In this document: one piece after another, positions 1 through 64,000 of the stretch | Layout of the letters: each line of letters starts with the position of its first letter | How positions within the stretch are numbered: the stretch's first letter is position 1 | Assembly: GCA_017963125.1 (NCBI GenBank) | Contig: JAGCUA010000069.1 | Span: 151,723 to 215,722, forward strand | Reading direction: 5' to 3' | From: a bacterium | GTDB taxonomy: Bacteria; UBP6; UBA1177 | Length of the DNA: 64,000 bases | Notes under the pieces: generated by a model | Seen by the model: only the letters and a program-made list of their open reading frames with translations | What the model was told of the DNA's origin: nothing | The model's database searches: none | Position numbers and translations under genes: made by a program

Positions 1-2
1 AC

Positions 3-83
3 GGCATGCTCAGAGTCCTGCGCAATCAGAAACCCGACAACAAATGGTATAATGTTTCCAACTACGGAGAGATATATGACTGA
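3..83 (+). CDS. 3' end of an upstream gene, possibly a VTC-domain (polyphosphate polymerase-like) protein
   Basis: An open frame enters from the left edge and stops at TGA 81-83. It overlaps the ATG of the next gene by 8 bases (ATGACTGA), typical of translationally coupled genes. Only about 26 codons are visible, including LRVLRNQKPDNKWYN. DUF4956 genes are often preceded by a VTC-domain gene, and the position and short basic end fit that. The visible part is too short to prove the family, so the function is inferred from context only. Confidence 0.5.
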   Translation, partial: GMLRVLRNQKPDNKWYNVSNYGEIYD

Positions 84-762
84 TTTTTTAACTGCCAACT
101 TAGCCTCATCCTCGATCTCGTCGCTGAGAGTGATTTTTTCGGCAGCCCTTGCCTTCATCCTCTCGGTTTCGATCGGACTCACCTACGTAAAGACCTTCCG
201 CGGGCTTTCATACTCAAGAAATTTTGTTCAGGCGCTCATGCTTTCGTCTATAGTCACTGCGATGGTAATCCACGCAATAGGCGACAGCGTCGCAATAGGC
301 ATAGGCACGCTCGGCGCTCTTTCGATCATCCGTTTCAGGACCAACCTCAAGGATCCGCGCGACATAATCTTTCTGTTTGCAGCCCTTGCAAGCGGTATCA
401 CCTGCGGGATCGGCGCATACTTCATGGCTTTTGTCGGGATCATGCTGTTTGACATTGCCGCTTTCGTCCTCTATTTTTCGCAGGTCAGCAAAGCCTCTTA
501 CTTTGACGGGATCCTGCGCTTCAACATCGGTCCTGACGATCTCGACATTCAGAAAATGACAGAGATTTTCCAAAAATACTGCAAAGTCTTCGCCCTAATC
601 ACGCTGAAGGAAATTGCTGTCGGCGAAAGGCTGGAATATGCATACCACATCAAAATGAAACCGAAAAAGACTTCGGAAGAACTTATAACTGAACTCAAAA
701 AAGAGATTCCTGCAATGAACAATATTTCGCTTCTTCTGCAGGAAACGACTGTCGAACTTTAG
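76..762 (+). CDS. DUF4956 family integral membrane protein
   Basis: The protein has about 228 residues. An N-terminal half with roughly four hydrophobic segments carries the conserved stretch GALSIIRFRTNLKDPRD, the hallmark of DUF4956 proteins. A soluble C-terminal domain of about 90 residues follows. I chose ATG 76 (MTDFLT) over ATG 52 because a GGAGAG ribosome site lies just upstream and the gene overlaps the preceding stop by 8 bases. The molecular function of DUF4956 is not known. In many bacteria it accompanies VTC-domain polyphosphate polymerase and CotH-like genes, which suggests a role linked to polyphosphate or the cell surface. The following membrane gene starts 9 bases downstream. 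Confidence 0.85.
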   Translation: MTDFLTANLASSSISSLRVIFSAALAFILSVSIGLTYVKTFRGLSYSRNFVQALMLSSIVTAMVIHAIGDSVAIGIGTLGALSIIRFRTNLKDPRDIIFLFAALASGITCGIGAYFMAFVGIMLFDIAAFVLYFSQVSKASYFDGILRFNIGPDDLDIQKMTEIFQKYCKVFALITLKEIAVGERLEYAYHIKMKPKKTSEELITELKKEIPAMNNISLLLQETTVEL

Positions 763-771
763 GAGGGATCA

Positions 772-1710
772 TTGAATTGTCATGATTTTCTGAAAAATAA
801 AAAACATGCGAAAATCATAGAGATCTGCCTTTTCATTTTCTTATTTTTAGTAATATTTTCAAGAGTTTTTCTTGAAACTGCTGTGTTTGCCAAAAGACCT
901 TACTTCTCATATTTCGTAGCGACGCACCACTGCGCATGGTTCACTTTCGTATTCTTCTATTTTGCTCTCTGCGCACGCTATATCCTCGGGTTCAAACCTG
1001 ACAAGATCCCCTATCTCGCAATTTTCAGTCCGGTGATATACGTTCCGCTCCTCCACGCATGGATCTCAGGCGAGAACCTCAAACTTCAGTATCTGCGCGG
1101 TGACTTCTCGAAAATGGTGACTGACATCTTCACTTTTTACTGGTTCAGCGAGCGCGACAGCTACTTTTTCTTTGAAATGATAGCACTGCTCATAATATTT
1201 ACTGTTTTGAGCTATATCGTCTCACGCAGCGTTTTAAGAACGCTTCTCAACATCATCATAGGCTTTTACGGAAGCATGTTCCTTGCCGGAATACAGTTTT
1301 TTGGTGTAGCTCCGAGAACAAAGGCAGTATTTAAGATCCATACTGTCTTCAAGAATCATATTCTGCTTTCGCTTATCTATTTTACAGCCGTGATAATCAC
1401 GTTTTCGATATGCTTCGCACCCGAAATAAAGGCGTTATTCAAACGCGACATGAAACCTTTGCTCATATCCTTAATATGCGGTATCTGCACGGCATTTACC
1501 GCCATTTTCGTGATCTCGATGAAGTTGAGACCGCTGCATATCGCAGATTTTATCCTGCTCACAGTGCTTTGGACAGTTCTCGTTTCCTCTGCCACAGTGT
1601 TGAAAAAAGGAACGACTCTTCCCGGAAACCGCTTTTTTCCCGCACTTTTTTCGGCTTTTTCGCTTGTTTTGATATTAGGGATAATTTTCAGAGATAAAGT
1701 TTTTGTCTAA
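772..1710 (+). CDS. Polytopic membrane protein of unknown function
   Basis: This 312-residue protein starts at TTG 772. A strong AGGAGG at 761-766 overlaps the stop codon of the DUF4956 gene, so the two are almost certainly co-translated. It has about eight hydrophobic segments separated by short basic loops, and no signal peptide with a cleavage site. I recognise no family motif. Its place directly behind DUF4956 suggests the same pathway, but this is inference. It ends 4 bases inside the convergent lipoprotein gene. Confidence 0.75.
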   Translation: MNCHDFLKNKKHAKIIEICLFIFLFLVIFSRVFLETAVFAKRPYFSYFVATHHCAWFTFVFFYFALCARYILGFKPDKIPYLAIFSPVIYVPLLHAWISGENLKLQYLRGDFSKMVTDIFTFYWFSERDSYFFFEMIALLIIFTVLSYIVSRSVLRTLLNIIIGFYGSMFLAGIQFFGVAPRTKAVFKIHTVFKNHILLSLIYFTAVIITFSICFAPEIKALFKRDMKPLLISLICGICTAFTAIFVISMKLRPLHIADFILLTVLWTVLVSSATVLKKGTTLPGNRFFPALFSAFSLVLILGIIFRDKVFV

Positions 1711-2225
1711 AGACCGCTCACGATCTTCCACTTGCCGTCTTCTTTGATGAACTTCATTTTGTTGTTTTCGGAAACTTTATGGTTCGTCATTCCGTCAGGC
1801 TGGATAAAGGCATTCTCCTCCGAAGTCGGGACAGAGCTCTTCATCTTGAAACGCACCTCGTAGAAATAGATCAGCTCAGCCTTGTCCCCGGCTTCATTAA
1901 AGAAAAGATCCTTGATTATGGCTGTTATGCTGACCTTTTCCAGACTGTGATACGCATCGGAATTGAGGATCTCTATAAGTTTGTCGTAGTCGATATCGTC
2001 ATCAGCTTCGTCAGTTCCGTTCGTGTCGTAGTAGTCTTTCGAAACATACTCGAGAAAGATTTCTGGATTCTGTTCCTTGAAACCTTTGAGATAATAGCCG
2101 AAAACAGTCAGGATCTCCTTTGAATCAGGCGTTTCCTCGATGTTCGTCCCCTTGATCATCTTGGGGCTGCACGCGACAGTCATAAACATCGAAAACACGA
2201 TCATAAGCATCATCAGTTTTTTCAT
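1707..2225 (-). CDS. Small lipoprotein of unknown function
   Basis: The 172-residue product has a lipoprotein signal peptide ending in TVAC, so Cys20 is the expected lipidated residue. The mature part is acidic and ends in a FIKEDGKWKI segment, which resembles the last strand of NTF2/SnoaL-like or DUF4878-type folds. Its first 15 codons and the 16 bases before the start, including the GGAGG site, are identical to those of the lipoprotein gene at 6572-8257. It is the last gene of the minus-strand run that begins with the T2SS genes, 36 bases after the giant protein gene. Confidence 0.8.
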   Translation of the reverse strand: MKKLMMLMIVFSMFMTVACSPKMIKGTNIEETPDSKEILTVFGYYLKGFKEQNPEIFLEYVSKDYYDTNGTDEADDDIDYDKLIEILNSDAYHSLEKVSITAIIKDLFFNEAGDKAELIYFYEVRFKMKSSVPTSEENAFIQPDGMTNHKVSENNKMKFIKEDGKWKIVSGL

Positions 2226-2241
2226 TTTATACCTCCGTAAA
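2181..2241. repeat. 61-bp identical leader, copy 1 of 2
   Basis: Positions 2181-2241 are base-for-base identical to 8213-8273. The shared block covers the ribosome binding site, the ATG and 15 codons of signal peptide; identity ends abruptly on both sides. This looks like a recent duplication or gene conversion of an export and translation leader in front of unrelated mature proteins. Confidence 0.9.
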
Positions 2242-2261
2242 GTTGATTCTCATTTTTATCA

Positions 2262-5200
2262 TCAGTTCCACCCGTCGCCGCCGTTTCCTGCGGTGCAGTT
2301 GTCAAGGACATAGCCGTCACATGTCTGGTTGCAAGCCGCGATCCCGCTGACAAACCCTGAATTCGTAGAGACGTGGCCTGACACGTCTAATTCCGTGCAA
2401 TCTATCGGCGTTCCGTCGCATACTTCATCACCTTCGACTATGCCGTTTCCGCATATCGCCGGAACTTCTTCATTCGTCGAAAGTCTGATGTAGTTTCCGT
2501 CAGGTGTGTAGGTGTATCCGTTATAGGTATAGTTTTCCCTCAAGTCGCGCTTGTCGCCTGAAAGCTGTGTGAAATAAATGTATCCGTTATTTGCTTCAAA
2601 ACTGTAGGTGTAGTTGTCGCAAGCAAGATAAAGTCTGCCGTTGAAGTTCTCGATTTCTACATCATAGCATGAAGTGTAGTCATACGCCGTTTCGACTAGG
2701 GTTTCAGCATTCCTGAATTGTATTCCCGAGTTCCAGAATGAGCTTCTGAACATCGCGATCTCGCCGTTTTCTATCGCGAAATCGTATACCGAGCCGCTGT
2801 TTGCGGAAAGGAGAACGGAAAGAGTCTCTTTGTCCCTGATTTTGATGCCGTTATCGTCTCCGACATAGACTTTTCCGTCGTAAAGTTCGATCTCATTCTG
2901 GCTCGTCGAGCCTGTCGAAACAAAAAGTATCTGGTCAAGCTCGTCTGGATCGCTTGCATCGAGTTTGTAAAGTCCTTTCGATGTTGCTGCAAAGAGGATA
3001 TTACCTTCAATCTCAAGGTCATTCACACGGGCATTGTTTGTCGAAAATGAAGAAACTAAAACAGGCAAATTCGGATCGGAAATATCGTAAATCTTTATCG
3101 AATCATTGGTTCCGGCATAAAGCCTGTTGCCTTTTCCTGCAACGCTGTAAACAGTTGTCCCGGCTGAGAATGAGTTGTAGAAAGGATGTGTGAAGGAAAC
3201 ACAGGTTCCGCTTGTTTCGATACCGCCATGAATTGCTAAATCAGCTTCGTTGAGGCAGTAATAGTAATCACGGTGAAGTATTGGTTTATCCAGAGGAAGA
3301 GTTTCTTCTTCAAATATGCTATTTTCGTCAAGCCGCCATGAAACAACGCTGGTGCCTGAAATATCCTTTAGATCGGCAAGAATGATTTCATCTGCGAATT
3401 TAAATGGTTTTACGAATGAATCATAAGCCGAATCGAGGTGGGCAATTTCAACAAAACTGTTTGAACTGTCCCATGTGTAAAGTGCCGTTTTGCCTTCTGC
3501 ATTCGGAGCCGTAAAGTAAAGTTTGTCATCTTTAACGAAAGTGTTGTTAAGCGAAAATACCTGTCCGAAATTGAAAGTATTCAACGTCGTCCACGAGTTG
3601 TTTTCTGAAGAGTATGCAATTACGCTTGTTGAGCCGTTTTCATTCATCATCATCGCATGAATCTGCCCGTCTGAAACAAAGAGCGTGATGTATTCAGGTG
3701 TCCACGGCAAGGAAGCAAGCTCTTCCATAACAGGTTCGCCGTTTACGAAATAAATCCTCGCAAATCGCTGGTTTCTTATCGGCTTTTCCTCAGCAGGATG
3801 CCCTTCAAACGGACTTCTGGTAAGCTGGCTCTGTGTGAGTGTCATTCCTGCCGCCATATAAATTTCAATGCCTTTCACTGCAACTGCGGCTGATCTCATT
3901 TCGAAACCGTTCTGAACTGTTTTTGCATTTCCGAAAATTCCAGTTGAATTGCTGAAAGCCAGTTTAAAAATATTGCTTTTCTGATAATAAATGCCGTTCT
4001 GGATAGCATAAGCGAAAATCTGATTGTAATTTTCAGGATATCTGACTGCTCTTATTTTCAGTTCGTCGCCGTTATATGAAACTCTTGAGAAAAGTGACGG
4101 TCGGGAAATAGTTTCGTAAGGATTTTCTTTAACGATATCCTCAAATTGCCTTGCGAACGGCAAGTCTTGCCACCACGGTTTTTCACCTATGTATTCACGC
4201 AGCATTTCCCAACACCATTTGCCGTATCCTGGAAGAATGCGGGCAACATGAATGGTTTCCTTTGTAATTATCAAATCAACATAATCTTCGCTTTTTTGTG
4301 CCAAAATTAAATTCGAATTTCCGTTTTGACCGATAAGGTGTGTCTGGTGCGATCCGCTATTGCTGAAGAATGTTTCATTTACAGAATGTTCAGATTCATC
4401 AATATAATCTGCGACATGTGTAAAAACTGCAGCATGTGCAAGTTTTATTCTCGGAATATCTTCTTCGGTGTCTCCATCGTTATATTCGTCTTCATCGTTT
4501 TCTGTTGACCGCAAATCGATATCATTGTCATGATCCGGATCTTCGTCGTTTTCATATCCTATTTGTTCCATGAGCCAATCATCTTCCCTATATTTCCAAA
4601 TTTTATCAAAGTCTGTAAAACATTTTTTATCATAAGCTTTACAGTTATCTGAAAGAATCGTTCCAAACTTCTTATCTTTATAATTTCCACTTCCATAAAG
4701 CGGCATCCAGGTTGGTCTTTCTTCTTCATAATTCCAAACTATAACAGGGTGTGCATAATCCTTACCGCAATCTCCATTGTCTTCGCATTCTTCATGACTT
4801 TCATCATTTTTACCGCAATAGCAGTAATAAGAAGATATTTTAGCCTCGGCATATTTTTTATTTGTTGTATCTTCCAAATCCTGAAGATAAGAAGCTGTTC
4901 CACTTATCTGAACTAAAGAACCGACATCGCATGTCTCATACCATGTATCTATAAATTGATGAGAGTGTTGCCCTGATGGTACGCAATTTTCTCTTCCGGT
5001 TCTGCTTCCCCATGCTCCGACTAAAAAACCGTAATGATCATAGTGGTCGCCTGAAACAGGTTCTTCATCCCATCGTCCGTCGCCGTCATCGTCACAACTT
5101 CTTCTTGCTTCAAGACAGCATGAGGAAGGCGTTCTTGACCATCTGCAGCTTTCACCGTTGCATATTTTCGTGTTTTTGTAGTAGGGACAAGGATCTTTTT

Positions 5201-6575
5201 CGTCAGTCCAATTGTCGTCATCTATATCGTCACATGCGTCTCCGCCGTTTAGTCCGTCCAAATTCCTTTGATCTGGGTTTTCATGAAAAATACAATTGTC
5301 CTGAAAGTTTGGCACATTGTCTCCGTCAATATCCACATCACACAAATCTCCTGTTCCGTCTCCATCAAGATCGTTTTGATCTTCATTCGGAATAGTTGGG
5401 CAATTGTCGTTTAAATCAATCACTCCGTCTTTATCAAAATCCTGACATGCATCGCCTATTCCGTCATTGTTCCAGTCTTCCTGATTCGGATTCGGAACAA
5501 ACGGGCAGTTGTCGTAAATATCCTTATAGTCGTCACCGTCATAGTCGCGTGTTTTATAATGATAAATAGAGTATTTTTCATTGGTGTTGTCCCAAGTATT
5601 ATGTAACATCATCTGATGGACATCGTAACCCTGAACAGTTCTTACGAATATTCCCTCAAGCTCATGCGACCTGGCAGCTCCTGAATCCGGATTATATCGG
5701 ATGTTTTTAAACCCGACCAAAAAAGCCTTGATATGTTGTCCGGTTTCATTAGAAAAAAGTTTTCTCTGATTCTTTTCATCCAAATAATAGACATAAATTC
5801 CAGTGTAATTAGAATCGGCATCATGGTCATCGTCATAGACAAAAAATATAAAACGACCGTTGGGCGCAAAAGCCATCCCCTGACGGGTAAAATGATCTGT
5901 CAGTGCAGTATGGTCTACGATTTCTCCGTTTTTATAGTTCAACTCGATTTCATCAATATTTTCGGACAATGAACCGTCAGACAATATTTTTCTACCGATA
6001 ATAATGTTCATATTTCTATCAAATTGATAAAAAATGTGCTTGCTATATGGGTGAATCATTACCCCAAAGGGATCATCATCGATATCGTTAATTTCCCAAT
6101 AGTCACTACTTTTGTTAAATTCTTCCGCATCCTGATCCCATTCGAAAATGTATATTCTTTTACCGCGCGGAACATAAAGATGATCTTCAAAAAATTCCAT
6201 GTCTTTCATGCAGCCATAAAAAGGTAGGCCATAGACATCATGAGTTTGTATTTTGTTTAATGTGGAAAACGGTGGGCTGTCTGCTCCTAATTTGAACACA
6301 TATAAATATCTGTTTTTGGATAGGATCCAATAATTACCATCAATGCTTGTTATTCCTTGTACTTCATTGTCTGTAGTGCAGTCCGAATCACATGGATGTG
6401 AAATTTCATCAAAATTCGGATCAAAATCTGTCCAATCGTTATCTGGAGCTTCTGTTTCATCAAAAAATATAAAGTCATAATCGTTAGGGATATCATCTGG
6501 AATCTCATTTTCCGCAAAACAAATCATGAAAAAAAGTAAAAGAAACAACATCATAACAACATTAAGTTTTCTCAT
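2262..6575 (-). CDS. Giant exported protein with thrombospondin type 3 repeats, LVIVD-like repeats and a Cys-rich C-terminus
   Basis: This 1437-residue protein has an N-terminal signal peptide (hydrophobic core, cut near CFA-EN). An acidic linker and a beta-propeller-like region come first. Around residues 350-480 there are calcium-binding thrombospondin type 3 repeats of the form DxDxDGxxDxxDNCPxxxNPxQ. A second beta-rich region includes an LVIVD-like repeat (IYDISDPNLPVLVSS). The C-terminal 60 residues hold the CGNGIVEGDEVCDG Cys-rich motif seen in many myxobacterial surface proteins. The start overlaps the stop of the upstream lipoprotein gene by 4 bases (ATGA), so the two are coupled. A surface or secreted adhesin-like role is likely, but the ligand cannot be told. 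Confidence 0.85.
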   Translation of the reverse strand: MRKLNVVMMLFLLLFFMICFAENEIPDDIPNDYDFIFFDETEAPDNDWTDFDPNFDEISHPCDSDCTTDNEVQGITSIDGNYWILSKNRYLYVFKLGADSPPFSTLNKIQTHDVYGLPFYGCMKDMEFFEDHLYVPRGKRIYIFEWDQDAEEFNKSSDYWEINDIDDDPFGVMIHPYSKHIFYQFDRNMNIIIGRKILSDGSLSENIDEIELNYKNGEIVDHTALTDHFTRQGMAFAPNGRFIFFVYDDDHDADSNYTGIYVYYLDEKNQRKLFSNETGQHIKAFLVGFKNIRYNPDSGAARSHELEGIFVRTVQGYDVHQMMLHNTWDNTNEKYSIYHYKTRDYDGDDYKDIYDNCPFVPNPNQEDWNNDGIGDACQDFDKDGVIDLNDNCPTIPNEDQNDLDGDGTGDLCDVDIDGDNVPNFQDNCIFHENPDQRNLDGLNGGDACDDIDDDNWTDEKDPCPYYKNTKICNGESCRWSRTPSSCCLEARRSCDDDGDGRWDEEPVSGDHYDHYGFLVGAWGSRTGRENCVPSGQHSHQFIDTWYETCDVGSLVQISGTASYLQDLEDTTNKKYAEAKISSYYCYCGKNDESHEECEDNGDCGKDYAHPVIVWNYEEERPTWMPLYGSGNYKDKKFGTILSDNCKAYDKKCFTDFDKIWKYREDDWLMEQIGYENDEDPDHDNDIDLRSTENDEDEYNDGDTEEDIPRIKLAHAAVFTHVADYIDESEHSVNETFFSNSGSHQTHLIGQNGNSNLILAQKSEDYVDLIITKETIHVARILPGYGKWCWEMLREYIGEKPWWQDLPFARQFEDIVKENPYETISRPSLFSRVSYNGDELKIRAVRYPENYNQIFAYAIQNGIYYQKSNIFKLAFSNSTGIFGNAKTVQNGFEMRSAAVAVKGIEIYMAAGMTLTQSQLTRSPFEGHPAEEKPIRNQRFARIYFVNGEPVMEELASLPWTPEYITLFVSDGQIHAMMMNENGSTSVIAYSSENNSWTTLNTFNFGQVFSLNNTFVKDDKLYFTAPNAEGKTALYTWDSSNSFVEIAHLDSAYDSFVKPFKFADEIILADLKDISGTSVVSWRLDENSIFEEETLPLDKPILHRDYYYCLNEADLAIHGGIETSGTCVSFTHPFYNSFSAGTTVYSVAGKGNRLYAGTNDSIKIYDISDPNLPVLVSSFSTNNARVNDLEIEGNILFAATSKGLYKLDASDPDELDQILFVSTGSTSQNEIELYDGKVYVGDDNGIKIRDKETLSVLLSANSGSVYDFAIENGEIAMFRSSFWNSGIQFRNAETLVETAYDYTSCYDVEIENFNGRLYLACDNYTYSFEANNGYIYFTQLSGDKRDLRENYTYNGYTYTPDGNYIRLSTNEEVPAICGNGIVEGDEVCDGTPIDCTELDVSGHVSTNSGFVSGIAACNQTCDGYVLDNCTAGNGGDGWN

Positions 6576-8257
6576 TTTTTATCTCCTTTATTTTTACTGT
6601 TTGTTTTTCTCAAATTCTCCGGCTTCCACTCAAATCCCCACGGCTTTTTCGGATTTTCAGGATTTGGTGTGTAATCAATAAGCGGACACTTGTTCGGATA
6701 AAAATCGCAATAGCATTCAAGGTCTCTGATAACTAAATTCTGAACACTAAGGAAAATCAATTTGTTGTGATAAATGAACCCTTCGTTCTTATCAATTTCA
6801 AGATCAAACGGTTCATCCAGACAAATTGTTGTCTTGTCGGAAAAACGATAAAAACAGTAGTCATGAATTGATTTTTCAGAATTATCAGGATTGGGATAGC
6901 GTCTTTTTATCAATAAATATTTACCGTTATTATCAATAGCGTAAGACCCTATTGCGGCACTACCGCCTTTGTAAACTTCCGAATATTTTATATTTTTTCT
7001 GTCAGAAATATCTGCGGAAATAATGTCGTTTGCACTTCCGTCAATTTTTTGTGCGCTATAAATAATGGTATTTTTATCCTTGAAAATCGGATGTCGGCCG
7101 TATTCATCTGCTCTTGAAACCTGAACGCAGCTTGAGTCACCGACATCTAAATCGCAGACTTGGACTTGAATATCATAGTCGAAATAGGTAACAAGGTTCT
7201 CTATCATTGAAGGATAACCTGCACGGCGATTATTGCCGTAAAGAGTTTCTTTTTTATAAGTCAGTTCTTTCCATTTATCCCATTCGCCGATTTTTGTGTA
7301 TAAAATACGCATATCACTTGCATCTTCGGCAAAATGTACGCTCATAAAAATGTAATCCTCATTCGCTCTGACATCCACGATGTTTGTCGGAGTCTCTGAC
7401 ATTTTAAAGGCTCTGCCGTAGGTATTGGTTTCTTTGTCATAATAAAGCAGATGTCTGTTCATTTTTCCGTAATAAGGGCTGTTTTTATCGTCCCTGTATA
7501 TTCTGTAGTCAAATGTCGAAATAAAATAATATCGTTTGTTCTGCCAACCGTCCATATAGCCTCTGCCATATTTCTCAACTTTTCTGGTATTGATGTCATA
7601 GACAAAAGTGCCGCTGCCTTGCCATGATGTGTTGAGAGCTGTCATGTAATAAAGAATTTTGCCATCCAGTTCATTAAATTCCATAGAATTTGCTAGATCG
7701 TGAGCATACCAATATCCAGGTGTCAGCAATGCATCACACTGGAATTGTCCCGCTGTAGACTTTTTCTTGCCGGAACCGCTGCCGCCGATTATCTGCGGTT
7801 CAAACGGATAGTTTTCAGCGCAAAGGTCATAAGGTTTTGGGGTGCATTCAGTGCAGGAATCATTTTTGCATCTTTTTGACCACAAAGCTTTGACATTTTC
7901 AGGATCCTGCGACGGTGTCGGTTTATCGCCGTAATAATAGTAAGCAACATTGAAATCGGCATCTCCATAAGCTTCGTAATAAGGATCGTCGCTCATTTCA
8001 GGGATGTCGATGTCTCGCTGCCAGTCTTCATCGAACATGTCATAATCCTGATCTTCATCAGCATCCGGCGTTTCATCCGAATCATCAATAATTTCAGAAT
8101 CTTGAGCGTCGGAATCATCGTCAATGGTTTCCGAATCCTGAGAATCCGCATCTGAATCAGGAAGAATGTCGGAGTCGTTTTTTGAATTTTTTGAGGAGGA
8201 GCATGAAACAACCATAAACATCGAAAACACGATCATAAGCATCATCAGTTTTTTCAT
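6572..8257 (-). CDS. Large lipoprotein with acidic linker and beta-propeller-like body
   Basis: The 561-residue product begins with a lipoprotein signal peptide ending in VVSC. A linker of about 60 residues made almost only of Asp, Ser, Glu and Pro follows, then a body rich in beta-strand patterns, Tyr/Lys and WD-like segments such as DISDRKNIKYSE. That body resembles TolB-like propellers, though I cannot assign a family. The gene begins 20 bases after gspN ends and shares its 61-bp start region with the lipoprotein at 1707-2225. It is probably co-transcribed with the T2SS genes, which makes it a candidate substrate or surface partner of that system (inference). Confidence 0.8.
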   Translation of the reverse strand: MKKLMMLMIVFSMFMVVSCSSSKNSKNDSDILPDSDADSQDSETIDDDSDAQDSEIIDDSDETPDADEDQDYDMFDEDWQRDIDIPEMSDDPYYEAYGDADFNVAYYYYGDKPTPSQDPENVKALWSKRCKNDSCTECTPKPYDLCAENYPFEPQIIGGSGSGKKKSTAGQFQCDALLTPGYWYAHDLANSMEFNELDGKILYYMTALNTSWQGSGTFVYDINTRKVEKYGRGYMDGWQNKRYYFISTFDYRIYRDDKNSPYYGKMNRHLLYYDKETNTYGRAFKMSETPTNIVDVRANEDYIFMSVHFAEDASDMRILYTKIGEWDKWKELTYKKETLYGNNRRAGYPSMIENLVTYFDYDIQVQVCDLDVGDSSCVQVSRADEYGRHPIFKDKNTIIYSAQKIDGSANDIISADISDRKNIKYSEVYKGGSAAIGSYAIDNNGKYLLIKRRYPNPDNSEKSIHDYCFYRFSDKTTICLDEPFDLEIDKNEGFIYHNKLIFLSVQNLVIRDLECYCDFYPNKCPLIDYTPNPENPKKPWGFEWKPENLRKTNSKNKGDKK

Positions 8258-8273
8258 TTTATACCTCCGTAAA
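8213..8273. repeat. 61-bp identical leader, copy 2 of 2
   Basis: This block is identical to 2181-2241 and carries the same ribosome binding site and the first 15 codons of the lipoprotein signal peptide. It lies between gspN and the 561-residue lipoprotein gene, partly inside the latter. Confidence 0.9.
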
Positions 8274-8277
8274 ATAT

Positions 8278-9699
8278 TTATTCTTCCTCACCTTCTTTTT
8301 CTTCAGGAGCACCTTTCGGCTGTCCTTCATCGCTTTCGTCTTCCTGAGTTTCCCGTGCTTTCTTGGCAGCTTCCATCTCTTCACGGACTTTGCGGATCTC
8401 GTTCATGGCCTCTTCCTGAGCCGCATGGATCCGAGCCTCTTCTTCCATTCTGGTGCGCTCTTCCTGCTCTTTGCGCTCCTTTTCTTCTCTTTCGCGCTGC
8501 TCACGCTCTTCACGCATCTTTTCCTCGCGCTCTTTCGCAGCCTCTTCCTTCTGCTTGAGCTCTTCCTCTTTACGTTTGAGCTCATCTTCCTTTTTCTTCA
8601 GATCGTCATTCTGGGACGCATTTGCCGCTGCCGGAGCCGGAGGCATAGGTTTCGGAACAGCTTCTCTCTGCGGCAGACGGTCTCCCCTCTGCTGACGCTG
8701 AGGTCTTGCCGAGGGCTTTTTCTGCTGGCGTATACCTCCGTTTTTAGGTTCGAGTTCTTTCTTCGGTATCGCTTTACCCATCTGAGGTTTGTTCAGGAAA
8801 CCTTTCAGGGTAAATTCAAAGCTGTTCTCCTGTCCGCTTTTGTATTCGGAAAGCTGGCTCACAAGCAGATTGAGAGCGACGTTTTCCGACAGTTTAGCCA
8901 TATCGGCAACTTTCGCATGAACTTCAAGATCGAGCCTTGAAGAGGGCAAATTTCTCACGTTCAAGGTGATTTTTCCCGTTGCATCGAGTTCAAACATACC
9001 TTTTATCGAAAGGCGCTTTATTTCAGCTTTGTTATCAACGACTTCAGCCGCAAGTTCGACTTTGCCCAGCATGATCTTGCCGACATCGAAATCACCCATA
9101 GGAGTCGGTATCTTGCCGCGCAGAACGACATCTTCTCCGCTCAGATCTATATTTCCGCTGTATTTTCCGTCTTTGGAACAGAGATCGCCGCCGCCGCTTA
9201 TCGAACCTGTCAGCACGATCTCCGCAAGGAACGGCTTTAAAATCGAAAGCGGGATCTCAGAAGCGTCAAGCGAATAACACGGATTTTCGGTAGTATCAAA
9301 CGTAGCGTCAAGACCTCCGCCCTGCGAATTTATATCTTCGACATGAACTTTTCCCGCCGGATGACCGCCCAAAGTGGGAAAAATCGACGGTGAAAATACG
9401 AGTTCCGAAAAAGTCAGGACTTTGTTTCCCTTCTGCATCAAAGTGCCTTCTTCAAACGAGACATTTCCGAAGAGCGAAACATCGACATCCTCACTGAGAA
9501 GCGCCATATCCCTGACGAAAAGCTGTTCGTTGATTTTGGAAATGACGAAATCGTCAGGAAAAAATATTTTGATACCGAGCCAGAGGCCGATAAAAAACGC
9601 GGCATTCACGAACAAAACGCCCTTGATAAGCGCCTGAACTTTGCCGGGGATCGGCAGATTCTTTATTTTGTTGATTATTTCCGGAAATTTATTCCCCAT
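8278..9699 (-). CDS. gspN: Type II secretion system protein GspN with a long charged C-terminal extension
   Basis: The 473-residue protein has one transmembrane segment near residues 25-45 and then a periplasmic domain of about 260 residues with the alternating strand pattern of GspN/AsmA-like proteins (FEEGTLMQKGNKV, SGNIDLSGEDVVLRGKIPT). The position after gspM supports the call. From about residue 330 the protein continues as a Pro-rich stretch and about 100 residues of almost pure Glu/Lys/Arg, expected to form a single charged helix or coiled coil. That tail is not part of usual GspN. The start overlaps the end of gspM by 11 bases. Confidence 0.8.
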   Translation of the reverse strand: MGNKFPEIINKIKNLPIPGKVQALIKGVLFVNAAFFIGLWLGIKIFFPDDFVISKINEQLFVRDMALLSEDVDVSLFGNVSFEEGTLMQKGNKVLTFSELVFSPSIFPTLGGHPAGKVHVEDINSQGGGLDATFDTTENPCYSLDASEIPLSILKPFLAEIVLTGSISGGGDLCSKDGKYSGNIDLSGEDVVLRGKIPTPMGDFDVGKIMLGKVELAAEVVDNKAEIKRLSIKGMFELDATGKITLNVRNLPSSRLDLEVHAKVADMAKLSENVALNLLVSQLSEYKSGQENSFEFTLKGFLNKPQMGKAIPKKELEPKNGGIRQQKKPSARPQRQQRGDRLPQREAVPKPMPPAPAAANASQNDDLKKKEDELKRKEEELKQKEEAAKEREEKMREEREQREREEKERKEQEERTRMEEEARIHAAQEEAMNEIRKVREEMEAAKKARETQEDESDEGQPKGAPEEKEGEEE

Positions 9700-10234
9700 T
9701 TGCGCTCTCCTTCTTCATAGCCGCAACGACTAAAGAAACATCGTAATTCTGTTTATTGAAACGCTTTTTTATAGTTATCGAATCGACAAAAACATATCTT
9801 CCTTTGTTTTCAAGCCCGTAAAGGAACGTAAGCGTCTGGTCGAGCGGAACTTCACGCAGGCTGAGTTCGATCCTTTCGATGTTGATATCTCCCTTTTTGC
9901 GCGGTTTTATCTCTTTGATCGAACTTATCGGGATACCGACGCTTTCCTTGACTGCGGATATGTCGGAGTTGAGGTTCACATTGCTCGAATCGATGCTGTC
10001 CTGCATTTTAGTAGCCTGAGCCTGAGCCTTTTTGAAGATTTCCTTCTTCGAGATCATCTCCTGAAGCATCTTTTCCTGCTCGACTATCGTGTCTTTTCGG
10101 TCGTCTATCGCAGAACTCATGAAAAACCATATCGCGACAAAAATGAAAATCATGACGAACGTTAGAAAAGCCACGAGGATCGTACGTTCGCGCTCGCTGA
10201 AATTGCCTATAGCCTCTATCAGTTTTTCTTTCAT
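9689..10234 (-). CDS. gspM: Type II secretion system protein GspM
   Basis: This 181-residue protein has a short cytoplasmic N-terminus with the SERERT(I/L)L motif common in GspM. One membrane segment (residues 20-40) follows, then a coiled-coil helix and a small ferredoxin-like periplasmic domain (IERIELSLREVPLDQTLTFLY). GspM is part of the inner-membrane assembly platform and partners with GspL, whose gene lies 9 bases upstream. Size, topology and gene order all agree. Confidence 0.85.
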   Translation of the reverse strand: MKEKLIEAIGNFSERERTILVAFLTFVMIFIFVAIWFFMSSAIDDRKDTIVEQEKMLQEMISKKEIFKKAQAQATKMQDSIDSSNVNLNSDISAVKESVGIPISSIKEIKPRKKGDINIERIELSLREVPLDQTLTFLYGLENKGRYVFVDSITIKKRFNKQNYDVSLVVAAMKKESANGE

Positions 10235-10243
10235 GCTGCTCTC

Positions 10244-11722
10244 CTAATCGTTGTTTTCCTTTCCTTTTTTCTTACCTTTCTTCGCCTTTGGATCCTCTTT
10301 TTTCTGTCCGGCGTAGTTGAAGGAGATATTGAACGAACTCTTGTCGCCCCTTGTATTTATCTGCCCTCTGTTGATCTCGTCAATCAAGGGATCCTGCTCC
10401 AGAAGATCGGTAAATTTGTTGATGTCGTCAAGAGTGCTGCTTGTGCCTACGACACGGATCTTTCCCTCTTCCTTTATCGAGATTTCAGAGACTTCGATCG
10501 TGCTGTTCTCAAACGTGAAATATGGAAAAATGTTTTCCATGATGTAGAGCGCGCTGTACGGATAGACAGCTTTTTTATCGGCCACACTCGCCTCGCCCTT
10601 TATCGACTTGTCCATTATCGAAAGCGCCTGACGAAGAGAGGGCATCTCCTTTCCGATGACCTCTTTCATAAGCTGCTTTGTCCTCTCTTCACCCGCTGAG
10701 ATCCTTTCATCCAGATATTTTATTCTCATTTCCATGCCTGCAACGAGCATGATCATCGCCGCCAGATAAAGGATGAATGCGATTATCGCGCGCTTTTTGA
10801 GAAAAGCGAACCCCCCTTTGTAGGCAAAATCGCCTGTCGCAAAATTCACGGTGCTGTCGTTGTCGACTGATTCGGAAATCATTTCAAGCTGCTTTGCAAA
10901 GCCGAAAACCGTAAACTGCGAATCAGAAAAAACCGAAGAATCCATTTCCGTGACTATCTTTTCTGCACCTTCAGGAAGCACGCCGCCGATAAAAACCGCC
11001 GTCTCACCGGCATCTCCGGCAAAAGGAGCGAAAAAGTCAAAGACTTTCTCAAAGAAGGAAATTATCGTTTTGCGGATCCTGACTTCGATGTCGCTGAGTC
11101 CGTCAGGCTCACTGAGATCTCCGGCTACGCTGAGCCATGAATCAAGTTCGGCCTGCGGATCCTCTCCGCTGAAAATGGCAAGCATATCGCTTCTGAGCTC
11201 GTTCAGACCGCCGTTTCTCACTATCTGTCCGTCAGCAAAAACCATCAGCGAATAGTCTTCGTTCACGAATATCGCCTTTTTAAGCGGAGTTTCCGTTTTA
11301 AAGAAGAGGATCTCTTCCGGAACGATACTTCGGACTTTCTCACGCGCCGAATCGTCGAAATCAAGCAGAGCCTTGCGGATGACATCCTTTCCGGCTGCAA
11401 AAACGTTCATGTCGCCGCTTCCCTTCTGGAAATTCTTTACTTCGATCATCAGATCATCTTCCTTGAACGGAGTCTCGGATTCAATGTCCTGTGCAACGAT
11501 CTTTCTGAGATAGGAGTGCTTTACCGGCGGATAGTTCCTTGCATAGTAGAGCATCTCCCTGCCGGAGCAGACGAAATCTATGTAGTCGAAGTTCTTAAAA
11601 AGATCTGCGGCATTCTCTTTTGCGGCGAATTCGCTCTTTTCGAAGGTCGTCTTGTTGTATTCCTTCGAAAAAGTGTCTATTAAAAATCCGTCTCGCACCG
11701 CCCTGCATGAAGCAAATTTCAT
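10244..11722 (-). CDS. gspL: Type II secretion system protein GspL
   Basis: The 492-residue protein has an N-terminal cytoplasmic actin-like domain of the GspL/PilM type (roughly residues 1-310), which normally docks the GspE ATPase. A transmembrane helix near residues 312-332 is followed by a coiled coil and a periplasmic ferredoxin-like domain. It ends with a Lys-rich tail (KAKKGKKKGK). It lies between gspK (30 bases away) and gspM (9 bases away). No gspE, gspF, gspC or gspD is in the window, so those must be encoded elsewhere. Confidence 0.85.
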   Translation of the reverse strand: MKFASCRAVRDGFLIDTFSKEYNKTTFEKSEFAAKENAADLFKNFDYIDFVCSGREMLYYARNYPPVKHSYLRKIVAQDIESETPFKEDDLMIEVKNFQKGSGDMNVFAAGKDVIRKALLDFDDSAREKVRSIVPEEILFFKTETPLKKAIFVNEDYSLMVFADGQIVRNGGLNELRSDMLAIFSGEDPQAELDSWLSVAGDLSEPDGLSDIEVRIRKTIISFFEKVFDFFAPFAGDAGETAVFIGGVLPEGAEKIVTEMDSSVFSDSQFTVFGFAKQLEMISESVDNDSTVNFATGDFAYKGGFAFLKKRAIIAFILYLAAMIMLVAGMEMRIKYLDERISAGEERTKQLMKEVIGKEMPSLRQALSIMDKSIKGEASVADKKAVYPYSALYIMENIFPYFTFENSTIEVSEISIKEEGKIRVVGTSSTLDDINKFTDLLEQDPLIDEINRGQINTRGDKSSFNISFNYAGQKKEDPKAKKGKKKGKENND

Positions 11723-11752
11723 TTTTTACCTCAACATATTGATTTTACCAAG

Positions 11753-12988
11753 TTATCCTTCTCTGTAATAGTAAATGTTCCCTTCACGGTCAACTATCAT
11801 TTCGACCCAGCTTTCAATCCCTTCCTTTATTCCGACAGCCTTGATCCGGTAGACGTTTCCGGTCGTATCGGCGATCTCGGATATCGACTTGTCGAGATTC
11901 ACACCTTCGTCGGCACATGCCTGAATGAAGTCCTCGAGCTTCGAAAAACCGTACTGTGCCCTCTTGGCAAGGATCTTTCCCAGAAGTTCGCGCATCGCGT
12001 CTTCGTTGTAGAAAACAGTCAGCGCCTTGTCTACCGCATAAGCTCTGATCAGCCCTTCCATCATCTCATGCCCGGCCTTGTTCACGTTGACTTTGCCGGT
12101 CGAATATATCGTGACGTAAGGCTCGAGGATCTTGAAAACAAGGTCATCGACGCCGTAAACCATCATAAGTTCCTGCACTGTATCGAATTTCGCGTTTTTA
12201 ACTTTATACTGCGGATCGAAATCGTCATAGTTCGACTGCTCATCGCCGCCCGTCATATACTTTCCGCCGTCGGTGTATTTGTCATCGCCCATATCGACCC
12301 AGTCGACAATGTTCTGAATAAGTTCCTCGCGATCCACATATTCTCTCCGGGAAGTGTTTTCAAGGAATATGAAATCGTAGAACTCAGGTTCTATCAGGGC
12401 TTCGAGCATTTTTATGACAGCTCCTTTCGTGCCGTAATAAAGCTGGTTCAGATTGATCTTAGTGTCTTCGCCCTTGAATTCGACCTTGAAATCGCCAGGG
12501 AACTGGAATATCGGGTCGCCCGTTTCCGTGTATGTGTGTTCACCTTCCTCGTCATTCGTCGCCGCGCCGACAGGCTTGTCGACCTCGGTTTTCGAAACCA
12601 CATCCTCAATATCGACGAAAGGACCGGCATCGGTAAAAGTGCGCAAAAGCGCAGTATCCATCGGGATAATGTCCCATATCTCTATCTGATTCGAAAGATT
12701 GAACTGCTTGAGCAGACTTTCGACCTGCTTCTGGAGATCAAAAATGACAACTGAGAAATTGACCGCGCTTGCAGCCAAAGCCTGCGCCTCAGCCTTGTGT
12801 TTATAGTTCATAGCGAGGTCGAATTCGGTCTTGGCTTCGTAGTTCATATCGCTGACTATCGGAAGCATGACTGCAATCATGACAAGGACAAGAACAAGGG
12901 CAAACCCGCGCTTTTTTCCTTTCAGCTCACTTTCGGAGCGCTCGATCAAGCGCAGACTTGACTTTATTTTGCCCAATAATTTAAACAT
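11753..12988 (-). CDS. gspK: Type II secretion system minor pseudopilin GspK
   Basis: The 411-residue protein has a long basic leader (about 27 residues) before the prepilin-type sequence KKRGFALVLVLVMIAVM, then the large alpha domain typical of GspK, with helix-hairpin-helix-like segments (VNVNKAGHEMMEGL, FSKLEDFIQAC). GspK caps the pseudopilus tip with GspI and GspJ. Residue 5 after the presumed cleavage site is Val rather than Glu, which is normal for GspK. One base separates it from gspJ. Confidence 0.88.
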   Translation of the reverse strand: MFKLLGKIKSSLRLIERSESELKGKKRGFALVLVLVMIAVMLPIVSDMNYEAKTEFDLAMNYKHKAEAQALAASAVNFSVVIFDLQKQVESLLKQFNLSNQIEIWDIIPMDTALLRTFTDAGPFVDIEDVVSKTEVDKPVGAATNDEEGEHTYTETGDPIFQFPGDFKVEFKGEDTKINLNQLYYGTKGAVIKMLEALIEPEFYDFIFLENTSRREYVDREELIQNIVDWVDMGDDKYTDGGKYMTGGDEQSNYDDFDPQYKVKNAKFDTVQELMMVYGVDDLVFKILEPYVTIYSTGKVNVNKAGHEMMEGLIRAYAVDKALTVFYNEDAMRELLGKILAKRAQYGFSKLEDFIQACADEGVNLDKSISEIADTTGNVYRIKAVGIKEGIESWVEMIVDREGNIYYYREG

Positions 12989-12989
12989 G

Positions 12990-13643
12990 TTAAAAACTAA
13001 ACGGTTTAGTCATCTTAAGGTTTACAACTGTTTCTATCTTATAATCTTCCTCGCCGAATTCACCCTCTTTGGCGATCATCGTGATCTTCACTTTCGGCGG
13101 AAGAGAGTTGACGTTGTCGAGGCTTTCAGTGTTCCAGTGATCGACCCACTCTTTCGTCGTCGTGTGCCAGTATTCGAATTTTATGCTTTTGAAACCTTTC
13201 AGAACGGGATAAACGTTGCCGCCGCGCTCGGGATCTTCATCGACCCAGAGACTTTCTCTCCGCATAAGGACGTTCTCTCCGTCGATATTCTCGCCGTAGT
13301 ATTCGATTTCAGTCTGGTCGCACTGCTTGACCGAGGCAGCCATTTTCACATGGTTTATGGTGGTAAAAGTCAAATGGCTCACAGGATCGTCATCCTCGCT
13401 TTTGAAAATGGTCTTGTGCGTCTCTTCCGGAGCCCCTTTGTTTACCGTGAGATAGGCGTTTTTCAAATCGCGGCGGATAAGTTCTAGCGTGAAATAAATC
13501 CCCCTCTCCCTCTCTGTCGCAGCCTTGATTTTTGCTCTACCGCTGAGAAGGTTGGAGAATGAAAAGTAAACTGAAGTGACAAGTATCGCAGTAATACTCA
13601 TCGCAAGCAGCACTTCTATGAGAGTAAACCCTTTTTTCATCAT
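12990..13643 (-). CDS. gspJ: Type II secretion system minor pseudopilin GspJ
   Basis: The 217-residue protein has a short leader MMKKG followed by the N-methylation motif FTLIEVLLAMSI, with Glu at mature position 5. This is the PilD prepilin peptidase site. The C-terminal beta domain includes the long strand region typical of GspJ. The start overlaps gspI by 4 bases, and ATG 13640 is an alternative start one codon in. GspJ forms the tip complex with GspI and GspK. Confidence 0.88.
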   Translation of the reverse strand: MMKKGFTLIEVLLAMSITAILVTSVYFSFSNLLSGRAKIKAATERERGIYFTLELIRRDLKNAYLTVNKGAPEETHKTIFKSEDDDPVSHLTFTTINHVKMAASVKQCDQTEIEYYGENIDGENVLMRRESLWVDEDPERGGNVYPVLKGFKSIKFEYWHTTTKEWVDHWNTESLDNVNSLPPKVKITMIAKEGEFGEEDYKIETVVNLKMTKPFSF

Positions 13644-14395
13644 TTCACCTTGTTCGCACCGCCGTTGAACATATTGTTCGGCTGCGGACTTCCGCCTTTG
13701 TTCATGCCTTCGAACCTGTTTTTCGGCGCATCACCGCCTTTACCTTTGCCGCCTTTACCCCCTTTTCCGTTGTTGCCGTTGTTTCCGCCGCTATACTGCT
13801 GGAACGTCTTGACAGTCCCGTCTGTCGTAAGGAACATGGTAAAGACCACTTTTTCCGACTCTTTGACACCTTCTCCCCAGAAAACCGAAACGGTGAGTTT
13901 GCGGATCCTGTCCTTGAAAAAATCCTCGATATTTCCTTTCGCAAGAGAGAGCATCGATGCACTCTGGTCAAGGTATGAACCGTCATCCGCATTTGTCGAA
14001 AAATCCGGAAGAGGTATAAAAACACGCTTGATCGAGTATTTCCAGCGGAAACCTTCATACTCCCTGTCGTCAAAATCACCCTCCTCCTCAGTTTCATCGT
14101 CAGGAAGACCGTCTTCCCGGATGATTTCTTCGACATCATGGAGTTTGAGGCGGCAGAGTTCCGTTCCGAGGTAGATGTTGTGCACTTTCGAAGCATAAAT
14201 GTAACTGGAGGATATTATCCGCGAAGCCGCAAAAAGCACGCCTGAAAGGATAGTTATCGCCGCAAGGACCTCGATAAGCGAAAAACCTCTTGAATGCGCC
14301 GTCATTCTGAGCGAAGCGAAGAATCCTTGAGATGTTTCACATTCGTTCAACATGACGGGGGAATCAAAACCGAGCGAAGCGAATAATCTCATCAC
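13640..14395 (-). CDS. gspI: Type II secretion system minor pseudopilin GspI, 5' end altered by a repeat
   Basis: The prepilin motif SRGFSLIEVLAAITIL is clear, with Glu at mature position 5. The frame opens at GTG 14395 or ATG 14392, coupled to the gspH stop. However, the first 30 codons are made of a dispersed repeat (14301-14395) and give an unusually long leader. ATG 14305, right before the prepilin motif, would give a normal 6-residue leader but has only a weak ribosome site. The C-terminal 50 residues are an unusual Gly/Asn/Lys tail (GGKGGKGKGG). Identity as GspI rests on gene order and size of the globular part. Confidence 0.75.
   Translation of the reverse strand: MMRLFASLGFDSPVMLNECETSQGFFASLRMTAHSRGFSLIEVLAAITILSGVLFAASRIISSSYIYASKVHNIYLGTELCRLKLHDVEEIIREDGLPDDETEEEGDFDDREYEGFRWKYSIKRVFIPLPDFSTNADDGSYLDQSASMLSLAKGNIEDFFKDRIRKLTVSVFWGEGVKESEKVVFTMFLTTDGTVKTFQQYSGGNNGNNGKGGKGGKGKGGDAPKNRFEGMNKGGSPQPNNMFNGGANKVK
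14301..14395. repeat. Dispersed GAGCGAAGCGAA-type repeat at the start of gspI
   Basis: The stretch reads GTCATTCTGAGCGAAGCGAA followed by GAATCC, then a middle part, then ATGACG and a second GAGCGAAGCGAA. The GTCATTCTGAGCGAAGCGAA type of sequence is a small dispersed element I recognise from many unrelated bacterial genomes. Here it sits in the first codons of gspI and translates as a repeat-derived leader (CETSQGFFASLRMT). Confidence 0.65.
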
Positions 14396-15216
14396 GATTT
14401 TCCCTCCGCGTCCTCATCTTTCAGCAGATCCTTCATATCTTCGATCTCGTCTTCAAAACTGCCTGATTCGATCTTAACGTTGAGAAACATATCGGATTTG
14501 ATATAGACAAAACTTTCGTCGCCGTCATTGGTCTCTTCGCCGATCGAAAGGTAGAAAGGTTCGATCCTTCCTTCCGGGAAAATGTAGATGAAGACTTTCG
14601 GCTCCTTTCCTTTTTTGTCTGAATCGAGAAAGTCGTTCCGCTTCACTGTTTCCGGAGTGTGATAGGCAAAAAAACCGGTCACGATCAGCCCTTTCGAGAA
14701 CTTTTTTTCGTCGGAATTTTTCGTGAACTGCGGTTTCAGGATCTCTTTCAGTGAACGTCTGTCGGGAATAAAATTTTCGTAGTTGTAGTAATCCGAATTT
14801 TCCAGATCCTCCTGAGAAGAGAGAAGTTTCGCCTTTTCGAGAAGGTTTTCGGCACCGAGCGCAGAACCCTTTCCTTCAAAAGGATCGCTTCCCTTGCCGT
14901 TTTCCATCCTCTCGATAAGTTTTTCGTTTTCCTCCTCTTTCGCAGCAGCGGCTTCGCCCGTGAAAAGATAGAACGGAGTTTCGCTTTTTTCAGTCCAGTA
15001 ACTCCCCTTTTCCAAGTCTACGACAAGGCGGACATACTCTTTGTTGCGGATCGCCTGCATGAAGCTGTAACGCAGAAAAGAGTTGAAACCGCCCATGTCT
15101 GCCTGAGCCTGATAACGCCCGAAGCGGTTCACGCCGGCAACTGAAAAACCGGCGATAATCACCGCTAAAGCCGCTACGGCCAGCATTTCGACCATGGAAA
15201 ATCCGGATCTTTTCAT
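14392..15216 (-). CDS. gspH: Type II secretion system minor pseudopilin GspH
   Basis: The 274-residue protein starts with leader MKRSG and methylation motif FSMVEMLAVAALAVI, with Glu at mature position 5. At about 270 residues it is longer than usual GspH (150-200). The extra length is an acidic insert around residues 95-130. The position between gspG and gspI supports GspH, and a generic GspH/FimT-type pseudopilin is the alternative. Two bases separate it from gspG. Confidence 0.82.
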   Translation of the reverse strand: MKRSGFSMVEMLAVAALAVIIAGFSVAGVNRFGRYQAQADMGGFNSFLRYSFMQAIRNKEYVRLVVDLEKGSYWTEKSETPFYLFTGEAAAAKEEENEKLIERMENGKGSDPFEGKGSALGAENLLEKAKLLSSQEDLENSDYYNYENFIPDRRSLKEILKPQFTKNSDEKKFSKGLIVTGFFAYHTPETVKRNDFLDSDKKGKEPKVFIYIFPEGRIEPFYLSIGEETNDGDESFVYIKSDMFLNVKIESGSFEDEIEDMKDLLKDEDAEGKS

Positions 15217-15218
15217 AA

Positions 15219-15650
15219 TTAGTCGTCTTCCCAGTTCGTTATATCGTCGTTTCCGCCCTCTTTACCGTCGGGACCGAAAGAGTAAAGGTCAAAACTGTCC
15301 TCATTGTTCGAACCCGGATAAATGTAGACATATTCATTTCCCCACGGATCCTGAGGGACCTTCTTTTCTTTGAGGATCTTCTCTTCGACAAGTCTTGAAA
15401 GGCCGTCGTCACTGTCGGGATAGCGTCCGAACTCGGTTTTATAAAGGTCGAGAGCGTTTGAGATCGTGCCGATGTCGATCTTCGCCTGTTTTATCTTCGA
15501 TTTGTCGAGATAACCCATAACACCGACACCTACAGCACCCATGATCATCGTCATGATCGTGATCGTTACCATGATCTCAAGAAGCGAAAAGCCTTTTGAC
15601 GCCTCTTTTGCATTCTCTCTGATAAGAGCCTTGAAAAAATTCTTAAACAT
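15219..15650 (-). CDS. gspG: Type II secretion system major pseudopilin GspG
   Basis: The 143-residue protein has the prepilin motif KGFSLLEIMVTITIMTMIMG and the diagnostic GspG C-terminal features: YKTEFGRYPDSDDGL, VPQDPWGNEYVYIYPG and SFGPDGKEGGNDDI (calcium-binding loop). The leader of about 19 residues is longer than the usual 6-10. GspG is the main subunit of the pseudopilus. It is first in the operon and has a perfect GGAGG at 15656-15660. Confidence 0.96.
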   Translation of the reverse strand: MFKNFFKALIRENAKEASKGFSLLEIMVTITIMTMIMGAVGVGVMGYLDKSKIKQAKIDIGTISNALDLYKTEFGRYPDSDDGLSRLVEEKILKEKKVPQDPWGNEYVYIYPGSNNEDSFDLYSFGPDGKEGGNDDITNWEDD

Positions 15651-15686
15651 AAAAACCTCCTGAAAAAAAACGTAAAAAACTAAAAC

Positions 15687-15715
15687 CTATAAATTAAGCA
15701 ACTCGAGTGCCACAA
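15687..15715 (-). promoter_or_regulatory. Candidate sigma-70 promoter of the T2SS operon
   Basis: On the minus strand a TTGTGG (-35, 15710-15715) and TTATAG (-10, 15687-15692) are separated by 17 bases, about 35 bases before the gspG start. The region 15651-15819 between gspG and the upstream permease gene is AT-rich and otherwise holds nothing recognisable. Confidence 0.4.
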
Positions 15716-15819
15716 AATTTGAATAACAATTTCAATATGTTACATCAACAAAAGCAATGTCAATTCGGCAATTTGACAATTTGTCAAAGACGCTGCCGGA
15801 GATATTTCAGAAAACCTCT

Positions 15820-16797
15820 CTACCTTGACCGGATAAGGATAAAGAGGAAGAACGGACCCCCGACAAGCGAAGTAACTACTCCGACAGGGATTTCGGAAGG
15901 TGCAATGACCGTTCTCGAAACGGCGTCCGAAAGCATGAGTATGCATCCTCCGGTAAAGAGTGATGCGAAAGCCAGAGCAACGTGTTTTCTGCCTATCATC
16001 CGGCATGCGATATGAGGAGCCATCATGCCGATAAAGCCGATCGGCCCGACCTGCGAAACAACGGCTGCCACGACCAAAGAAACCGTAAAAAGAAGGATAT
16101 TGCCGACTGCGCTCATATTCACGCCTCGGGTCACCGCAATATCAGAATCTATCCGCATCAGGTCGAGTTCCCTGTGAAAAAAAAGCGAAACGAATACCAT
16201 CACAAGAAATGCCGGCAGGATTTTCATGACCGTTGAAAAGCCCGTAAAATCAAGGCTTCCCATCATCCAGTGGATCATCCTCGAGCTTTCGCTGCCGCTT
16301 GCGATATACTGGATGAAAAGTATGAGTCCGCTGCAGATAAAGTTGACGGCGACTCCGGCAAGAAGCAGGAATCCGGTATCGAATCTCTTTTTTAGTCTGC
16401 CTGCCGAATAGATGAAAACAACGGTCAGAAAGGCGCACAAAAAGCTCGTTATCTGCGTAACAGGAATGACGGAAGCAACTCCGGAAAAGAATTTTATCGC
16501 AAGAACTGCTCCCATTGCAGCACCGCTGCTGACTCCGAGCGTGTAAGGCGTTGCCAGATCGTTTTTGAACATAGACTGGAACACCATTCCGCAGAGTGCA
16601 AGAGTGGCTCCGCATACGAAAGCACCCGAAGTGCGCGGGACTCTTATGCTCCAGAATATGTTCGCAGCAGCACTGTCGCCGAAAATTTCACTCAGCGGCA
16701 TTTCGACATACCCGAAAAAAGGAAGGGATACCAAAAGAAGCAGCGACAATGCCGCAAGGACAAGGATCTTAACGATATTCAGATTTTTCGACATCAT
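15820..16797 (-). CDS. FecCD/BtuC-family ABC transporter permease
   Basis: The 325-residue protein has about nine to ten membrane helices and the family motifs RVPRTSGAFVCGATLALCGMVFQ near the start, TPYTLGVSSGAAMGAV and GPIGFIGMMAPHIACRMIG. These are typical of permeases for iron-siderophore, haem or vitamin B12 uptake. No ATPase or binding-protein gene is next to it, so the substrate cannot be read from context. Its start overlaps the stop of the amidase gene by 4 bases (ATGA). Confidence 0.92.
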   Translation of the reverse strand: MMSKNLNIVKILVLAALSLLLLVSLPFFGYVEMPLSEIFGDSAAANIFWSIRVPRTSGAFVCGATLALCGMVFQSMFKNDLATPYTLGVSSGAAMGAVLAIKFFSGVASVIPVTQITSFLCAFLTVVFIYSAGRLKKRFDTGFLLLAGVAVNFICSGLILFIQYIASGSESSRMIHWMMGSLDFTGFSTVMKILPAFLVMVFVSLFFHRELDLMRIDSDIAVTRGVNMSAVGNILLFTVSLVVAAVVSQVGPIGFIGMMAPHIACRMIGRKHVALAFASLFTGGCILMLSDAVSRTVIAPSEIPVGVVTSLVGGPFFLFILIRSR

Positions 16798-18041
16798 TTT
16801 ACTTTTGAAGCGGCGATCGAATCAAGCAGGGACTTTGCTATAGTTTCGAGATATTCATCCTTCTGGAAAAGTTCCCGCTCCGTCTTGTTCGTTATGTAGC
16901 CTATCTCGAAAAGCAGAGACGGCATTCTTGCTCCAACAAGAACGTAAAAAAGTGCGCCCTTATTATAACCCCTTATTTTAACTCCGTATTTTTTAAGATC
17001 TTTTTTCAAGCCCTTCCCTATTCCGGCAGCATAGTCGAGGCTGTCGCCGACGTAGTAGCTCATCGTCATATCGACTAAAATCGTATCAAGGAGAGTAACG
17101 TTTTCCGAAATTTTGTTCTCGACTCTCGCAAGTTTCGACGTGTATTCGTCACGCGTGTTGTCAAGGTGGTAAATCTCCATTCCGCCGACATTTTTGTCTT
17201 TGAAAGAATTTGCGTGAAGCGAAATAAAAAGATCTCCGTTCATTGTGTTTGCAATAGCCGCACGTTCTTCAAGCGGAAGGAAAATATCTTTGTTGCGTGT
17301 CAGCTTCACTTCGATTCCTTCGTAGTTTTTCGAAAGTTTTTCTATTTTTTTCGCCAGTCTGAAAACGACATCCTTTTCGTAGAGCTTGCCAGAAACTGCT
17401 CCCGGGTCCTTGCCGCCGTGCCCCGGATCTATGACTATGATTTTTTTCTTTTTCGCCTTAGTTTCCGTTTTGACGACCTGCTTTTCTCCGGTCTTTTTCT
17501 TTGTTTCGGTTTTTTTCGGCTTCGGTTCAGCCTTGACTTTGGCTTTTTCCGGCGCCTTTTCCGGAGCCTTTACCGCGGCTTTTTCGGGAATTTTCTCGCC
17601 GTAATAGTCGATCACTATTCTCCACGGTTCTTCCATTTCGACAACGTTGTAACTTTCGACTTTTCCCGTTTCGATAACGATCCTGATGCTGTTCTCGCGC
17701 TTTCCGAGCCTCAGCTTTTTCAAAAACGAGCTCGGTTCGACAGCCGGCAGAGTGAAGCCCGACGCGTCAACACCGATAAGATCTATGTAGATCCTGTTCG
17801 TTGCACCGTCTGGCAGCAGATTATACTTGTAAGAAACCTTTTCACTCGGATAAATTGCGACTCTTACCGAGCTTTTTCCTGGCCAGACCTTGATGTCGTT
17901 GAGTTTTTTCGCACTTTTTTCAGCATTTATCAGATCCTCGATGAGCTGATCGAGCGATTCTCTGTCGGCGTCACTCAAAGAAGTCTGGGCAAAAACAGGG
18001 AAAAACAGAAAAATAAGGATGAGAAAAATACGAAACTTCAT
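16794..18041 (-). CDS. amiC: N-acetylmuramoyl-L-alanine amidase (AMIN plus Amidase_3)
   Basis: The 415-residue exported protein has a signal peptide cut near VFA-QT. An AMIN-like domain (about residues 45-150) for cell-wall targeting is followed by a Lys/Pro/Glu/Ala linker and a C-terminal Amidase_3 zinc hydrolase. The zinc and catalytic motifs are visible: IDPGHGGKDPGA, YEKDVVFRLA, ISLHANS and LFEIGYITN. It would cut the amide bond between muramic acid and the stem peptide during cell separation. The amiC symbol denotes the family type, not proven orthology. It sits 3 bases after the beta-barrel gene. Confidence 0.9.
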   Translation of the reverse strand: MKFRIFLILIFLFFPVFAQTSLSDADRESLDQLIEDLINAEKSAKKLNDIKVWPGKSSVRVAIYPSEKVSYKYNLLPDGATNRIYIDLIGVDASGFTLPAVEPSSFLKKLRLGKRENSIRIVIETGKVESYNVVEMEEPWRIVIDYYGEKIPEKAAVKAPEKAPEKAKVKAEPKPKKTETKKKTGEKQVVKTETKAKKKKIIVIDPGHGGKDPGAVSGKLYEKDVVFRLAKKIEKLSKNYEGIEVKLTRNKDIFLPLEERAAIANTMNGDLFISLHANSFKDKNVGGMEIYHLDNTRDEYTSKLARVENKISENVTLLDTILVDMTMSYYVGDSLDYAAGIGKGLKKDLKKYGVKIRGYNKGALFYVLVGARMPSLLFEIGYITNKTERELFQKDEYLETIAKSLLDSIAASKVK

Positions 18042-18044
18042 CGT

Positions 18045-19430
18045 TTAGAATCTGACTCCTGCGAATCCGCCTATCGAGAAGCAGTTAAAATAGCTGTATG
18101 AACCGGCATAATCTCTCTCTTCGACGAGATACCATTTTGAAGCGGCACGGAAACCGACATTGAAATACTTGTTGATGTAGTATGTTATCGAACCGCTGTA
18201 ATAAGGTTTTTTGTGTAGCGTTCCTGGCTGCTCCAGAGACTGGAAAGTCATGACGAAATCGATCGCCAGAGAATCGAAAAGGAAAGCGTTCGTGAAAATG
18301 TTCACCTGGTAATTGTTGTATTTTTTCGCTTCATAGTTGTAGAGCTTGTTGTGTTCGAACGAACCGCCTATCGAAAAAGTTCCGGTTATGTCGAAAACAA
18401 GGTCCAGATAGTATCCTCCGGTCCAGCTTTTGCCTCTTCCGGCATAGTTCGCAAGATACTGCGACTTTGTCGTATCAGTCCACGGACTGTAATATTCCCT
18501 TTCGATATCGTAGAAAGTGTTGAAATACGACGGAATGTAGTCCGATTCCATAGCCCTTGCCTCCCAGCGGCTCAGGATCTGTATGTCGGTGCTTCCTGGA
18601 AACATAAGTTTGTGCTTTGCCCCGAAGTGCATACCGAAGCCGGCGTCAACGATTTTGTTCATGTCGGTGTAAAGAGTGAGCTGGTAATACTTCATCGAGA
18701 GAAGGCGAAACGAAAGGTCGAAACCGAAAATCTGGAATTTCGAATCGGAGATCTCGCGCCCGTAGCCGTTGAAACTCTTTCCAGTGATCATGTCGGGAGC
18801 AAAAATATCGGCAAAATACGACGCGCCGATTTCAAGGTTGTTTCCGTAGTTTTCCTTGCTGAAAAAGCTTATCGGCTTCAGGTAGAATCTGCCTCCGATG
18901 ATATTCGGCGGCGTAACGTCGTCCATGAAAAAATCTATGCCGGCATAGTCGGTGTTCACTTCAAGATTGACTCCGCGCTGCGGATGGTAGAGCCTGAGGT
19001 CGCCGTAGTAAGCACCTACGATCGAGCCGTTTCCGACATAGCGGTTTCTCTGCTCGCCGAAATAGAAGTAGAACATATCGCCCGAATGGCCGTAGTGAAA
19101 ATAATTGAGAATAGAGACCCAGTCCCTCGCGTCATCCCAGTCTTCCTTCGGGAAAATTTCAGCGGTCGTCGGAATGTCATCGCCGTTTTTGAGGATGAAC
19201 CTGACAGGAAGACCTACACCGAAACCGAGCATTGAAAACTCGAAAGAACCGTATAGATCGAGTTCAAGAAGAAGCGATTTGCTCTGGTAAGTCGGATAAA
19301 GCGCGCCTCCGACACTTATCCCCTTCTTGAACCTGCCGTAAGCCTCGTCAGGATCGAAATCGACCGCGATCGCAGCGGAAAAAGATGCGAGAATCAGACA
19401 AAATAAAAAAATTCTGCGCAGGTTTTTCAT
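18045..19430 (-). CDS. Probable outer-membrane beta-barrel protein
   Basis: With the start at ATG 19430 (GGAG 7 bases upstream, then signal peptide MKNLRRIFLFCLILASFSAA) the protein has about 461 residues. The mature part is rich in Tyr, Phe and Gly with alternating amphipathic strands and ends in Phe (GGFAGVRF), the usual C-terminal signal of outer-membrane barrels. A longer frame upstream to 19502 lacks a ribosome site. I do not recognise the family. It may form a cell-envelope unit with the amidase and the permease gene that follow it. Confidence 0.75.
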   Translation of the reverse strand: MKNLRRIFLFCLILASFSAAIAVDFDPDEAYGRFKKGISVGGALYPTYQSKSLLLELDLYGSFEFSMLGFGVGLPVRFILKNGDDIPTTAEIFPKEDWDDARDWVSILNYFHYGHSGDMFYFYFGEQRNRYVGNGSIVGAYYGDLRLYHPQRGVNLEVNTDYAGIDFFMDDVTPPNIIGGRFYLKPISFFSKENYGNNLEIGASYFADIFAPDMITGKSFNGYGREISDSKFQIFGFDLSFRLLSMKYYQLTLYTDMNKIVDAGFGMHFGAKHKLMFPGSTDIQILSRWEARAMESDYIPSYFNTFYDIEREYYSPWTDTTKSQYLANYAGRGKSWTGGYYLDLVFDITGTFSIGGSFEHNKLYNYEAKKYNNYQVNIFTNAFLFDSLAIDFVMTFQSLEQPGTLHKKPYYSGSITYYINKYFNVGFRAASKWYLVEERDYAGSYSYFNCFSIGGFAGVRF

Positions 19431-19458
19431 AATATTCTCCAATATAATCAACATACTA

Positions 19459-22400
19459 TCAAATTTCGAACTCTGAAAAGTTGTCCGGTTCGATCTTTTC
19501 AAAAGTGTAAAAACCGTTTATCGCGGCGAATTCGCTGCTGACGAGCATACTGCCGATATCCTCCTGCGTTGACGGAAGATTTTCGCCGGGAACGACAAAA
19601 GTCGCCATATCGCGCCCGTTATCCTTCGAATTGTAGAGAGCCATATCTGCCAGCGTTATAACGTTTTCAAACGTCAGGAGCTTCGGCGCACCTACAAAGA
19701 ACGGAAGGAAAACAACGCCCATGGAAACCGTTATCCAGATAGTCGTACCGCTCTGCGTTGCAAAAGGATGCTGTTCTATCGCCTTTCTTATCTTTTTTAC
19801 AACTTCAAACATCTTTCCAAGCGGAATATTTTTCAGAACAATAAGGAACTCCTCTCCGCCCCAGCGGATCAGGATATCGTCGGCACGTACGGATTCCTGC
19901 ATGACTTCGGCGACACCTTTGAGCACCATATCGCCGGCATCGTGGCCGTAAATATCGTTGACCCGCTTGAAGTGGTCGATATCCATCATGATCACACCGT
20001 AGACAATGTCGTTCTTTTCGATCATATTGCGGTTGTCCATAAGGTGGACCTTACGGTCGCGCGACTCGATGAAACGTCTGATCTTGCGCTCTTCGACATC
20101 GAACATATAACGTCTGTTCATAAGTCCGGTCAGAGGATCCTTCATGACCGCTTCCTTGAGCGTGTTGTTTTTCATCTGAAGCTCAGCAGTCTTCTCGTCA
20201 ATAAGACGTTTGATCTCGGCTTCTCTTATATTTTTCAGACGTCTGTTCAGGAAAATGATCGCGGAAACAATGAGCAGAACAAGAAGCGGAAGTGTTACCA
20301 TGAACCCGATTTTTCTGTAGAATACCTGCTTGACATTGAAAGTGAACTTCTTTTCGCTGAATTTCGACGGATCACCTGCACGGTAGGCACGGACTGAAAA
20401 TTCGTGCAGACCTCCCTGAATATTCGAAAAAGCAACTTTTCTTTCAGTCGTTCCCTTCACCTGCTCTTTGTCCAAAGAATAGTCGAAAAGCAATGGGCCC
20501 GCACCGGAAAACAACGGAGCCGAATAGGAAATCAAAAGATTATCGACAGTGTAAGGAAGAAGGATCCTGTTCTGATCGTTCAGATAATAGTTCTGGTCCT
20601 CATCCGGAGAATAAATGCGTTCGATCCTTACTTCCGGGACCAAACCGCCGTCATCTTTGAAATCCGTATCGAAAACAGCAACACCTTTCATCATCGGCAC
20701 ATAAATATCTCCACCGTATACCGCTGCGTCCGAAGCCCTTCCTTCGGCACATTCAACTGAAGGCATACCGTCCTTTTTCCCGTAAACGACAAGCGGAACA
20801 TCCGAGCACTGGCCGCTCATAAAGCAGTCGGCATCCTCACCTTTCACCTCACCCACACCGGCATTCGTCATGATCCAGAAATCGCCGTTTTTATCCTCGG
20901 AAATCGAATAGACCGCAGCTTTTTCTCTGATACCGGTTGCCGGAAAAGCCACAGCGTCTTTTTCGATGTTAATGAAAATCTCGTCCGAAAGAGTGATTAT
21001 CCAGATGCGCTGCTTCGAATCTACGAAAACCCTTTTTACAAAGATCTCGTTTGTCCAAAGGGCTACCGGAGCGAAACTGCCGTTCTCTTCAAGGCCGAAT
21101 ACGCCGCTTCTTTTCGTAACGGCAAAAAGTTTGCCGCCGTGCTCGATGATATCGACTATCTCCGCATCCGCATCAGGAAGCATGGATCTTTCTGCGGTCC
21201 TGTCGTTTCTGAAAATAAACAGCGCACCGTTCATGGAAAGGTCGTTCACCCAGACATTCCCTTCGGCATCGCTGAAAAACACATCTGACGAAGAGGGAAA
21301 AAGATCGTCTTCACTCGTGTAGATCTCTTTTACAGGCTTGAAAGTTCTGTCAGGCTGCATGATGTAAAGCCCGGACGACTTCGAAGAAGCCCAGAGATTA
21401 TTTATTTTATCGACAAAAATAGTGTCGAAAACCGAATTGCTTACAAGTTTTTCTCCAAGCTCTCCAAGTTCTCCGAATCCGAAGATCCCGTTTTTCGTAT
21501 TGACAAAAACATCGTCCGAAGCCGCAACAACGGAAACGTTCTCATCTTCAAAAAACATCCCTTTGAAAGCACTTTTTTTGCCAATGCAGAAACCGCCTGC
21601 CGAAGTTCCGAACCAGACTTCGCCGTCATTGCCGCGTATCGAAGCGGTGAGCGCTCCGCCGAACTTCAAAGAGTGGTTTTCGTCAGGGAAAAGACCAGCA
21701 TTTCTGGTTCCTACCCAAACCCGGCCTGAATCACTTGTTTCCAGCACTGTCACATCCGGCCACGGCACTTTTTCACCGGCAAAAACAGAAACTTCGCCGT
21801 TTTCGATCAGATAGTAACCCTTTCTGCCGCCGGCATAAATACTGTTTTCAGCCTCTTCAGCAAAAGCGGAAACCGAATCATCGAGGTAGTCGAGCTGAAC
21901 GAATCTTTCGCTCCCGTCTTTCATGTAGTAGACACCGCTATCCGTTCCGAGCCACACTGTTCCGTTACTGCCGACAAAAACTTTATTGACGTTTTTCGTA
22001 CCGAGACGCGAATTTTCGGGATTGAACCACTCGATAAAACCTTTTGCCGAAGCCACAAAAACCCCTTTTCCCGGTACCGCTCCGTAGACAAGAGCTTTGT
22101 TTTTATCATAAGCTATTGATTTCACTGAAACATCACCGACCTTATCCAATTTGGTCAGCGAAAGAGATTCGAATTTGTTCAAATTGACAGTCCAAAGCCC
22201 GAGATCCGTCGCAACATAGCCGGTTCCGCCGTCATCAGAGACGAAATCGTTTATAGTACTCGTCGGGATCCCTTCAAGCCGGCCGCCTTTAGGAACAACA
22301 AATTCGCTGCCGTCAAACCTCGCAAGAAAATTTCTCCCTGCGACGAACATATATCCTGAAGCGTCTTTCGAGAACGCAACAACATGATTTTGCGGAAGAC

Positions 22401-22512
22401 CGCTTGAAGAATCGTAACAGTCGAAGCAGTAACCGCCGGCGCAGGGCATCTTTTCAGCATAGACAGAAGCAAAAAGACCAAAAACAAATAAAAACCAAGC
22501 AATTTTTTTCAT
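19459..22512 (-). CDS. Diguanylate cyclase with periplasmic propeller sensor (Reg_prop, Y_Y_Y, GGDEF)
   Basis: Start ATG 22512 opens a signal peptide (MKKIAWFLFVFGLFAS) and gives about 1017 residues. The first 650 residues show two-component-regulator propeller repeats (VWLGTDSGVYYM, VWVGTRNAGLF, NLWASSKSSGLY). A Y_Y_Y domain follows (YSLDKEQVKGTTERKVAFS), then one membrane helix and a cytoplasmic GGDEF domain. The active site is RWGGEEF, and RADD five residues before it fits the inhibitory RxxD site, so an active, product-inhibited cyclase is expected. Such propellers usually sit on histidine kinases and sense polysaccharides in Bacteroidetes. Confidence 0.93.
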   Translation of the reverse strand: MKKIAWFLFVFGLFASVYAEKMPCAGGYCFDCYDSSSGLPQNHVVAFSKDASGYMFVAGRNFLARFDGSEFVVPKGGRLEGIPTSTINDFVSDDGGTGYVATDLGLWTVNLNKFESLSLTKLDKVGDVSVKSIAYDKNKALVYGAVPGKGVFVASAKGFIEWFNPENSRLGTKNVNKVFVGSNGTVWLGTDSGVYYMKDGSERFVQLDYLDDSVSAFAEEAENSIYAGGRKGYYLIENGEVSVFAGEKVPWPDVTVLETSDSGRVWVGTRNAGLFPDENHSLKFGGALTASIRGNDGEVWFGTSAGGFCIGKKSAFKGMFFEDENVSVVAASDDVFVNTKNGIFGFGELGELGEKLVSNSVFDTIFVDKINNLWASSKSSGLYIMQPDRTFKPVKEIYTSEDDLFPSSSDVFFSDAEGNVWVNDLSMNGALFIFRNDRTAERSMLPDADAEIVDIIEHGGKLFAVTKRSGVFGLEENGSFAPVALWTNEIFVKRVFVDSKQRIWIITLSDEIFINIEKDAVAFPATGIREKAAVYSISEDKNGDFWIMTNAGVGEVKGEDADCFMSGQCSDVPLVVYGKKDGMPSVECAEGRASDAAVYGGDIYVPMMKGVAVFDTDFKDDGGLVPEVRIERIYSPDEDQNYYLNDQNRILLPYTVDNLLISYSAPLFSGAGPLLFDYSLDKEQVKGTTERKVAFSNIQGGLHEFSVRAYRAGDPSKFSEKKFTFNVKQVFYRKIGFMVTLPLLVLLIVSAIIFLNRRLKNIREAEIKRLIDEKTAELQMKNNTLKEAVMKDPLTGLMNRRYMFDVEERKIRRFIESRDRKVHLMDNRNMIEKNDIVYGVIMMDIDHFKRVNDIYGHDAGDMVLKGVAEVMQESVRADDILIRWGGEEFLIVLKNIPLGKMFEVVKKIRKAIEQHPFATQSGTTIWITVSMGVVFLPFFVGAPKLLTFENVITLADMALYNSKDNGRDMATFVVPGENLPSTQEDIGSMLVSSEFAAINGFYTFEKIEPDNFSEFEI

Positions 22513-22661
22513 TATCGAAGTTCCAAAATCACACCGTTTAAACAGCGAAACGTAAAAGACGGTGCAAAATAGCACACAACACCGATTCAAACAAGAAAAA
22601 ATCACAAAAAATTGAATAAAAAAACAAATAAAGAAAAGGAAAAACAAGGGAAAAAGAAGAT

Positions 22662-22738
22662 TGGTAGCGGGAGAGTGATTCGAACACTCGACCTGCGGGA
22701 TATGAGTCCGCTGCTCTAGCCACCTGAGCTATCCCGCC
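22662..22738 (-). tRNA. tRNA with CAT anticodon (elongator Met or Ile2)
   Basis: On the minus strand a full cloverleaf can be drawn: a 7-bp acceptor stem closed by G1-U72, D-arm GCTC/GAGC, anticodon loop CTCATAT with anticodon CAT at 22702-22704, a 5-base variable loop, T-arm GAGTG/CACTC with loop TTCGAAT, and an encoded CCA end. The base pair closing the anticodon loop is an A-C mismatch. Pairing at 1-72 argues against initiator tRNA. Whether it is tRNA-Met or the lysidine-modified tRNA-Ile cannot be decided by eye. Confidence 0.95.
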
Positions 22739-22742
22739 ACAC

Positions 22743-22898
22743 AGGACGGCGGGTAGTTTAGGAAAAAAAATTTGAAAGTCAAGTTTTTTTCGACGCCGCC
22801 TGATTCTTTGTCGATATTTCGTAATTTCGATATTTCGACATTTCGAGGCGGCGAACCGATAAAACGTGACGACGAAACGATGTGACGACGTAACGAAA
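22743..22898. other. Gene-free spacer with short imperfect repeats
   Basis: This stretch between the tRNA and pepT has no gene. It contains short repeated words (TTTCGATATTTCG, GACGACGAAACGATGTGACG) that look like simple-sequence drift rather than a defined element. Confidence 0.4.
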
Positions 22899-24146
22899 TT
22901 ATTTGATGTTTTCTGAAATTTTAACAGCGACGGCCGATGCAAGTGCGATGTCTTCGAGAGCGACCCACTCTTTCTGTGAATGGAAGTTTACGCCGCCTGC
23001 GAAAATGTTCGGGCACGGAAGACCCATGAAGGAAAGTCTTGCGCCGTCGGTCCCGCCGCGGATGGGTTCTACTTCAGGTGTAGCACCGAGATCTTCGATC
23101 GCCTTCCTGACATATTCGTAAACGACCATGTTGTTTTTCATGACTTCGTACATGTTGAGGTAGCTTTCGGTGAAAACCGGAGTTACCTGCAGACGCGGTT
23201 CCTCAGCCTTGAGAACTTCGATGATGTTGAGGATTATCTTCTCTTCGCGCTCGATATCTTCCGGAACGAAGCTTCTCAGGATCATGCTGACCGTAACTTC
23301 CTCGCTGCCGCCGCTGATGCCGACAATGTGGATGAAAGGCTCTCTGCCGCAGGTCCTCTCAGGTGACATCGTCTTCGGAAGCATATCGATGAATTTTCCT
23401 GCGTATCTGATCGCATTGACCATTTTGTCTTTTGCGTATCCGGGGTGGATCGAAACACCGCGAAGTGTGACTTTCGCCGAGAAAGCGTTGAAATTCTCGT
23501 AGTTTACTTCATACGGAGCACCGCCGTCGAAAGTGTATGCGAAATCAGCGTCGACTTTCTGAAGGTTGATCTTGTCGACACCGCGTCCAATCTCTTCGTC
23601 AGGAGTGAAGCAGATCCTGATTTCAGGGTGTTTGATTTCGGGATGTTTGCCGAGATATTCGACCATCGACATGATCGCAGCTACTCCTGCTTTGTCGTCA
23701 GCGCCGAGAAGCGTAGTTCCGTCGGAAGTGATGATCGTGTCTCCGATGCAGTCCGAAAGGTGCATCGTGTCAGCAGGATCGATTACCGTTCCGCCTTTAA
23801 GATTCAGAACCGATCCGTCGTATTTTTCGTGGATGACCGGACATACGCCTTCGCCTTTGCAGTCAAGAGCGACATCCATGTGAGCGATAAAAGCGACCTT
23901 CTTCGTGATACCGCAGTTCGTAGCCATTTTCGCGTAAACATAGCCGTTTTCATCCATTTCGGCGTTTGCAAGACCGAGCGATTTAAGCTCTTCCACAAGC
24001 TTTCTGCCGAGATTTTTCTCTTTCGGCGAAGAAGGACAGGTCTCGCTCTCCTCAACAGACTGCGTATCTTCCTTAACGTAGTCGAGGAAACGATTCAACA
24101 GATTGGTTTCACTAAGGATTTTGGTTACCAGCTGATCTCTTTTCAT
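22899..24146 (-). CDS. pepT: Peptidase T (tripeptide aminopeptidase, M20 family)
   Basis: The 415-residue protein matches peptidase T in length and motifs: AFIAHMDVAL (metal His and catalytic Asp), LLGADDKAGVAA (metal-bridging Asp), FTPDEEIGRG (catalytic Glu pair) and the C-terminal GGTDGARLSFMGLPCPNI with NFHSQKEWV. It is a cytoplasmic zinc enzyme that removes the N-terminal residue from tripeptides. A GGAG lies just before ATG 24146. The gene follows rnfB by 30 bases and may share its transcript, though the functions are unrelated. Confidence 0.96.
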   Translation of the reverse strand: MKRDQLVTKILSETNLLNRFLDYVKEDTQSVEESETCPSSPKEKNLGRKLVEELKSLGLANAEMDENGYVYAKMATNCGITKKVAFIAHMDVALDCKGEGVCPVIHEKYDGSVLNLKGGTVIDPADTMHLSDCIGDTIITSDGTTLLGADDKAGVAAIMSMVEYLGKHPEIKHPEIRICFTPDEEIGRGVDKINLQKVDADFAYTFDGGAPYEVNYENFNAFSAKVTLRGVSIHPGYAKDKMVNAIRYAGKFIDMLPKTMSPERTCGREPFIHIVGISGGSEEVTVSMILRSFVPEDIEREEKIILNIIEVLKAEEPRLQVTPVFTESYLNMYEVMKNNMVVYEYVRKAIEDLGATPEVEPIRGGTDGARLSFMGLPCPNIFAGGVNFHSQKEWVALEDIALASAVAVKISENIK

Positions 24147-24176
24147 AACGGACTCCTATAAAAGTTAGTAAAAAAA

Positions 24177-25079
24177 TTAAGCAGTTTTTTCAGTTTCAGG
24201 CGCAGGTGCGGCAGCGGGTTTCGCTTCTGCCGGTTTTTCCGCGACTTTGATCTCGAATGTCGCCTTTATTGCATGTGTCGGACATGCAGCGGCGCATTTT
24301 CCGCAGGCGATGCACTTCGCCGGATCGATGTATGCAAGGAAATTTTCTACTGTGATAGCCTGAACTTTTTCAGGACACTCTTTCGCGCACTTTCCGCAGC
24401 CGATACAAGCCGCTTTGCAGACGCTCATTGCAGCCGGAGCCTTGTCGGTATTGCGGCAGCCGACATAAACACGCCTGTTGTTGCGCCCTTTCGGACGGAT
24501 CTCGATGATTTTTCTCGGACATTTTTTCGCGCAGACACCGCAGGAAGTGCATTTTGCCTCGTCAACGACCGGAAGTCCCGTGGTTTTATCCATCGAAAGT
24601 GCGCCGAAAGCACATGCCGAAACGCAGTCGCCGAGACCGAGACAGCCGAACTGGCAGCCCTTTTCGCCGACAAAGAGAGAAGCTGCGACAGCACAGTTTG
24701 CAGGACCGTCGTAATCGCTCTTTTTCGTCGTTTTTTCGCAAGTTCCTCCGCAGCGGACAACTGCTACTTTGGGAACACTTTCCTGCATTGCAAGACCTAT
24801 TACTTCGCCTATTTTTTTGCGTTTTTCAGCGTCGCATCCGGGACAGCACGGAATATCCGAAGAACCTGCGTTAGCGGCTTTGATTATGCCTTCCGCAAGT
24901 CCGCGGCAGCCCGGGAAACCGCATCCGCCGCAGTTCGCACCGGGAAGAAATTCGAGAACTTCATCGATCCTCGGATCTTCTTCGACCTTGAATTTTTTTG
25001 CGACGACAAAAAGAACGACCGCGGAAACGACCGCGATAATGCCAAGAGTTACAAGCGAATAAAGGATAGCTCCGTCCAT
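24177..25079 (-). CDS. rnfB: RnfB-type electron transport complex subunit
   Basis: Start ATG 25079 has GGAGGT five bases upstream and gives 300 residues. The protein has an N-terminal membrane anchor, then the four-cysteine Fe-S domain (ANCGGCGFPGC with a later CCPGC). Ferredoxin-type cluster motifs follow (CTSCGVCAKKCP, CIGCGKCAKECP, CIACGKCAAACP). It ends in an Ala/Pro/Glu/Lys tail. RnfB receives electrons from ferredoxin in the ion-pumping Rnf complex. No rnfA, C, D, E or G is beside it, so either the complex is split or this is a stand-alone paralogue. Confidence 0.9.
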   Translation of the reverse strand: MDGAILYSLVTLGIIAVVSAVVLFVVAKKFKVEEDPRIDEVLEFLPGANCGGCGFPGCRGLAEGIIKAANAGSSDIPCCPGCDAEKRKKIGEVIGLAMQESVPKVAVVRCGGTCEKTTKKSDYDGPANCAVAASLFVGEKGCQFGCLGLGDCVSACAFGALSMDKTTGLPVVDEAKCTSCGVCAKKCPRKIIEIRPKGRNNRRVYVGCRNTDKAPAAMSVCKAACIGCGKCAKECPEKVQAITVENFLAYIDPAKCIACGKCAAACPTHAIKATFEIKVAEKPAEAKPAAAPAPETEKTA

Positions 25080-25091
25080 AAAGACCTCCAT

Positions 25092-25502
25092 TTAAATTTT
25101 CCGGCACACAAACACGAACTGTTTCGCGAAATAAGGCTTCAGAAACGCAAGCAGCACGTAGTAAGGCGCTAAAACCAACAATGAAAAGAGCGCCGCAAGG
25201 CTTTCTGAAACGAAATTCGCCGAAACAAAAAGTGTTGAAGCCATAAGAACAAAAGGTATGAAAAAAACATAAAAAACTGCTTTCAGGCCGAACTTTTCCT
25301 CCATTTCGACGACCACGCTGTCGCCGACGGAGAGGCTTTCAGACGGAAGAGCTTCGATCACCTTCTCGGAAAGTTCCGAAACCGAGCACATACTTTTGGC
25401 GTGGCACGCACTGCACGCGCTTTTCACCTCGATTTTTACCGAAACTTTTCCGTCAGCCACGTTTATCACCGTGCCTTCGTGTGAAACTCTCGCATTCGCC
25501 AT
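25092..25502 (-). CDS. rseC: RseC/SoxR-reducing system family protein
   Basis: The 136-residue protein has a soluble N-terminal half with Cys residues in the pattern CSACHAKSMC, followed by two membrane helices (residues 75-95 and 102-120). That is the RseC architecture. RseC-type proteins are linked to Rnf/Rsx complexes and to reduction of SoxR in other bacteria. It lies 12 bases upstream of rnfB, and this pairing supports both calls. Confidence 0.85.
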   Translation of the reverse strand: MANARVSHEGTVINVADGKVSVKIEVKSACSACHAKSMCSVSELSEKVIEALPSESLSVGDSVVVEMEEKFGLKAVFYVFFIPFVLMASTLFVSANFVSESLAALFSLLVLAPYYVLLAFLKPYFAKQFVFVCRKI

Positions 25503-25624
25503 GTTCTGAACCTAAAAAAACCGCGATTTTTTATACTTTCCGCGATTTTTGTCAATTTTTAGTTTAAGAACTCTGCACCTTATCCCGGCGCCCCTAAAAT
25601 TTAGTGTTTTTACCGCTTATTGCC

Positions 25625-25695
25625 TCCCCTGACGTAGGAGAGGTGTCACACAGTGACGGAGAGGTCGGAGCTGACGCGAAGCGGCTGAGGGGTCA
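25625..25695. repeat. Dispersed palindromic element, copy 1
   Basis: The block begins CCCCTGACGTAGGAGAGGTG and ends GACGCGAAGCGGCTGAGGGG. Its outer arms (CCCCT and AGGGG) can pair. A shorter relative with the same ends lies at 47614-47657. This copy fills the end of the 190-base gap before rseC and contributes the stop codon region of the chromate transporter gene. It may act as a terminator. Confidence 0.6.
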
Positions 25696-26256
25696 CACCC
25701 CGTACACTACGATTCCCAGAACTGCGCTGACTATGATGAGCGTTATCGGCGAAATCTTCTTTTTATGAAAAACAGGCGGCAGAAACGCCACGGCTGCAAG
25801 TAAAACCGTGATCAAAAGCGCCTTCGGATCAAAGCCGCCCTCACCTTTCAGATCGAAAAAGGCTTCAGCGGTCATAAAAATTCCGACTGCAAGAATAAGC
25901 CCGACCACGCACGGTTTCAAAGTATTTATGACCGAATTGAAGCAGCGGTTTTTCATAAGTGAATTGAAAACGAACATGCAGAGAAGCATGATGAGAAAAG
26001 CAGGAAAAACGACTGCGAAAGTTGCGACGAATGCACCGAAAAATCCTGCCTGACTGCGCCCGACATAAGTTGCAAGGTTCACCATGATCGGCCCCGGGGT
26101 CATTTCGCTCACCGCAATCATGTAGGTCAGAGTTTCATCCGTCACCCAGCCGTATGAAAGCACGACGTCGCGGATAAGCGGGATCGCGGCGTAGGCCCCG
26201 CCGAAAGCAAAGCAGCCGACTTTGAGAAAACCTAAAAACAAGTCAAGGTAGATCAT
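25693..26256 (-). CDS. chrA: Short-chain chromate transporter (CHR family), second half-gene
   Basis: The 187-residue membrane protein carries the CHR-domain signatures FLKVGCFAFGGAYAAIPLI, EMTPGPIMVNLATYVG and GAFVATFAVVFPAF. Short CHR proteins occur as adjacent pairs whose two halves together correspond to the long ChrA. Its start overlaps the partner gene's stop by 4 bases. The substrate may be chromate or another oxyanion. The stop codon lies at the edge of the repeat 25625-25695. Confidence 0.9.
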   Translation of the reverse strand: MIYLDLFLGFLKVGCFAFGGAYAAIPLIRDVVLSYGWVTDETLTYMIAVSEMTPGPIMVNLATYVGRSQAGFFGAFVATFAVVFPAFLIMLLCMFVFNSLMKNRCFNSVINTLKPCVVGLILAVGIFMTAEAFFDLKGEGGFDPKALLITVLLAAVAFLPPVFHKKKISPITLIIVSAVLGIVVYGV

Positions 26257-26819
26257 GCGCGCCGCTCCTTAATCCTCTTCACCGCAAACACCGAAAGTCC
26301 GAGCAGAGCCGCGAAAACAATGATCGTGATCGCCGAAAATCCGAATGAAAAGAGATCGGTTGCAAGCATCGCAAGTGCTGACAAAACCATTACGGCAATC
26401 GGAAACGTCTTTTTCTTCATTTTTTTTATCATCGTGACGGCGGCGCTCACGATAAGGATTCCGACGGCGCACTTGATTCCGCGGAAAGCGTTTTTCACTA
26501 CTTCTATTTCAAGGAAATTGTCGAGAAAGCCTGAAATGATGAGAATAACGGCAAAAGACGGCAGTACGATTCCGACTGTCGCCGCGATCGAACCGAGAAT
26601 TCCAGCCTGTCTGTAACCGATGAAGGTAGCGCAGTTTATGGCGATAGGTCCCGGCGTTGATTCGGCGATTACAGTGACGTTCATCATGTCGTCATGTGTT
26701 ATCCACTTTTTCTTTTCGACGCAGTTGTCCTCGATGACGCTTAGCATGGCGTAACCGCCGCCGAAAGTGAAAAATCCGATTTTCATGAATGTGAAAAGCA
26801 GATCAAAAATCGTACGCAT
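26253..26819 (-). CDS. chrA: Short-chain chromate transporter (CHR family), first half-gene
   Basis: Start ATG 26819 (AGG a few bases upstream) gives 188 residues beginning MRTIFDLLFTFMKIGFF. CHR-domain motifs are FTFGGGYAMLSVIE, ESTPGPIAINCATFIGYRQAG and VGIVLPSF. It is paired with the next gene as a two-gene transporter; the two are about as different as paralogues and probably form a heterodimer. Confidence 0.9.
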   Translation of the reverse strand: MRTIFDLLFTFMKIGFFTFGGGYAMLSVIEDNCVEKKKWITHDDMMNVTVIAESTPGPIAINCATFIGYRQAGILGSIAATVGIVLPSFAVILIISGFLDNFLEIEVVKNAFRGIKCAVGILIVSAAVTMIKKMKKKTFPIAVMVLSALAMLATDLFSFGFSAITIIVFAALLGLSVFAVKRIKERRA

Positions 26820-26908
26820 AAAAAACCTGCAAAAATACACATCGAGACTTAATACATGAATTTGAATTGAAAAGCTATTTTAAGGGATTGATTAAAAGGA
26901 TTTTCGTC

Positions 26909-29611
26909 TTATTCAGCGTCTTCGTAAACAACAGTGAAGTTGTCAAAAGCTGCCCATGAGTTAGCTGAGGCTTTGTATCTGATTATCAATTTGCATGTAC
27001 CTGTTGTAACATCACTGTCAAGTTTGACAGATGTCTGATGCAATTGATTGTTGTCACCGAAATTTATTGAAACAAATTGGGATTTTGATGCCGAAAAATA
27101 GTTGTGTTCTTCAGCCGAATCCCAGCCATACCATTTCGTGGAAGCGCACTTAATTCCTATCTTTGGCTGTATAGCCTGATCTGTAGCCATATCGAATGTG
27201 ATTTCCGTGGCTTTTTTGCCGTCAGGAACTACAAATTCACCGGAAGTAAAAACATCCGTTGCACTGCTGAGAGCACTGGTAGCTGTTACTTTGGCAGCAT
27301 AATTATTTTCGCCGCGGTCCCACTTAGAAACAGCTATATTATTATTTTCTACAGTCCAAACTTGCGTAGTTGTATCGTTTGGCCAATATTTGAAATCAGC
27401 ATTGGCAATCTGACCTGCTTCAGGTGCAAGGATTTTTGCATAACCGAGTCCTGTGTGACCTTCATTATCCTCGAAATCAGTTGTTTTTGTCCAAGTTTGA
27501 CCGTTGTCGGCACTGAATCTGAACATATACTCAAAATCTCCGGCAGTTGGGAATGTGTAGGTCAGTTTGTATTCGTCGTTGTTGCCGAAATCATTGTTTT
27601 CCACAATATTGACTTTTGCATCTTTCCAATCTTCTTCTGCAATAACAGTATCCGAATTTTTAGCTCTGACACCGAACTGAGCTTTAACTCCCATCAAAAA
27701 TTCCGATTTGTTGACGGTTTGATCAGTAAGTCCATCAATTTTTACTCTGCCGTAGAATGTGTCTGACATTCCTGCGTAACCTTCCACACTTTTCGGCCAC
27801 TGCACGTGAGCCCAGCTGACAGTATAGGATTGAACATTGTTGCATTCGCCGCCGTAGTAAACAAATTCAAAATCTTTGACAGAAATATCATAATCATAAG
27901 TAACATTGGTGTTGTTGTCTTTGTTTCCGAATTTAATCTGAAGAGTTAAAGTTTTTCCACTATGCCAAAAATCTGCAGTGATTTCATCTCCGAAAATGAT
28001 GTATGTTTCGGAAAGAGTATTACCCAAATTAACAAGATAATATTGGTTACCGTTTGCCTTCACAAAAACTTTACTGTCAGCATCCCAATTGTATGCGTAA
28101 TATTTTGAATTATTGCCTTCTTTCCAGCCGATGTTGATAGAAACCACAGACGGAGAGTTTACAGCCATTTTGAATTTGATTCCGGCAGGAACTTCAGCAT
28201 CAGATGCCGGTTTGAACTCAGGAGAATAAGCTGCGTAACCGTTTGAACTGTCATTGGTACGGGTAATACGCAGAGCACCGTTTTCATCTTTGGCGAAAGT
28301 AACTTTACTCAGCTGACCATTGTCTTTCGTCCAACCTTCCGGCGTTCCGTCAGTCCAAGTGCCGCTGAAATCGCCGTTCGGAATCTGTACACAAGTCTGT
28401 GGTTCAGGGTCGGTCGGATCTGTGGTCGGATCTGTGGTCGGATCTGTGGTCGGATCCGTGGTCGGATCTGTAGTTGGATCCGTGGTCGGGTCTGTGGTCG
28501 GATCTGTAGTTGGATCGGTCGTCGGATCTGTAGTTGGATCGGTCGTCGGATCTGTAGTTGGATCGGTCGTCGGATCTGTAGTTGGATCGGTCGTCGGATC
28601 TGTCGTCGGATCTGTCGGATCCGGTGTATCTTCACCGATGCAGTCTTCCGTTGCGGTGTGGAAAACAAAGTTGTCAACTGTTATGTCGTTATCAACGTTT
28701 TTGCCGTATTTGAACTCTATACGGCAGTTGTGACCGCGCCAGAAGCCTTCATTTTTAAGTTCATCACCAAGTTCAACCGTTACTTCATGGAAATCGTTGT
28801 CACCGAGGTTTATATCTCTATCAATAAATTCATTTTGAGTTTCATTAACAAAAAGTTTGTTTTCCGTATCCCAATTATATGCTTTGTATGTATCATCAAG
28901 CGGATTTTCGTTTTCTCCGCATCTGATATTTATTGAGATTCTTGATGTTGAAGAAGCTTTGAGATCAAACGTAAGTTTCGTCGGGAAAGCGGCATCATCC
29001 GCAGGAACAAACGGCGGAAGTTCGAATGCATAATTGTTTTTCTTTGCATCAGTAGCAGAAATATAAGCTCTGAGAGCATAATCTCCTTCGCCGCGATCGA
29101 TTTGTTCATAAGCGATAAGGTTTTTCTTGTCACCTGACGGAACGTATCTGTTTACCCAGTCAGTCGGGAAATTATCCGTCCAGTTCGAAACGAAAGCGTT
29201 CGTAATGTAGGTGCAGGAACCGGTTTCTTCCGGATCTGTCGGATTCGTAGGATCTGTCGGATTCGTCGGATCTGTCGGGTTCGTCGGATCTGTCGGATTC
29301 GTCGGATCAGTCGGGTTCGTCGGATCTGTCGGGTTTGTCGGATCATCCGTCGGGTTTGTCGGTTCGTCCGTCGGATTCGTCGGTTCGTCCGTCGGATTCG
29401 TCGGTTCGTCCGTCGGATTCGTCGGCTCATCCGTAGGTTCATCTGTCGGATTTGTCGTAGGTTCTTCCGTAGGTTCGTCCGTAGGTTCAACGATATCCTC
29501 GTCCGTTACCTCTTCATCGGGAAGTGTTTCATCTGTTTTGCTGTCGCTGCCGCATGATGTCACAAATGCCATGAACAAAAGTGCGAGCAGTAAAGTCATA
29601 AAATTTTTCAT
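26909..29611 (-). CDS. Large lipoprotein with two Thr/Pro/Asp repeat linkers and three copies of one beta module
   Basis: Start ATG 29611 with GGAGG at 29618-29622 gives 900 residues and a lipoprotein signal ending in VTSC. A first linker (about residues 25-132) repeats NPTDEPT and NPTDPT; a second (about 336-410) repeats TDPT roughly 17 times. Three related modules of 170-200 residues follow the linkers or close the protein. They share a start like (N)xDF/xxW, a central YxYNWD/YGWD motif, an xxINxGDN/LGN strand and a final V(K/D)(D/N)F.(F/V) strand, similar to carbohydrate-binding jelly rolls. Between modules two and three lies a separate domain of about 130 residues. Surface binding of glycans is a reasonable guess. 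Confidence 0.82.
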   Translation of the reverse strand: MKNFMTLLLALLFMAFVTSCGSDSKTDETLPDEEVTDEDIVEPTDEPTEEPTTNPTDEPTDEPTNPTDEPTNPTDEPTNPTDEPTNPTDDPTNPTDPTNPTDPTNPTDPTNPTDPTNPTDPTNPTDPEETGSCTYITNAFVSNWTDNFPTDWVNRYVPSGDKKNLIAYEQIDRGEGDYALRAYISATDAKKNNYAFELPPFVPADDAAFPTKLTFDLKASSTSRISINIRCGENENPLDDTYKAYNWDTENKLFVNETQNEFIDRDINLGDNDFHEVTVELGDELKNEGFWRGHNCRIEFKYGKNVDNDITVDNFVFHTATEDCIGEDTPDPTDPTTDPTTDPTTDPTTDPTTDPTTDPTTDPTTDPTTDPTTDPTTDPTTDPTTDPTTDPTTDPTTDPTDPEPQTCVQIPNGDFSGTWTDGTPEGWTKDNGQLSKVTFAKDENGALRITRTNDSSNGYAAYSPEFKPASDAEVPAGIKFKMAVNSPSVVSINIGWKEGNNSKYYAYNWDADSKVFVKANGNQYYLVNLGNTLSETYIIFGDEITADFWHSGKTLTLQIKFGNKDNNTNVTYDYDISVKDFEFVYYGGECNNVQSYTVSWAHVQWPKSVEGYAGMSDTFYGRVKIDGLTDQTVNKSEFLMGVKAQFGVRAKNSDTVIAEEDWKDAKVNIVENNDFGNNDEYKLTYTFPTAGDFEYMFRFSADNGQTWTKTTDFEDNEGHTGLGYAKILAPEAGQIANADFKYWPNDTTTQVWTVENNNIAVSKWDRGENNYAAKVTATSALSSATDVFTSGEFVVPDGKKATEITFDMATDQAIQPKIGIKCASTKWYGWDSAEEHNYFSASKSQFVSINFGDNNQLHQTSVKLDSDVTTGTCKLIIRYKASANSWAAFDNFTVVYEDAE
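28410..28625. repeat. 12-bp tandem repeat array (codes TDPT)
   Basis: The minus-strand codons repeat the four-residue unit Thr-Asp-Pro-Thr about 17 times. The DNA also shows a 24-bp higher-order unit (GGATCTGTAGTT GGATCGGTCGTC), implying growth by slippage or unequal crossover. Copy number is likely to vary among strains. Confidence 0.9.
29225..29480. repeat. 15-21-bp tandem repeat array (codes NPTD/EPT)
   Basis: The array consists of GGATCTGTCGGATTC-type and GGTTCGTCCGTCGGATTC-type units in two adjoining blocks on the opposite strand to the gene. It encodes the first Thr/Pro/Asp/Glu linker of the lipoprotein and is unrelated in unit length to the array at 28410-28625. Confidence 0.9.
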
Positions 29612-29703
29612 TTTTTCCTCCAAAACTAAAAAAAGCGCCAAAATAAACGGCGCATGATAGTCTTATTTCTTATTAAAGCAATGAAAAAGTTTCTTCCTTA
29701 GTG

Positions 29704-29731
29704 TTGCAAAAAAAATAAAAAGTGGTAAATA
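29704..29731 (+). promoter_or_regulatory. Candidate promoter of clpP-clpX-lon
   Basis: TTGCAA (29704-29709) and TAAATA (29726-29731) are separated by 16 bases, about 30 bases before the clpP start, in the divergent gap between the lipoprotein and clpP. Confidence 0.35.
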
Positions 29732-29762
29732 GGGCGGTTTTAATTGTTTCATGGAGAACAAA

Positions 29763-30368
29763 ATGCAGAAAATCATCAAACCTTATGCGGGACTTGTTCC
29801 GGTAGTCGTTGAAAAAGAAGGCGGCGGCGAAAGAGCTTACGACATTTATTCGCGTCTTCTCAAAGACCGCATCATCTTCATCGGCGAAGAGATCACTGAC
29901 GATCTCGCAAACGCAGTTATAGCGCAGCTTCTGCTTCTCGAAGGGCAGGACAGCGAACAGGATATTTACATTTACGTCAACAGCCCGGGCGGATCTGTCA
30001 CTGCAGGACTCGCGATCTACGACACGATCCAGTACATCAAACCCGACGTTTCGACGATCTGCGTCGGTCAGGCTGCAAGCATGGCTGCGGTACTCATGGC
30101 TTCCGGTGCGCACGGGAAAAGATTCTCTCTCCCCAATTCGCGCATTATGATCCACCAGCCGCTCGGCGGGTTCAGCGGTCAGGCTACCGATTTCGAAATA
30201 CACGCCAAAGAGATACTTTTCATCAAAGACCGCCTGACGCAGATACTGTATTCGCATACAGGAAAAGATATGGAAACTTTGAAACGCGATATGGAACGCG
30301 ACTTCTTCATGTCAGCTGAAGAAGCAGTTCAATACGGTCTTATCGACAGCGTGGTAACAAAAAGATAG
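29763..30368 (+). CDS. clpP: ATP-dependent Clp protease proteolytic subunit
   Basis: The 201-residue protein shows the complete ClpP core: [37 protein letters not shown], catalytic Ser in [10 protein letters not shown] and catalytic His in MIHQPLGG. The catalytic Asp is expected further on, after the KDRLTQIL region. ATG 29763 is preferred because GGAG lies 7 bases before it; ATG 29751 has no ribosome site. ClpP forms the two-ring protease chamber fed by ClpX, whose gene follows after 6 bases. Confidence 0.97.
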
Positions 30369-30374
30369 GTAAAA

Positions 30375-31643
30375 ATGGTACAGAGAAACAGACAGGATAT
30401 TCACTGCTCGTTCTGCGGAAGACCGCAGACGGAAGTCGGAAGGTTAATCTACGGCAGAAACGCTTACATCTGCAACGAATGCATAGAAATGTGTGCAGAA
30501 CTTCTGAGTGAAAATGCGCCGGAGACAGACAAGAGAAAGCATGAACACAGAAAAGCAGAAGAAAATCTTACGACTCCGATACAGATAAAGTCTCACCTGG
30601 ATCAGTTCGTGATCGGACAGGATTATGCTAAAAAAGTCCTTTCGGTCGCGGTTTACAACCACTACAAGCGGGTCCGCTCACAGAAAAAATCGAGCATTCA
30701 GAAGAGCAACATCCTTCTTCTCGGGCCGACAGGTTCGGGAAAAACGCTCCTGGCACGGACTTTGGCGACATTCCTCAACGTTCCCTTCAGCATTGCAGAC
30801 GCAACGACTCTTACAGAAGCCGGATATGTCGGTGAAGATGTAGAAAACGTCCTTCTCTCGCTGATTCAGGCGGCCAATTACGATATTGAAAAAGCAGAGC
30901 ACGGCATAATTTATATTGATGAAATCGATAAAATCGCGCGTAAATCCGAAAACACCTCGATCACCCGCGATGTCAGCGGCGAAGGCGTCCAGCAGGCACT
31001 GCTCAAAATCATCGAAGGAACGATCGCGAACGTTCCGCCGACAGGCGGAAGAAAGCATCCGCAGCAGGAGTACATCAAAATCGATACATCCAACATTCTG
31101 TTCATTGTCGGCGGCGCATTTGAAGGGATCGAAAAGATAATCGCCCGCAGGATCGGCAGAAAGAAAGTCGGCTTCGGCTCGGAACTCGGCAAAAAAACCG
31201 AAGAAAAGCACATTCTTTCGGAGATCCAGCCGGAAGATCTTCTCCGCTTCGGACTCATTCCGGAACTTATCGGCAGACTTCCGATGACAGCTTACCTCGA
31301 AGAACTCACATCTGCAGAGCTCAGACGGGTACTCACAGAGCCGAAAGACGCGCTCGTATCGCAGTACAAAGAGCTTTTTGCTCTCGACGGGATCGAACTG
31401 ACCTTTACCGATGCGGCTTTAGACGAAATCGTTAAGAAGACCGAACAACTCAAAACCGGAGCAAGAGGCTTAAGAAGGATCCTCGAAACGGCTATGCTTG
31501 ATATAATGTATGCCGCTCCCGAAGAAAAGGATAAACTTAAAGAAATCGTCATAACACCGGAAGTCATCACATCCGGCAAAGAACCTCTGAAAAATTACAC
31601 GATCGGACAATCCAAGAACAGAAATACCGCAAAAGGAGCTTAG
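30375..31643 (+). CDS. clpX: ATP-dependent Clp protease ATP-binding subunit ClpX
   Basis: The 422-residue protein has the N-terminal zinc-binding domain (CSFCGRP and CNECIEMC), the Walker A box GPTGSGKT near residue 120, pore loop GYVGEDVE, Walker [11 protein letters not shown] and the C-terminal AAA lid with [10 protein letters not shown]. It unfolds tagged substrates and delivers them to ClpP. Length and motif order match the family fully. The lon start is only 5 bases downstream. Confidence 0.98.
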
Positions 31644-31648
31644 CTTAA

Positions 31649-34009
31649 ATGACTTCCACAAATACTTTTCCCTTATTCTTATACAACGATATCGTTGTGT
31701 TTCCGTTTTATTCGTTCACGATCTCCGTTGAAGATTTAAATGAATACGAAGTTTTCAACAAAGCCTTCAATAAAGAAGAACCTGTAGTAGTGGCGGCGTT
31801 TAAGAAACTTCCCGACGATCCTGAAAAAAGCATTTTTCTTCCGGTTGCGACATTGTGCGACGTTCTTCATATCGAAGAAGTTGAACCCGGCAAATCAAAA
31901 GTCGTTCTCGCCGGAGCAAAGCGCGTTATTTTCCATTCATACGAAAGGAACCCGAAGACCTCTCTTTTTACGGTAAAAGTCAAAGATTTCAAAACGGTAT
32001 ACCCGAAAGAAAAAGAGCGTATAGTAATTATAAGAAGAGTTCTCGAAGACTCAATCCAGAGATACTTCGATCTGGCAGGATTCCCGCCGGAAAAGGCGAA
32101 ACAGATGATTGAGGAAGAGAATCTCGAGGATTTTGCGGACTGCTGCGCCGCTTCTCTTGACCAGTCGATGGATCGTGAAGGTTTCCGCGAAGTACTAGAA
32201 GAAGCGAATATTGAAAAAAGGATACTCCGTCTGGTGAACATCATTTCAACAGAGACGAATGTCGTAACGATCGAAAACGAAATCGATGACGAGGTTCACG
32301 ACCGCTTTGAAAGAAGCCAGCGCGAGCAGTTTTTAAGAGAGAAGATCCGCGTCCTCAACGAAGAACTGAACGGCAGCGATGTTCAGTATACTCCGGATAC
32401 AGATCAGAACATAGGTAACATCAACTTCGACATAAATTCGTTCCATGCTCCGGAATATGTCAAAGAGCGCCTGAAAACCGAGCTTACGAAGGCGGCCCGC
32501 ATACCTCAGTTTACTCCCGAGCAGGAAGTCATCAGAAATTACATCGAAACGATCCGCTCTCTTCCTTGGGAAGAGTCGACAGAATGCGAGATCGATATCG
32601 AACGCGCAAGAAAGCAGCTTGATAATGACCATTACGGTCTTTCCGAAGTCAAGGACAGGATCCTGGAATATCTCGCAGTCCTCAAACTTTCCGGCAATCT
32701 CAAAGCTCCGATAATCTGTCTTGCAGGCCCTCCCGGAGTCGGCAAAACAAGTATCGCCTCTTCTCTTGCGGCTGCAACGGGAAGAAAGTTCATCCGTCAG
32801 TCTTTAGGCGGTCTCAGGGATGAAGCGGAGATCCGCGGTCACAGACGTACCTATTTAGCTGCAATGCCGGGGAAGATCATCCTTTCGCTTCAAAAGGCAA
32901 AAGTCAACAACCCCTTGTTTTTATTAGATGAAATCGATAAACTCGGCGCAGATTACAAAGGAGATCCTTCTTCAGCTCTTCTCGAAGTTTTAGATCCCGA
33001 GCAGAACAAAACCTTCACAGATCATTTTCTTGATCTTGAATTTGACCTCAGCAATGTCCTTTTCGTTGCTACAGCCAACGATAAAAACAAAATCCCGGTC
33101 GCACTGAAAGACAGAATGGAAGTGATCGACATCGACGGCTACACCGCTTTCGAAAAGAAAAACATCGCGAAAAACCACCTTATTCCGAAAGAAAAAAGAC
33201 TCAACGGAATCGAAGACGTCGATCTTGAATTTACAGAGTCTGCTCTTGATTTAATAATAAAATCATACACTTGTGAATCTGGTGTCAGAGAGCTTCAAAG
33301 AAAGATTGCTTCTGTTTGCAGGAAAATCGCTCTTGCAAAAGCTGAAGGAAAATCTGTCGATGAAACGATCACGGAAGAAAACATTAAAAACTATCTCGGA
33401 GTAGAAAAATATTCCGAAGACACGATCGGAAAAAAACCCGAAATAGGCGTCGTCAACGGTCTTGCGTGGACCCCCTACGGCGGAACAGTACTGAAAATCG
33501 AAGCGATAAAGTATGCCGGAAAAGGCGGCATCGAAGTTACCGGCAGTTTAGGCGATGTAATGAAAGAATCTGTAAAGATTGCAGGCAGTTACATTCGTGC
33601 ACTCTTCTCAAAAAATAAAATTGTTGAAGATGAAATCTGGGACAAATCGATCCTTCACATCCACTTCCCTGACGGCGCTACTCCGAAAGACGGTCCTTCG
33701 GCGGGCGGCGCGATATCGTTGGCGATAGCGTCACTAATGTCGGGAATAGCTGTAAGCCACGAAGTCGCAATGACGGGCGAAGTATCGCTCAAAGGAAAAA
33801 TCCTGAAGATCGGCGGACTAAAGGCAAAAGTCCTTGCAGCAAAACAGGCCGGGATCAAAAAACTTTTCATACCAGAAGAGAACCGCGGCGACTTCAGCGA
33901 AATACCGGATGAAATCAAGAAAGGTCTCGACGTTCAGTTCGTTACCGACTGTGCCGAGATCCTTAAAAACTGCCTTCCCGGCATAAAATTAGATCAGACT
34001 TCTTTGTGA
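31649..34009 (+). CDS. lon: ATP-dependent protease Lon
   Basis: The 786-residue protein has an N-terminal substrate-binding domain (LFLYNDIVVFPF start), a coiled-coil middle, and an AAA module with Walker A GPPGVGKTSIAS and Walker B PLFLLDEIDKLG. The C-terminal Ser-Lys protease domain includes the catalytic Ser in KDGPSAGGAISLA. It degrades damaged and regulatory proteins in the cytoplasm. GGAG lies about 10 bases before ATG. Its end overlaps the convergent DUF523 gene by 16 bases. Confidence 0.98.
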   Translation: MTSTNTFPLFLYNDIVVFPFYSFTISVEDLNEYEVFNKAFNKEEPVVVAAFKKLPDDPEKSIFLPVATLCDVLHIEEVEPGKSKVVLAGAKRVIFHSYERNPKTSLFTVKVKDFKTVYPKEKERIVIIRRVLEDSIQRYFDLAGFPPEKAKQMIEEENLEDFADCCAASLDQSMDREGFREVLEEANIEKRILRLVNIISTETNVVTIENEIDDEVHDRFERSQREQFLREKIRVLNEELNGSDVQYTPDTDQNIGNINFDINSFHAPEYVKERLKTELTKAARIPQFTPEQEVIRNYIETIRSLPWEESTECEIDIERARKQLDNDHYGLSEVKDRILEYLAVLKLSGNLKAPIICLAGPPGVGKTSIASSLAAATGRKFIRQSLGGLRDEAEIRGHRRTYLAAMPGKIILSLQKAKVNNPLFLLDEIDKLGADYKGDPSSALLEVLDPEQNKTFTDHFLDLEFDLSNVLFVATANDKNKIPVALKDRMEVIDIDGYTAFEKKNIAKNHLIPKEKRLNGIEDVDLEFTESALDLIIKSYTCESGVRELQRKIASVCRKIALAKAEGKSVDETITEENIKNYLGVEKYSEDTIGKKPEIGVVNGLAWTPYGGTVLKIEAIKYAGKGGIEVTGSLGDVMKESVKIAGSYIRALFSKNKIVEDEIWDKSILHIHFPDGATPKDGPSAGGAISLAIASLMSGIAVSHEVAMTGEVSLKGKILKIGGLKAKVLAAKQAGIKKLFIPEENRGDFSEIPDEIKKGLDVQFVTDCAEILKNCLPGIKLDQTSL

Positions 34010-34503
34010 GAAAAAACTTTTTCCAGAAATTCATTTGTTTTTGCAGGATCTTTCAGGTCTTCTTCCGTCATGACCGGAACATTCGGAAAAAGTTTCATGA
34101 CTTGAACGGCAAAAAAGCCGCTTGCATCAGTAGAAATAAGTTCGTCGCTTTTTCCGCGGTAGAGTTTCGTGTTTCCGACGCCGCAGCTCGGGCTTTTCGC
34201 CTTCAAAAAGAATCCGTCGACATCTTTCAATGTTTTCAAGTAGTTATTGGAAGCTTCGATCATTTTTTCAGTGAAGAACTTTCCCGTTTCCGGCTGAAAA
34301 AGAAGATTCTTTCCGTCAATTTTCACGATTCTGATTTTTTCACGCGGACATCCTAAACCGATAGCCGTTTCAGGGCACCAGTGAACGATCTCGGCCTGTT
34401 GTTTGAGCTTTTCGGCAAACTCGCAGAAAAAATCCTTTCCGTCGTATCTGCATTTGTCAAAACCGAAGCATCTGCTCATGTAAATCAAAGGTCTGCCGCT
34501 CAT
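33994..34503 (-). CDS. DUF523 family protein
   Basis: Start ATG 34503 (GAGAGG four bases upstream) gives 169 residues. The family pattern is clear: CFGFDKCRYDGK near the start, then CPE-AIGLGCPREKI, and KAKSPSCGVG with conserved Cys residues, which suggest metal or cluster binding. The family function is unknown. The gene is convergent with lon and the last 16 bases overlap. Confidence 0.85.
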   Translation of the reverse strand: MSGRPLIYMSRCFGFDKCRYDGKDFFCEFAEKLKQQAEIVHWCPETAIGLGCPREKIRIVKIDGKNLLFQPETGKFFTEKMIEASNNYLKTLKDVDGFFLKAKSPSCGVGNTKLYRGKSDELISTDASGFFAVQVMKLFPNVPVMTEEDLKDPAKTNEFLEKVFSHKEV

Positions 34504-34622
34504 TTTGCCTCTCAAAAAAACAAGTTTTCTTACTCCTTTTCAGCAAAAAATCCATCAAGATCCTTCAGGTCTTAAAGTCCTTGGGACATTAAAGCCTTAT
34601 AGAGTTTTTAACTGGTGAAAAT
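34504..34622. other. Gene-free spacer with short repeated words
   Basis: Between DUF523 and the RNA promoter lies a stretch with repeated CCTT words (GATCCTTCAGGTCTTAAAG, CCTTGGGACATTAAAGCC). I see no gene or clear structure in it. Confidence 0.4.
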
Positions 34623-34650
34623 TTGACTCTTTTCGAAAGAAGACTACTAT
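34623..34650 (+). promoter_or_regulatory. Sigma-70 promoter of the 6S-like RNA
   Basis: TTGACT (34623-34628) and TACTAT (34645-34650) are 16 bases apart in a gene-free region. The expected transcript start, about 34655-34657, coincides with the start of a long pairing stem. This is one of the best promoter matches in the window. Confidence 0.65.
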
Positions 34651-34654
34651 TTTC

Positions 34655-34815
34655 GAGCCTGCCCGGTGCGTGAGCTTGGGGCGTTAGAAGTTTTTTCCTA
34701 TTTAAATTTTGGGGTTTGTACTTACTACCGTGAATGATGATCGGTTCGGCTTTCCCCACCTGTGAGCACAGGATAAAGCTTGCTTTGGGCCACGGCTGCG
34801 GCGGGTTTCTTGTTT
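34655..34815 (+). ncRNA. ssrS: Probable 6S RNA
   Basis: This region of about 160 bases has no open frame and begins right after a strong promoter. Its ends pair (CGAGCCTGCC at 34654-34663 with GGCGGGTTTC at 34800-34809, with a few G-U pairs). Next comes a 5' bubble CGGTGCGTGAGC. The 3' bubble has a small hairpin CCTGTGAGCACAGG and the sequence ACGGCTGCGGCGGG, close to GCCTGCGGCGG of E. coli 6S RNA. A run of eight T at 34813-34820 ends it. Size, open central bubble and 3' hairpin fit 6S RNA, which binds sigma-70 RNA polymerase. SRP RNA and tmRNA hallmarks are absent. Confidence 0.6.
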
Positions 34816-34844
34816 TTTTTCTGAAAATCCGGGATTTCCGGTTA

Positions 34845-36521
34845 TTACTTTTTTGAGCCTTTTTTCTGGTTCACAAGGTGCGTGTAGAGCGTTCTTCTTA
34901 TCTTTTTTGTCGATGTTTTCTGGAATTCTTCGGGATGTATCCTGATTTCTGAAATTTTTGCATAAGCTGGAAGAGTTTCATTCAGTTCGGCACGGTTCTG
35001 CTGCATGATTTCCGCAACCTGCTCTTCTGTGATATTTTCAGCCTTCATCTTGTCATAATCGGGATAGACAAACGCTATCAGCCGCCCTTTGCCGCCGTCA
35101 AGAACGAGCGACTCCGAAACAAACGGCATATAATTTATCTTGAGTTCGATCTCTTCCGGATAGATGTTCTGGCCGGACGAAGAAAGGATCATGTTTTTCA
35201 GTCTGCCGCATATAAACAGGAATCCGTCTTTGTCGATCCTGCCAAGGTCGCCGGTGTGGAGCCATCCTTCGCTGTCGAGAACTTCGGCGGTCTCCTTCTC
35301 CATTTTGTAGTATCCGCTCATTATGTTTTCGCCTTTGACACAGATCTCGCCTACTCCTTTTTTGTCGGGATTATCGATTTTTGCAGTTAAGTAAGTCATG
35401 ATTTTTCCGCAGCTGCCGATCTTGCGGTTATCGGCATAGTCGGTGTATGCAATAAGCGGTGCGCACTCGGTCATTCCGTAACCGGTAGTGAATCTGACAC
35501 CTGATTTGAGAAGGAACGATTCGATTTTCGGGTTGAAAGCTGCGCCGCCGGAGATGACTTCGTAGCATTTTCCGCCGAAGAAAGCGCTTATCCCCTTCCC
35601 TATTTTCTTCATTATTATCTGTCTGATGCCGGGGATCGCCATAAGTATTTTCATTTTTTTGGTGTCAAGCAGCGGACGGATCTTGGAAGTATATATTTTT
35701 TCAAGGATAAGCGGCACCGAAATGACTAAAAACGGCTTGGCTTCGCTGAAAGCCTTGATGAGTATTTTCGGTGTCGGTGTTTTGCTCATGAAAATGATGT
35801 GAAGTCCTCTTGCGACCTGAAGAAGGAAGTCGAAAGCGCAACCGAAGCAGTGAGCTAAAGGGAGAAACGAAACCATAGCCTCACCGCCTTTCGGAAGTGA
35901 ATCAATGGCATACTGGATGTTCGCCATAAGACAGTTGTGCGAAATCATTACACCTTTTGAAAAACCGGTCGTTCCCGATGTGTAGACTATCGTTGCGAGG
36001 TCAGTCTTTGCAGGAATTTCAAAAGCGAGCGTTTCTTTCGTAACAGCTTGTGTTTTAACGAAATCATCAATAATTCCGGCAACTTTTTCATTAAGATTTT
36101 CTTCCTTTGAAAACGCCGCCGACATATCTTCGAGTTTGAAAACGGCCTCTATTTCCGGAAGCTGCGCGAAATCGAGTTTTTCTATTATGAGTTCCGAAAC
36201 AAAAAAGAGCTTTGAATCGGAGTGGTTGACAAGATGATGGATCTCTTCAGCCGTAAAATCGTTGAGAAGCGGAACGATTACGGCACCGTAAGTCACGGCT
36301 GCAAGGTAAGTTACCGCCCAGTTCGTCGAATTTTTGCCGCAGAGAGCGATTTTGTCGCCTTTTTTTATACCGAGAGCTTTGAATATTTCATGTAACTCTT
36401 TTATTTTATTTGCAGTTTCTCCGAAAGTAAGAGGCTCAGAGCCGTAATCGCTGAAACACGGTTTATCCCAATTCAGTTTAAAGGAATCTTCAAAAACTTT
36501 TACGAGATCTTCTTTCAACAT
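34845..36521 (-). CDS. AMP-forming long-chain acyl-CoA synthetase
   Basis: Start ATG 36521 has GGAGGGG four bases upstream and gives 558 residues; TTG 36539 is a weaker alternative. Adenylate-forming motifs are present: IVYTSGTTGFSKGVMISH (P-loop), TGYGMTECAPLIAYT, GWLHTGDLG and the C-terminal Lys in STKKIRR. The enzyme activates a carboxylic acid with ATP to an acyl-AMP and then to acyl-CoA; FadD/FAA1-type fatty acid ligases are the closest type by eye. The exact acid cannot be told. Confidence 0.9.
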   Translation of the reverse strand: MLKEDLVKVFEDSFKLNWDKPCFSDYGSEPLTFGETANKIKELHEIFKALGIKKGDKIALCGKNSTNWAVTYLAAVTYGAVIVPLLNDFTAEEIHHLVNHSDSKLFFVSELIIEKLDFAQLPEIEAVFKLEDMSAAFSKEENLNEKVAGIIDDFVKTQAVTKETLAFEIPAKTDLATIVYTSGTTGFSKGVMISHNCLMANIQYAIDSLPKGGEAMVSFLPLAHCFGCAFDFLLQVARGLHIIFMSKTPTPKILIKAFSEAKPFLVISVPLILEKIYTSKIRPLLDTKKMKILMAIPGIRQIIMKKIGKGISAFFGGKCYEVISGGAAFNPKIESFLLKSGVRFTTGYGMTECAPLIAYTDYADNRKIGSCGKIMTYLTAKIDNPDKKGVGEICVKGENIMSGYYKMEKETAEVLDSEGWLHTGDLGRIDKDGFLFICGRLKNMILSSSGQNIYPEEIELKINYMPFVSESLVLDGGKGRLIAFVYPDYDKMKAENITEEQVAEIMQQNRAELNETLPAYAKISEIRIHPEEFQKTSTKKIRRTLYTHLVNQKKGSKK

Positions 36522-36608
36522 TTTCCCCTCCGGAAGCAAACGACCTGCGAAAAATAGCGTTTTTAAGGTTATGTGTCAACAATAGAACCGCTATTTATTG
36601 TTTTAAAC

Positions 36609-36636
36609 TGGACAAAAGAGCCTCTTCCTATATTAT
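36609..36636 (+). promoter_or_regulatory. Candidate promoter of the lipoprotein-lyase operon
   Basis: TGGACA (36609-36614) and TATTAT (36631-36636) are 16 bases apart, about 35 bases before ATG 36671, in the divergent gap behind the acyl-CoA synthetase. Confidence 0.45.
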
Positions 36637-36670
36637 GCCGCGTTTTATTAAGTTTTTTGGTCAAAACGAC

Positions 36671-38032
36671 ATGAAAAAGATTGTTTTTTCAGTTTTAGCA
36701 CTGATTTTACTGGTATTTTTGGTTTCTTGCGAAGATTCCACCCTTCCGGATCTGCCTGATATGGACGAGTCTATGGATGTTGACGCTTTCGAGATCGGCG
36801 ACGAAGAAACGAACGATGACAGCGATCAAAATCCCGAAAACGACAGCAGTGAGCCGGCCGATGACAACGGTGAGACGAATATTCCCGATAACGATCCGAC
36901 GGAAAATCCTGATCCGGAGACTCCGGACGAAACTCCCGACGAAGAAATTTCTGAACCGGAAATCGCCGCTTCCCACCTCATTGTGGCGACAGTCGGCGGA
37001 TATGACGTTCCGATGAGCGGTCATGTTTACTATGCAAAAGATGGAAACCTTGCCAATTTCAAAGAGATCCCGGTCGCTGGCGGCATGGGCAGTTCCGACG
37101 GCGCGGATCTTAACGTAGCTGCATGGGAAAACGGTTTCGCGGTTGTCGGAAGACACGATTCCTCTTCTCTTTACTTTTTTACGCCCGATTTTGAGTTTGA
37201 AAGCGAAATTCAAATAAAACCGGATACTTACATAAATATGCAGGACATGGTTTACAACCCGTTCAAAGACGAATTCATCGTTTCTGCCCTCAATTTCGAT
37301 ACACCTTCATCAAAACAGCAGTATTCGAACAGGATTTTTGTTCTTAAAAAAGGAACTGAAAACAAGATTTCGGAACTTGAAATAAGTGACAATGAGTCGG
37401 CAAGTCCTGCCAAAATGAAGGTCGTCGGCAAAAAACTTTTTGTCGCTCTGCAGAATCTTGACAGCCACAACACTTCGGCAAAAGGAGAGATCGCGGTCGT
37501 TGACCTTGAGGATTATTCAGTTGAAAGAATCGCTCTACCGACAACGAATCCGACTGGAAAGATAGAGTATAACGCAAAAGTCGATAAAAACCACATCTAT
37601 CTTACGACAACAGGCAACTGGAAACAGGGTGACGGTGCACTTTTGCAAGTAAATATAAACACTTACGATGTCAAAAAAGTCTTAAGCGAATCCGAGGAGG
37701 AAAACAACATTCTTGACGGCGATTTCGTTGATCTATCCATTGCCGACAGCGGAGATTTTTTCATAATTTTTTCAAACAATATCCTTTACAACGACAACAG
37801 CCTTCTTCTCTACAAACCGAAAGAAGGCAAGATTTCCAAGATAGATTCAGGTCTCAACGCATTTGCGGCGAATCCGATAGATTACAGTTCCGTCAACGGA
37901 AAAATTTACTATTTTGTAGATAAAAAATCGGACACATATCTGAAGGCTCTTGACAGCGAAACATTCGATGAGACCGAACTGCTCCTTGAATACGGCCCGG
38001 CCGCTTTGAGAGTGAAATACGACTACAAGTGA
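36671..38032 (+). CDS. Lipoprotein with acidic/Pro linker and propeller-like body
   Basis: Start ATG 36671 begins a lipoprotein signal (MKKIVFSVLALILLVFLVSC), giving 453 residues. A linker of about 80 residues rich in Asp, Glu, Pro and Asn (PETPDETPDEE) follows. The body is beta-rich and starts SHLIVATVGGYDVPMSGHV, with repeated strand patterns like those of WD/YVTN propellers. I do not recognise the family. It ends 7 bases before the ammonia-lyase gene, so the two are probably co-transcribed. Confidence 0.8.
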   Translation: MKKIVFSVLALILLVFLVSCEDSTLPDLPDMDESMDVDAFEIGDEETNDDSDQNPENDSSEPADDNGETNIPDNDPTENPDPETPDETPDEEISEPEIAASHLIVATVGGYDVPMSGHVYYAKDGNLANFKEIPVAGGMGSSDGADLNVAAWENGFAVVGRHDSSSLYFFTPDFEFESEIQIKPDTYINMQDMVYNPFKDEFIVSALNFDTPSSKQQYSNRIFVLKKGTENKISELEISDNESASPAKMKVVGKKLFVALQNLDSHNTSAKGEIAVVDLEDYSVERIALPTTNPTGKIEYNAKVDKNHIYLTTTGNWKQGDGALLQVNINTYDVKKVLSESEEENNILDGDFVDLSIADSGDFFIIFSNNILYNDNSLLLYKPKEGKISKIDSGLNAFAANPIDYSSVNGKIYYFVDKKSDTYLKALDSETFDETELLLEYGPAALRVKYDYK

Positions 38033-38039
38033 GGGATAA

Positions 38040-39614
38040 ATGAAAATTGTAAACGGAAACAATTTAACGATCGAAGATGTATGCGATGTCGCATACAAAA
38101 ATGAACAAGTCGCCCTTCCCGAAGATAAAAAATTCTGGGAAACTCTCGAAAAATCGCGGAAATTCCTGGAAGATTACGTAAAAACCGGCGTTCCGGTATA
38201 TGGCGTTACGACCGATTTCGGCGACAGCTGCGACAACCAGATAAGCATTGACAAGGCTGGAGAGCTCCAGCGGACGATCTGCACTTACCACGGCATCGGC
38301 TTAGGCCCGAAATTCAGTCGCGTTACAGGTAGAGCGGTAGTTCTTGCGCGCCTCAACAGCAACGTGAAAGGCGGTCACTCGGCAATTCGCCCTGAACTTG
38401 CGAAAATGATGCTCACGCTTCTCAACAAAGACATAATTCCGGTGATCCCTCAGCTAGGTTCGGTCGGCGCTTCGGGAGATCTCACGCCTCTCAGCTACCT
38501 TGCGGCTGTCATCATGGGCGAACGCGACGTTTATTACAAAGGAAAAATCGTTCCTGCGGCGGAGGCTTTCAAAGCGGAAGGGATAAAACCGCTTCCGATC
38601 GAGGCAAAAGAAGGTCTGGCCCTTATGAACGGAACGAGCGTGATGAGCGCGGTTGCGGCTCTTGCATGGAAAAAAGCGGAAAGATTAGCCAGAATTTCGG
38701 ACTTTTTAACCGCTGTAACATCTGAGATCACACAGGGAAAGGACACTCCTTTCGCCGAAAAAGTAAGCGAAATCAAAAATCACCGCGGACAGTGCGATTC
38801 CGCGGCTTACATACGCGAAATCATTAGAGATTCCAAACGAGTTTTCAGATACGAGGATTTCCTTAAGAATAAAATCGATTCGATCGAAAACAAAGGCTTC
38901 ATCAAGCAGCAGAACAAGATCCAGGACAGATACTCGATCCGCTGTGCGCCGCAGATAACGGGTGTTTACCGTGACACTCTGCGCTTTGCCCGCGACCTCA
39001 TAACCGAAGAACTCAATTCAGCCAACGACAATCCGCTTGTCGATATCGAAAGCGGCAGACTTTTCAACACCGGAAACTTCTACGGCGGCCACATCTGCGC
39101 TGCATGCGACTACCTGCGGACGGCTTTGGCGAATATTGCCGACCTTTCCGACAAACAGGCCGAAGTCATAATCGACGGCAAATTCAACGGACTCACCGAA
39201 AACCTTATTCCCTTCACGCCGGAAGACCATCCGAGAGCGGGCTTAAGGCTCGGTTTCAAGGCAGTCCAGATAACGATAAGCGCGATCCGCGGCGAAATCA
39301 TGACCTATTCCTTCCCCGTCAGCATCACAAGCGCTCCGACAGAGGCTTTGAATCAGGACAAAGTCTCGATGGGAACGATTTCCGCACGCAAACTTGCCGA
39401 GCAGATCGACCTCGTATTTCTGCAGTTCGCAGCCCACATCCTCGCAGCGATGCAGGCGGTAGACCTTGCAGGAAAAGAGGAATTTTCCTCTTTCACGCGC
39501 AGAGTCCACGACGAGATCCGCAGGATCAGCGCATTCGTTGAAGACGACAGAGCTTTGGACAAAGAAGCCGAACTTACGGCAGAATGGCTCAAGACGACTG
39601 AGATCTTCGGGTAA
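38040..39614 (+). CDS. MIO-type aromatic amino acid ammonia-lyase (HutH/PAL/TAL family)
   Basis: The 524-residue protein has the MIO-forming triad Ala144-Ser145-Gly146 in GSVGASGDLTPLSYLA, the conserved catalytic Tyr54 in PVYGVTTDFG, NDNPLVD, and YSIRCAPQ. It removes ammonia from an aromatic amino acid. The residue pair that sets the substrate (Ser-His in histidine lyases, His-Leu in tyrosine, Phe-Leu in phenylalanine lyases) reads Tyr83-His84 here. Histidine is possible, but the substrate is open. No hutU, hutI or hutG lies nearby. TPLSYLA is also more typical of non-Hut family members. RBS GAGGGATAA precedes the ATG. Confidence 0.88.
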   Translation: MKIVNGNNLTIEDVCDVAYKNEQVALPEDKKFWETLEKSRKFLEDYVKTGVPVYGVTTDFGDSCDNQISIDKAGELQRTICTYHGIGLGPKFSRVTGRAVVLARLNSNVKGGHSAIRPELAKMMLTLLNKDIIPVIPQLGSVGASGDLTPLSYLAAVIMGERDVYYKGKIVPAAEAFKAEGIKPLPIEAKEGLALMNGTSVMSAVAALAWKKAERLARISDFLTAVTSEITQGKDTPFAEKVSEIKNHRGQCDSAAYIREIIRDSKRVFRYEDFLKNKIDSIENKGFIKQQNKIQDRYSIRCAPQITGVYRDTLRFARDLITEELNSANDNPLVDIESGRLFNTGNFYGGHICAACDYLRTALANIADLSDKQAEVIIDGKFNGLTENLIPFTPEDHPRAGLRLGFKAVQITISAIRGEIMTYSFPVSITSAPTEALNQDKVSMGTISARKLAEQIDLVFLQFAAHILAAMQAVDLAGKEEFSSFTRRVHDEIRRISAFVEDDRALDKEAELTAEWLKTTEIFG

Positions 39615-39645
39615 AATCACTCAATATCAGTAGTGTTCTATCGTT

Positions 39646-40302
39646 TTATTTTATTTCCCAGACAACCGTTACAGTATCCGTGACATCAATATCATCCGCC
39701 TCAATGTCAACATCTAAAGAGCAGCAGTCGTAGCTGATTCTTTTGCTGGCACGCAGGCTCACAGGTTCAGATTCTATTTTGAGTTCTCCCCAGGAATAGT
39801 TTATGGAAACAATTTCACCGAGTCTGACTCCGGCAGCTTTGGAAAGGACTTCGGCTTTGATTTTGGAATCTTCAACAGCTTTGGTGAGAAGTTTGTTTTT
39901 GACTTTTTCAATATCTTTCACCGTGTGGTGTATTGAAAATTCCACTTCGAGTCCGCAGACGGAAAGTTCGTAAAGAGTTCTGCCAAGCAGTTTGTTGTCA
40001 TTCTGGAATTCTATATATGTGTTATGCTCGAATTTATACCCGATAAATTTTCTTTTGTAGTTGTCGTTTTTGTCATACCAGGTTTTATATTCGGAATCGA
40101 TATTGAAATTTGTGGTTTTCAAATCTTTAGGGTTAAGTCCCGCTTTTTCAAAAACTTTTCTCAAAATTTCGGTTTCTGCGGCTGATTTTTTGAGGGTCTC
40201 TTCGTAAGTTTTGTAAATTCCTTCCGCCGTAATGTTGAGCCTGATAAGATCAGGTGCTACAGAGATTTTTCCTTTTCCTGTCACGCGGATCTGTCTTTCC
40301 AT
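39646..40302 (-). CDS. SIMPL-domain protein (DUF541)
   Basis: Start ATG 40302 has AGGAGG seven to eight bases upstream and gives 218 residues. The SIMPL pattern is visible: RQIRVTGKGKISVAPDLIRL at the start, then LKTTNFNIDSEYKT, VKDIEKVKNKLLTKAVEDSKIKAEVLSKAAGVRLG and a C-terminal DVTDTVTVVWEI strand. Many SIMPL proteins are exported, but no signal peptide is present here, so a cytoplasmic location is likely. Family function is poorly known. Confidence 0.88.
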   Translation of the reverse strand: MERQIRVTGKGKISVAPDLIRLNITAEGIYKTYEETLKKSAAETEILRKVFEKAGLNPKDLKTTNFNIDSEYKTWYDKNDNYKRKFIGYKFEHNTYIEFQNDNKLLGRTLYELSVCGLEVEFSIHHTVKDIEKVKNKLLTKAVEDSKIKAEVLSKAAGVRLGEIVSINYSWGELKIESEPVSLRASKRISYDCCSLDVDIEADDIDVTDTVTVVWEIK

Positions 40303-40651
40303 AATTTTCCTCCTTAAATAAAACAAAACACTAGAAAATAAAAGTGGCGTATTGCGGCAAAACTCAAATAAAACAAAGATGTTTGCCGAAAACAGCCAAA
40401 CTTAAAACTTAATTTTCTAAAAACGCAGTCATTTTATGTTCAAGAAGGAATATGTCAAATAAAAAATCTCTGAAAAATGGAAAAAGTTGATTTTACTGAC
40501 ACTTTTTTGTCAGCCAAGTTCCACAAAGCTTGTTCCACATTTCGAACACATACCATAAATAGTTGATATATTTCCGTAAACCGGCTATTCTACTGCGTTT
40601 TGGAGGTGTGATTAAAAGAATGGAATAAACACAACCGATACGGAGGCACAA
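40303..40651. other. Intergenic region between SIMPL and flavodoxin genes
   Basis: About 350 bases without a convincing gene. A hairpin CTGACA...TGTCAG lies at 40496-40513 and a promoter at 40563-40591. A 66-codon frame on the minus strand here lacks a ribosome site and overlaps the flavodoxin gene, so it is not called. Confidence 0.5.
40563..40591 (+). promoter_or_regulatory. Sigma-70 promoter of the flavodoxin gene
   Basis: TTGATA (40563-40568) and TATTCT (40586-40591) are separated by the ideal 17 bases. The transcript would have a leader of about 55 bases containing two GGAGG sites; the second (before ATG 40652) fits the flavodoxin start. Confidence 0.55.
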
Positions 40652-41134
40652 ATGAGCAAAAATTTGGTTATCTATTTCTCGGCAGGCGGTCACACGAAGC
40701 TGAAGGCGCTTCAGCTTGCAGATGCGATCGGAGCCGATCTTTTCGAGATCGAGCCGGTGAAGAAGTACACGAAGGCCGATCTTCTGTGGATGAATCCGCT
40801 TTCACGCAGTTTCCGCGAAGTCGCGACGAGAAAGAGCAAACGCCCTGAGATCGTCGATAAAAATCTCGATTTAACGGGCTATGACAAGATCTTTCTCGGC
40901 TTTCCGATCTGGGGCTGGGCAGCACCTTCAATCGTCAACGCTTTTTTGGAAAAGCACGATTTTTCTGGCAAAACCATCGTCGTTTTCGCAACAAGCGGCG
41001 GCACGACGAATCTTGACGGCAGTTTAAAATCGCTGAAACAGTCAGTTTCGGAGACAACTGTTCTGCAGGAAGGCAGAGTTCTCAACGGAGAATGGACAAA
41101 AGAAGAACTCGCCGACTGGGCAAAAGGCAGATAA
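40652..41134 (+). CDS. Flavodoxin-family protein
   Basis: The 160-residue protein has the flavodoxin beginning NLVIYFSAGGHTKLKA (FMN phosphate loop), GYDKIFLGFPIWGWAAP, and TIVVFATSGGTT. Short flavodoxins of this Flavodoxin_4 type act as NAD(P)H-linked quinone or electron-transfer flavoproteins. The loop has SAGGHT rather than the more common SxTGNT. GGAGG lies 5 bases before the ATG. Confidence 0.9.
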   Translation: MSKNLVIYFSAGGHTKLKALQLADAIGADLFEIEPVKKYTKADLLWMNPLSRSFREVATRKSKRPEIVDKNLDLTGYDKIFLGFPIWGWAAPSIVNAFLEKHDFSGKTIVVFATSGGTTNLDGSLKSLKQSVSETTVLQEGRVLNGEWTKEELADWAKGR

Positions 41135-41169
41135 CTTCAAAACGAACGCAACAAAAACCGGAGACCGAT

Positions 41170-42681
41170 ATGCTTTTGTTTTCAACAACGCTTGAAATAA
41201 ACAAGAATCTTACCAAATACGCTTTCGTGAGTTTGGTAATAAAATGGAATCAGACCAGCCCGTACGAAGAAAATATAATCAAGGGAATCAAATGGAACGA
41301 AGAGTACAATATCCGATACGGCAATGATAAACTATGGCTAGATATTCAGGAATACCGCAGGGAAAACATCGTTGCCGTACGTTACGAAAAGACAGATAAA
41401 GACGGGATCATCTGGACAAGCGACTATGTCGCGAATTTCAACGAAATGAAAATGTCTATCCGGCTTGAGAGAAGTTTTCTTGATACTGCGATAAATATCG
41501 ACAAGGCCTTTTCCACCCCCTATTTCATCACGATGCTGATAAAAAAAGGTTTTCTGAAAGAAGACAGTTTTCTTGAGATTTCTGACAAGCCGTTTTTTGC
41601 TGATGAAAAACACCTTGAAATTATCGCAAATGTTATAAACGGAAAGTCGGGGTACTCTCTCCCTGTGGTCTATGTTTCAAAAACAAGTCTCGATGAATAT
41701 CCGGTCGATGTACACGGACTTGCCGAAAGATTGAAAGGGGTAGCTCACGTAGTTGTGCAGAAAAGCATCTGCACGAACATGAAACTCAAGGAGATGACTT
41801 CCAACAAAAACGAAACTCTCGGCAGCATAGGGATTTATTTTCCCAACAATACACTTGAACAACACAGAAGATTCTTCTACCGCAAAGCTTCGGGCGCAGA
41901 CACACTGCTTTCAGAAAAAGTCATTCCTATAGTTATACTATATTGCAATTCGCGTATGACTGAAACGCTTTATACATGGCATGGTGTAAACAACGCACTG
42001 CTCAAAGACAGACTTGACAAAAAACGGGAAGAAAGACTTTCAATAGAAAATGCTCTGAGAGACGCCGAGGAGAAAAACGCCGAGATTCTTAATTCTTTGA
42101 GTGAAAAAGAGCGTGAAATCACAGAACGGGCATATGCCGAGGTAATGACTGAAGCAAACAAAATGATTGAATCGTTTGACGATGAGCAGCAGCGCTTTAA
42201 AAAACAGATCGAAGAACTTATGCTCGCAAACGAAAAACTGCAGAATGAGAACCAGAGACTGAAAAACAAACTTGATGCCCAAGATTCCCTGCCGCTACTT
42301 TTTATGGGCGACGAAAATGATTTTTACCCAGGTGAAGTGAAAGATATCATTCTTACTGTCCTGAATGACGCATTAGCAGGTTTGACACCTGATTCAAGGC
42401 GGTCTGACATCGTAAACGATATAATCCGGAATAATAATTTTCAGAAATTTACAGACCAGAAAGCGAATGAAATCAAACATCTGCTGAAAGACTACCGGAA
42501 AATGACTAACGCTATTCAAAAAGCCCTTACAGATCTCGGATTCGTAATAACCGACGAGGGAAAGCACTACAAAGTCACTTACTTTGCAGACGGCCGTTAT
42601 CACACTATTTTTTCAAAAACTGCGAGTGACTGGCGTGCCGGGAAAGAATCTGCCGCAGACACGATAAAAATGGCGTTCTGA
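41170..42681 (+). CDS. Unknown protein with coiled coil and C-terminal HicA-like segment
   Basis: Start ATG 41170 (GGAGA six bases upstream) gives 503 residues; a longer frame upstream overlaps the flavodoxin gene and lacks a ribosome site. The first 270 residues form a mixed alpha/beta part (WLDIQEYRREN, WTSDYVANFNEMKMSIRLER, SLPVVYVSK). A charged coiled coil covers roughly residues 300-395. The last part has an FYPGEVKDIIL segment and ends with GKHYKVTYFADGRYHTIFSK, which recalls the small RNA-binding HicA fold. I do not recognise the whole. Similar domain mixes occur in defence-associated proteins, but that is a guess. Confidence 0.7.
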   Translation: MLLFSTTLEINKNLTKYAFVSLVIKWNQTSPYEENIIKGIKWNEEYNIRYGNDKLWLDIQEYRRENIVAVRYEKTDKDGIIWTSDYVANFNEMKMSIRLERSFLDTAINIDKAFSTPYFITMLIKKGFLKEDSFLEISDKPFFADEKHLEIIANVINGKSGYSLPVVYVSKTSLDEYPVDVHGLAERLKGVAHVVVQKSICTNMKLKEMTSNKNETLGSIGIYFPNNTLEQHRRFFYRKASGADTLLSEKVIPIVILYCNSRMTETLYTWHGVNNALLKDRLDKKREERLSIENALRDAEEKNAEILNSLSEKEREITERAYAEVMTEANKMIESFDDEQQRFKKQIEELMLANEKLQNENQRLKNKLDAQDSLPLLFMGDENDFYPGEVKDIILTVLNDALAGLTPDSRRSDIVNDIIRNNNFQKFTDQKANEIKHLLKDYRKMTNAIQKALTDLGFVITDEGKHYKVTYFADGRYHTIFSKTASDWRAGKESAADTIKMAF

Positions 42682-42758
42682 AAATTTGAACACAAAAATC
42701 CAACAAACAGAAAAATTCTGAAATATTACAATAAAATAAAAATGTTACTTAAGTAAAG

Positions 42759-44414
42759 CTAGAGAACAACAGATTCTTTGTGAACACCGAAAACTTCTTC
42801 AAGGGTTCCCGCGATTTCACCGAGTGTCGCATACTGTTTTACGGCATCGAGGATCTTCGGCATAAGGTTGTCGCTGGTCTGAGCCGTAGCCTTGATGATC
42901 GCGAGGTGTCTCTTGACCGCGTCGTTGTCACGTGCTTCCTTGACAGCCTTGATTTTAGCGATCTGAGCGACCTGGATCGACGGATCGACTTTGAGAAGAT
43001 TTGCCGGAGCGGGTTCCTTGATCTGGAACTTGTTGACGCCGACAACGACCTGTTCGCCGCTTTCGACTTCAAGCTGATAATGGTATGCGCTGTCCTGGAT
43101 TTCCTGCTGGACGAAACCTTTTTCAATAGCTTCGACCATTCCGCCGAGTTCGTCGATTCTTGCGATGTATCCTTTAGCCTTTTCATAAATGCTGTCGGTA
43201 AGAGCTTCGATGTAGTAGCTTCCTGCGAGCGGGTCGATCGTGTCTGCAACACCGCTTTCGTAAGCGACGATCTGCTGTGTTCTGAGTGCGATCCTGACGC
43301 TGTCTTCGGTCGGAAGTGCAAGCGCCTCGTCACGGCTGTTGGTGTGGAGCGACTGAGTTCCGCCCAAAACTGCCGCGAGAGTCTGGATCGCAACACGGAC
43401 GATGTTGTTGTCGGGCTGCTGCGCGGTGAGAGTGCATCCTGCAGTCTGAGTGTGGAAACGGAGCATCTGCGATTTCGCGCTCTTCGAGTTGAAGCGGAAC
43501 TTCATGATCTCGGCCCAAAGCCTTCTTGCAGCACGGAATTTAGCGACTTCCTCAAGAAGGTTGTTGTTCGCGTTGAAGAAGAAGGAAAGACGCGGTGCGA
43601 AGACATCGACGTCAAGACCTGCCTTGATAGCGGCTTCGACGTAAGCGATACCGTCAGCAAGGGTGAAAGCGACTTCCTGGACCGCGTTCGAACCTGCTTC
43701 GCGGATGTGGTAACCAGAGATCGAAATCGTGTTCCACTTCGGAACGTTCTGCGCGCAGAAAGCGAAAATATCGGTGATAAGTCTCATCGAAGGCTTCGGC
43801 GGGAAGCGGTAAGTGCCTCTCGCGATGTATTCCTTGAGAATATCGTTCTGAATCGTTCCGGTGAGTTTGTCAGCCGAGAAACCCTGCTTTTCAGCAACTG
43901 CGATATACATCGAAAGAAGGACAGAAGCGGTTCCGTTGATGGTCATTGATGTCGAAACATCGCCAAGCGGAATACCGTCGAAAAGGATCTCCATATCTTT
44001 GAGAGAATCGATCGCAACGCCGACTTTTCCTACTTCGCCGTCACTCATCGGATGATCGGAGTCGTAACCGATCTGTGTCGGAAGGTCGAAAGCGACCGAA
44101 AGACCGGTCTGACCGTTGCCGAGAAGATATTTGTAACGTTTGTTCGATTCTTCAGCCGTTCCAAAACCTGCATACTGACGCATCGTCCAGAATCTGCCGC
44201 GGTACATTGTCGGCTGGACGCCTCTGGTAAACGGATATTCACCGGGCATGCCGCGTGTTTCCAAATATTTCTGATCTTCTTCAGCCGGAATGTAGAGCGG
44301 TTCTACCGTTTCACCGAACGATGTTTTGAAACGCTGCTTCCTTTCGGGAAACTTAGCGACTGCCTTGCCGTAACTTCCGGCTTTCCAATTCTCGAATGTC
44401 TCTTTTACTGTCAT
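42759..44414 (-). CDS. Methylmalonyl-CoA mutase large (catalytic) subunit
   Basis: The 551-residue protein contains the mutase TIM-barrel domain: [57 protein letters not shown] and [20 protein letters not shown]. It ends at the point where the B12-binding domain begins in full-length mutases, so it needs a separate cobalamin-binding subunit, which is not in the window. The family also includes isobutyryl- and ethylmalonyl-type mutases. The expected reaction is (R)-methylmalonyl-CoA to succinyl-CoA in propionate metabolism. AGGAG precedes the ATG. Confidence 0.92.
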
Positions 44415-44509
44415 TTTTAACTCCTAAATTAAGTGAAAAAACTCGAAATCGCGCGATTTTATTTAGCGCGCGGGAAAATGCAAAGAAAACCGTTATTTTT
44501 GCGATTTAA

Positions 44510-44543
44510 TTGTTATTAAGCGGCTTTTCTGTAAAATAGCCGC
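44510..44543 (+). promoter_or_regulatory. Candidate promoter with inverted-repeat operator before the ASST genes
   Basis: TTGTTA (44510-44515) and TAAAAT (44532-44537) are 16 bases apart. An inverted repeat GCGGCT/AGCCGC (44520-44525 and 44538-44543) encloses the -10 box, so a repressor site or a hairpin is possible. Confidence 0.4.
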
Positions 44544-44571
44544 GTTGATTTTTTGATGTTTGGAAGTGATC

Positions 44572-46101
44572 ATGCGTAGATTTTCAGTAATATTTTTTAT
44601 GTTTGCACTGATTTTTTCTGTTTCGTGCGAGAACAAAGTTTCAATTCCATCACAAGAAATTTCTGATGATGACAGCGATATTGTTTCGGACAACGACACT
44701 GCGGAACTTCCTGATGATGATTCCGACGCTGTTCAAGGACCTCTTTTCAATCTGAAAGTTGAGAAAAACGAAAAAAACGTTCTTTCGTGCAGACTGACAT
44801 TCTCGACAAAAGACGAGAGAAAAACTTTCGTAAAATATTATTCCCCCACTCATTCCGGCTATAAAATTAGTGAAGATTCGGCCAAAAACGAGCACTATTT
44901 TTTCCTTTGGGGAATGCGCGAAAATCGTAATTACACTATCGAGATCTATTCCGATGAAGAAACGCCGGAACTTCTTGCAACAACTGATTTTTATTCCGGA
45001 AATGTGCCTGAATCCGTATACCCGGTCTATCTTGTGACTAATGAAAAAGAAAGGGTGATGCGAGGTTTTGTTTTGTTTTCGCAAGTCTCAGACAACAGTT
45101 TGGAACCCGCTTCAATCGTAATGATAGACAACGACGGATTTCCTGTCTGGTATTACGAACACGACACTCCGGGATTTGCGGATTTGGAAGATCCTGAATT
45201 TATTAAAGAAACCAATCATATTTTTGTAGGGGTCCACAAATATCCGAGTATGGCCGAAATTCCTGTCGAAGACGGAATAGAAATAGATCTTGAAGGTAAT
45301 ATCATTTGGAAATCTCCTGAAATTGCCGGTTCTTATTACAGCGAAACAAGCTGGCATCACGATTACAAACTTCTCGATGACGGAACTATTCTTTTCCTTC
45401 AGGCAATCTATGACAATAACGTTATAACTGACAGAATAGTGAATGTCGACAGAGACTACAACGAACTTTGGAATTGGGGATATCCAGATTCTCCAGACTA
45501 TTTCAATACTATAACATGTGTCGATCCTGAGGCGGAATGGTGCGACTGGACACACTCGAATACCGCTTTTCCGGATAAAGACAAGCGCTTTATTTATTTT
45601 AACGCACGCCGTCTCGGCTTTTACAAAATGGATATGGCAACAAAAGAAATTGTATGGAAGTTCGGTAAAGACGGCAGTTTCACCATGCTTTCAGATAATA
45701 TATATCCATGGCCAGATTATCCTCACGACCCAAAAATACGCGAAGACGGAAAAGCTCTGCTTTTTTACGACAATGCTTGGGAAGAACGCACATACTCGAG
45801 AGTTATCGAATATATTTTTGACGAAGATTCCATGACTGCTGAAATTTCTTTCGAGTTTGACGGATTCAGTTCGGGTCGAGGCTGGCTCGCACCGGCATGG
45901 GGAGATGCCGATTACCTTGAAAACGGCAATATTTTCGTAACAAAAGGAATGGTAAGCAGACCTGAAAATTCTTCTCTTTTCGAGCTTACGCGAGACGGTC
46001 AGGTCGTATGGGAACTTTATACCGAAATGAATGACGATTTTATGGTGGAAATTTACAACGCGGATAAATTTGTTCCTCCGCTGGAGTTTTTAGATGAATA
46101 A
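44572..46101 (+). CDS. Arylsulfotransferase (ASST)-like lipoprotein, copy 1
   Basis: Start ATG 44572 with GGAAG upstream gives 509 residues. A lipoprotein signal ends in SVSC and an Asp/Ser linker follows. Residues from about 150 on show the ASST propeller: DGFPVWYYEHD, SWHHDYKLLDDGTILFLQ, CDWTHSNTAF, KEIVWKFGKDG and YPHDPKIREDG. In characterised ASST enzymes conserved histidines in such motifs accept sulfate from an aryl sulfate ester and pass it to a phenol. The family match is good, but the activity of these lipid-anchored versions is unknown. The stop overlaps the start of copy 2 by 8 bases. Confidence 0.88.
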   Translation: MRRFSVIFFMFALIFSVSCENKVSIPSQEISDDDSDIVSDNDTAELPDDDSDAVQGPLFNLKVEKNEKNVLSCRLTFSTKDERKTFVKYYSPTHSGYKISEDSAKNEHYFFLWGMRENRNYTIEIYSDEETPELLATTDFYSGNVPESVYPVYLVTNEKERVMRGFVLFSQVSDNSLEPASIVMIDNDGFPVWYYEHDTPGFADLEDPEFIKETNHIFVGVHKYPSMAEIPVEDGIEIDLEGNIIWKSPEIAGSYYSETSWHHDYKLLDDGTILFLQAIYDNNVITDRIVNVDRDYNELWNWGYPDSPDYFNTITCVDPEAEWCDWTHSNTAFPDKDKRFIYFNARRLGFYKMDMATKEIVWKFGKDGSFTMLSDNIYPWPDYPHDPKIREDGKALLFYDNAWEERTYSRVIEYIFDEDSMTAEISFEFDGFSSGRGWLAPAWGDADYLENGNIFVTKGMVSRPENSSLFELTRDGQVVWELYTEMNDDFMVEIYNADKFVPPLEFLDE

Positions 46102-47605
46102 ACTATTTACAATCTCTTTGGTTTTGCTGGTGTTGTTATGCGTTTCATGCGAAAATAAAGTTTCCGTTCCGACTCAAGAGATCGCAGATGAAGACAGTGA
46201 CGTGATTCCGGACGACGATGCCGATTCCGGAAATGAACTGATTTCGGACCTTAAAATCGAGGAAAACAAAGAAAATTCCCTTTCGTGCAGACTTACTTTT
46301 TCAACAACGGATGAGCGTAAAACTTTTGTGAAGTACTATTCAGACACACACAAAGGCTATAAAATTGCTGAAAAAGAGGGAAAAAACGACCATTATTTTT
46401 TCCTTTGGGGGATGAGAGAAAATCTCGACTACACTATTGAAATCTATTCCGATGAAGAAGAACCTGAACTTCTTGCAACAACTGAATTTCATTCCGGAAA
46501 AGCGCCGAGTTATCTTCCATTGATGTCTTTGACGGAGCATGTTGCAGAAAAGACCTCCGAGGGTTTTGTCCTTTTCCAGTATGCCGCAACGACTTTCGAG
46601 CACATTTTTCCGGTCGCGGTAATGGTCGATACCGACGGATATGTCGTATGGTATTACGAATACGATCCGTGGTATGCGAGTTCTTTCGGCGATGTCGCAT
46701 GGAACCCTGAAAACCAGACGATCCTCATAGCTCTTACGAAAGATTCTTCGGCGGCGGATTCTTTAGCGGAAGAAGCTATAAAAATCGATCTTGAAGGGAA
46801 TATTCTTTGGGAAGCACCTGGAATAAAGAGCTACTACTACGGACCGGGAAGCTGGAATCACGCATACTACATGATGAATGACGGTTCCGTCACCTTCCCG
46901 CAGGTGATCTACGACGGCTGCATCGTAACAGACCGCGTCGTCAACCTCGATGCCGACACCTACGGCGAGATCTGGAGCTGGGATTACAGGGATTACTTCG
47001 AAAAACCCGACTGCTCAGAAAACACCAGCGGCGATGTCTGGCTTGACTGGACTCACACGAACAGCGTCACGATGTATAAGGAAGAAGGGATCGTTTACAT
47101 CAATTCGCGCAACTTTTCGACTCTTTTCAAGATAGACATGAGCTCTGGAGCGATAATCTGGCGCCTCGGAAAAGACGGAGATTTCATGTTCATCGGCGAC
47201 AACGAATATCCATGGTTCGAAGTTTCGCACGATCCAGAAATCAACGGCGTGAACGGAAACAAAGTCATTTTTTACGATAACGGTTCTCTTGAACGCGGTT
47301 TCACAAGGATCGTCGAATACACGATCGACGAATCTAACATGACCGCCGAAATTTCCTTCGAATTCGACGGCTCACAGCTCGACAAACGCTGGTGGAGCGA
47401 ATACTGGGGCGATGCAGACCGCCTTGAAAATGACAATATTTTCGTAACAGCCGGATTTTACGATATGCAGCAGATTTCAAGATTCTTTGAAGTCACGCCT
47501 GATGGCGAGATCGTCTGGGAACTTCTCTTTGAAAAAACCGATGACTGGCAGGTTTCCCTTTACAAAGCGGACAAATTCGTGCCGCCTTTGGAATTCATTA
47601 AATAG
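46094..47605 (+). CDS. Arylsulfotransferase (ASST)-like lipoprotein, copy 2
   Basis: The 503-residue product is a close paralogue of copy 1, with the same lipobox (CVSCENKVS), linker and propeller motifs: DGYVVWYYEYD, SWNHAYYMMNDGSVTF, LDWTHTNSVTM, GAIIWRLGKDG and VSHDPEINGVNG. Copy 1 has SWHHDY where copy 2 has SWNHAY, so one histidine differs. The first half uses A/T-ending codons like copy 1, but from about 46840 the codons become clearly G/C-ending while protein similarity continues. That suggests a recombination junction inside the gene. Confidence 0.88.
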   Translation: MNKLFTISLVLLVLLCVSCENKVSVPTQEIADEDSDVIPDDDADSGNELISDLKIEENKENSLSCRLTFSTTDERKTFVKYYSDTHKGYKIAEKEGKNDHYFFLWGMRENLDYTIEIYSDEEEPELLATTEFHSGKAPSYLPLMSLTEHVAEKTSEGFVLFQYAATTFEHIFPVAVMVDTDGYVVWYYEYDPWYASSFGDVAWNPENQTILIALTKDSSAADSLAEEAIKIDLEGNILWEAPGIKSYYYGPGSWNHAYYMMNDGSVTFPQVIYDGCIVTDRVVNLDADTYGEIWSWDYRDYFEKPDCSENTSGDVWLDWTHTNSVTMYKEEGIVYINSRNFSTLFKIDMSSGAIIWRLGKDGDFMFIGDNEYPWFEVSHDPEINGVNGNKVIFYDNGSLERGFTRIVEYTIDESNMTAEISFEFDGSQLDKRWWSEYWGDADRLENDNIFVTAGFYDMQQISRFFEVTPDGEIVWELLFEKTDDWQVSLYKADKFVPPLEFIK

Positions 47606-47613
47606 ATAATGGA

Positions 47614-47657
47614 CGCCCCTGATGCAGGAGAGCTGTCAGCTCTGCTGACTGAGGGGT
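47614..47657. repeat. Dispersed palindromic element, copy 2 (possible bidirectional terminator)
   Basis: The sequence runs from GCCCCTGATGCAGGAGAGCT to GCTGACTGAGGGGTCG with the perfect inner palindrome AGAGCT-GTC-AGCTCT. The ends match the element at 25625-25695. It lies between two convergent genes and can fold into one long hairpin, so it may end transcription of both the ASST pair and endonuclease I. Confidence 0.6.
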
Positions 47658-47660
47658 CGT

Positions 47661-48419
47661 TCATCTGTTTTTGCAACGGCTTTTAAGTATAAGATTCTGA
47701 TTTTTCTGGATTTTTTCTATCTCGACCGCTCTTTTGCACTCCCATTCGTCAACGGGATCGGATTTATCCCATGCTTCGAGCATTTTGCGGTTTCTGTCAT
47801 TAACGATCCCGAAACCAGGATATGCTGAATCCATGTAAAAATAAGTGCGGGCAATGTCTCCGCGAATAGATTCTTTAGGTTCGGCAGTGTTGTTTTTTAT
47901 TTCGAAATCACAGTTGCCGTATTTTCTTTCCTCGCCAGAAATTATGCCGTAATCAAAGTTGGAGCGGTCTGCATTGACCTTTCCGATCGCAGGAACGAGG
48001 TTGTACATATCGGCCTGCATGAACTGGAACTGCTTATTCATTTTTGAAGCGCAGTTGCGCCCTTTGAAACGCTTGCCTTTGCTGTCAATGCACTGCGGAT
48101 CACCGTCCTTCCACTCTTTCAGCTTTCCGCCGAAAGCAGCCGCCGGAACGATGTGCTCCCACTCCACCCTTTTGCTGCGCGAATGGTTCTTTGCATCGAA
48201 ATAGCTGCAATTCTCGGCGATCACCTTTTGCTTTCCGTCGTAGGAACAGCCGCAGTAAAAGGTTTTCCGCACTTTTGCATCGCCGTAGATCACCTTGTCG
48301 AGAAATTTTTTCGACTTTGAAAATGAATTTATTTCGGTATTTCCCTTCTGCTGCTCAGCCGCAAAGACAAAAACAGCTGCTACTACCGAAAAAATCATAA
48401 AAATCAGGATTTTTTTCAT
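47661..48419 (-). CDS. endA: Secreted endonuclease I (EndA/NucM family)
   Basis: The 252-residue protein has a signal peptide ending near FVFA-AEQQ. The endonuclease I core follows: KTFYCGCSYDGKQKV, RVEWEHIVPAAAFGG with the catalytic His, and a later MQADMYNLVPAIGKVNADRSNF with the metal-binding Asn. Four or more Cys residues probably form disulfides. Such enzymes cut DNA and RNA outside the cytoplasm for nutrition or biofilm turnover, and in other bacteria they can leave through the T2SS, which fits the system encoded here. Confidence 0.9.
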   Translation of the reverse strand: MKKILIFMIFSVVAAVFVFAAEQQKGNTEINSFSKSKKFLDKVIYGDAKVRKTFYCGCSYDGKQKVIAENCSYFDAKNHSRSKRVEWEHIVPAAAFGGKLKEWKDGDPQCIDSKGKRFKGRNCASKMNKQFQFMQADMYNLVPAIGKVNADRSNFDYGIISGEERKYGNCDFEIKNNTAEPKESIRGDIARTYFYMDSAYPGFGIVNDRNRKMLEAWDKSDPVDEWECKRAVEIEKIQKNQNLILKSRCKNR

Positions 48420-48513
48420 AATTATGTTCCTCAGCCAGCCAAAAACAGCACATTATAACAGTTTTTTTCAATAAAAACCGAAAAAAATCGCAAAAAAGTG
48501 AAAAAAAATTACA

Positions 48514-48534
48514 GTTGGGCATTATACGCCCAAC
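48514..48534. promoter_or_regulatory. Inverted-repeat operator candidate before the WYL regulator
   Basis: GTTGGGC and GCCCAAC are perfect inverted arms separated by 7 bases. The site lies about 45 bases before the WYL start, just upstream of a TATGAT -10-like box at 48543-48548. Autoregulation by the WYL protein is a reasonable guess. Confidence 0.5.
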
Positions 48535-48578
48535 CTCGCCGGTATGATGCGGCCGTTTTTTTGATTAAGGAGCTTGGA

Positions 48579-49547
48579 ATGTCAAATCTTGAAAGGATCG
48601 TTTACATCAATCACGTGATCAAGACGAAAGGTTTTGTCACGAGAAAAGAGGTCTCAGACCGCTTTGAAGTCCACATCGACACAGTCAAGCGCGATATCGA
48701 ATATATGCGCGATTTCCTTTCCGCGCCGATAAAATACAAGCAGAGTGCCGGCGGATACGTCTATGAAACGCCGTTCGACATGCTTTTCGATTCGCTTGAA
48801 GATGCAGTGCTTTACTACATTTTCGTAAAACGGATCAGCGAATCGCTAAAACTTGACGGTCTCCCATACATTCCGGTGATTTCAGAAGAGATCCTCAAGA
48901 ATATTTCGGGTTATATTCCGCCCGATTTCGACGAAATAATGGATCATATTTCCTACGATTCCTCAGATATCGACCTGATGGACATGAAGGATTTCAGAAA
49001 TATCCTCGGTTCTTTCATGACGAAAAGGTGCGTCCTGATAACCTACATGAATGCCGACGGGGAAAAGAGCGAACGTCTCATAGAACCGCTGAAACTCATG
49101 AACTATCTCGGCAAATGGTATGTCATCGCCTTCTGCCGCAAAAGAAACGCTCTCCGCGTTTTTCTCCTATCGCGCATCCTTTCAAGCGAGATAAGCAGCG
49201 AACATTTTGAATATCCGGTCACAAAACGTGACCTTGACGAATACATCGACGGCTCTTTCGGAATGTTCAAGTCGGAAACAAGCTCAGAAGCGGTGATCCG
49301 CGTTTTCGAACCGGCCTACTACTATGTCAGGAACCAGATCTGGCACAAAAACCAGAAAGTGAACGACTGCGTCATCGACGGGAAGAAATGCCTCGAGATA
49401 ACGCTTCCCGTCGGCGACAGGGACAAAGAAATCCTGGCAAGAGTCCTTTCCTACTCTCCCGACAGCGAGATCGTTTCTCCGCCGGCTCTGCGCGAAAAGT
49501 GGCTTGAAAGGATCAGAACGCTCTACGAAAAGTTCTGCAAGAAATAA
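48579..49547 (+). CDS. WYL-domain transcriptional regulator
   Basis: Start ATG 48579 with AAGGAG upstream gives 322 residues. An N-terminal winged helix-turn-helix of the DeoR/HTH_11 type is followed by the WYL domain: LITYMNADGEKSERLIEPLKLMNYLGKWYVIAFC, where LGKWYVIAFC is the WYL core, and FLLSRI. A WCX-like C-terminal part completes it. WYL domains bind nucleic acids or nucleotides and often control DNA-damage or defence genes. The next gene starts 10 bases downstream and is probably co-transcribed. Confidence 0.92.
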   Translation: MSNLERIVYINHVIKTKGFVTRKEVSDRFEVHIDTVKRDIEYMRDFLSAPIKYKQSAGGYVYETPFDMLFDSLEDAVLYYIFVKRISESLKLDGLPYIPVISEEILKNISGYIPPDFDEIMDHISYDSSDIDLMDMKDFRNILGSFMTKRCVLITYMNADGEKSERLIEPLKLMNYLGKWYVIAFCRKRNALRVFLLSRILSSEISSEHFEYPVTKRDLDEYIDGSFGMFKSETSSEAVIRVFEPAYYYVRNQIWHKNQKVNDCVIDGKKCLEITLPVGDRDKEILARVLSYSPDSEIVSPPALREKWLERIRTLYEKFCKK

Positions 49548-49557
49548 GGAGTTCTCT

Positions 49558-50124
49558 GTGGCTGAAAGCAAAATCCCGACAAATGAAGAGATCATAGCGA
49601 TGATCCCGTCAAAGGCGGTGCGCGGATATTTAGTGAAAATAAACTGGCAGTTTGACGAGCACGAGCGCGATATCCTGCGCCGCTACCTCAAGCCGAAGAA
49701 TAAAGATGAGGCCGACAGCGTCTATGCCGAACAAAACTATGTCACCCTGCCGCATCCTTTCAGAAAGGGCGATATCGTCACCGTCTGCGACAAAAGATTC
49801 AAAAACAGAAAACCTGAAATCGGAATAATGTGGTCTCCCAAAGATGACGAAGAATTCTGGAATTTTGACAAACGGGCAAAAACCGACCTCAAAAGTTTTG
49901 TAGATTTCACCGATGTCGCGACAACTGTCGATTTTCTCTCGCCCGAAGACGGCTTTTTCAGGCACGGACATCCGAACCCTCTCTGGATCGAATACGCCGA
50001 ACTTGACGAAGATTCAGCCGAAGCACGCTTTCTCAGAAGTGCGGTAAAACTCCAGAACGGAAACGGCTCTCTCGAAGAAACCGATGAGCTCCGCAGTGAA
50101 TATGTGGCAAGCCGGAAGATCTGA
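49558..50124 (+). CDS. Protein of unknown function, coupled to the WYL regulator
   Basis: GTG 49558 with AAGGAG at 49546-49551 gives about 188 residues. The frame continues upstream into the WYL gene without a better start. The protein is soluble and charged. Sequences such as VKINWQFDEHERDILRRYL, HPFRKGDIVTVCDKRFK (a short SH3-like turn) and IGIMWSPKDDEEFW are visible. I do not recognise a family. It may be a small effector under control of the WYL protein. Confidence 0.7.
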   Translation: MAESKIPTNEEIIAMIPSKAVRGYLVKINWQFDEHERDILRRYLKPKNKDEADSVYAEQNYVTLPHPFRKGDIVTVCDKRFKNRKPEIGIMWSPKDDEEFWNFDKRAKTDLKSFVDFTDVATTVDFLSPEDGFFRHGHPNPLWIEYAELDEDSAEARFLRSAVKLQNGNGSLEETDELRSEYVASRKI

Positions 50125-50140
50125 AAATTTTCCGTTAGGA

Positions 50141-51496
50141 TCAGAGATACTTTATGAAAATGTAGATCGTGCTGATGACGATGACCATGATCGCAGCAGG
50201 TGCGCTGAGTTTGCAGTATCTCCCCCAGCCTACACGGTGTCCGGCCTTTGCCGCGACAGAGGTGCCGACTACGTTCGCGCTTGCTCCGATCGGGGTTCCG
50301 CTGCCTCCGATGTCGGTTCCCATCGAAAGCGCCCAGGCCATTGTTTCAAGCGAAACTCCGGTGGATGCGGAAAGCGATTTGATGATCGGGATCATTGTCG
50401 CGGCAAAAGGAATGTTGTCGATGAAGGCACTCGCGACTGCCGAAACCCAGATGATTATTGCAATCATAATGTAGGCGTTGCCTTTTGATACTTTTCCGAT
50501 GAAATCGGCAATGAGTTTGAGTATTCCGGTCTGCTCCAGACCGCCTACGACAAAGAAAAGTCCGATGAAAAAGAGCAGTGTTTTATAGTCAACATGCTGC
50601 AAAATTCTGGTAGCATACCTCGGAGCTGCAAAAAGCGTTAGAAGCGCGATCCCAAGGCCTATTGTCGCAACAGTGAGCCCGGTTTCGGCGTGGGTTACAA
50701 GCAGAACAACCGCAATCGAGAAGATTATGCAGCTGTTGCTGAAACCGATTCTGCTGACTATTGCCGATTTTGGCGTCGGAATTGTTGAAATATCAATATC
50801 TTTTCCGGCACTTACATATTCCTTACGGCACATCATAATGAAGTAAAGGAGCGTAAAAACAAGGCCGATAAACGCTATTTTTCCGGTATGCTCGAAGAAA
50901 TCACCGAAAGAATAACCGAGACTTGTTCCTATTATGATGTTGGGCGGATCACCGCACATTGTCGCAGAGCCGCCTAAGTTCGCGCAGAAAATTTCGGCAA
51001 GAATCATGCTCACCGGATTGAATTTGAGAAGGCGCGAAAGTTCAACCGTTACCGCCGCAAGGAAAAGAATGACCGTGATGCTGTCAATGAACATCGAAAG
51101 GGCGAAGGAAATCAGCATGAACGCCACAAAAATGTAGATAACGCGGTAGTGAACAAGCTTCGCGAGCCTCATGCAGAGCCAGCGGAAGAAGCCTGAAGCC
51201 GCCATTCCTTCGACCATTACCATCATTCCGGCAATAAAAAATATCGTCGCCCAGTTGATTCCGGTCGAGTTTTCGGGAACGTCGCCCGCGCTGTACCAGA
51301 AACTTTTCGTGAGAATTATTTTTACGTTCAGCGTCTCCATGATCGCATCGAAACTGTGCATCCCGAGCCCGAAAACAAGAATCGCCGTAAGAACCGCACA
51401 GCCGAGCGTCACAAGATGTCGTTCGATTTTTTCAGTCACCATGAGAATGAACATTGCAAGAAAAATCACGACTGAAAGTATTTGTGCCAGAAGCAT
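50141..51496 (-). CDS. ArsB/NhaD/SLC13-type anion or Na+/H+ transporter
   Basis: The 451-residue protein has about 11-12 membrane helices and the ion-transporter superfamily motifs ANLGGSATMCGDPPNIIIGT (residues ~175-195) and, late in the protein, MGTDIGGSGTPIGASANVVGT. These two re-entrant-loop repeats are typical. Candidates include arsenite export, NhaD-type Na+/H+ exchange and anion uptake, and the choice cannot be made from sequence by eye. It is convergent with the unknown gene at 49558, 16 bases apart. Confidence 0.88.
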   Translation of the reverse strand: MLLAQILSVVIFLAMFILMVTEKIERHLVTLGCAVLTAILVFGLGMHSFDAIMETLNVKIILTKSFWYSAGDVPENSTGINWATIFFIAGMMVMVEGMAASGFFRWLCMRLAKLVHYRVIYIFVAFMLISFALSMFIDSITVILFLAAVTVELSRLLKFNPVSMILAEIFCANLGGSATMCGDPPNIIIGTSLGYSFGDFFEHTGKIAFIGLVFTLLYFIMMCRKEYVSAGKDIDISTIPTPKSAIVSRIGFSNSCIIFSIAVVLLVTHAETGLTVATIGLGIALLTLFAAPRYATRILQHVDYKTLLFFIGLFFVVGGLEQTGILKLIADFIGKVSKGNAYIMIAIIIWVSAVASAFIDNIPFAATMIPIIKSLSASTGVSLETMAWALSMGTDIGGSGTPIGASANVVGTSVAAKAGHRVGWGRYCKLSAPAAIMVIVISTIYIFIKYL

Positions 51497-51560
51497 GACC
51501 GCACCTCATTTATTTAAAGGCTGAACTTTTTGCAAAGCGTCAGCTCGAAAAAAACCCGTT

Positions 51561-51588
51561 CTTATAGCGCGAACGATTTTTTTTGCAA
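51561..51588 (-). promoter_or_regulatory. Candidate promoter of the ArsB/NhaD-type transporter
   Basis: On the minus strand TTGCAA (51583-51588) and TATAAG (51561-51566) are 16 bases apart, about 60 bases before the start codon. The same DNA can form a short hairpin (CGTTC/GAACG) followed by eight T on the plus strand, so a role as terminator-like structure ahead of the opposite gene is also possible. Confidence 0.35.
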
Positions 51589-51651
51589 TACTGGAATGCC
51601 CTGCGTATATTCCCGAAGTTGCGGTTTGGTTGAGTTTTTCAGGGTATCGTT

Positions 51652-52914
51652 TTGGCAAAACTTCTTTTCATAAACCCGTTTGTCGAAGATTTCACGGCAT
51701 ACAACCTCTGGGCGGCTCCGCTCGGGCTTTTCAGGATCATAGAACACCACGAAAATATCGGTGACAGCGTGACTTATCTCGATTTTCTGGACGGAAGTTT
51801 TGTCGGCGACGATGCGGCGACTCCGCCGGTTTACCGCTCATGGGAACGCCACACCTACTGGAAGCGCGAAATCGAAAAACCTGAGTGTTTAAAGATGATT
51901 CCGCGCAAATACTACCGTTTTGGAGCGAACGACGACACTGTGCGGAAAGCGCTTTTGGAAATTGAAAAACCCGATATCGTCTATATTTCGACCGGAATGA
52001 CCTACTGGTACAAATGCGTTCTGAAAATGATCGCTTTTGTCCGGGAAATTTTCGGCGAAGTTGAAATAAATGTCGGCGGAATCTCGGCGATCCTGATGCC
52101 TGAATTTTTTGAGGGAAAAAATGTCACCGTAAACACAGGTAAAGCGCAAATCCCTGAAAATATTACTGGAACAGGCATGCGTTATCTTAAAAACATGCAC
52201 TTTTTTCCGGCAAATCTTATCGAAGGATGCCCCAATCGCTGTCCTTACTGCTCAAGCGTCATTTTCAACCCGAAAGTTTCCTACAAAGATGTTGCAGTTC
52301 TTGCCGAAAACCTTGAAAAATGGCACACCGAAACCGGGCACTGCGATGTCGCGTTCTACGATGACGCCCTGCTTCTGCGAAACGGAGGGATCCTCCGCGA
52401 TTTCCTCGACAGACTTCCTTCAAATGTTTACCGATTTCACACCCCGAACGGCCTTCATCTGCGTGAAATCAATGAAGATCTGTGCAAATATCTTGAAAAA
52501 TACGACTTTCCTCAGCTCCGTTTCGGCTTCGAAACCGCCTTTTCGCGCTACGAAGACAAAACCTCGCTGAACCAGCTGAAATCTGTTGTCAAAATGCTGA
52601 AGGAACACGGTTTTACAAGTGAAAGAATCGGTGTTTACCTTCTCTGCGGGCTTCCGGGACAGACCGTCGATGAAGTCGATAAAACCATTGAAATCGTTTC
52701 TGAAATTGGCGCAAGGCCTTATCTCAACGAATATTCGCCGGTTCCGAAAACAACTCTTTTTGAGGAACATTTCAAGGAAAGCAGACTCGATTTCAAACGC
52801 GAGCCGCTTTACCAGAACAATTCCGTTTCAGCGTGGAGAAGCCCTGTTTTTACTCCGGAAGTCGTGAAAAAACTCAAGGACAAACTTACGAAAATTTATT
52901 CGGGACCTGCCTAA
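51652..52914 (+). CDS. B12-binding-type radical SAM protein
   Basis: The 420-residue protein starts at TTG 51652 with AGGG upstream. The first 180 residues form a Rossmann-like domain in the place of the cobalamin-binding domain. The radical SAM cluster Cys residues are Cys193, Cys197 and Cys200 in EGCPNRCPYC. Later come the SAM-domain elements FGFETAFSRYEDKTS and VYLLCGLPGQTVDEV. Enzymes of this type use a 4Fe-4S cluster and SAM to modify natural products, lipids or tRNA. The substrate is unknown. The 3' end overlaps the convergent XRE gene by 29 bases. Confidence 0.9.
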   Translation: MAKLLFINPFVEDFTAYNLWAAPLGLFRIIEHHENIGDSVTYLDFLDGSFVGDDAATPPVYRSWERHTYWKREIEKPECLKMIPRKYYRFGANDDTVRKALLEIEKPDIVYISTGMTYWYKCVLKMIAFVREIFGEVEINVGGISAILMPEFFEGKNVTVNTGKAQIPENITGTGMRYLKNMHFFPANLIEGCPNRCPYCSSVIFNPKVSYKDVAVLAENLEKWHTETGHCDVAFYDDALLLRNGGILRDFLDRLPSNVYRFHTPNGLHLREINEDLCKYLEKYDFPQLRFGFETAFSRYEDKTSLNQLKSVVKMLKEHGFTSERIGVYLLCGLPGQTVDEVDKTIEIVSEIGARPYLNEYSPVPKTTLFEEHFKESRLDFKREPLYQNNSVSAWRSPVFTPEVVKKLKDKLTKIYSGPA

Positions 52915-53137
52915 CTGCAGGTTCTGCTGCCTCAAAATCGAACAGATCTTTTAACGGAAGTTCCAAAGCGAAAGAAATTTTTTCGATTGCATCGATTGAA
53001 ATATTGCGTTTTCCGCATTCTACCGTGCTGATGTATTCGCGCCCGAGACCCGATTTGAAAGCAAGGTCGTTCTGAGTCATTCCCTGCTGTTTCCGAAGAA
53101 ACAAAATGCGTTTTCCAAGCTGTTCCCGCGCGTTCAT
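52886..53137 (-). CDS. XRE-family helix-turn-helix regulator
   Basis: The 83-residue protein has the Cro/C1 helix-turn-helix: LGKRILFLRKQQGMTQNDLAFKSGLGREYISTVECGKRNISIDAIEKI. It starts at ATG 53137, 13 bases after the DinD stop; a frame to 53182 would overlap DinD and has a poorly spaced AGGAG. The ribosome site is weak, so translation may depend on coupling with dinD. It is the only plausible local regulator of the DinD-RNA ligase region. Confidence 0.82.
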   Translation of the reverse strand: MNAREQLGKRILFLRKQQGMTQNDLAFKSGLGREYISTVECGKRNISIDAIEKISFALELPLKDLFDFEAAEPAVRQVPNKFS

Positions 53138-53150
53138 GGAAAGCAAAAAA

Positions 53151-53987
53151 CTATTTTTTCTCCTCAATTTTTTTCTTTTCATGCTCCTTTTCGATCTGTT
53201 TCACGCTTTTTTCAGGTGTAGGCAGATCTTCAGGCATCGTGCCGCCAAGTTCAGAGATCGTCTGACGGACTTTTTTGCCGACTTCAAAGTGGGTTTTGTT
53301 TGCTTCTTCTTTGCCTTGAATGTGCTCTCTGCGGAGTTTTTCCTCTGCTTGAGTAGCTCGAAAAAGATTCGCTGCAAGTTCAGTGCTGCCCATATAATCA
53401 AGGATATTCTGATTCTTGCCGAGTCCTTTGCGTTCTCTGATGTCCTGAGCTTTCAAACCGCCGTATAAGCCCATATAGCCGCAGTTCTGGAAAATCGCAT
53501 AGTCAAGCGGCTTGTCAATTCCTGCGTTGTGTGCAGCATCCGCCAAAGCCGTGTTATGACGCTTCATCTCGTTTCTGATGGCGATGCGTTTCTGCTCTTC
53601 CGTAAGCCGTTCGTAATCGTCAATAAGTTCCTGCTGACGCGTCTTTACTGCGAAATAGGTTTGCCCAAGAGCGATGACTTCCTTGCGAGGATCGCCGTTC
53701 ATTACGATAAGGTAGCAGGCATAACGCGAAAGCATAAAATCTTCGATGATGCGAGTTCCACCATTCGGCATTTCCGATGATTTGTTGAGGTCAACAAAAC
53801 ATTCGTCAACAGACTGTCCGGCTCCATTGCAGGCCTCTTTCGCACGATCAATAACCTTTGTGAAATTCCTCCATTCGGTATATTCAAGAACTTTCTGCAG
53901 CTCCCTTGCATACCAGAATTCCTGCCCGAATTCGTTGATGTGTTTGATGTTTTCAAACAAATTTTCGTCGTACTTCACAAGATCCAT
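53151..53987 (-). CDS. dinD: DNA damage-inducible protein D (DinD-like)
   Basis: Start ATG 53987 (GGAGAG 7 bases upstream) gives 278 residues. The N-terminal BRO-N-like domain reads FWYARELQKVLEYTEWRNFTKVIDRAKEAC and includes GGTRIIEDFMLSRYACYLIVMNGDP; the rest matches DinD in RNEMKRHNTALADAAHNAGI and GLKAQDIRERKGLG. E. coli DinD is SOS-induced and inhibits RecA filaments. No LexA box is evident to me here, but the local LexA consensus is unknown. The end is a Glu/Lys coil (KQIEKEHEKKKIEEKK). Confidence 0.9.
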   Translation of the reverse strand: MDLVKYDENLFENIKHINEFGQEFWYARELQKVLEYTEWRNFTKVIDRAKEACNGAGQSVDECFVDLNKSSEMPNGGTRIIEDFMLSRYACYLIVMNGDPRKEVIALGQTYFAVKTRQQELIDDYERLTEEQKRIAIRNEMKRHNTALADAAHNAGIDKPLDYAIFQNCGYMGLYGGLKAQDIRERKGLGKNQNILDYMGSTELAANLFRATQAEEKLRREHIQGKEEANKTHFEVGKKVRQTISELGGTMPEDLPTPEKSVKQIEKEHEKKKIEEKK

Positions 53988-54141
53988 TTTTTCTCTCCAT
54001 TTTGTTAAGACAACAAGCATTTCTTAATCTTAGAATCGAATACTTTAAAATAAAATAAACAAAAAACTTTACAACAATAACTATTTCAAGAATATTAGTC
54101 AATAAAAAGTTGATATATATCAAAAATTAACAAAATATTAT

Positions 54142-54169
54142 TTGACTTTTCATTCCTTTAGCATATATT
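54142..54169 (+). promoter_or_regulatory. Promoter of the RNA ligase gene
   Basis: TTGACT (54142-54147) and TATATT (54164-54169) are 16 bases apart in a very AT-rich divergent region (54000-54170), about 33 bases before ATG 54202. Confidence 0.55.
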
Positions 54170-54201
54170 TATGTCGGCTGTTTGATAAAATTGGAGGGAA
54201 A

Positions 54202-55245
54202 ATGAGAAAATTAGCGAGTGTTCAGCGGGTCTGGAAGATTGAACCGATTGAAGGAGCCGATAAAATCGAGCTTGCACACGTTCTCGGCTGGCAGTGCGTC
54301 GTGAACAAAGGGCAGTTCCAGCCGATGGATACAGGTGTTTACTTTGAAATTGACTGCTTTCTTCCGGTTACTCCGCGCTTTGAGTTCATGCGGGCAACGA
54401 GCTACAAGAAAAGTGACATCATGGGAGAAGGTTTCAAGCTGAGAACTATGCGCTTCCGCGGTGAAATTTCGCAGGGTCTCCTACTTCCGCTGTCGCAGTT
54501 TCCTGAAATTCCTGCCGATACAGAAATAGGAACCGATGTCACCGAACTTTTAGGCATCAGAAAATGGGAAATTGAGGAGCGCGCAACTACCGGCGGAACA
54601 GTTATAGGCAATCTGCCGCATGACATTCCGCATACCGATGAGACCCGTGTACAGGAAATGCCGGAGCTGATCCAGGCTTTCGCCGGACTTGAATACTATA
54701 TTTCAACCAAAATGGACGGTTCTTCGCATTCCATCGGCATTGATGAGGATGGTTTTCACGTCACCGGCCACAATTTTGAGTACAAGGATGACGGTACAAG
54801 TTCATTTTACGAGCTGGTAAAAGCGCGCGGATACCGCGAAAAGATCGAAAACTTTGCAAAAGAGCATAATCTGACAACATTCACGATTCAGGGCGAGCTC
54901 TGTGCACCGGGAATTCAGCGCAACAGGCTGCGTCTCGCAAGACCGGAGTGGTATGTCTTCACGATCCGTGAAAACGGCAAAAGAGTCGGATTGAAGCGGA
55001 TGCTCGAAATCTGCGACTCTCTCGGAATGGATCATGTTCCTATTGAAGAAGTCGGCATGGATCTACCGTCAAAATATCCGACAGTCGAAGCACTTCTTAT
55101 CCGCGCAGACGGTGATTATCCGAAAGGCGGCAAAAAGGAAGGAATTGTCGTCCGTCCGACAGACCCGGTATTTTCGCCGCTTATCAGCGCGAGTCTTTCA
55201 ATGAAAATTGTCAGCAACAAGTATCTGCTGAAGAATGAGGAATAG
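54202..55245 (+). CDS. ATP-dependent RNA ligase (Rnl5/DraRnl-like)
   Basis: Start ATG 54202 with GGAGGG upstream gives 347 residues. The N-terminal 110 residues look like the OB-type domain of Deinococcus RNA ligase (LASVQRVWKIEPIEGADKIELAHVLGW, VYFEIDCFLP). The nucleotidyl transferase domain follows, with motif I Lys170-Met-Asp-Gly, motif IIIa-like FTIQGELCAPGIQRN, motif IV EGIVVRP and motif V SMKIVSNKYL. It would seal RNA nicks with ATP. Its own promoter and its place among stress genes suggest an RNA-repair role. Confidence 0.9.
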   Translation: MRKLASVQRVWKIEPIEGADKIELAHVLGWQCVVNKGQFQPMDTGVYFEIDCFLPVTPRFEFMRATSYKKSDIMGEGFKLRTMRFRGEISQGLLLPLSQFPEIPADTEIGTDVTELLGIRKWEIEERATTGGTVIGNLPHDIPHTDETRVQEMPELIQAFAGLEYYISTKMDGSSHSIGIDEDGFHVTGHNFEYKDDGTSSFYELVKARGYREKIENFAKEHNLTTFTIQGELCAPGIQRNRLRLARPEWYVFTIRENGKRVGLKRMLEICDSLGMDHVPIEEVGMDLPSKYPTVEALLIRADGDYPKGGKKEGIVVRPTDPVFSPLISASLSMKIVSNKYLLKNEE

Positions 55246-55260
55246 GACAGCAAAATGATG

Positions 55261-55289
55261 TTGACATCTTGTTACTCCGGCTATAATAT
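55261..55289 (+). promoter_or_regulatory. Promoter of the toxin-antitoxin pair
   Basis: TTGACA (55261-55266) is followed by TATAAT at 55282-55287 (15-base spacer) or TAATAT at 55284-55289 (17-base spacer). It begins 15 bases after the RNA ligase stop, so the pair can be transcribed on its own. Confidence 0.6.
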
Positions 55290-55333
55290 TAACAGTTTTT
55301 GCTATTGTGAGAACTTTTAGTATGGAGCCGACA

Positions 55334-55990
55334 ATGAGAGATGTGGATGATTTCGCGAAATTTTTCATTAAAAACGGAGCTGATTCCGTGCCGAACACCT
55401 ATGACGGCAATATGAAGCTACAAAAATTGCTGGTACTCTCAAATCTGGCAAGTATCTCAGAATTCGGCGAGCCATTGTTCAACAATGAAATCCTGATTTT
55501 CGAGAACGGCTGTGTTATCGAAAAGGTAAGGTTGCGTTATAAAAATGATTATTCAGGCTTCAAACGGGACAGTATGGATTTCCAGCCTGATTTTTCGGAG
55601 CATGAAACCTATATTCTTAATTTGATTATGAATATCTTCGGAACAGCTTCTGCAAGAGAACTTTCGGAAATAAACCACACTTTTGATTTTTGGAAAAAAG
55701 CGCTGAACAACGGCACGAATAATTACGGCTTTCATGACAAAAACTCATCTGTGGTAGACATGATGTCGCAAAATGAAGACATCAAAAGAATGAAGGAAGT
55801 TATTTCTGCATATAAAGAATCTTCCGCAGATGATTTCAAAAAAGAGATAATAAACGGCGTTACTTATTATTTTGGCAAGGATTTTGAAATTACAGATGAA
55901 ATTCTCTCAAAGCTGGAAAAGTTTGCTTTATCCGCCGAAGACAATTCCTATACTGTTTATTTTGATAACGGAAATCTGGTTATTTACTAA
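55334..55990 (+). CDS. Panacea-domain (DUF4065) antitoxin
   Basis: Start ATG 55334 has GGAG six bases upstream and gives 218 residues; GTG 55307 lacks a ribosome site. The N-terminal 140 residues fit the Panacea/SocA-like domain, with MKLQKLLVLSNLASISEFGEPLFNNEILIFENGCV and ARELSEINHTFDFWKKALN. A C-terminal part follows. Panacea antitoxins neutralise many unrelated toxins through the same domain. The gene is joined to the next by a TAATG 1-base overlap, as expected for a toxin-antitoxin operon. Confidence 0.82.
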   Translation: MRDVDDFAKFFIKNGADSVPNTYDGNMKLQKLLVLSNLASISEFGEPLFNNEILIFENGCVIEKVRLRYKNDYSGFKRDSMDFQPDFSEHETYILNLIMNIFGTASARELSEINHTFDFWKKALNNGTNNYGFHDKNSSVVDMMSQNEDIKRMKEVISAYKESSADDFKKEIINGVTYYFGKDFEITDEILSKLEKFALSAEDNSYTVYFDNGNLVIY

Positions 55991-56328
55991 TGGATTTTGC
56001 TGCAGGACAAGGAATTTTAGGGAGAATCCGTTTCGCAGACGGAAACATGCCAGAGTACGACCGAACCTATCTGATTACAGCAGCCACCGATGATTATCTT
56101 GAAGTTTTGAACGTCTCAAGCATAAAAGGAAAAGAACGAAAATTGTTTTTTCCTTCAAATGAAAGGCTGAAAATTTACCATCCGCCTTTTGCAAAACCTT
56201 CTTTCGTAAAACTGGATTCGTTGACTAAAGTTTACAAAACTGACTGGAATCAGTTGAAAATCCTTTGTGGCGGAAGAACCTTAGACAAGAACGAGTTTGC
56301 AAGAATCCTGAATTTGTTGCAACAATAA
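55990..56328 (+). CDS. Probable toxin of the Panacea pair (MazF/PemK-like in outline)
   Basis: The 112-residue protein starts at the ATG overlapping the antitoxin stop by one base (TAATG). It begins with a strand and turn, GQGILGRIRFADGNMPEYDRTYLIT, similar in outline to MazF/PemK-type beta-barrel toxins, and continues with Lys-rich strands (VSSIKGKERKLFFPSNERLK) and a short helical end. No sequence motif proves the activity. The toxin call rests mainly on its size and strict coupling to the antitoxin gene. Confidence 0.7.
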   Translation: MDFAAGQGILGRIRFADGNMPEYDRTYLITAATDDYLEVLNVSSIKGKERKLFFPSNERLKIYHPPFAKPSFVKLDSLTKVYKTDWNQLKILCGGRTLDKNEFARILNLLQQ

Positions 56329-56391
56329 TTTACTCTGAATCAGTTTTCAGCACAGAAACAAATGTATAAGGAGCTTGTTTCACCTTGGATA

Positions 56392-56877
56392 TTACGCCAT
56401 ATAGACGTCTGTTATCATTATCGGTTCTACTGGAACATCATCGTAGATTTTTACAGACTGGGTCGCTACTTCTGAAATAGCGTCAACGACATCCATTCCT
56501 TCGATTACTTTTCCGAAAGCGGCATACTGGCCGTCAAGGAAGTCGCAGTCTGTGTTGCAGATGAAGAACTGGCTTGATGCACTGTTGGGATCGGAAGTTC
56601 TTGCCATCGAAATGACATATTTTTTGTGAAGGACTTCGGAGCTTCTTTCGAGTTTGATCGGATCGAGCAGGGCCGCTTTTTCCATCATGAACTTGTTCAT
56701 TCCGCCGCCCTGGATCATGAAATCCTTGATGACTCTGTGGAAAATAAGTTTGTTGTAGTATTTCGCTTCGATGTGTTTGATGAAATTTGCGACGGTTATC
56801 GGCATTTCGTTGCCGTAAAGTTCGATGACCATCTTTCCTTTTGTCGTTTCGATGACTGCCTTGTTCGTTGCTTCCAT
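56392..56877 (-). CDS. Cyclophilin-type peptidyl-prolyl cis-trans isomerase
   Basis: Start ATG 56877 with GGAGG upstream gives 161 residues without signal peptide. The cyclophilin signature is clear: GKMVIELYGNEMPITVANFIKHIE, the FHRVIKDFMIQGG active-site strand, SASSQFFICN and GQYAAFGKVIEGMDVVD. The enzyme speeds up Xaa-Pro bond rotation during protein folding in the cytoplasm. Confidence 0.96.
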   Translation of the reverse strand: MEATNKAVIETTKGKMVIELYGNEMPITVANFIKHIEAKYYNKLIFHRVIKDFMIQGGGMNKFMMEKAALLDPIKLERSSEVLHKKYVISMARTSDPNSASSQFFICNTDCDFLDGQYAAFGKVIEGMDVVDAISEVATQSVKIYDDVPVEPIMITDVYMA

Positions 56878-57020
56878 TTTTTCCTCCAATAAAAAAGAAT
56901 AAAACCGGAAGATATTATTAAATGCGGGATCTTTTTCAAGTTTGAATTTACATTCTTGCAGGATTGTATAATATACCCCGCTTTTGGTTTTTCGGTTTAT
57001 TCACAGACTGGAATGAAACT

Positions 57021-57563
57021 ATGACAGACAAAACTGAAAAAAAAGAAATAAAGTGGTACGACCTGAAAGCACAGGTTCTGAATATCTGGAAAAATCTGAT
57101 CCATCTCAATGCCGATCCGCACGATATCGCGTTCGGTCTCGCGCTCGGGATTTTTGTCGGATTTCTCCCGATAATGGGAATTCAGATGGTGGTTGCCGGA
57201 CTTGTGTGCCTTCCTTTCAAGCACGCGAACAAACCTGCTGCTGTTGCAGGCGTCTGGATCACTAACCCGCTGACAGTTATTCCGATTTACGCTTTCATCT
57301 ACTGGGTTGGAACTTTTTTCTATCCGGCGGATCACGTCGTAACCCCGTCAACGATCATGTCGAAAATGACAGCAGTCCTCAAACTTGACGGTTTTATCGA
57401 GCAGACGAAAGGTTTTCTCGCACTCGGCGCCGATATTTTTCTTCCGATGTGCATCGGCGGCGCAGTCGTCGGACTTATCGCGATGATCCCGACTTACTTC
57501 ATCACAAAAAAATCGATCATCGCCTACCGGAACAAAAAAAAGGCGGGCAAAAATGCAGAATAG
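57021..57563 (+). CDS. DUF2062 family membrane protein
   Basis: Start ATG 57021 gives 180 residues. The DUF2062 pattern is plain: HDIAFGLALGIFVGFLPIMGIQMV, then WITNPLTVIPIYAFIYWVG, and a third membrane segment near the end. The family has no assigned function; it is often next to glycosyltransferase or RNA-processing genes. A TATAAT at 56967-56972 may be its -10 box. It overlaps the next gene by 11 bases. Confidence 0.88.
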   Translation: MTDKTEKKEIKWYDLKAQVLNIWKNLIHLNADPHDIAFGLALGIFVGFLPIMGIQMVVAGLVCLPFKHANKPAAVAGVWITNPLTVIPIYAFIYWVGTFFYPADHVVTPSTIMSKMTAVLKLDGFIEQTKGFLALGADIFLPMCIGGAVVGLIAMIPTYFITKKSIIAYRNKKKAGKNAE

Positions 57564-58161
57564 AAACGTTACTATTTTTGACCTTGAGGCCACAGGCCTT
57601 TCCACGAGCTGCGGAGACAGAATTACTGAAATCGGTGCTGTAAAACTATGCGGAAACAAACTTTGCGGCATCTTCCAGACTCTAGTGAATCCCGGAAGAA
57701 AAATCCCCGAAAAAATCGTCGAAATAACAGGGATCACCAACGAAATGGTCGCGGACAAGCCGGTGATATCGCAGGTCCTGCCTCTTTTTCTTGATTTTGT
57801 CAAAGACGATCTGATCGTTGCGCACAATGCAAAATTTGATATGTCTTTCCTGCACTATGAGCTGAAAGAATGCGGAATGGACAGGGATTTCGAGACTTTC
57901 TGCACACTTCTCGCATCGCGTAAAGTAGTGAAATCATCAGCGAATTTCAGGCTTTCGACCCTGAAGAACCATTTCAGCCTGAAACCGATGGGCAATATGC
58001 ACCGCGCCCTTTCTGATGCATATGTCACAGCACAGCTCTACCTGAAACTCACGAAAAACTGGGGAACAGACACTATGAGCCAGTTTGAAAAAGAGGTGGA
58101 TGTTCTCATGAATTCAATGGATGATGACGATATTTACCTTATCGATCCGAAAATCAGCTGA
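57553..58161 (+). CDS. DnaQ-like 3'-5' exonuclease
   Basis: The 202-residue protein has the DEDDh exonuclease motifs: Exo I TIFDLEATGL with Asp and Glu, Exo II AHNAKFDMSFL and Exo III HRALSDAYVT with the catalytic His. It is of the PolC-epsilon/RNase T type and may proofread or trim DNA or RNA. Overlap with the DUF2062 gene by 11 bases implies co-translation. It ends exactly one base before the convergent helicase gene's stop. Confidence 0.92.
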   Translation: MQNRNVTIFDLEATGLSTSCGDRITEIGAVKLCGNKLCGIFQTLVNPGRKIPEKIVEITGITNEMVADKPVISQVLPLFLDFVKDDLIVAHNAKFDMSFLHYELKECGMDRDFETFCTLLASRKVVKSSANFRLSTLKNHFSLKPMGNMHRALSDAYVTAQLYLKLTKNWGTDTMSQFEKEVDVLMNSMDDDDIYLIDPKIS

Positions 58162-60264
58162 TTACAGAATATCGTAGTAAGAATTTGATATTTCCGCCAA
58201 AAATCTGCTCGGAAGCGCGGTAGAATTGAGTTTCCCGTACATCAGTTTTATCTGCGGATAAGTAAGGAAGAGACGTGATTTGGCGCGTGAGCATGCGACA
58301 TAGAAAAGTCTGCGCTCTTCTTCGAGGTCATCGATCTTCGTGACCGCTTTTTCGCTCGGGAAGCTCCCTTCGTTGAGACTTATAACGAAAACAGTGTCCC
58401 ACTCGAGCCCTTTCGCGCTGTGGATCGTTGAAAGAACAACTTTGTCGCGGTTTTCCGATGCGTCAGCCGTGACTTTCGAAGAACTGAGCTTTGAATCTGG
58501 CGGGTCAAGCGCGAAATCAGTGAGAAAATTTTCAAGGACGCGGTAGTTCGATGCGAGCTGGATAAGAACCGGAAAATCCTTGAGCCTTTCGTCTGAATCG
58601 TCTTCAAGATCTTCGAGAACAGGTTTATAAAATTCTATAATTATTTCAAGCACTTTTATTATTTTAAGTTCATCGTTCGAAGCAGTTTCAAGCATTTCGC
58701 AAAGACGCCTGAGTTCGCCGTAATATTTCTTTTTAGCGTGAGATTCTATCGCAATAGGTCCTTTTTCGGCGAAACTTTCGGCAAGACGCGCGGCGGTCGC
58801 GGCTCCTATTCCCGGAACGAGCTTGAAAATGCGGTTGAGAGAAACCGAATCCTTTGAATTCTGGATCACTTTGGCATAACTCAAAACGTCCTTTATATGA
58901 CGCCTTTCGACGAATTTTATCCCGCCGTAGACTGCGAAATCGATCCCACGGCGAAGAAGGGACGCCTGAACGAAATTGGCATGAAAACTCGAACGGTAAA
59001 GAACAGCGATCTCCTCAGGTTTCATGCCGCTTTCAAGCAGTTTTTCGATTTCGGAAGCGACGAATTCCCCCTCGTCCTCGGCCGAAAGAAAGCGTTTCAC
59101 GACCGGACGCCCCTTCACTCTTTCGATGTTGGAAACGAGCGCTTTTTCGTAGGAAACGTAAAAGTTCCTGATTATCTCGTTCGTGTAGTCGAGAAGAGCC
59201 CTTTCGGAGCGGTAGTTTCTGAAAAGCTTGATCAGACGGGCGTCTTCCCACTTCTGCGGAAAGCGGAGAATGTTCTCAAAATTGGCGCCTCTGAAAGCGT
59301 AGATGCTCTGCGAATCGTCACCTACGACCATGATGTTGCGGCTTTTTGCGGCGATAAGATCGGCGATCTTGCCCTGGAAAATGTTGGTATCCTGATACTC
59401 ATCGACCATGATGTATTCGTAGCGGTTCTGTATCCTTTCAAGTGCCTCCGGCGACTTCTCAAGAAGTTCGAGAAACTTTTCGAGAAGGTCGTCGTAGTCG
59501 AGCATGTTGCGCTCCGCCTTGTATTTTTCGTAACCTTCCGCAATTTTCGTTATCACATCGGAAAACTCGCTGTATTTTGAATAGTAGCCGTCAATAACAT
59601 CGGCGATCGGCTTTGCATGGTTGCGCGAACGGCTTATGATCTCGGCGATAGTCCCTTTTTTCGGCATCGCCTTGCCGGTTTTCTTGATATCGAGAGTGTT
59701 TTTTATGAGGTCGATCATATCGGCCGAATCGACTTGGTCGCATATCGTGAAATTGGGCATGATCCCGATGAAACGACCGTATTTCCTGAGCTGGATATTT
59801 GCGAAACTGTGGAAAGTCCCCGCAGTTATCCTGTCCGCAGTCTCAGAACCTATGAGCTGGTTCACGCGCTGAGTCATCTCGCCCGCCGCGCGCCTTGTGA
59901 AAGTGAGAAGAAGTATCGACTCCGGCTTTATCCCCTTCTGAAGCATGTATGCCGTGCGGTAGACGATCGTTCTCGTCTTTCCGCTACCCGCTCCTGCAAT
60001 GACGAGAACTGGTCCTGTCAGAGCGAAAACCGCGGCACACTGAGCCGAATTGAGCTCGTTTTCATAAAATTTTTCGATCTCCCCTTTTTTCAAAGCCGGA
60101 GCATCCGAAACACGTTCTTCTATACCTTTGATAACCGTTCTGAGCTCGCTGTAACGGGCACGTTCAGCACTGTCGAGTTCCGGAAACTCGTACTCTGCCG
60201 TATCGGATATCGACTGAACTTCCTCCAGCAGCTCTCCGTCGTCGGAAACAATATATCTCGCCAT
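58162..60264 (-). CDS. UvrD/Rep-type ATP-dependent DNA helicase
   Basis: Start ATG 60264 gives 700 residues. Superfamily 1A motifs are complete: Q-motif LNSAQCAAVF, Walker A VIAGAGSGKTRT (about residue 110), motif Ia LLLTFTRRAAGEM, motif II MVDEYQDTN, motif III GDDSQSIYAFRGA, motif IV YRSSFHANFV and motif V/VI STIHSAKGLEWDTVF with YVACSRAK. It unwinds DNA 3' to 5' in replication restart or repair. It could equally be called PcrA- or Rep-like; the order of domains does not decide. Confidence 0.95.
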   Translation of the reverse strand: MARYIVSDDGELLEEVQSISDTAEYEFPELDSAERARYSELRTVIKGIEERVSDAPALKKGEIEKFYENELNSAQCAAVFALTGPVLVIAGAGSGKTRTIVYRTAYMLQKGIKPESILLLTFTRRAAGEMTQRVNQLIGSETADRITAGTFHSFANIQLRKYGRFIGIMPNFTICDQVDSADMIDLIKNTLDIKKTGKAMPKKGTIAEIISRSRNHAKPIADVIDGYYSKYSEFSDVITKIAEGYEKYKAERNMLDYDDLLEKFLELLEKSPEALERIQNRYEYIMVDEYQDTNIFQGKIADLIAAKSRNIMVVGDDSQSIYAFRGANFENILRFPQKWEDARLIKLFRNYRSERALLDYTNEIIRNFYVSYEKALVSNIERVKGRPVVKRFLSAEDEGEFVASEIEKLLESGMKPEEIAVLYRSSFHANFVQASLLRRGIDFAVYGGIKFVERRHIKDVLSYAKVIQNSKDSVSLNRIFKLVPGIGAATAARLAESFAEKGPIAIESHAKKKYYGELRRLCEMLETASNDELKIIKVLEIIIEFYKPVLEDLEDDSDERLKDFPVLIQLASNYRVLENFLTDFALDPPDSKLSSSKVTADASENRDKVVLSTIHSAKGLEWDTVFVISLNEGSFPSEKAVTKIDDLEEERRLFYVACSRAKSRLFLTYPQIKLMYGKLNSTALPSRFLAEISNSYYDIL

Positions 60265-60345
60265 TTTTCTTCCCGAAAAAATCAAACCGCGCAATATTAC
60301 GGTTTTTAAAAAATCTGGCAACAGAAAATATATTCGCTTTTTTAT

Positions 60346-60373
60346 TTGACAAGCCCCTTTTGAACCGTATCAT
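60346..60373 (+). promoter_or_regulatory. Strong sigma-70 promoter of the TM1266-hydG operon
   Basis: A consensus TTGACA (60346-60351) and TATCAT (60368-60373) are 16 bases apart in the divergent gap, about 70 bases before ATG 60442. A GAGGTG lies just before the ATG. Confidence 0.65.
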
Positions 60374-60441
60374 GCGGTGTCTGAGATGCTGATAGTCGGC
60401 ATCAAAGTTTTTTTTATTAACTTATCCAAAAGAGGTGTCTG

Positions 60442-60726
60442 ATGGAAAAGAGAGTCGGATCGGTTCTGATCGTTGTTACAGAAAAAGAAAATGTTTCTAA
60501 ATTAAACACAGTCCTTTCACAGCACGGTGATATCATCGTCGGCAGAATGGGCCTCAATCTCGGGCTTCCCGGAGCTCAGGTTATCTCGCTTGTCGTCCAC
60601 GGCACAACAGACAGGATCTCCTCGCTTACCGGAAAGGTCGGCAAACTCAAAGGCTTCGAAGTCAAATCTGTTTTAAGCAAATACGCTGAAGAAGACGGAG
60701 TTGAAGATGAAGTCGCTGAACACTGA
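60442..60726 (+). CDS. TM1266-family iron-only hydrogenase system regulator
   Basis: The 94-residue protein resembles small ACT-like proteins of the TM1266 family: KRVGSVLIVVTEKENVSKLNTVLSQHGDIIVGRMGL, NLGLPGAQVISLVVHG and LTGKVGKLKGFEVKSVLSKY. Such genes sit in many [FeFe]-hydrogenase maturation clusters. The direct overlap with hydG (20 bases) strongly supports the call. The mechanism of regulation is not known. Confidence 0.88.
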   Translation: MEKRVGSVLIVVTEKENVSKLNTVLSQHGDIIVGRMGLNLGLPGAQVISLVVHGTTDRISSLTGKVGKLKGFEVKSVLSKYAEEDGVEDEVAEH

Positions 60727-62095
60727 AAAAATTTTTATCGATCGCGAGAAACTCTACGGTCTTATCGACCAGAAAGTAACGGACAGCCAGGTTGACGAAG
60801 TCCTCAACCGCGCAATGCAGCTCAAAGGTCTTGACCTTAAAGACGCCGCTATTCTTCTCAACATCAAGGACGAAAAACAGCGCAACAAGGTTTTCGAAGC
60901 AGCGGGAAAAGCAAAAGAGATAATTTACGGCAAAAGAATAGTCCTCTTTGCGCCGCTTTATCTCGGCAACGTCTGCACGAACAACTGCGTTTACTGCTCG
61001 TTCAGAAAGGACAACACCGCACTCAAACGTGCAATACTCACCGACGAGCAGATCCAGGACGAGACGAGACTGCTCCTCAAAATGGGACACAAAAGACTTC
61101 TCGTCATCGGCGGCGAAGCAAGAGCGACAGATGTCGAATACTACGCTCACTCGATCAGAAAAGTCTATGAGACGAACTGGAACGGCAACACCGTCCGCAG
61201 GATCAATGTCGAGATCGCGCCTCAGAGCGAGGACAACTTCAGACTTCTGAAAAAAGAGAAGATCGGAACATACATCTGCTTCCAGGAAACCTACGATGAA
61301 AAACTCTATCCGGAGTTCCATCCGAGCGGCCTCAAAGCTGACTACGGCTGGAGACTCCTCGTTATGGACAGAGCTCTCCGCGCAGGACTTAATGATGTCG
61401 GTATCGGCGCACTTTTCGGGCTTACCGACTACCGTTTCGAAACTCTCGCACTCCTTGAGCACGCTAACCATCTTGACAAAACCTACGGGATCGGACCGCA
61501 CACGGTCAGCGTTCCGAGGATCGAACCGGCAGAGGGCGCACCGCTTTCATACAACATTCCGCATCCGGTAAGCGATGACGAATTCATGCTTTTAGTAGCT
61601 GTAATCAGACTTTCGCTTCCCTACACCGGAATCATCCTTTCGACCCGTGAAAACGACAAAATCAGAACACGCCTTCTCCACTACGGCGTCAGCCAGGTCA
61701 GCGCGGCAAGCAGAACCAATCCGGGCGGATACGAAGAAGACGAAGCTGGTGCTCAGTTCTCGCTTGGCGACCACAGATCTGTTGACGAAGTCGTCTCCTC
61801 GCTCATCGACGGCGGCTACATTCCTTCATTCTGCACAGGCTGCTACCGCAGAGGCCGCGTAGGTGCTGACTTCATGGATCTCGCAAAACCTGGACTCATC
61901 CACGAATTCTGCCTTCCGAACGGAATGCTCACCTTCAAAGAATATCTTGAAGATTTCGCTTCCCCTGAAACCAAGGCAAAAGGCGAAAAACTTCTCGTCA
62001 AACTTATGGAAGATATCGAAAATCCTGAAAGAAGAGCGAAAACTCAGGAACTTCTCGGCGAAATCGAAAAAGGCAAAAGAGACCTTTACTTCTAA
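60707..62095 (+). CDS. hydG: [FeFe]-hydrogenase maturase HydG (radical SAM tyrosine lyase)
   Basis: ATG 60707 has GGAG six bases upstream and gives 462 residues, the usual HydG size. Radical SAM cysteines are Cys90, Cys94 and Cys97 (CTNNCVYC). The C-terminal cluster motif FCTGCYRRGRVG is diagnostic for HydG over ThiH. HydG splits tyrosine to make the CO and CN ligands of the hydrogenase H-cluster. HydE, HydF and the hydrogenase itself are not in this window, so the system is dispersed. Confidence 0.97.
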   Translation: MKSLNTEKIFIDREKLYGLIDQKVTDSQVDEVLNRAMQLKGLDLKDAAILLNIKDEKQRNKVFEAAGKAKEIIYGKRIVLFAPLYLGNVCTNNCVYCSFRKDNTALKRAILTDEQIQDETRLLLKMGHKRLLVIGGEARATDVEYYAHSIRKVYETNWNGNTVRRINVEIAPQSEDNFRLLKKEKIGTYICFQETYDEKLYPEFHPSGLKADYGWRLLVMDRALRAGLNDVGIGALFGLTDYRFETLALLEHANHLDKTYGIGPHTVSVPRIEPAEGAPLSYNIPHPVSDDEFMLLVAVIRLSLPYTGIILSTRENDKIRTRLLHYGVSQVSAASRTNPGGYEEDEAGAQFSLGDHRSVDEVVSSLIDGGYIPSFCTGCYRRGRVGADFMDLAKPGLIHEFCLPNGMLTFKEYLEDFASPETKAKGEKLLVKLMEDIENPERRAKTQELLGEIEKGKRDLYF

Positions 62096-62125
62096 ACCGC
62101 AATTTAGAGACAAGCCTTCAATAGT

Positions 62126-62157
62126 ATGCGGGCGATTTTATTCGCCCGCATTTTTTT
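62126..62157 (+). terminator. Rho-independent terminator after hydG
   Basis: A perfect 10-bp stem (ATGCGGGCGA/TCGCCCGCAT) with a 6-base loop is followed by a run of seven T, 30 bases after the hydG stop. It is the clearest intrinsic terminator in the window. Confidence 0.9.
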
Positions 62158-62290
62158 ATTCAGGCACAGCGACATCGTGCCGATTAACGGAATATCGAGC
62201 GGCGCAATAATAAACCGCGTCAGCACCAAAACTTGATAAAATTCCGGTTTTCTTTAAAATTTTCCGTTTTTGATTTTTATCAGGTGAAAG

Positions 62291-62917
62291 ATGAAAAAAA
62301 TCTCTCTGATATTGTTTTTCCCATTGCTTATCGTCCTTTTTGCATCGTGCGAAAGACCCGACTACGACGATGAGATCTGGAACACATACAGAGAAGCCGA
62401 CAGACAAAGAACTTCCGGCGTTATCATTGACGGCAATATGTGGTCTGCGAGATCACTGGACAGTCTTGAGTGGGAAAACGCTGTTTCTTACTGTAAAAAT
62501 CTGACCGAACTCGGATATTCAGACTGGCGGCTGCCGACTGTTAACGAACTTAGAACATTGATCCAGAATTGTTCATATACGGAAACAGGAGGTTCATGCG
62601 AAATAACTGATGAATGTCTGGCTGAAGAAATGGAGAACTGGGACAAATACGCGGATCAATACTCCGGATATTATCTCCCCGATACTATTCACTGTGCATC
62701 CCAGTGTAACTGTAGATACTCATACGATAGTATATCGGACGTTTCTTTCAACAAAATAGATGACAAAGATAACCGCCTCTGGTCTTCCATACTGTCTTGG
62801 GATCCAGAACAGGCATGGCTGGTATCATTTTATGATGCAAGTATCTTCATCTGCGATATAGAATCTTTTGCCGGAGTTCGTTGCATTAGGAAAAACCTAC
62901 AAACTATTGGAGAATAA
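62291..62917 (+). CDS. DUF1566 (Lcl-like) lipoprotein, copy 1
   Basis: The 208-residue protein has a lipoprotein signal ending in FASC. The body has the DUF1566 pattern: GNMWSARSLDSLEWENAVSYC, ELGYSDWRLPTVNELRTLIQNC and a final LWSSILSWD...AWLVSF...GVRCIRK. Paired Cys residues suggest disulfides. The domain resembles the C-terminal fold of collagen-like Lcl proteins and may bind surface ligands. It is paralogous to the gene at 63394, with a different small membrane protein gene in between. Confidence 0.88.
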   Translation: MKKISLILFFPLLIVLFASCERPDYDDEIWNTYREADRQRTSGVIIDGNMWSARSLDSLEWENAVSYCKNLTELGYSDWRLPTVNELRTLIQNCSYTETGGSCEITDECLAEEMENWDKYADQYSGYYLPDTIHCASQCNCRYSYDSISDVSFNKIDDKDNRLWSSILSWDPEQAWLVSFYDASIFICDIESFAGVRCIRKNLQTIGE

Positions 62918-62918
62918 A

Positions 62919-63383
62919 ATGAAAAAAATCTGCCTGTTTTTCATAATTTTCGCTTTTTCGTTTCAGCTTTTCGCTGAAGAAAGCACTGTCGAAACATATC
63001 ACCCTCATCTGAAAGCGGGAATATCGCTCATCATTGTCGGAGCCGCCGTTACAGCGGGCGGAATCGCCGGTTTTCACATCGCTTCCGACAAAGAGTTCGA
63101 CAAATACAAAAAAATGAAAGATTATGACAACGCTTTCGAGGCTGTAACTCAAGGTGAAAAGGAATCTGAATACCTCAACAGAGCAAAGAATTACCGCAAG
63201 AAAGCCAACACCTACCGTTCTCTTGAAATAGCAGCAGGTGTAATCGGCGGCGAGCTTTTTCTGACAGGAATCATACTGGCCGCGATAAAAGAGAAGAAAA
63301 CTGAAAAGGATGTCACTCTCACAAATATTTCGGCCGCTCCGTCAAGAGACGGTTTCTATGCCTCGGTCGGATTTGAATTTTAG
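62919..63383 (+). CDS. Small exported protein with two hydrophobic segments
   Basis: Start ATG 62919, one base after the upstream stop and with GGAG upstream, gives 154 residues. A signal peptide (cut near LFA-EE) is followed by two hydrophobic stretches, LKAGISLIIVGAAVTAGGI and AAGVIGGELFLTGIILAAI, with a Lys-rich helical part between. The end is GFYASVGFEF, with terminal Phe as in envelope proteins. The family is not recognised; it is probably an envelope protein co-transcribed with the DUF1566 lipoproteins. Confidence 0.75.
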   Translation: MKKICLFFIIFAFSFQLFAEESTVETYHPHLKAGISLIIVGAAVTAGGIAGFHIASDKEFDKYKKMKDYDNAFEAVTQGEKESEYLNRAKNYRKKANTYRSLEIAAGVIGGELFLTGIILAAIKEKKTEKDVTLTNISAAPSRDGFYASVGFEF

Positions 63384-63393
63384 GAAAAAAATA

Positions 63394-63996
63394 ATGAAAA
63401 AATTCGGCTCGGCGATATGTTTCTTTCTGATATTCATCTTTGCATCATCCTGCGAAAGACCTGACTATACGGATGAAATAAAAAATGCATACAAGTCGGC
63501 CAACCACGGTCAAGTAATTGCTGGCAATATGTGGTCTGCCGTATCTCAGGACGTGCTGGAATGGCTCGAAGCTGTTTCATACTGTAACAATCTTTATGAA
63601 CTTGGATATTCCGACTGGCGGCTTCCGACGGTTGATGAACTAAGGACGCTTATCAAAGACTGCCCCAAGACAGAGAGCGGTGGTTCGTGCGGTCTCACCG
63701 ACAAATGTATAACCGAAGAAGAGTCTGTCTATAATTGCTTTGAACCACAAAGCTGCAATTGCCAAAGGTTCTATCAAGAAGATGGCATCAGCTACAGCAA
63801 ACTTGGTGACTGGGAGCCCCTATGGTCCTCCATCCCGAATGACTGCCGGAATGACGAGGATGCATGGTATGTTGATTTCCGCGACGGCGGCATACACCAG
63901 CCCACAGCGTCCGCCAATGTTGCCTGCGAACATCACTCCCCTCCTAAAACTTATGTCCGCTGCGTGAGACAGGTTCAGGATCATTCCCAATTATAG
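63394..63996 (+). CDS. DUF1566 (Lcl-like) lipoprotein, copy 2
   Basis: Start ATG 63394 (AGGA 8 bases upstream) gives 200 residues. Its lipobox region is FASSC-ERPDYTDE, near-identical to copy 1 (FASC-ERPDYDDE). The core YELGYSDWRLPTVDELRTLI also matches copy 1, while the middle parts differ. It ends 4 bases before the window's right edge, so the gene is complete. The pair looks like a recent duplication with the small membrane gene between. Confidence 0.88.
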   Translation: MKKFGSAICFFLIFIFASSCERPDYTDEIKNAYKSANHGQVIAGNMWSAVSQDVLEWLEAVSYCNNLYELGYSDWRLPTVDELRTLIKDCPKTESGGSCGLTDKCITEEESVYNCFEPQSCNCQRFYQEDGISYSKLGDWEPLWSSIPNDCRNDEDAWYVDFRDGGIHQPTASANVACEHHSPPKTYVRCVRQVQDHSQL

Positions 63997-64000
63997 AAAA

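What the first reader, a model, noticed from the sequence alone, without database searches (positions are those of the whole stretch)
34623..34820. Unannotated RNA gene that fits 6S RNA
A promoter, a long closing stem, an open central bubble with a 3' hairpin, the ACGGCTGCGGCGGG segment and a T-run fit 6S RNA, and no protein frame explains this 160-base stretch. Protein-only gene finding would miss it.
Basis: partly seen in the sequence, partly recalled or inferred. Interest (0 to 1): 0.62.

Follow-up and report, generated by a model that had tools for sequence, protein, structure and literature searches.

The report
Divergent 6S RNA gene, below Rfam cut-off
This stretch is the gene for 6S RNA, a well-known bacterial RNA that imitates an open promoter and ties up RNA polymerase; here it sits in a poorly studied rumen bacterial phylum (UBP6) and is so divergent that standard annotation thresholds miss it.

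Summary
Window 34655-34815 (+) encodes a 6S (SsrS) RNA. Rfam RF00013 matches 34653-34811 end to end with 36.0 bits and E about 1e-5. That is below the curated cut-off of 46.4 bits, so routine annotation would skip it. It is the only credible hit in the 2.76 Mb genome.

I settled the sub-threshold call by comparison. RF00013 finds one copy in 20 of 28 genomes of the phylum, one of them over the cut-off. My own covariance model, built without any Rfam-accepted 6S RNA, adds three genomes that RF00013 misses altogether. Outside the phylum, such a model hits only three loci, and all three are 6S genes over the RF00013 cut-off.

The structure has covariation support: 9 of 33 pairs change on both sides, and none of 500 shuffles does as well. 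A sigma-70-type promoter holds a fixed position across three families. In a fourth family the gene lies between zapA and rny, the zapA side as in E. coli.

Most likely mechanism: an open-promoter mimic that sequesters primary-sigma RNA polymerase and is released by short product RNAs. That part is inferred. It is a new member of a known kind, of modest interest. What is useful is the gap in Rfam coverage.

The parts
34623..34650 (+). sigma-70-type promoter: TTGACT, 16 nt, TACTAT
   Evidence: TTGACW and TANNAT at nearly the same distance (-10 ends 2-6 nt before the model start) in 20 of 20 genomes of families f1-f3.
34655..34815 (+). 6S (SsrS) RNA gene; transcript ends approximate
   Evidence: RF00013 hit 34653-34811, 36.0 bits, E 1.4e-5, model 1-187/187; orthologues across the phylum.
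34656..34671 (+). closing (terminal) stem, 5' arm
   Evidence: Pairs with 34792-34807 with one bulge on each side; 95% of cells paired in 20 genomes, 3 pairs with two-sided change.
34688..34698 (+). inner (P2 / downstream) helix, 5' arm AAGTTTTTTCC; predicted pRNA template region
   Evidence: Pairs with 34771-34781; 98% of cells paired in 20 genomes, 4 pairs with two-sided change. Template role inferred by analogy.
34699..34710 (+). 5' strand of the central bubble, TATTTAAATTTT
   Evidence: Unpaired in the RF00013 alignment; AT-rich in the genus. pRNA start is inferred to lie here.
34711..34714 (+). apical stem base, GGGG (pairs with CCCC 34754-34757)
34727..34745 (+). apical hairpin stem ACCG/CGGT
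   Evidence: 2 of 4 pairs with two-sided change.
34759..34772 (+). 3' central-bubble hairpin CCTGT-GAGC-ACAGG; its two outer pairs compete with P2
   Evidence: 2 of 3 inner pairs with compensatory change (in one genome); 100% of cells paired.
34771..34781 (+). inner helix, 3' arm GGATAAAGCTT
34792..34807 (+). closing stem, 3' arm with the conserved ACGGC..GCGGCGGG segment
34806..34820 (+). T-rich tail, probable 3' end / termination
   Evidence: Sequence; T-rich tail in all 20 aligned relatives.

Best explanation
It is the 6S (SsrS) RNA of a UBP6-phylum rumen bacterium, transcribed from its own primary-sigma-type promoter. The folded RNA is a rod with an open central bubble that mimics melted promoter DNA. 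It occupies the active cleft of primary-sigma RNA polymerase holoenzyme and so holds down housekeeping transcription in nutrient-poor phases. When nucleotides return, polymerase copies a short product RNA from the 5' bubble strand into the P2 helix; this opens P2, lets the 3' bubble hairpin grow from 3 to 5 pairs, and ejects the RNA. Shown here: gene, homology, structure, promoter, phylum-wide conservation. Inferred from characterised 6S RNAs: transcription, polymerase binding, pRNA synthesis, release.
For: RF00013 full-length hit, E 1.4e-5 locally and 1.2e-5 genome-wide, single copy. RF00013 hits at E <= 4.2e-5 in 20 of 28 phylum genomes, one over the cut-off (49.4 bits). A model from the relatives, with no Rfam-accepted member in it, recovers family f3 (E 1e-13 to 1e-18). 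Rebuilt with f3 (R2), it hits outside the phylum only three loci, G063 C1:329018, G115 C67:106325 and G104 C12:170625, which are RF00013 hits of 49.5, 52.9 and 107.2 bits. Covariation: 9 of 33 pairs and 20 cells, 0 of 500 shuffles as high; slid controls 0-3 pairs. Promoter at a fixed place in f1-f3. zapA - RNA - rny order in family f4, compared with zapA-ssrS in E. coli. The genome encodes a sigma-70-family protein with region 3 in a 677-aa frame. Mechanism from PMC8876501 and PMC8414754.
Against: The RF00013 score is below the curated cut-off, or absent, in 27 of 28 phylum genomes. Model R1 scores E. coli ssrS at the right place but without significance (7.7 bits, E 0.73). Model R2 does not reach family f4 of the same phylum, which is tied in through RF00013 and zapA synteny only. 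The gene is not next to zapA in this genome, where no ZapA hit was found. No expression or binding data.
Confidence: 0.96

Rival explanations
1. A 6S-like RNA that has drifted to another polymerase form, as Ms1 of Actinobacteria binds the core enzyme without sigma: homologous in shape, different in binding partner.
For: Ms1 resembles 6S RNA in structure but binds the core enzyme (PMC9130861 abstract); score below the RF00013 cut-off.
Against: RF00013 itself gives a full-length hit, and the reciprocal model lands on RF00013-accepted 6S genes; no other Rfam family matches at E below 9. The bubble, P2 and 3' bubble hairpin that serve holoenzyme binding and release are kept.
Confidence: 0.03
2. 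An unrelated structured element (terminator, attenuator or leader of a neighbouring gene) that matches the 6S model by chance.
For: Sub-threshold score; folding energy close to shuffles.
Against: Orthologues lie at different genomic places: beside the AMP-binding ligase in the window genus, beside a pseudouridine synthase-like gene in other families, between zapA and rny in f4. So it is not tied to one gene. E about 1e-5 to 1e-8 in 20 genomes, own promoter, covariation.
Confidence: 0.01

Closest known systems
6S / SsrS RNA, Rfam RF00013 (E. coli ssrS)
   Same: Rod with closing stem, inner helix, open central bubble, apical stem; conserved ACGGC..GCGG 3' segment; own promoter; single copy; about 160-190 nt; zapA neighbour in family f4.
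   Different: 36.0 bits, below the 46.4 cut-off; about 160 nt with a shortened apical part; AU-rich P2 helix; 5-bp rather than 9-bp 3' bubble hairpin; not beside zapA or ygfA (fau) in the window genus.
B. subtilis 6S-1 RNA
   Same: A short 5-bp 3' central-bubble hairpin predicted, as described for 6S-1 (PMC8876501).
   Different: Here the two outer hairpin pairs use the same GG as P2, so full hairpin and full P2 exclude each other, which is closer to the gamma-proteobacterial switch.
Ms1 RNA of Actinobacteria
   Same: 6S-like structure (PMC9130861).
   Different: Ms1 binds core polymerase and is known from Actinobacteria; no sequence or family match here.

Membership tests
6S RNA (RF00013) | Match to the family covariance model over its full length | tested here: met
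   Model 1-187/187, 36.0 bits, E 1.4e-5; 1.2e-5 genome-wide.
6S RNA (RF00013) | Score over Rfam's curated cut-off (46.4 bits) | tested here: not met
   36.0 bits. This is a conservative curation threshold rather than a biological feature: the phylum relative G026 passes at 49.4, and the reciprocal model finds accepted members.
6S RNA (RF00013) | Closing stem, internal helix, open central bubble and apical stem, supported by covariation | tested here: met
   96% of cells paired, 9 of 33 pairs with two-sided change, 0 of 500 shuffles as high.
6S RNA (RF00013) | Homology to accepted 6S RNAs shown in the reverse direction | tested here: met
   Model R2 hits outside the phylum are three RF00013-accepted loci only. 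Against E. coli ssrS with model R1 the result is not significant.
6S RNA (RF00013) | Independent gene with its own promoter and a terminator-like end | tested here: met
   Promoter at a fixed place in 20 genomes; T-rich 3' tail in all 20 aligned. Sequence evidence only.
6S RNA (RF00013) | Conserved gene neighbourhood (zapA) | tested here: inconclusive
   Met in family f4 of the phylum (zapA-RNA-rny); not in the window genome, where no ZapA was found. Neighbourhood is not required of a 6S RNA.
6S RNA (RF00013) | Abundant transcript that binds primary-sigma RNA polymerase holoenzyme | not testable with these tools
   No expression or binding data. The genome encodes one sigma-70-family protein with region 3.
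6S RNA (RF00013) | Template for product RNA (pRNA) | not testable with these tools
   An antisense read into P2 carries the GG dinucleotide typical of pRNAs (PMC8414754). The start base is ambiguous.
Ms1 RNA | Actinobacterial 6S-like RNA that binds core polymerase without sigma | not testable with these tools
   No binding assay; sequence and structure point to 6S RNA.

The most novel reading that the evidence does not exclude
A lineage-specific 6S variant with an unusual release switch. P2 is AU-rich with an A-rich pRNA (5'-...UAGGAAAAAACUU), and its top two G-C pairs are shared with a 3' bubble hairpin of 5 pairs (7 possible in family f3). Release may therefore need only a very short pRNA, in cells that encode a single sigma-70-family protein with region 3, so that 6S RNA acts as a global brake rather than a switch between sigma factors.
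Probability: 0.15. Interest if true: 0.45.

Novelty: new member of a known kind. Interest (0 to 1): 0.27.

Why it matters
It extends 6S RNA to candidate phylum UBP6, with 23 of 28 genomes carrying it, and shows that the standard Rfam cut-off would report it in only one of them. Three of five genomes in one family are invisible to RF00013 even at E = 10 but are found with a phylum-specific model. Claims that a lineage lacks 6S RNA should be checked this way.

Tried and rejected
- Rfam at default thresholds: only a tRNA in the whole window.
- Other Rfam families at this locus: only chance-level matches (PreQ1 E 9, sR28 E 9.4).
- Folding energy as evidence: not significant.
- RNAalifold consensus over all 20 sequences including family f4: poor (-5.3 kcal/mol), because the f4 apical parts misalign. 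Structure counts were therefore made on f1-f3.
- Model R1 against E. coli ssrS: right place, not significant.
- Protein-coding reading: no plus-strand frame is open; the 56-codon minus frame is broken in several relatives.
- Absence in five genomes: G018, G022 and G024 also lack the neighbouring pseudouridine synthase-like gene that their relatives carry beside the RNA, so assembly gaps are likely. G005 and G011 are 77% and 72% complete; cause unresolved.
Two 6S survey papers were not held.

Full report
OBSERVATION. The stretch lies between a 2-thiouracil desulfurase-family gene (33994-34515, -) and an AMP-binding ligase gene (34845-36539, -), downstream of a lon-type protease gene (31649-34009, +). 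Read on the + strand it holds a sigma-70-type promoter (TTGACT 34623, 16 nt, TACTAT to 34650), a closing stem, an inner helix, an AT-rich open strand, a 3' bubble hairpin, ACGGCTGCGGCGGG and a T-run. No plus-strand frame is open across it. The one minus-strand frame (56 codons) is broken by stops and indels in several relatives.

FAMILY TEST. At Rfam's default thresholds nothing is reported here. With E-value reporting, RF00013 (6S) matches 34653-34811 over model positions 1-187 of 187, 36.0 bits, E 1.4e-5. In the whole genome it is the best hit (E 1.2e-5); the next has E 2.1. The match is therefore significant but below the curated cut-off of 46.4 bits, and needed independent support.

COMPARATIVE TEST. 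The DNA is conserved at 85-96% in 12 of the 14 other genomes of the genus and at 75-79% in other genera of the family. RF00013 scores E <= 4.2e-5 in 20 of 28 genomes of the phylum, one of them over the cut-off (G026, 49.4 bits). I built a covariance model (R1) from 17 of these RNAs, none of them over Rfam's cut-off. R1 recovered three further genomes of family f3 (E 2.7e-18, 7.5e-17, 1.8e-13) where RF00013 had no hit even at E = 10. That gives 23 of 28. Three of the five genomes without a hit (G018, G022, G024) also lack the pseudouridine synthase-like gene that neighbours the RNA in their relatives, which fits assembly gaps.

RECIPROCAL TEST. A second model (R2, 20 RNAs of families f1-f3) was run over 146 genomes. 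Outside the phylum it gave three hits: G063 C1:329018 (44.6 bits, E 4.2e-9), G115 C67:106325 (33.3 bits, E 7.8e-6) and G104 C12:170625 (28.1 bits, E 1.9e-4). RF00013, run over the same genomes, calls exactly these loci 6S over its cut-off (49.5, 52.9 and 107.2 bits). A model that has never seen an accepted 6S RNA finds only accepted 6S RNAs outside its own phylum. I regard this as decisive for homology. Against E. coli ssrS directly, R1 puts a match exactly at the annotated 5' end but without significance (7.7 bits, E 0.73).

STRUCTURE. On the 20-genome alignment, 96% of cells pair, 9 of 33 pairs change on both sides (20 cells), and no shuffle of 500 reaches these values. Slid controls give 37-55% paired and 0-3 such pairs. 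That alignment was fitted to the structure, which favours it; on the MAFFT alignment of 17, not fitted, the result is 7 of 36 pairs and 9 cells, again 0 of 500. The 3' bubble hairpin has two compensatory pairs of three, both from one genome.

PROMOTER AND CONTEXT. TTGACA or TTGACT, 16-17 nt, TANNAT, ending 2-6 nt before the model start, is present in all 20 genomes of families f1-f3. Gene neighbours change between families: the AMP-binding ligase in the window genus, an RsuA/RluB-like pseudouridine synthase in others, and in family f4 a ZapA gene upstream and an RNase Y gene downstream (Pfam ZapA E 3.7e-11; RNase_Y_N E 4.7e-26). E. coli ssrS also follows zapA (PMC7641849). The RNA is thus an independent gene and not part of a neighbour's leader. 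The names RsuA/RluB are my reading of the sequence and were not profile-tested.

MECHANISM. 6S RNAs bind primary-sigma holoenzyme as open-promoter mimics and are released when polymerase copies a pRNA from the 5' bubble strand into P2 (PMC8414754; PMC8876501). Here P2 is 34688-34698 with 34771-34781 and the 5' bubble strand is 34699-34710. Reading antisense into P2 gives 5'-UUUAAAUAGGAAAAAACUUCU; the GG that is typical of pRNAs is conserved in all 20 genomes. Gram-negative pRNAs have GG at positions 4/5 and a conserved upstream adenine (PMC8414754). No single start base satisfies both rules here, so the start is left open. The hairpin CCUGU-GAGC-ACAGG shares G34771-G34772 with P2, so opening of P2 would let it grow from 3 to 5 pairs; in f3 the sequence allows 7 (sequence reading). 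That resembles the extended hairpin of gamma-proteobacterial 6S RNA that drives release (PMC8876501). Binding, pRNA synthesis and release are inferred, not shown.

ORGANISM. The locus in genome G012 of the same genus coincides with contig DBYV01000035.1 (76,237 bases), titled bacterium UBP6_UBA1177. Other relatives come from rumen and gut samples of ruminants. I found no paper in the held library reporting 6S RNA in this phylum, but the library is partial.

VERDICT. It is a new member of a known kind. The one point of more general use is that the family's default threshold misses nearly the whole phylum.

Noticed in passing
L083, L084, L085 (1501-1672): Family f3 6S RNAs are invisible to RF00013 even at E = 10 but score E 1e-13 to 1e-18 with a phylum model; their 5' bubble strand can also pair with the P2 flank (AGTAG...CTACT).
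   Followed up: partly
L045, L055, L062 (1501-1688): In family f4 the 6S RNA lies between a ZapA gene and RNase Y (Pfam-tested for L045 and L062), a possible ancestral neighbourhood that families f1-f3 have lost.
   Followed up: partly
G000:C83:17935-18162 (-), L104: Only one sigma-70-family protein with region 3 (open frame of 677 aa) was found in this genome, so 6S RNA here may not act by shifting polymerase between region-3 sigma factors.
   Followed up: partly
window 34829-34841: A small terminator-like hairpin (CCGGGATTTCCGG) lies between the 6S RNA and the convergent ligase gene; it may serve one or both. Conservation not tested.
   Followed up: no
G115:C67:106325 and G115:C67:121585: A distant genome carries two RF00013 hits 15 kb apart (52.9 and 39.7 bits), possibly two 6S paralogues.
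   Followed up: no

Follow-up and report, generated by a model that had tools for sequence, protein, structure and literature searches.

A Panacea antitoxin gene overlaps the gene for a diverged, predicted MazF-superfamily toxin in a bacterium of the UBP6 lineage

The window analyzed here, a 64,000-nucleotide stretch of contig JAGCUA010000069.1, contains an overlapping gene pair, panA and panT (Table 1). Based on sequence comparisons and structure predictions, we consider with a probability of approximately 0.8 that this pair belongs to the PanAT kind of type II toxin-antitoxin modules, in which PanT would be a diverged MazF-superfamily endoribonuclease that is bound by PanA, probably via the C-terminal domain of PanA. 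In the mechanism that we propose, PanT when released would cut RNA and thereby stop translation, while PanA would bind PanT directly, with the specific neutralizing contact probably made by a small C-terminal beta-beta-alpha-beta-beta domain. The globular Panacea core would be common and exchangeable and may act as a scaffold or sensor, as proposed by Ernits et al. (PMC10440598), and translational coupling at the junction of the two genes would keep antitoxin synthesis ahead of toxin synthesis. The biological role of the module may be addiction or phage exclusion.

Table 1. Features of the panAT locus and its surroundings in the window
Feature	Positions	Strand	Basis
Probable promoter TTGACA-17-TAATAT	55261..55289	+	Consensus scan; G024 match starts here
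panA antitoxin gene, 218 aa	55334..55990	+	SocA_Panacea 4e-10; phrog_1281 2.4e-27; AF2 pLDDT 88.6
Panacea domain, Pfam-matched stretch	55418..55696	+	Pfam
C-terminal beta-beta-alpha-beta-beta domain of PanA, probable neutralizing element	55826..55987	+	AF2; domain swap; tail-only search
panT, predicted toxin gene (112 aa) for a diverged MazF/PemK-superfamily protein	55990..56328	+	PDB profile match; AF2; Foldseek; phrog_13386
Arg25 codon (residue aligns with the MazF catalytic Arg)	56062..56064	+	Alignment
Insertion relative to congeners G016, G021, and G023 (HTH, BRO-N, and RNA ligase-like genes and panAT)	52906..56389	.	Junction comparison

panA extends from the ATG at 55334 to the TAA at 55990 and panT from the ATG at 55990 to the TAA at 56328; the junction reads TAATG, in agreement with the one-base overlap given in a preliminary description of the locus. 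We used ATG 55334 as the panA start because PanA relatives begin with MRDV or MKDV, and a GGAG sits 6 bases upstream of this codon. The preliminary description had also named the first gene as a Panacea antitoxin, and this was confirmed by a match of PanA to the Pfam model PF13274 (SocA_Panacea) with an E value of 4e-10 and a score of 41 bits, above the cut-off of 25.7. PanA also matched phrog_1281, a PHROGs family with no functional name, at 2.4e-27. Using Pfam and NCBIfam, the antitoxin matched Panacea only, and no MazE-type antitoxin was found in the pair.

The two genes had further been placed under one promoter. A probable -35/-10 pair at 55261-55289 makes this plausible, and the homology of the locus in the congener G024 to the window starts precisely at its TTGACA; the upstream TTGACA is also retained in L002. 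The part of the claim that did not stand out is the motif itself, which is not clearly rarer than chance, with 6 matches of the TTGACA/TAATAT type in the window versus 3.5 ± 2.1 expected. We note that other copies (L009-L015) have a small hairpin ~25-50 bases upstream of panA, between a TTTTGGG and the ribosome-binding site and followed by a T-rich stretch. Three of its seven pairs are altered on both sides, i.e., by compensatory changes, and the hairpin is possibly a leader or an operator; it was not seen in the window copy.

As a single sequence, PanT had no match in Pfam, NCBIfam, or PADLOC and returned just designed repeat proteins and weak noise from the PDB; among the PHROGs, it matched phrog_13386 (function unknown) at 6.2e-30. 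Relatives were gathered by alignment-based scans and genome searches, giving 27 distinct PanT sequences with the window copy included. The first collection scans with the single PanT protein had found no relative, while alignment queries did find them, and a plasmid search gave no match. A profile of 16 PanT relatives (A2), run against all PDB sequences, gave eight matches at E ≤ 10, all of which were MazF/PemK/EndoA, with a best E value of 2.7e-4; the best MazF match covered profile positions 3-98, i.e., nearly the full length. A broader profile (A4) matched MazF in the PDB at 0.0047 with some designed-repeat noise, hhalign of the PanT family against a small MazF alignment gave a probability of 66.8, and the PanT profile also picked a canonical MazF in genome G298 (E value of 1.6e-6). 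The Pfam model PemK_toxin reached at best 0.0088, in 3 of 20 family members, which is below its cut-off.

The AlphaFold2 model of PanT had a mean pLDDT of 94.6; the Mammaliicoccus phage row was omitted from the alignments used for structure prediction. In a Foldseek search of the PDB with this model, the top 50 matches were all MazF/EndoA/PemK, with a probability of 1.00, TM-scores of 0.55-0.71, and identities of 9-17%. Because the profile searches of the PDB, the AlphaFold2 model, and Foldseek all point to the MazF family, we assign PanT, by prediction, to the MazF superfamily, as a protein too diverged for single-sequence models. Since the matches from structure and from family-wide profiles are MazF-type, readings of PanT as Fic/Doc, HEPN, RelE, or a membrane toxin were set aside. 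The preliminary description had seen a MazF/PemK-like beginning of the partner, and the likeness turned out to span the whole protein; the HMM and structure comparisons that it had proposed for the 112-residue protein gave a MazF-type result and no clear match to a non-toxin family, with the Panacea domain present in the antitoxin. Its suggestion of a new Panacea-associated toxin type is unsupported at the fold level, because PanT is predicted to be of the MazF superfamily and because PanA pairs with MazF/PemK-like toxins are already described (PMC8832971).

Identity to the window PanT was 64-68% in rumen Lachnospiraceae and Ruminococcaceae MAGs, 33-61% in viral contigs, 35% in Mammaliicoccus prophages, and ~19% in the most distant relative; Halobacillus also carries a relative. 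All 27 distinct PanTs, across phyla, are encoded directly behind a Panacea ORF, frequently with a one-base overlap. Among rumen clostridial copies with measurable dS, the dN/dS of PanT was 0.04-0.12, and both panA and panT are under purifying selection in rumen clostridia. This constant position of the homologues together with the low dN/dS establishes the partner ORF as a real gene. One further candidate, L030, was rejected as a chance match. Separately, phrog_13386 also matched in Methanocaldococcus jannaschii, a control genome, and the toxin family may therefore reach archaea.

Within the genus, three genomes have the PanA lineage of the window, and the copy in the window itself is intact. 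In G026, panA is intact while the toxin frame has no start codon and contains an in-frame TGA; in G024, panA is intact and ~9 toxin codons are left. Decay of this kind, in which the second gene is lost and the first is retained, is expected of a toxin-antitoxin pair and supports panA as the antitoxin gene and panT as the toxin gene. That just one of the three copies is intact would also fit a relic, or a host-domesticated pair, without present function in the window. We regard this as very unlikely, given that in the window both frames, their overlap, the promoter, and the residues conserved in the family are all intact and that purifying selection acts on both genes in relatives.

The catalytic residues of MazF are Arg25 and Thr48 (B. 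subtilis numbering) (PMC7354611). Arg25 of PanT aligns with the former, and this position is Arg in 25 of the 27 members and His in 2, namely, L021 and L054. Thr48 aligns with PanT position 46, where the 27 members have K, R, A, N, E, or T; therefore, the family has no conserved catalytic Thr, and PanT activity may need other residues. All 27 sequences share Ser43, Lys48, Lys51, Pro66, and Asp76, and Ser44 is near-invariant, with Ser43 and Ser44 standing 2-3 residues before the Thr48-aligned column. Judging from the alignment, another conserved PanT residue may have replaced the catalytic Thr. Because the Thr is not conserved, PanT might alternatively have a MazF fold without being an RNase and bind RNA or a translation component, or use another active site. 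The variable Thr position and the invariant residues specific to the PanT family are compatible with this alternative, which we nevertheless consider quite unlikely, since the catalytic Arg is kept in nearly all members, M. tuberculosis MazF relatives are also variable at catalytic positions (PMC7354611), and the MazF-like PanTs of Kurata et al. 2022 specifically inhibit protein synthesis (PMC8832971).

The AlphaFold2 model of PanA (pLDDT of 88.6) has a helical Panacea core to residue ~164, followed by strands at 168-173 and 176-181, a helix at 188-200, and strands at 205-211 and 214-217; we took about residues 165-218 as the tail. Foldseek with the whole PanA model found no PDB match at E ≤ 0.001, and a match to the ToxR periplasmic domain was unusable (E value of 0.99 over 60 columns). 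A scan with the tail only found 11 viral contigs, all 11 with a PanT-family toxin downstream, of which 5 had been missed by the toxin search. The DNA of two viral contigs, L022 and L025, is mostly 90-100% identical over 1.9 kb up to PanA residue ~153, and beyond this breakpoint the proteins diverge: the Panacea core before it is 95% identical, the tail 51%, and the toxin 43%. Tail and toxin were therefore exchanged jointly on a retained core; the swap represents one mosaic junction, and everything further downstream differs as well. These comparisons suggest that the PanA tail moves along with the toxin and is specific to its pair, and the tail probably neutralizes PanT. The genome that contains the window has a second PanA of 160 aa without the C-terminal tail (G000:C85, L006:1420-2306); the ORF behind it is a different one with likeness to PemK and scores 18.1 bits versus the Pfam cut-off of 23.1. 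Similarly short PanAs are present in several congeners (L104-L106 and L109).

Alternatively, the Panacea core itself could neutralize PanT, leaving the C-terminal domain for another task, e.g., dimerization or operator binding. Direct neutralization by the core is known for B. choladocola PanA (PMC10440598), and the distant L054 PanA also has no tail yet is paired with a PanT-family toxin. Moreover, in a mirror-tree test, core and tail distances correlated equally with toxin distance and the tail was not separated from the core. We consider neutralization by the core to be somewhat unlikely, however, because L022 and L025 have a nearly common core with differing tails and toxins and because the tail-only search always finds the PanT family alongside the tail. 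Combining neutralization by the tail with the active-site alignment, we tentatively propose, at slightly less than even odds, that PanT represents a separate branch of MazF, absent from curated libraries, whose active site has been rebuilt such that Arg is kept and Thr is replaced by invariant Ser/Lys, and that it is checked by a new folded C-terminal PanA domain exchanged as a cassette with the toxin.

In L094, L095, and L097, which are without the insertion, the counterparts of window positions 52903-52905 and 56390-56392 are joined, and panAT thus lies within an insertion of ~3.5 kb. The G+C content of the pair is 0.37 versus 0.45 for the window. The HTH gene of the insertion (52886-53182, minus strand) has a counterpart with 88% DNA identity directly downstream of the decayed panAT in G026 (L100:3391-3596); by this comparison, the HTH gene and panAT look as if they were one mobile unit with permuted order. 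The BRO-N and RNA-ligase/PHA02142-like genes at 53151-55245 form a block that occurs elsewhere in G021 and G024, with panAT not adjoining. The closest relatives outside the genus are from gut and rumen clostridia, which would fit transfer within a gut community. Phage-borne copies are located behind lysis genes, where lysogenic cargo is usually found: in L027 these genes encode an amidase and a holin, in L025 a lysin resembling glycoside hydrolases, and in Mammaliicoccus phage phi6228 a protein annotated as endolysin. The panAT module would move horizontally, in many cases carried behind the lysis genes of prophages; in the window it sits within a chromosomal insertion.

PanA paired with MazF-like toxins has already been published (Kurata et al. 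2022; Ernits et al. 2023). In the part of Kurata et al. covered here, the PanATs of P. moraviensis and B. ruminantium likewise have a Panacea antitoxin beside a small, CDD-negative EndoA/PemK/MazF-like toxin, and these pairs are toxic, neutralized, and inhibit protein synthesis (PMC8832971). They are likened to the window pair by description, and their toxins may or may not belong to the PanT family; the covered text makes no mention of the C-terminal beta-beta-alpha-beta-beta domain present in the window PanA. MazEF/PemIK systems, such as those with the MazF of B. subtilis and S. aureus, have in common with panAT the toxin fold, the catalytic Arg position, and a small operon with the antitoxin first; they differ in that the window antitoxin is Panacea rather than MazE/PemI and in that the window PanT is without the conserved catalytic Thr. 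The NetFlax PanAs with Phd-C, ZBD, or PAD1, domains that block toxins in these multidomain PanAs, likewise combine a Panacea core with a partner-specific domain (Ernits et al. 2023, PMC10440598), whereas the domain added in the window PanA is the C-terminal beta-beta-alpha-beta-beta domain, for which the PDB gave no usable match. Because the comparison with the two examples of Kurata et al. is by description, the PanT family may already have a cluster number in that work. As far as seen, the PanT family assignment, the altered active site, and the co-exchange of tail and toxin are new.

With this assignment, phrog_13386 and phrog_1281 gain a likely identity as a MazF-like toxin and a Panacea antitoxin, respectively. 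The L022/L025 pair amounts to a domain swap performed by nature, and it bears on the unsettled question of how a single antitoxin domain can serve many toxins.
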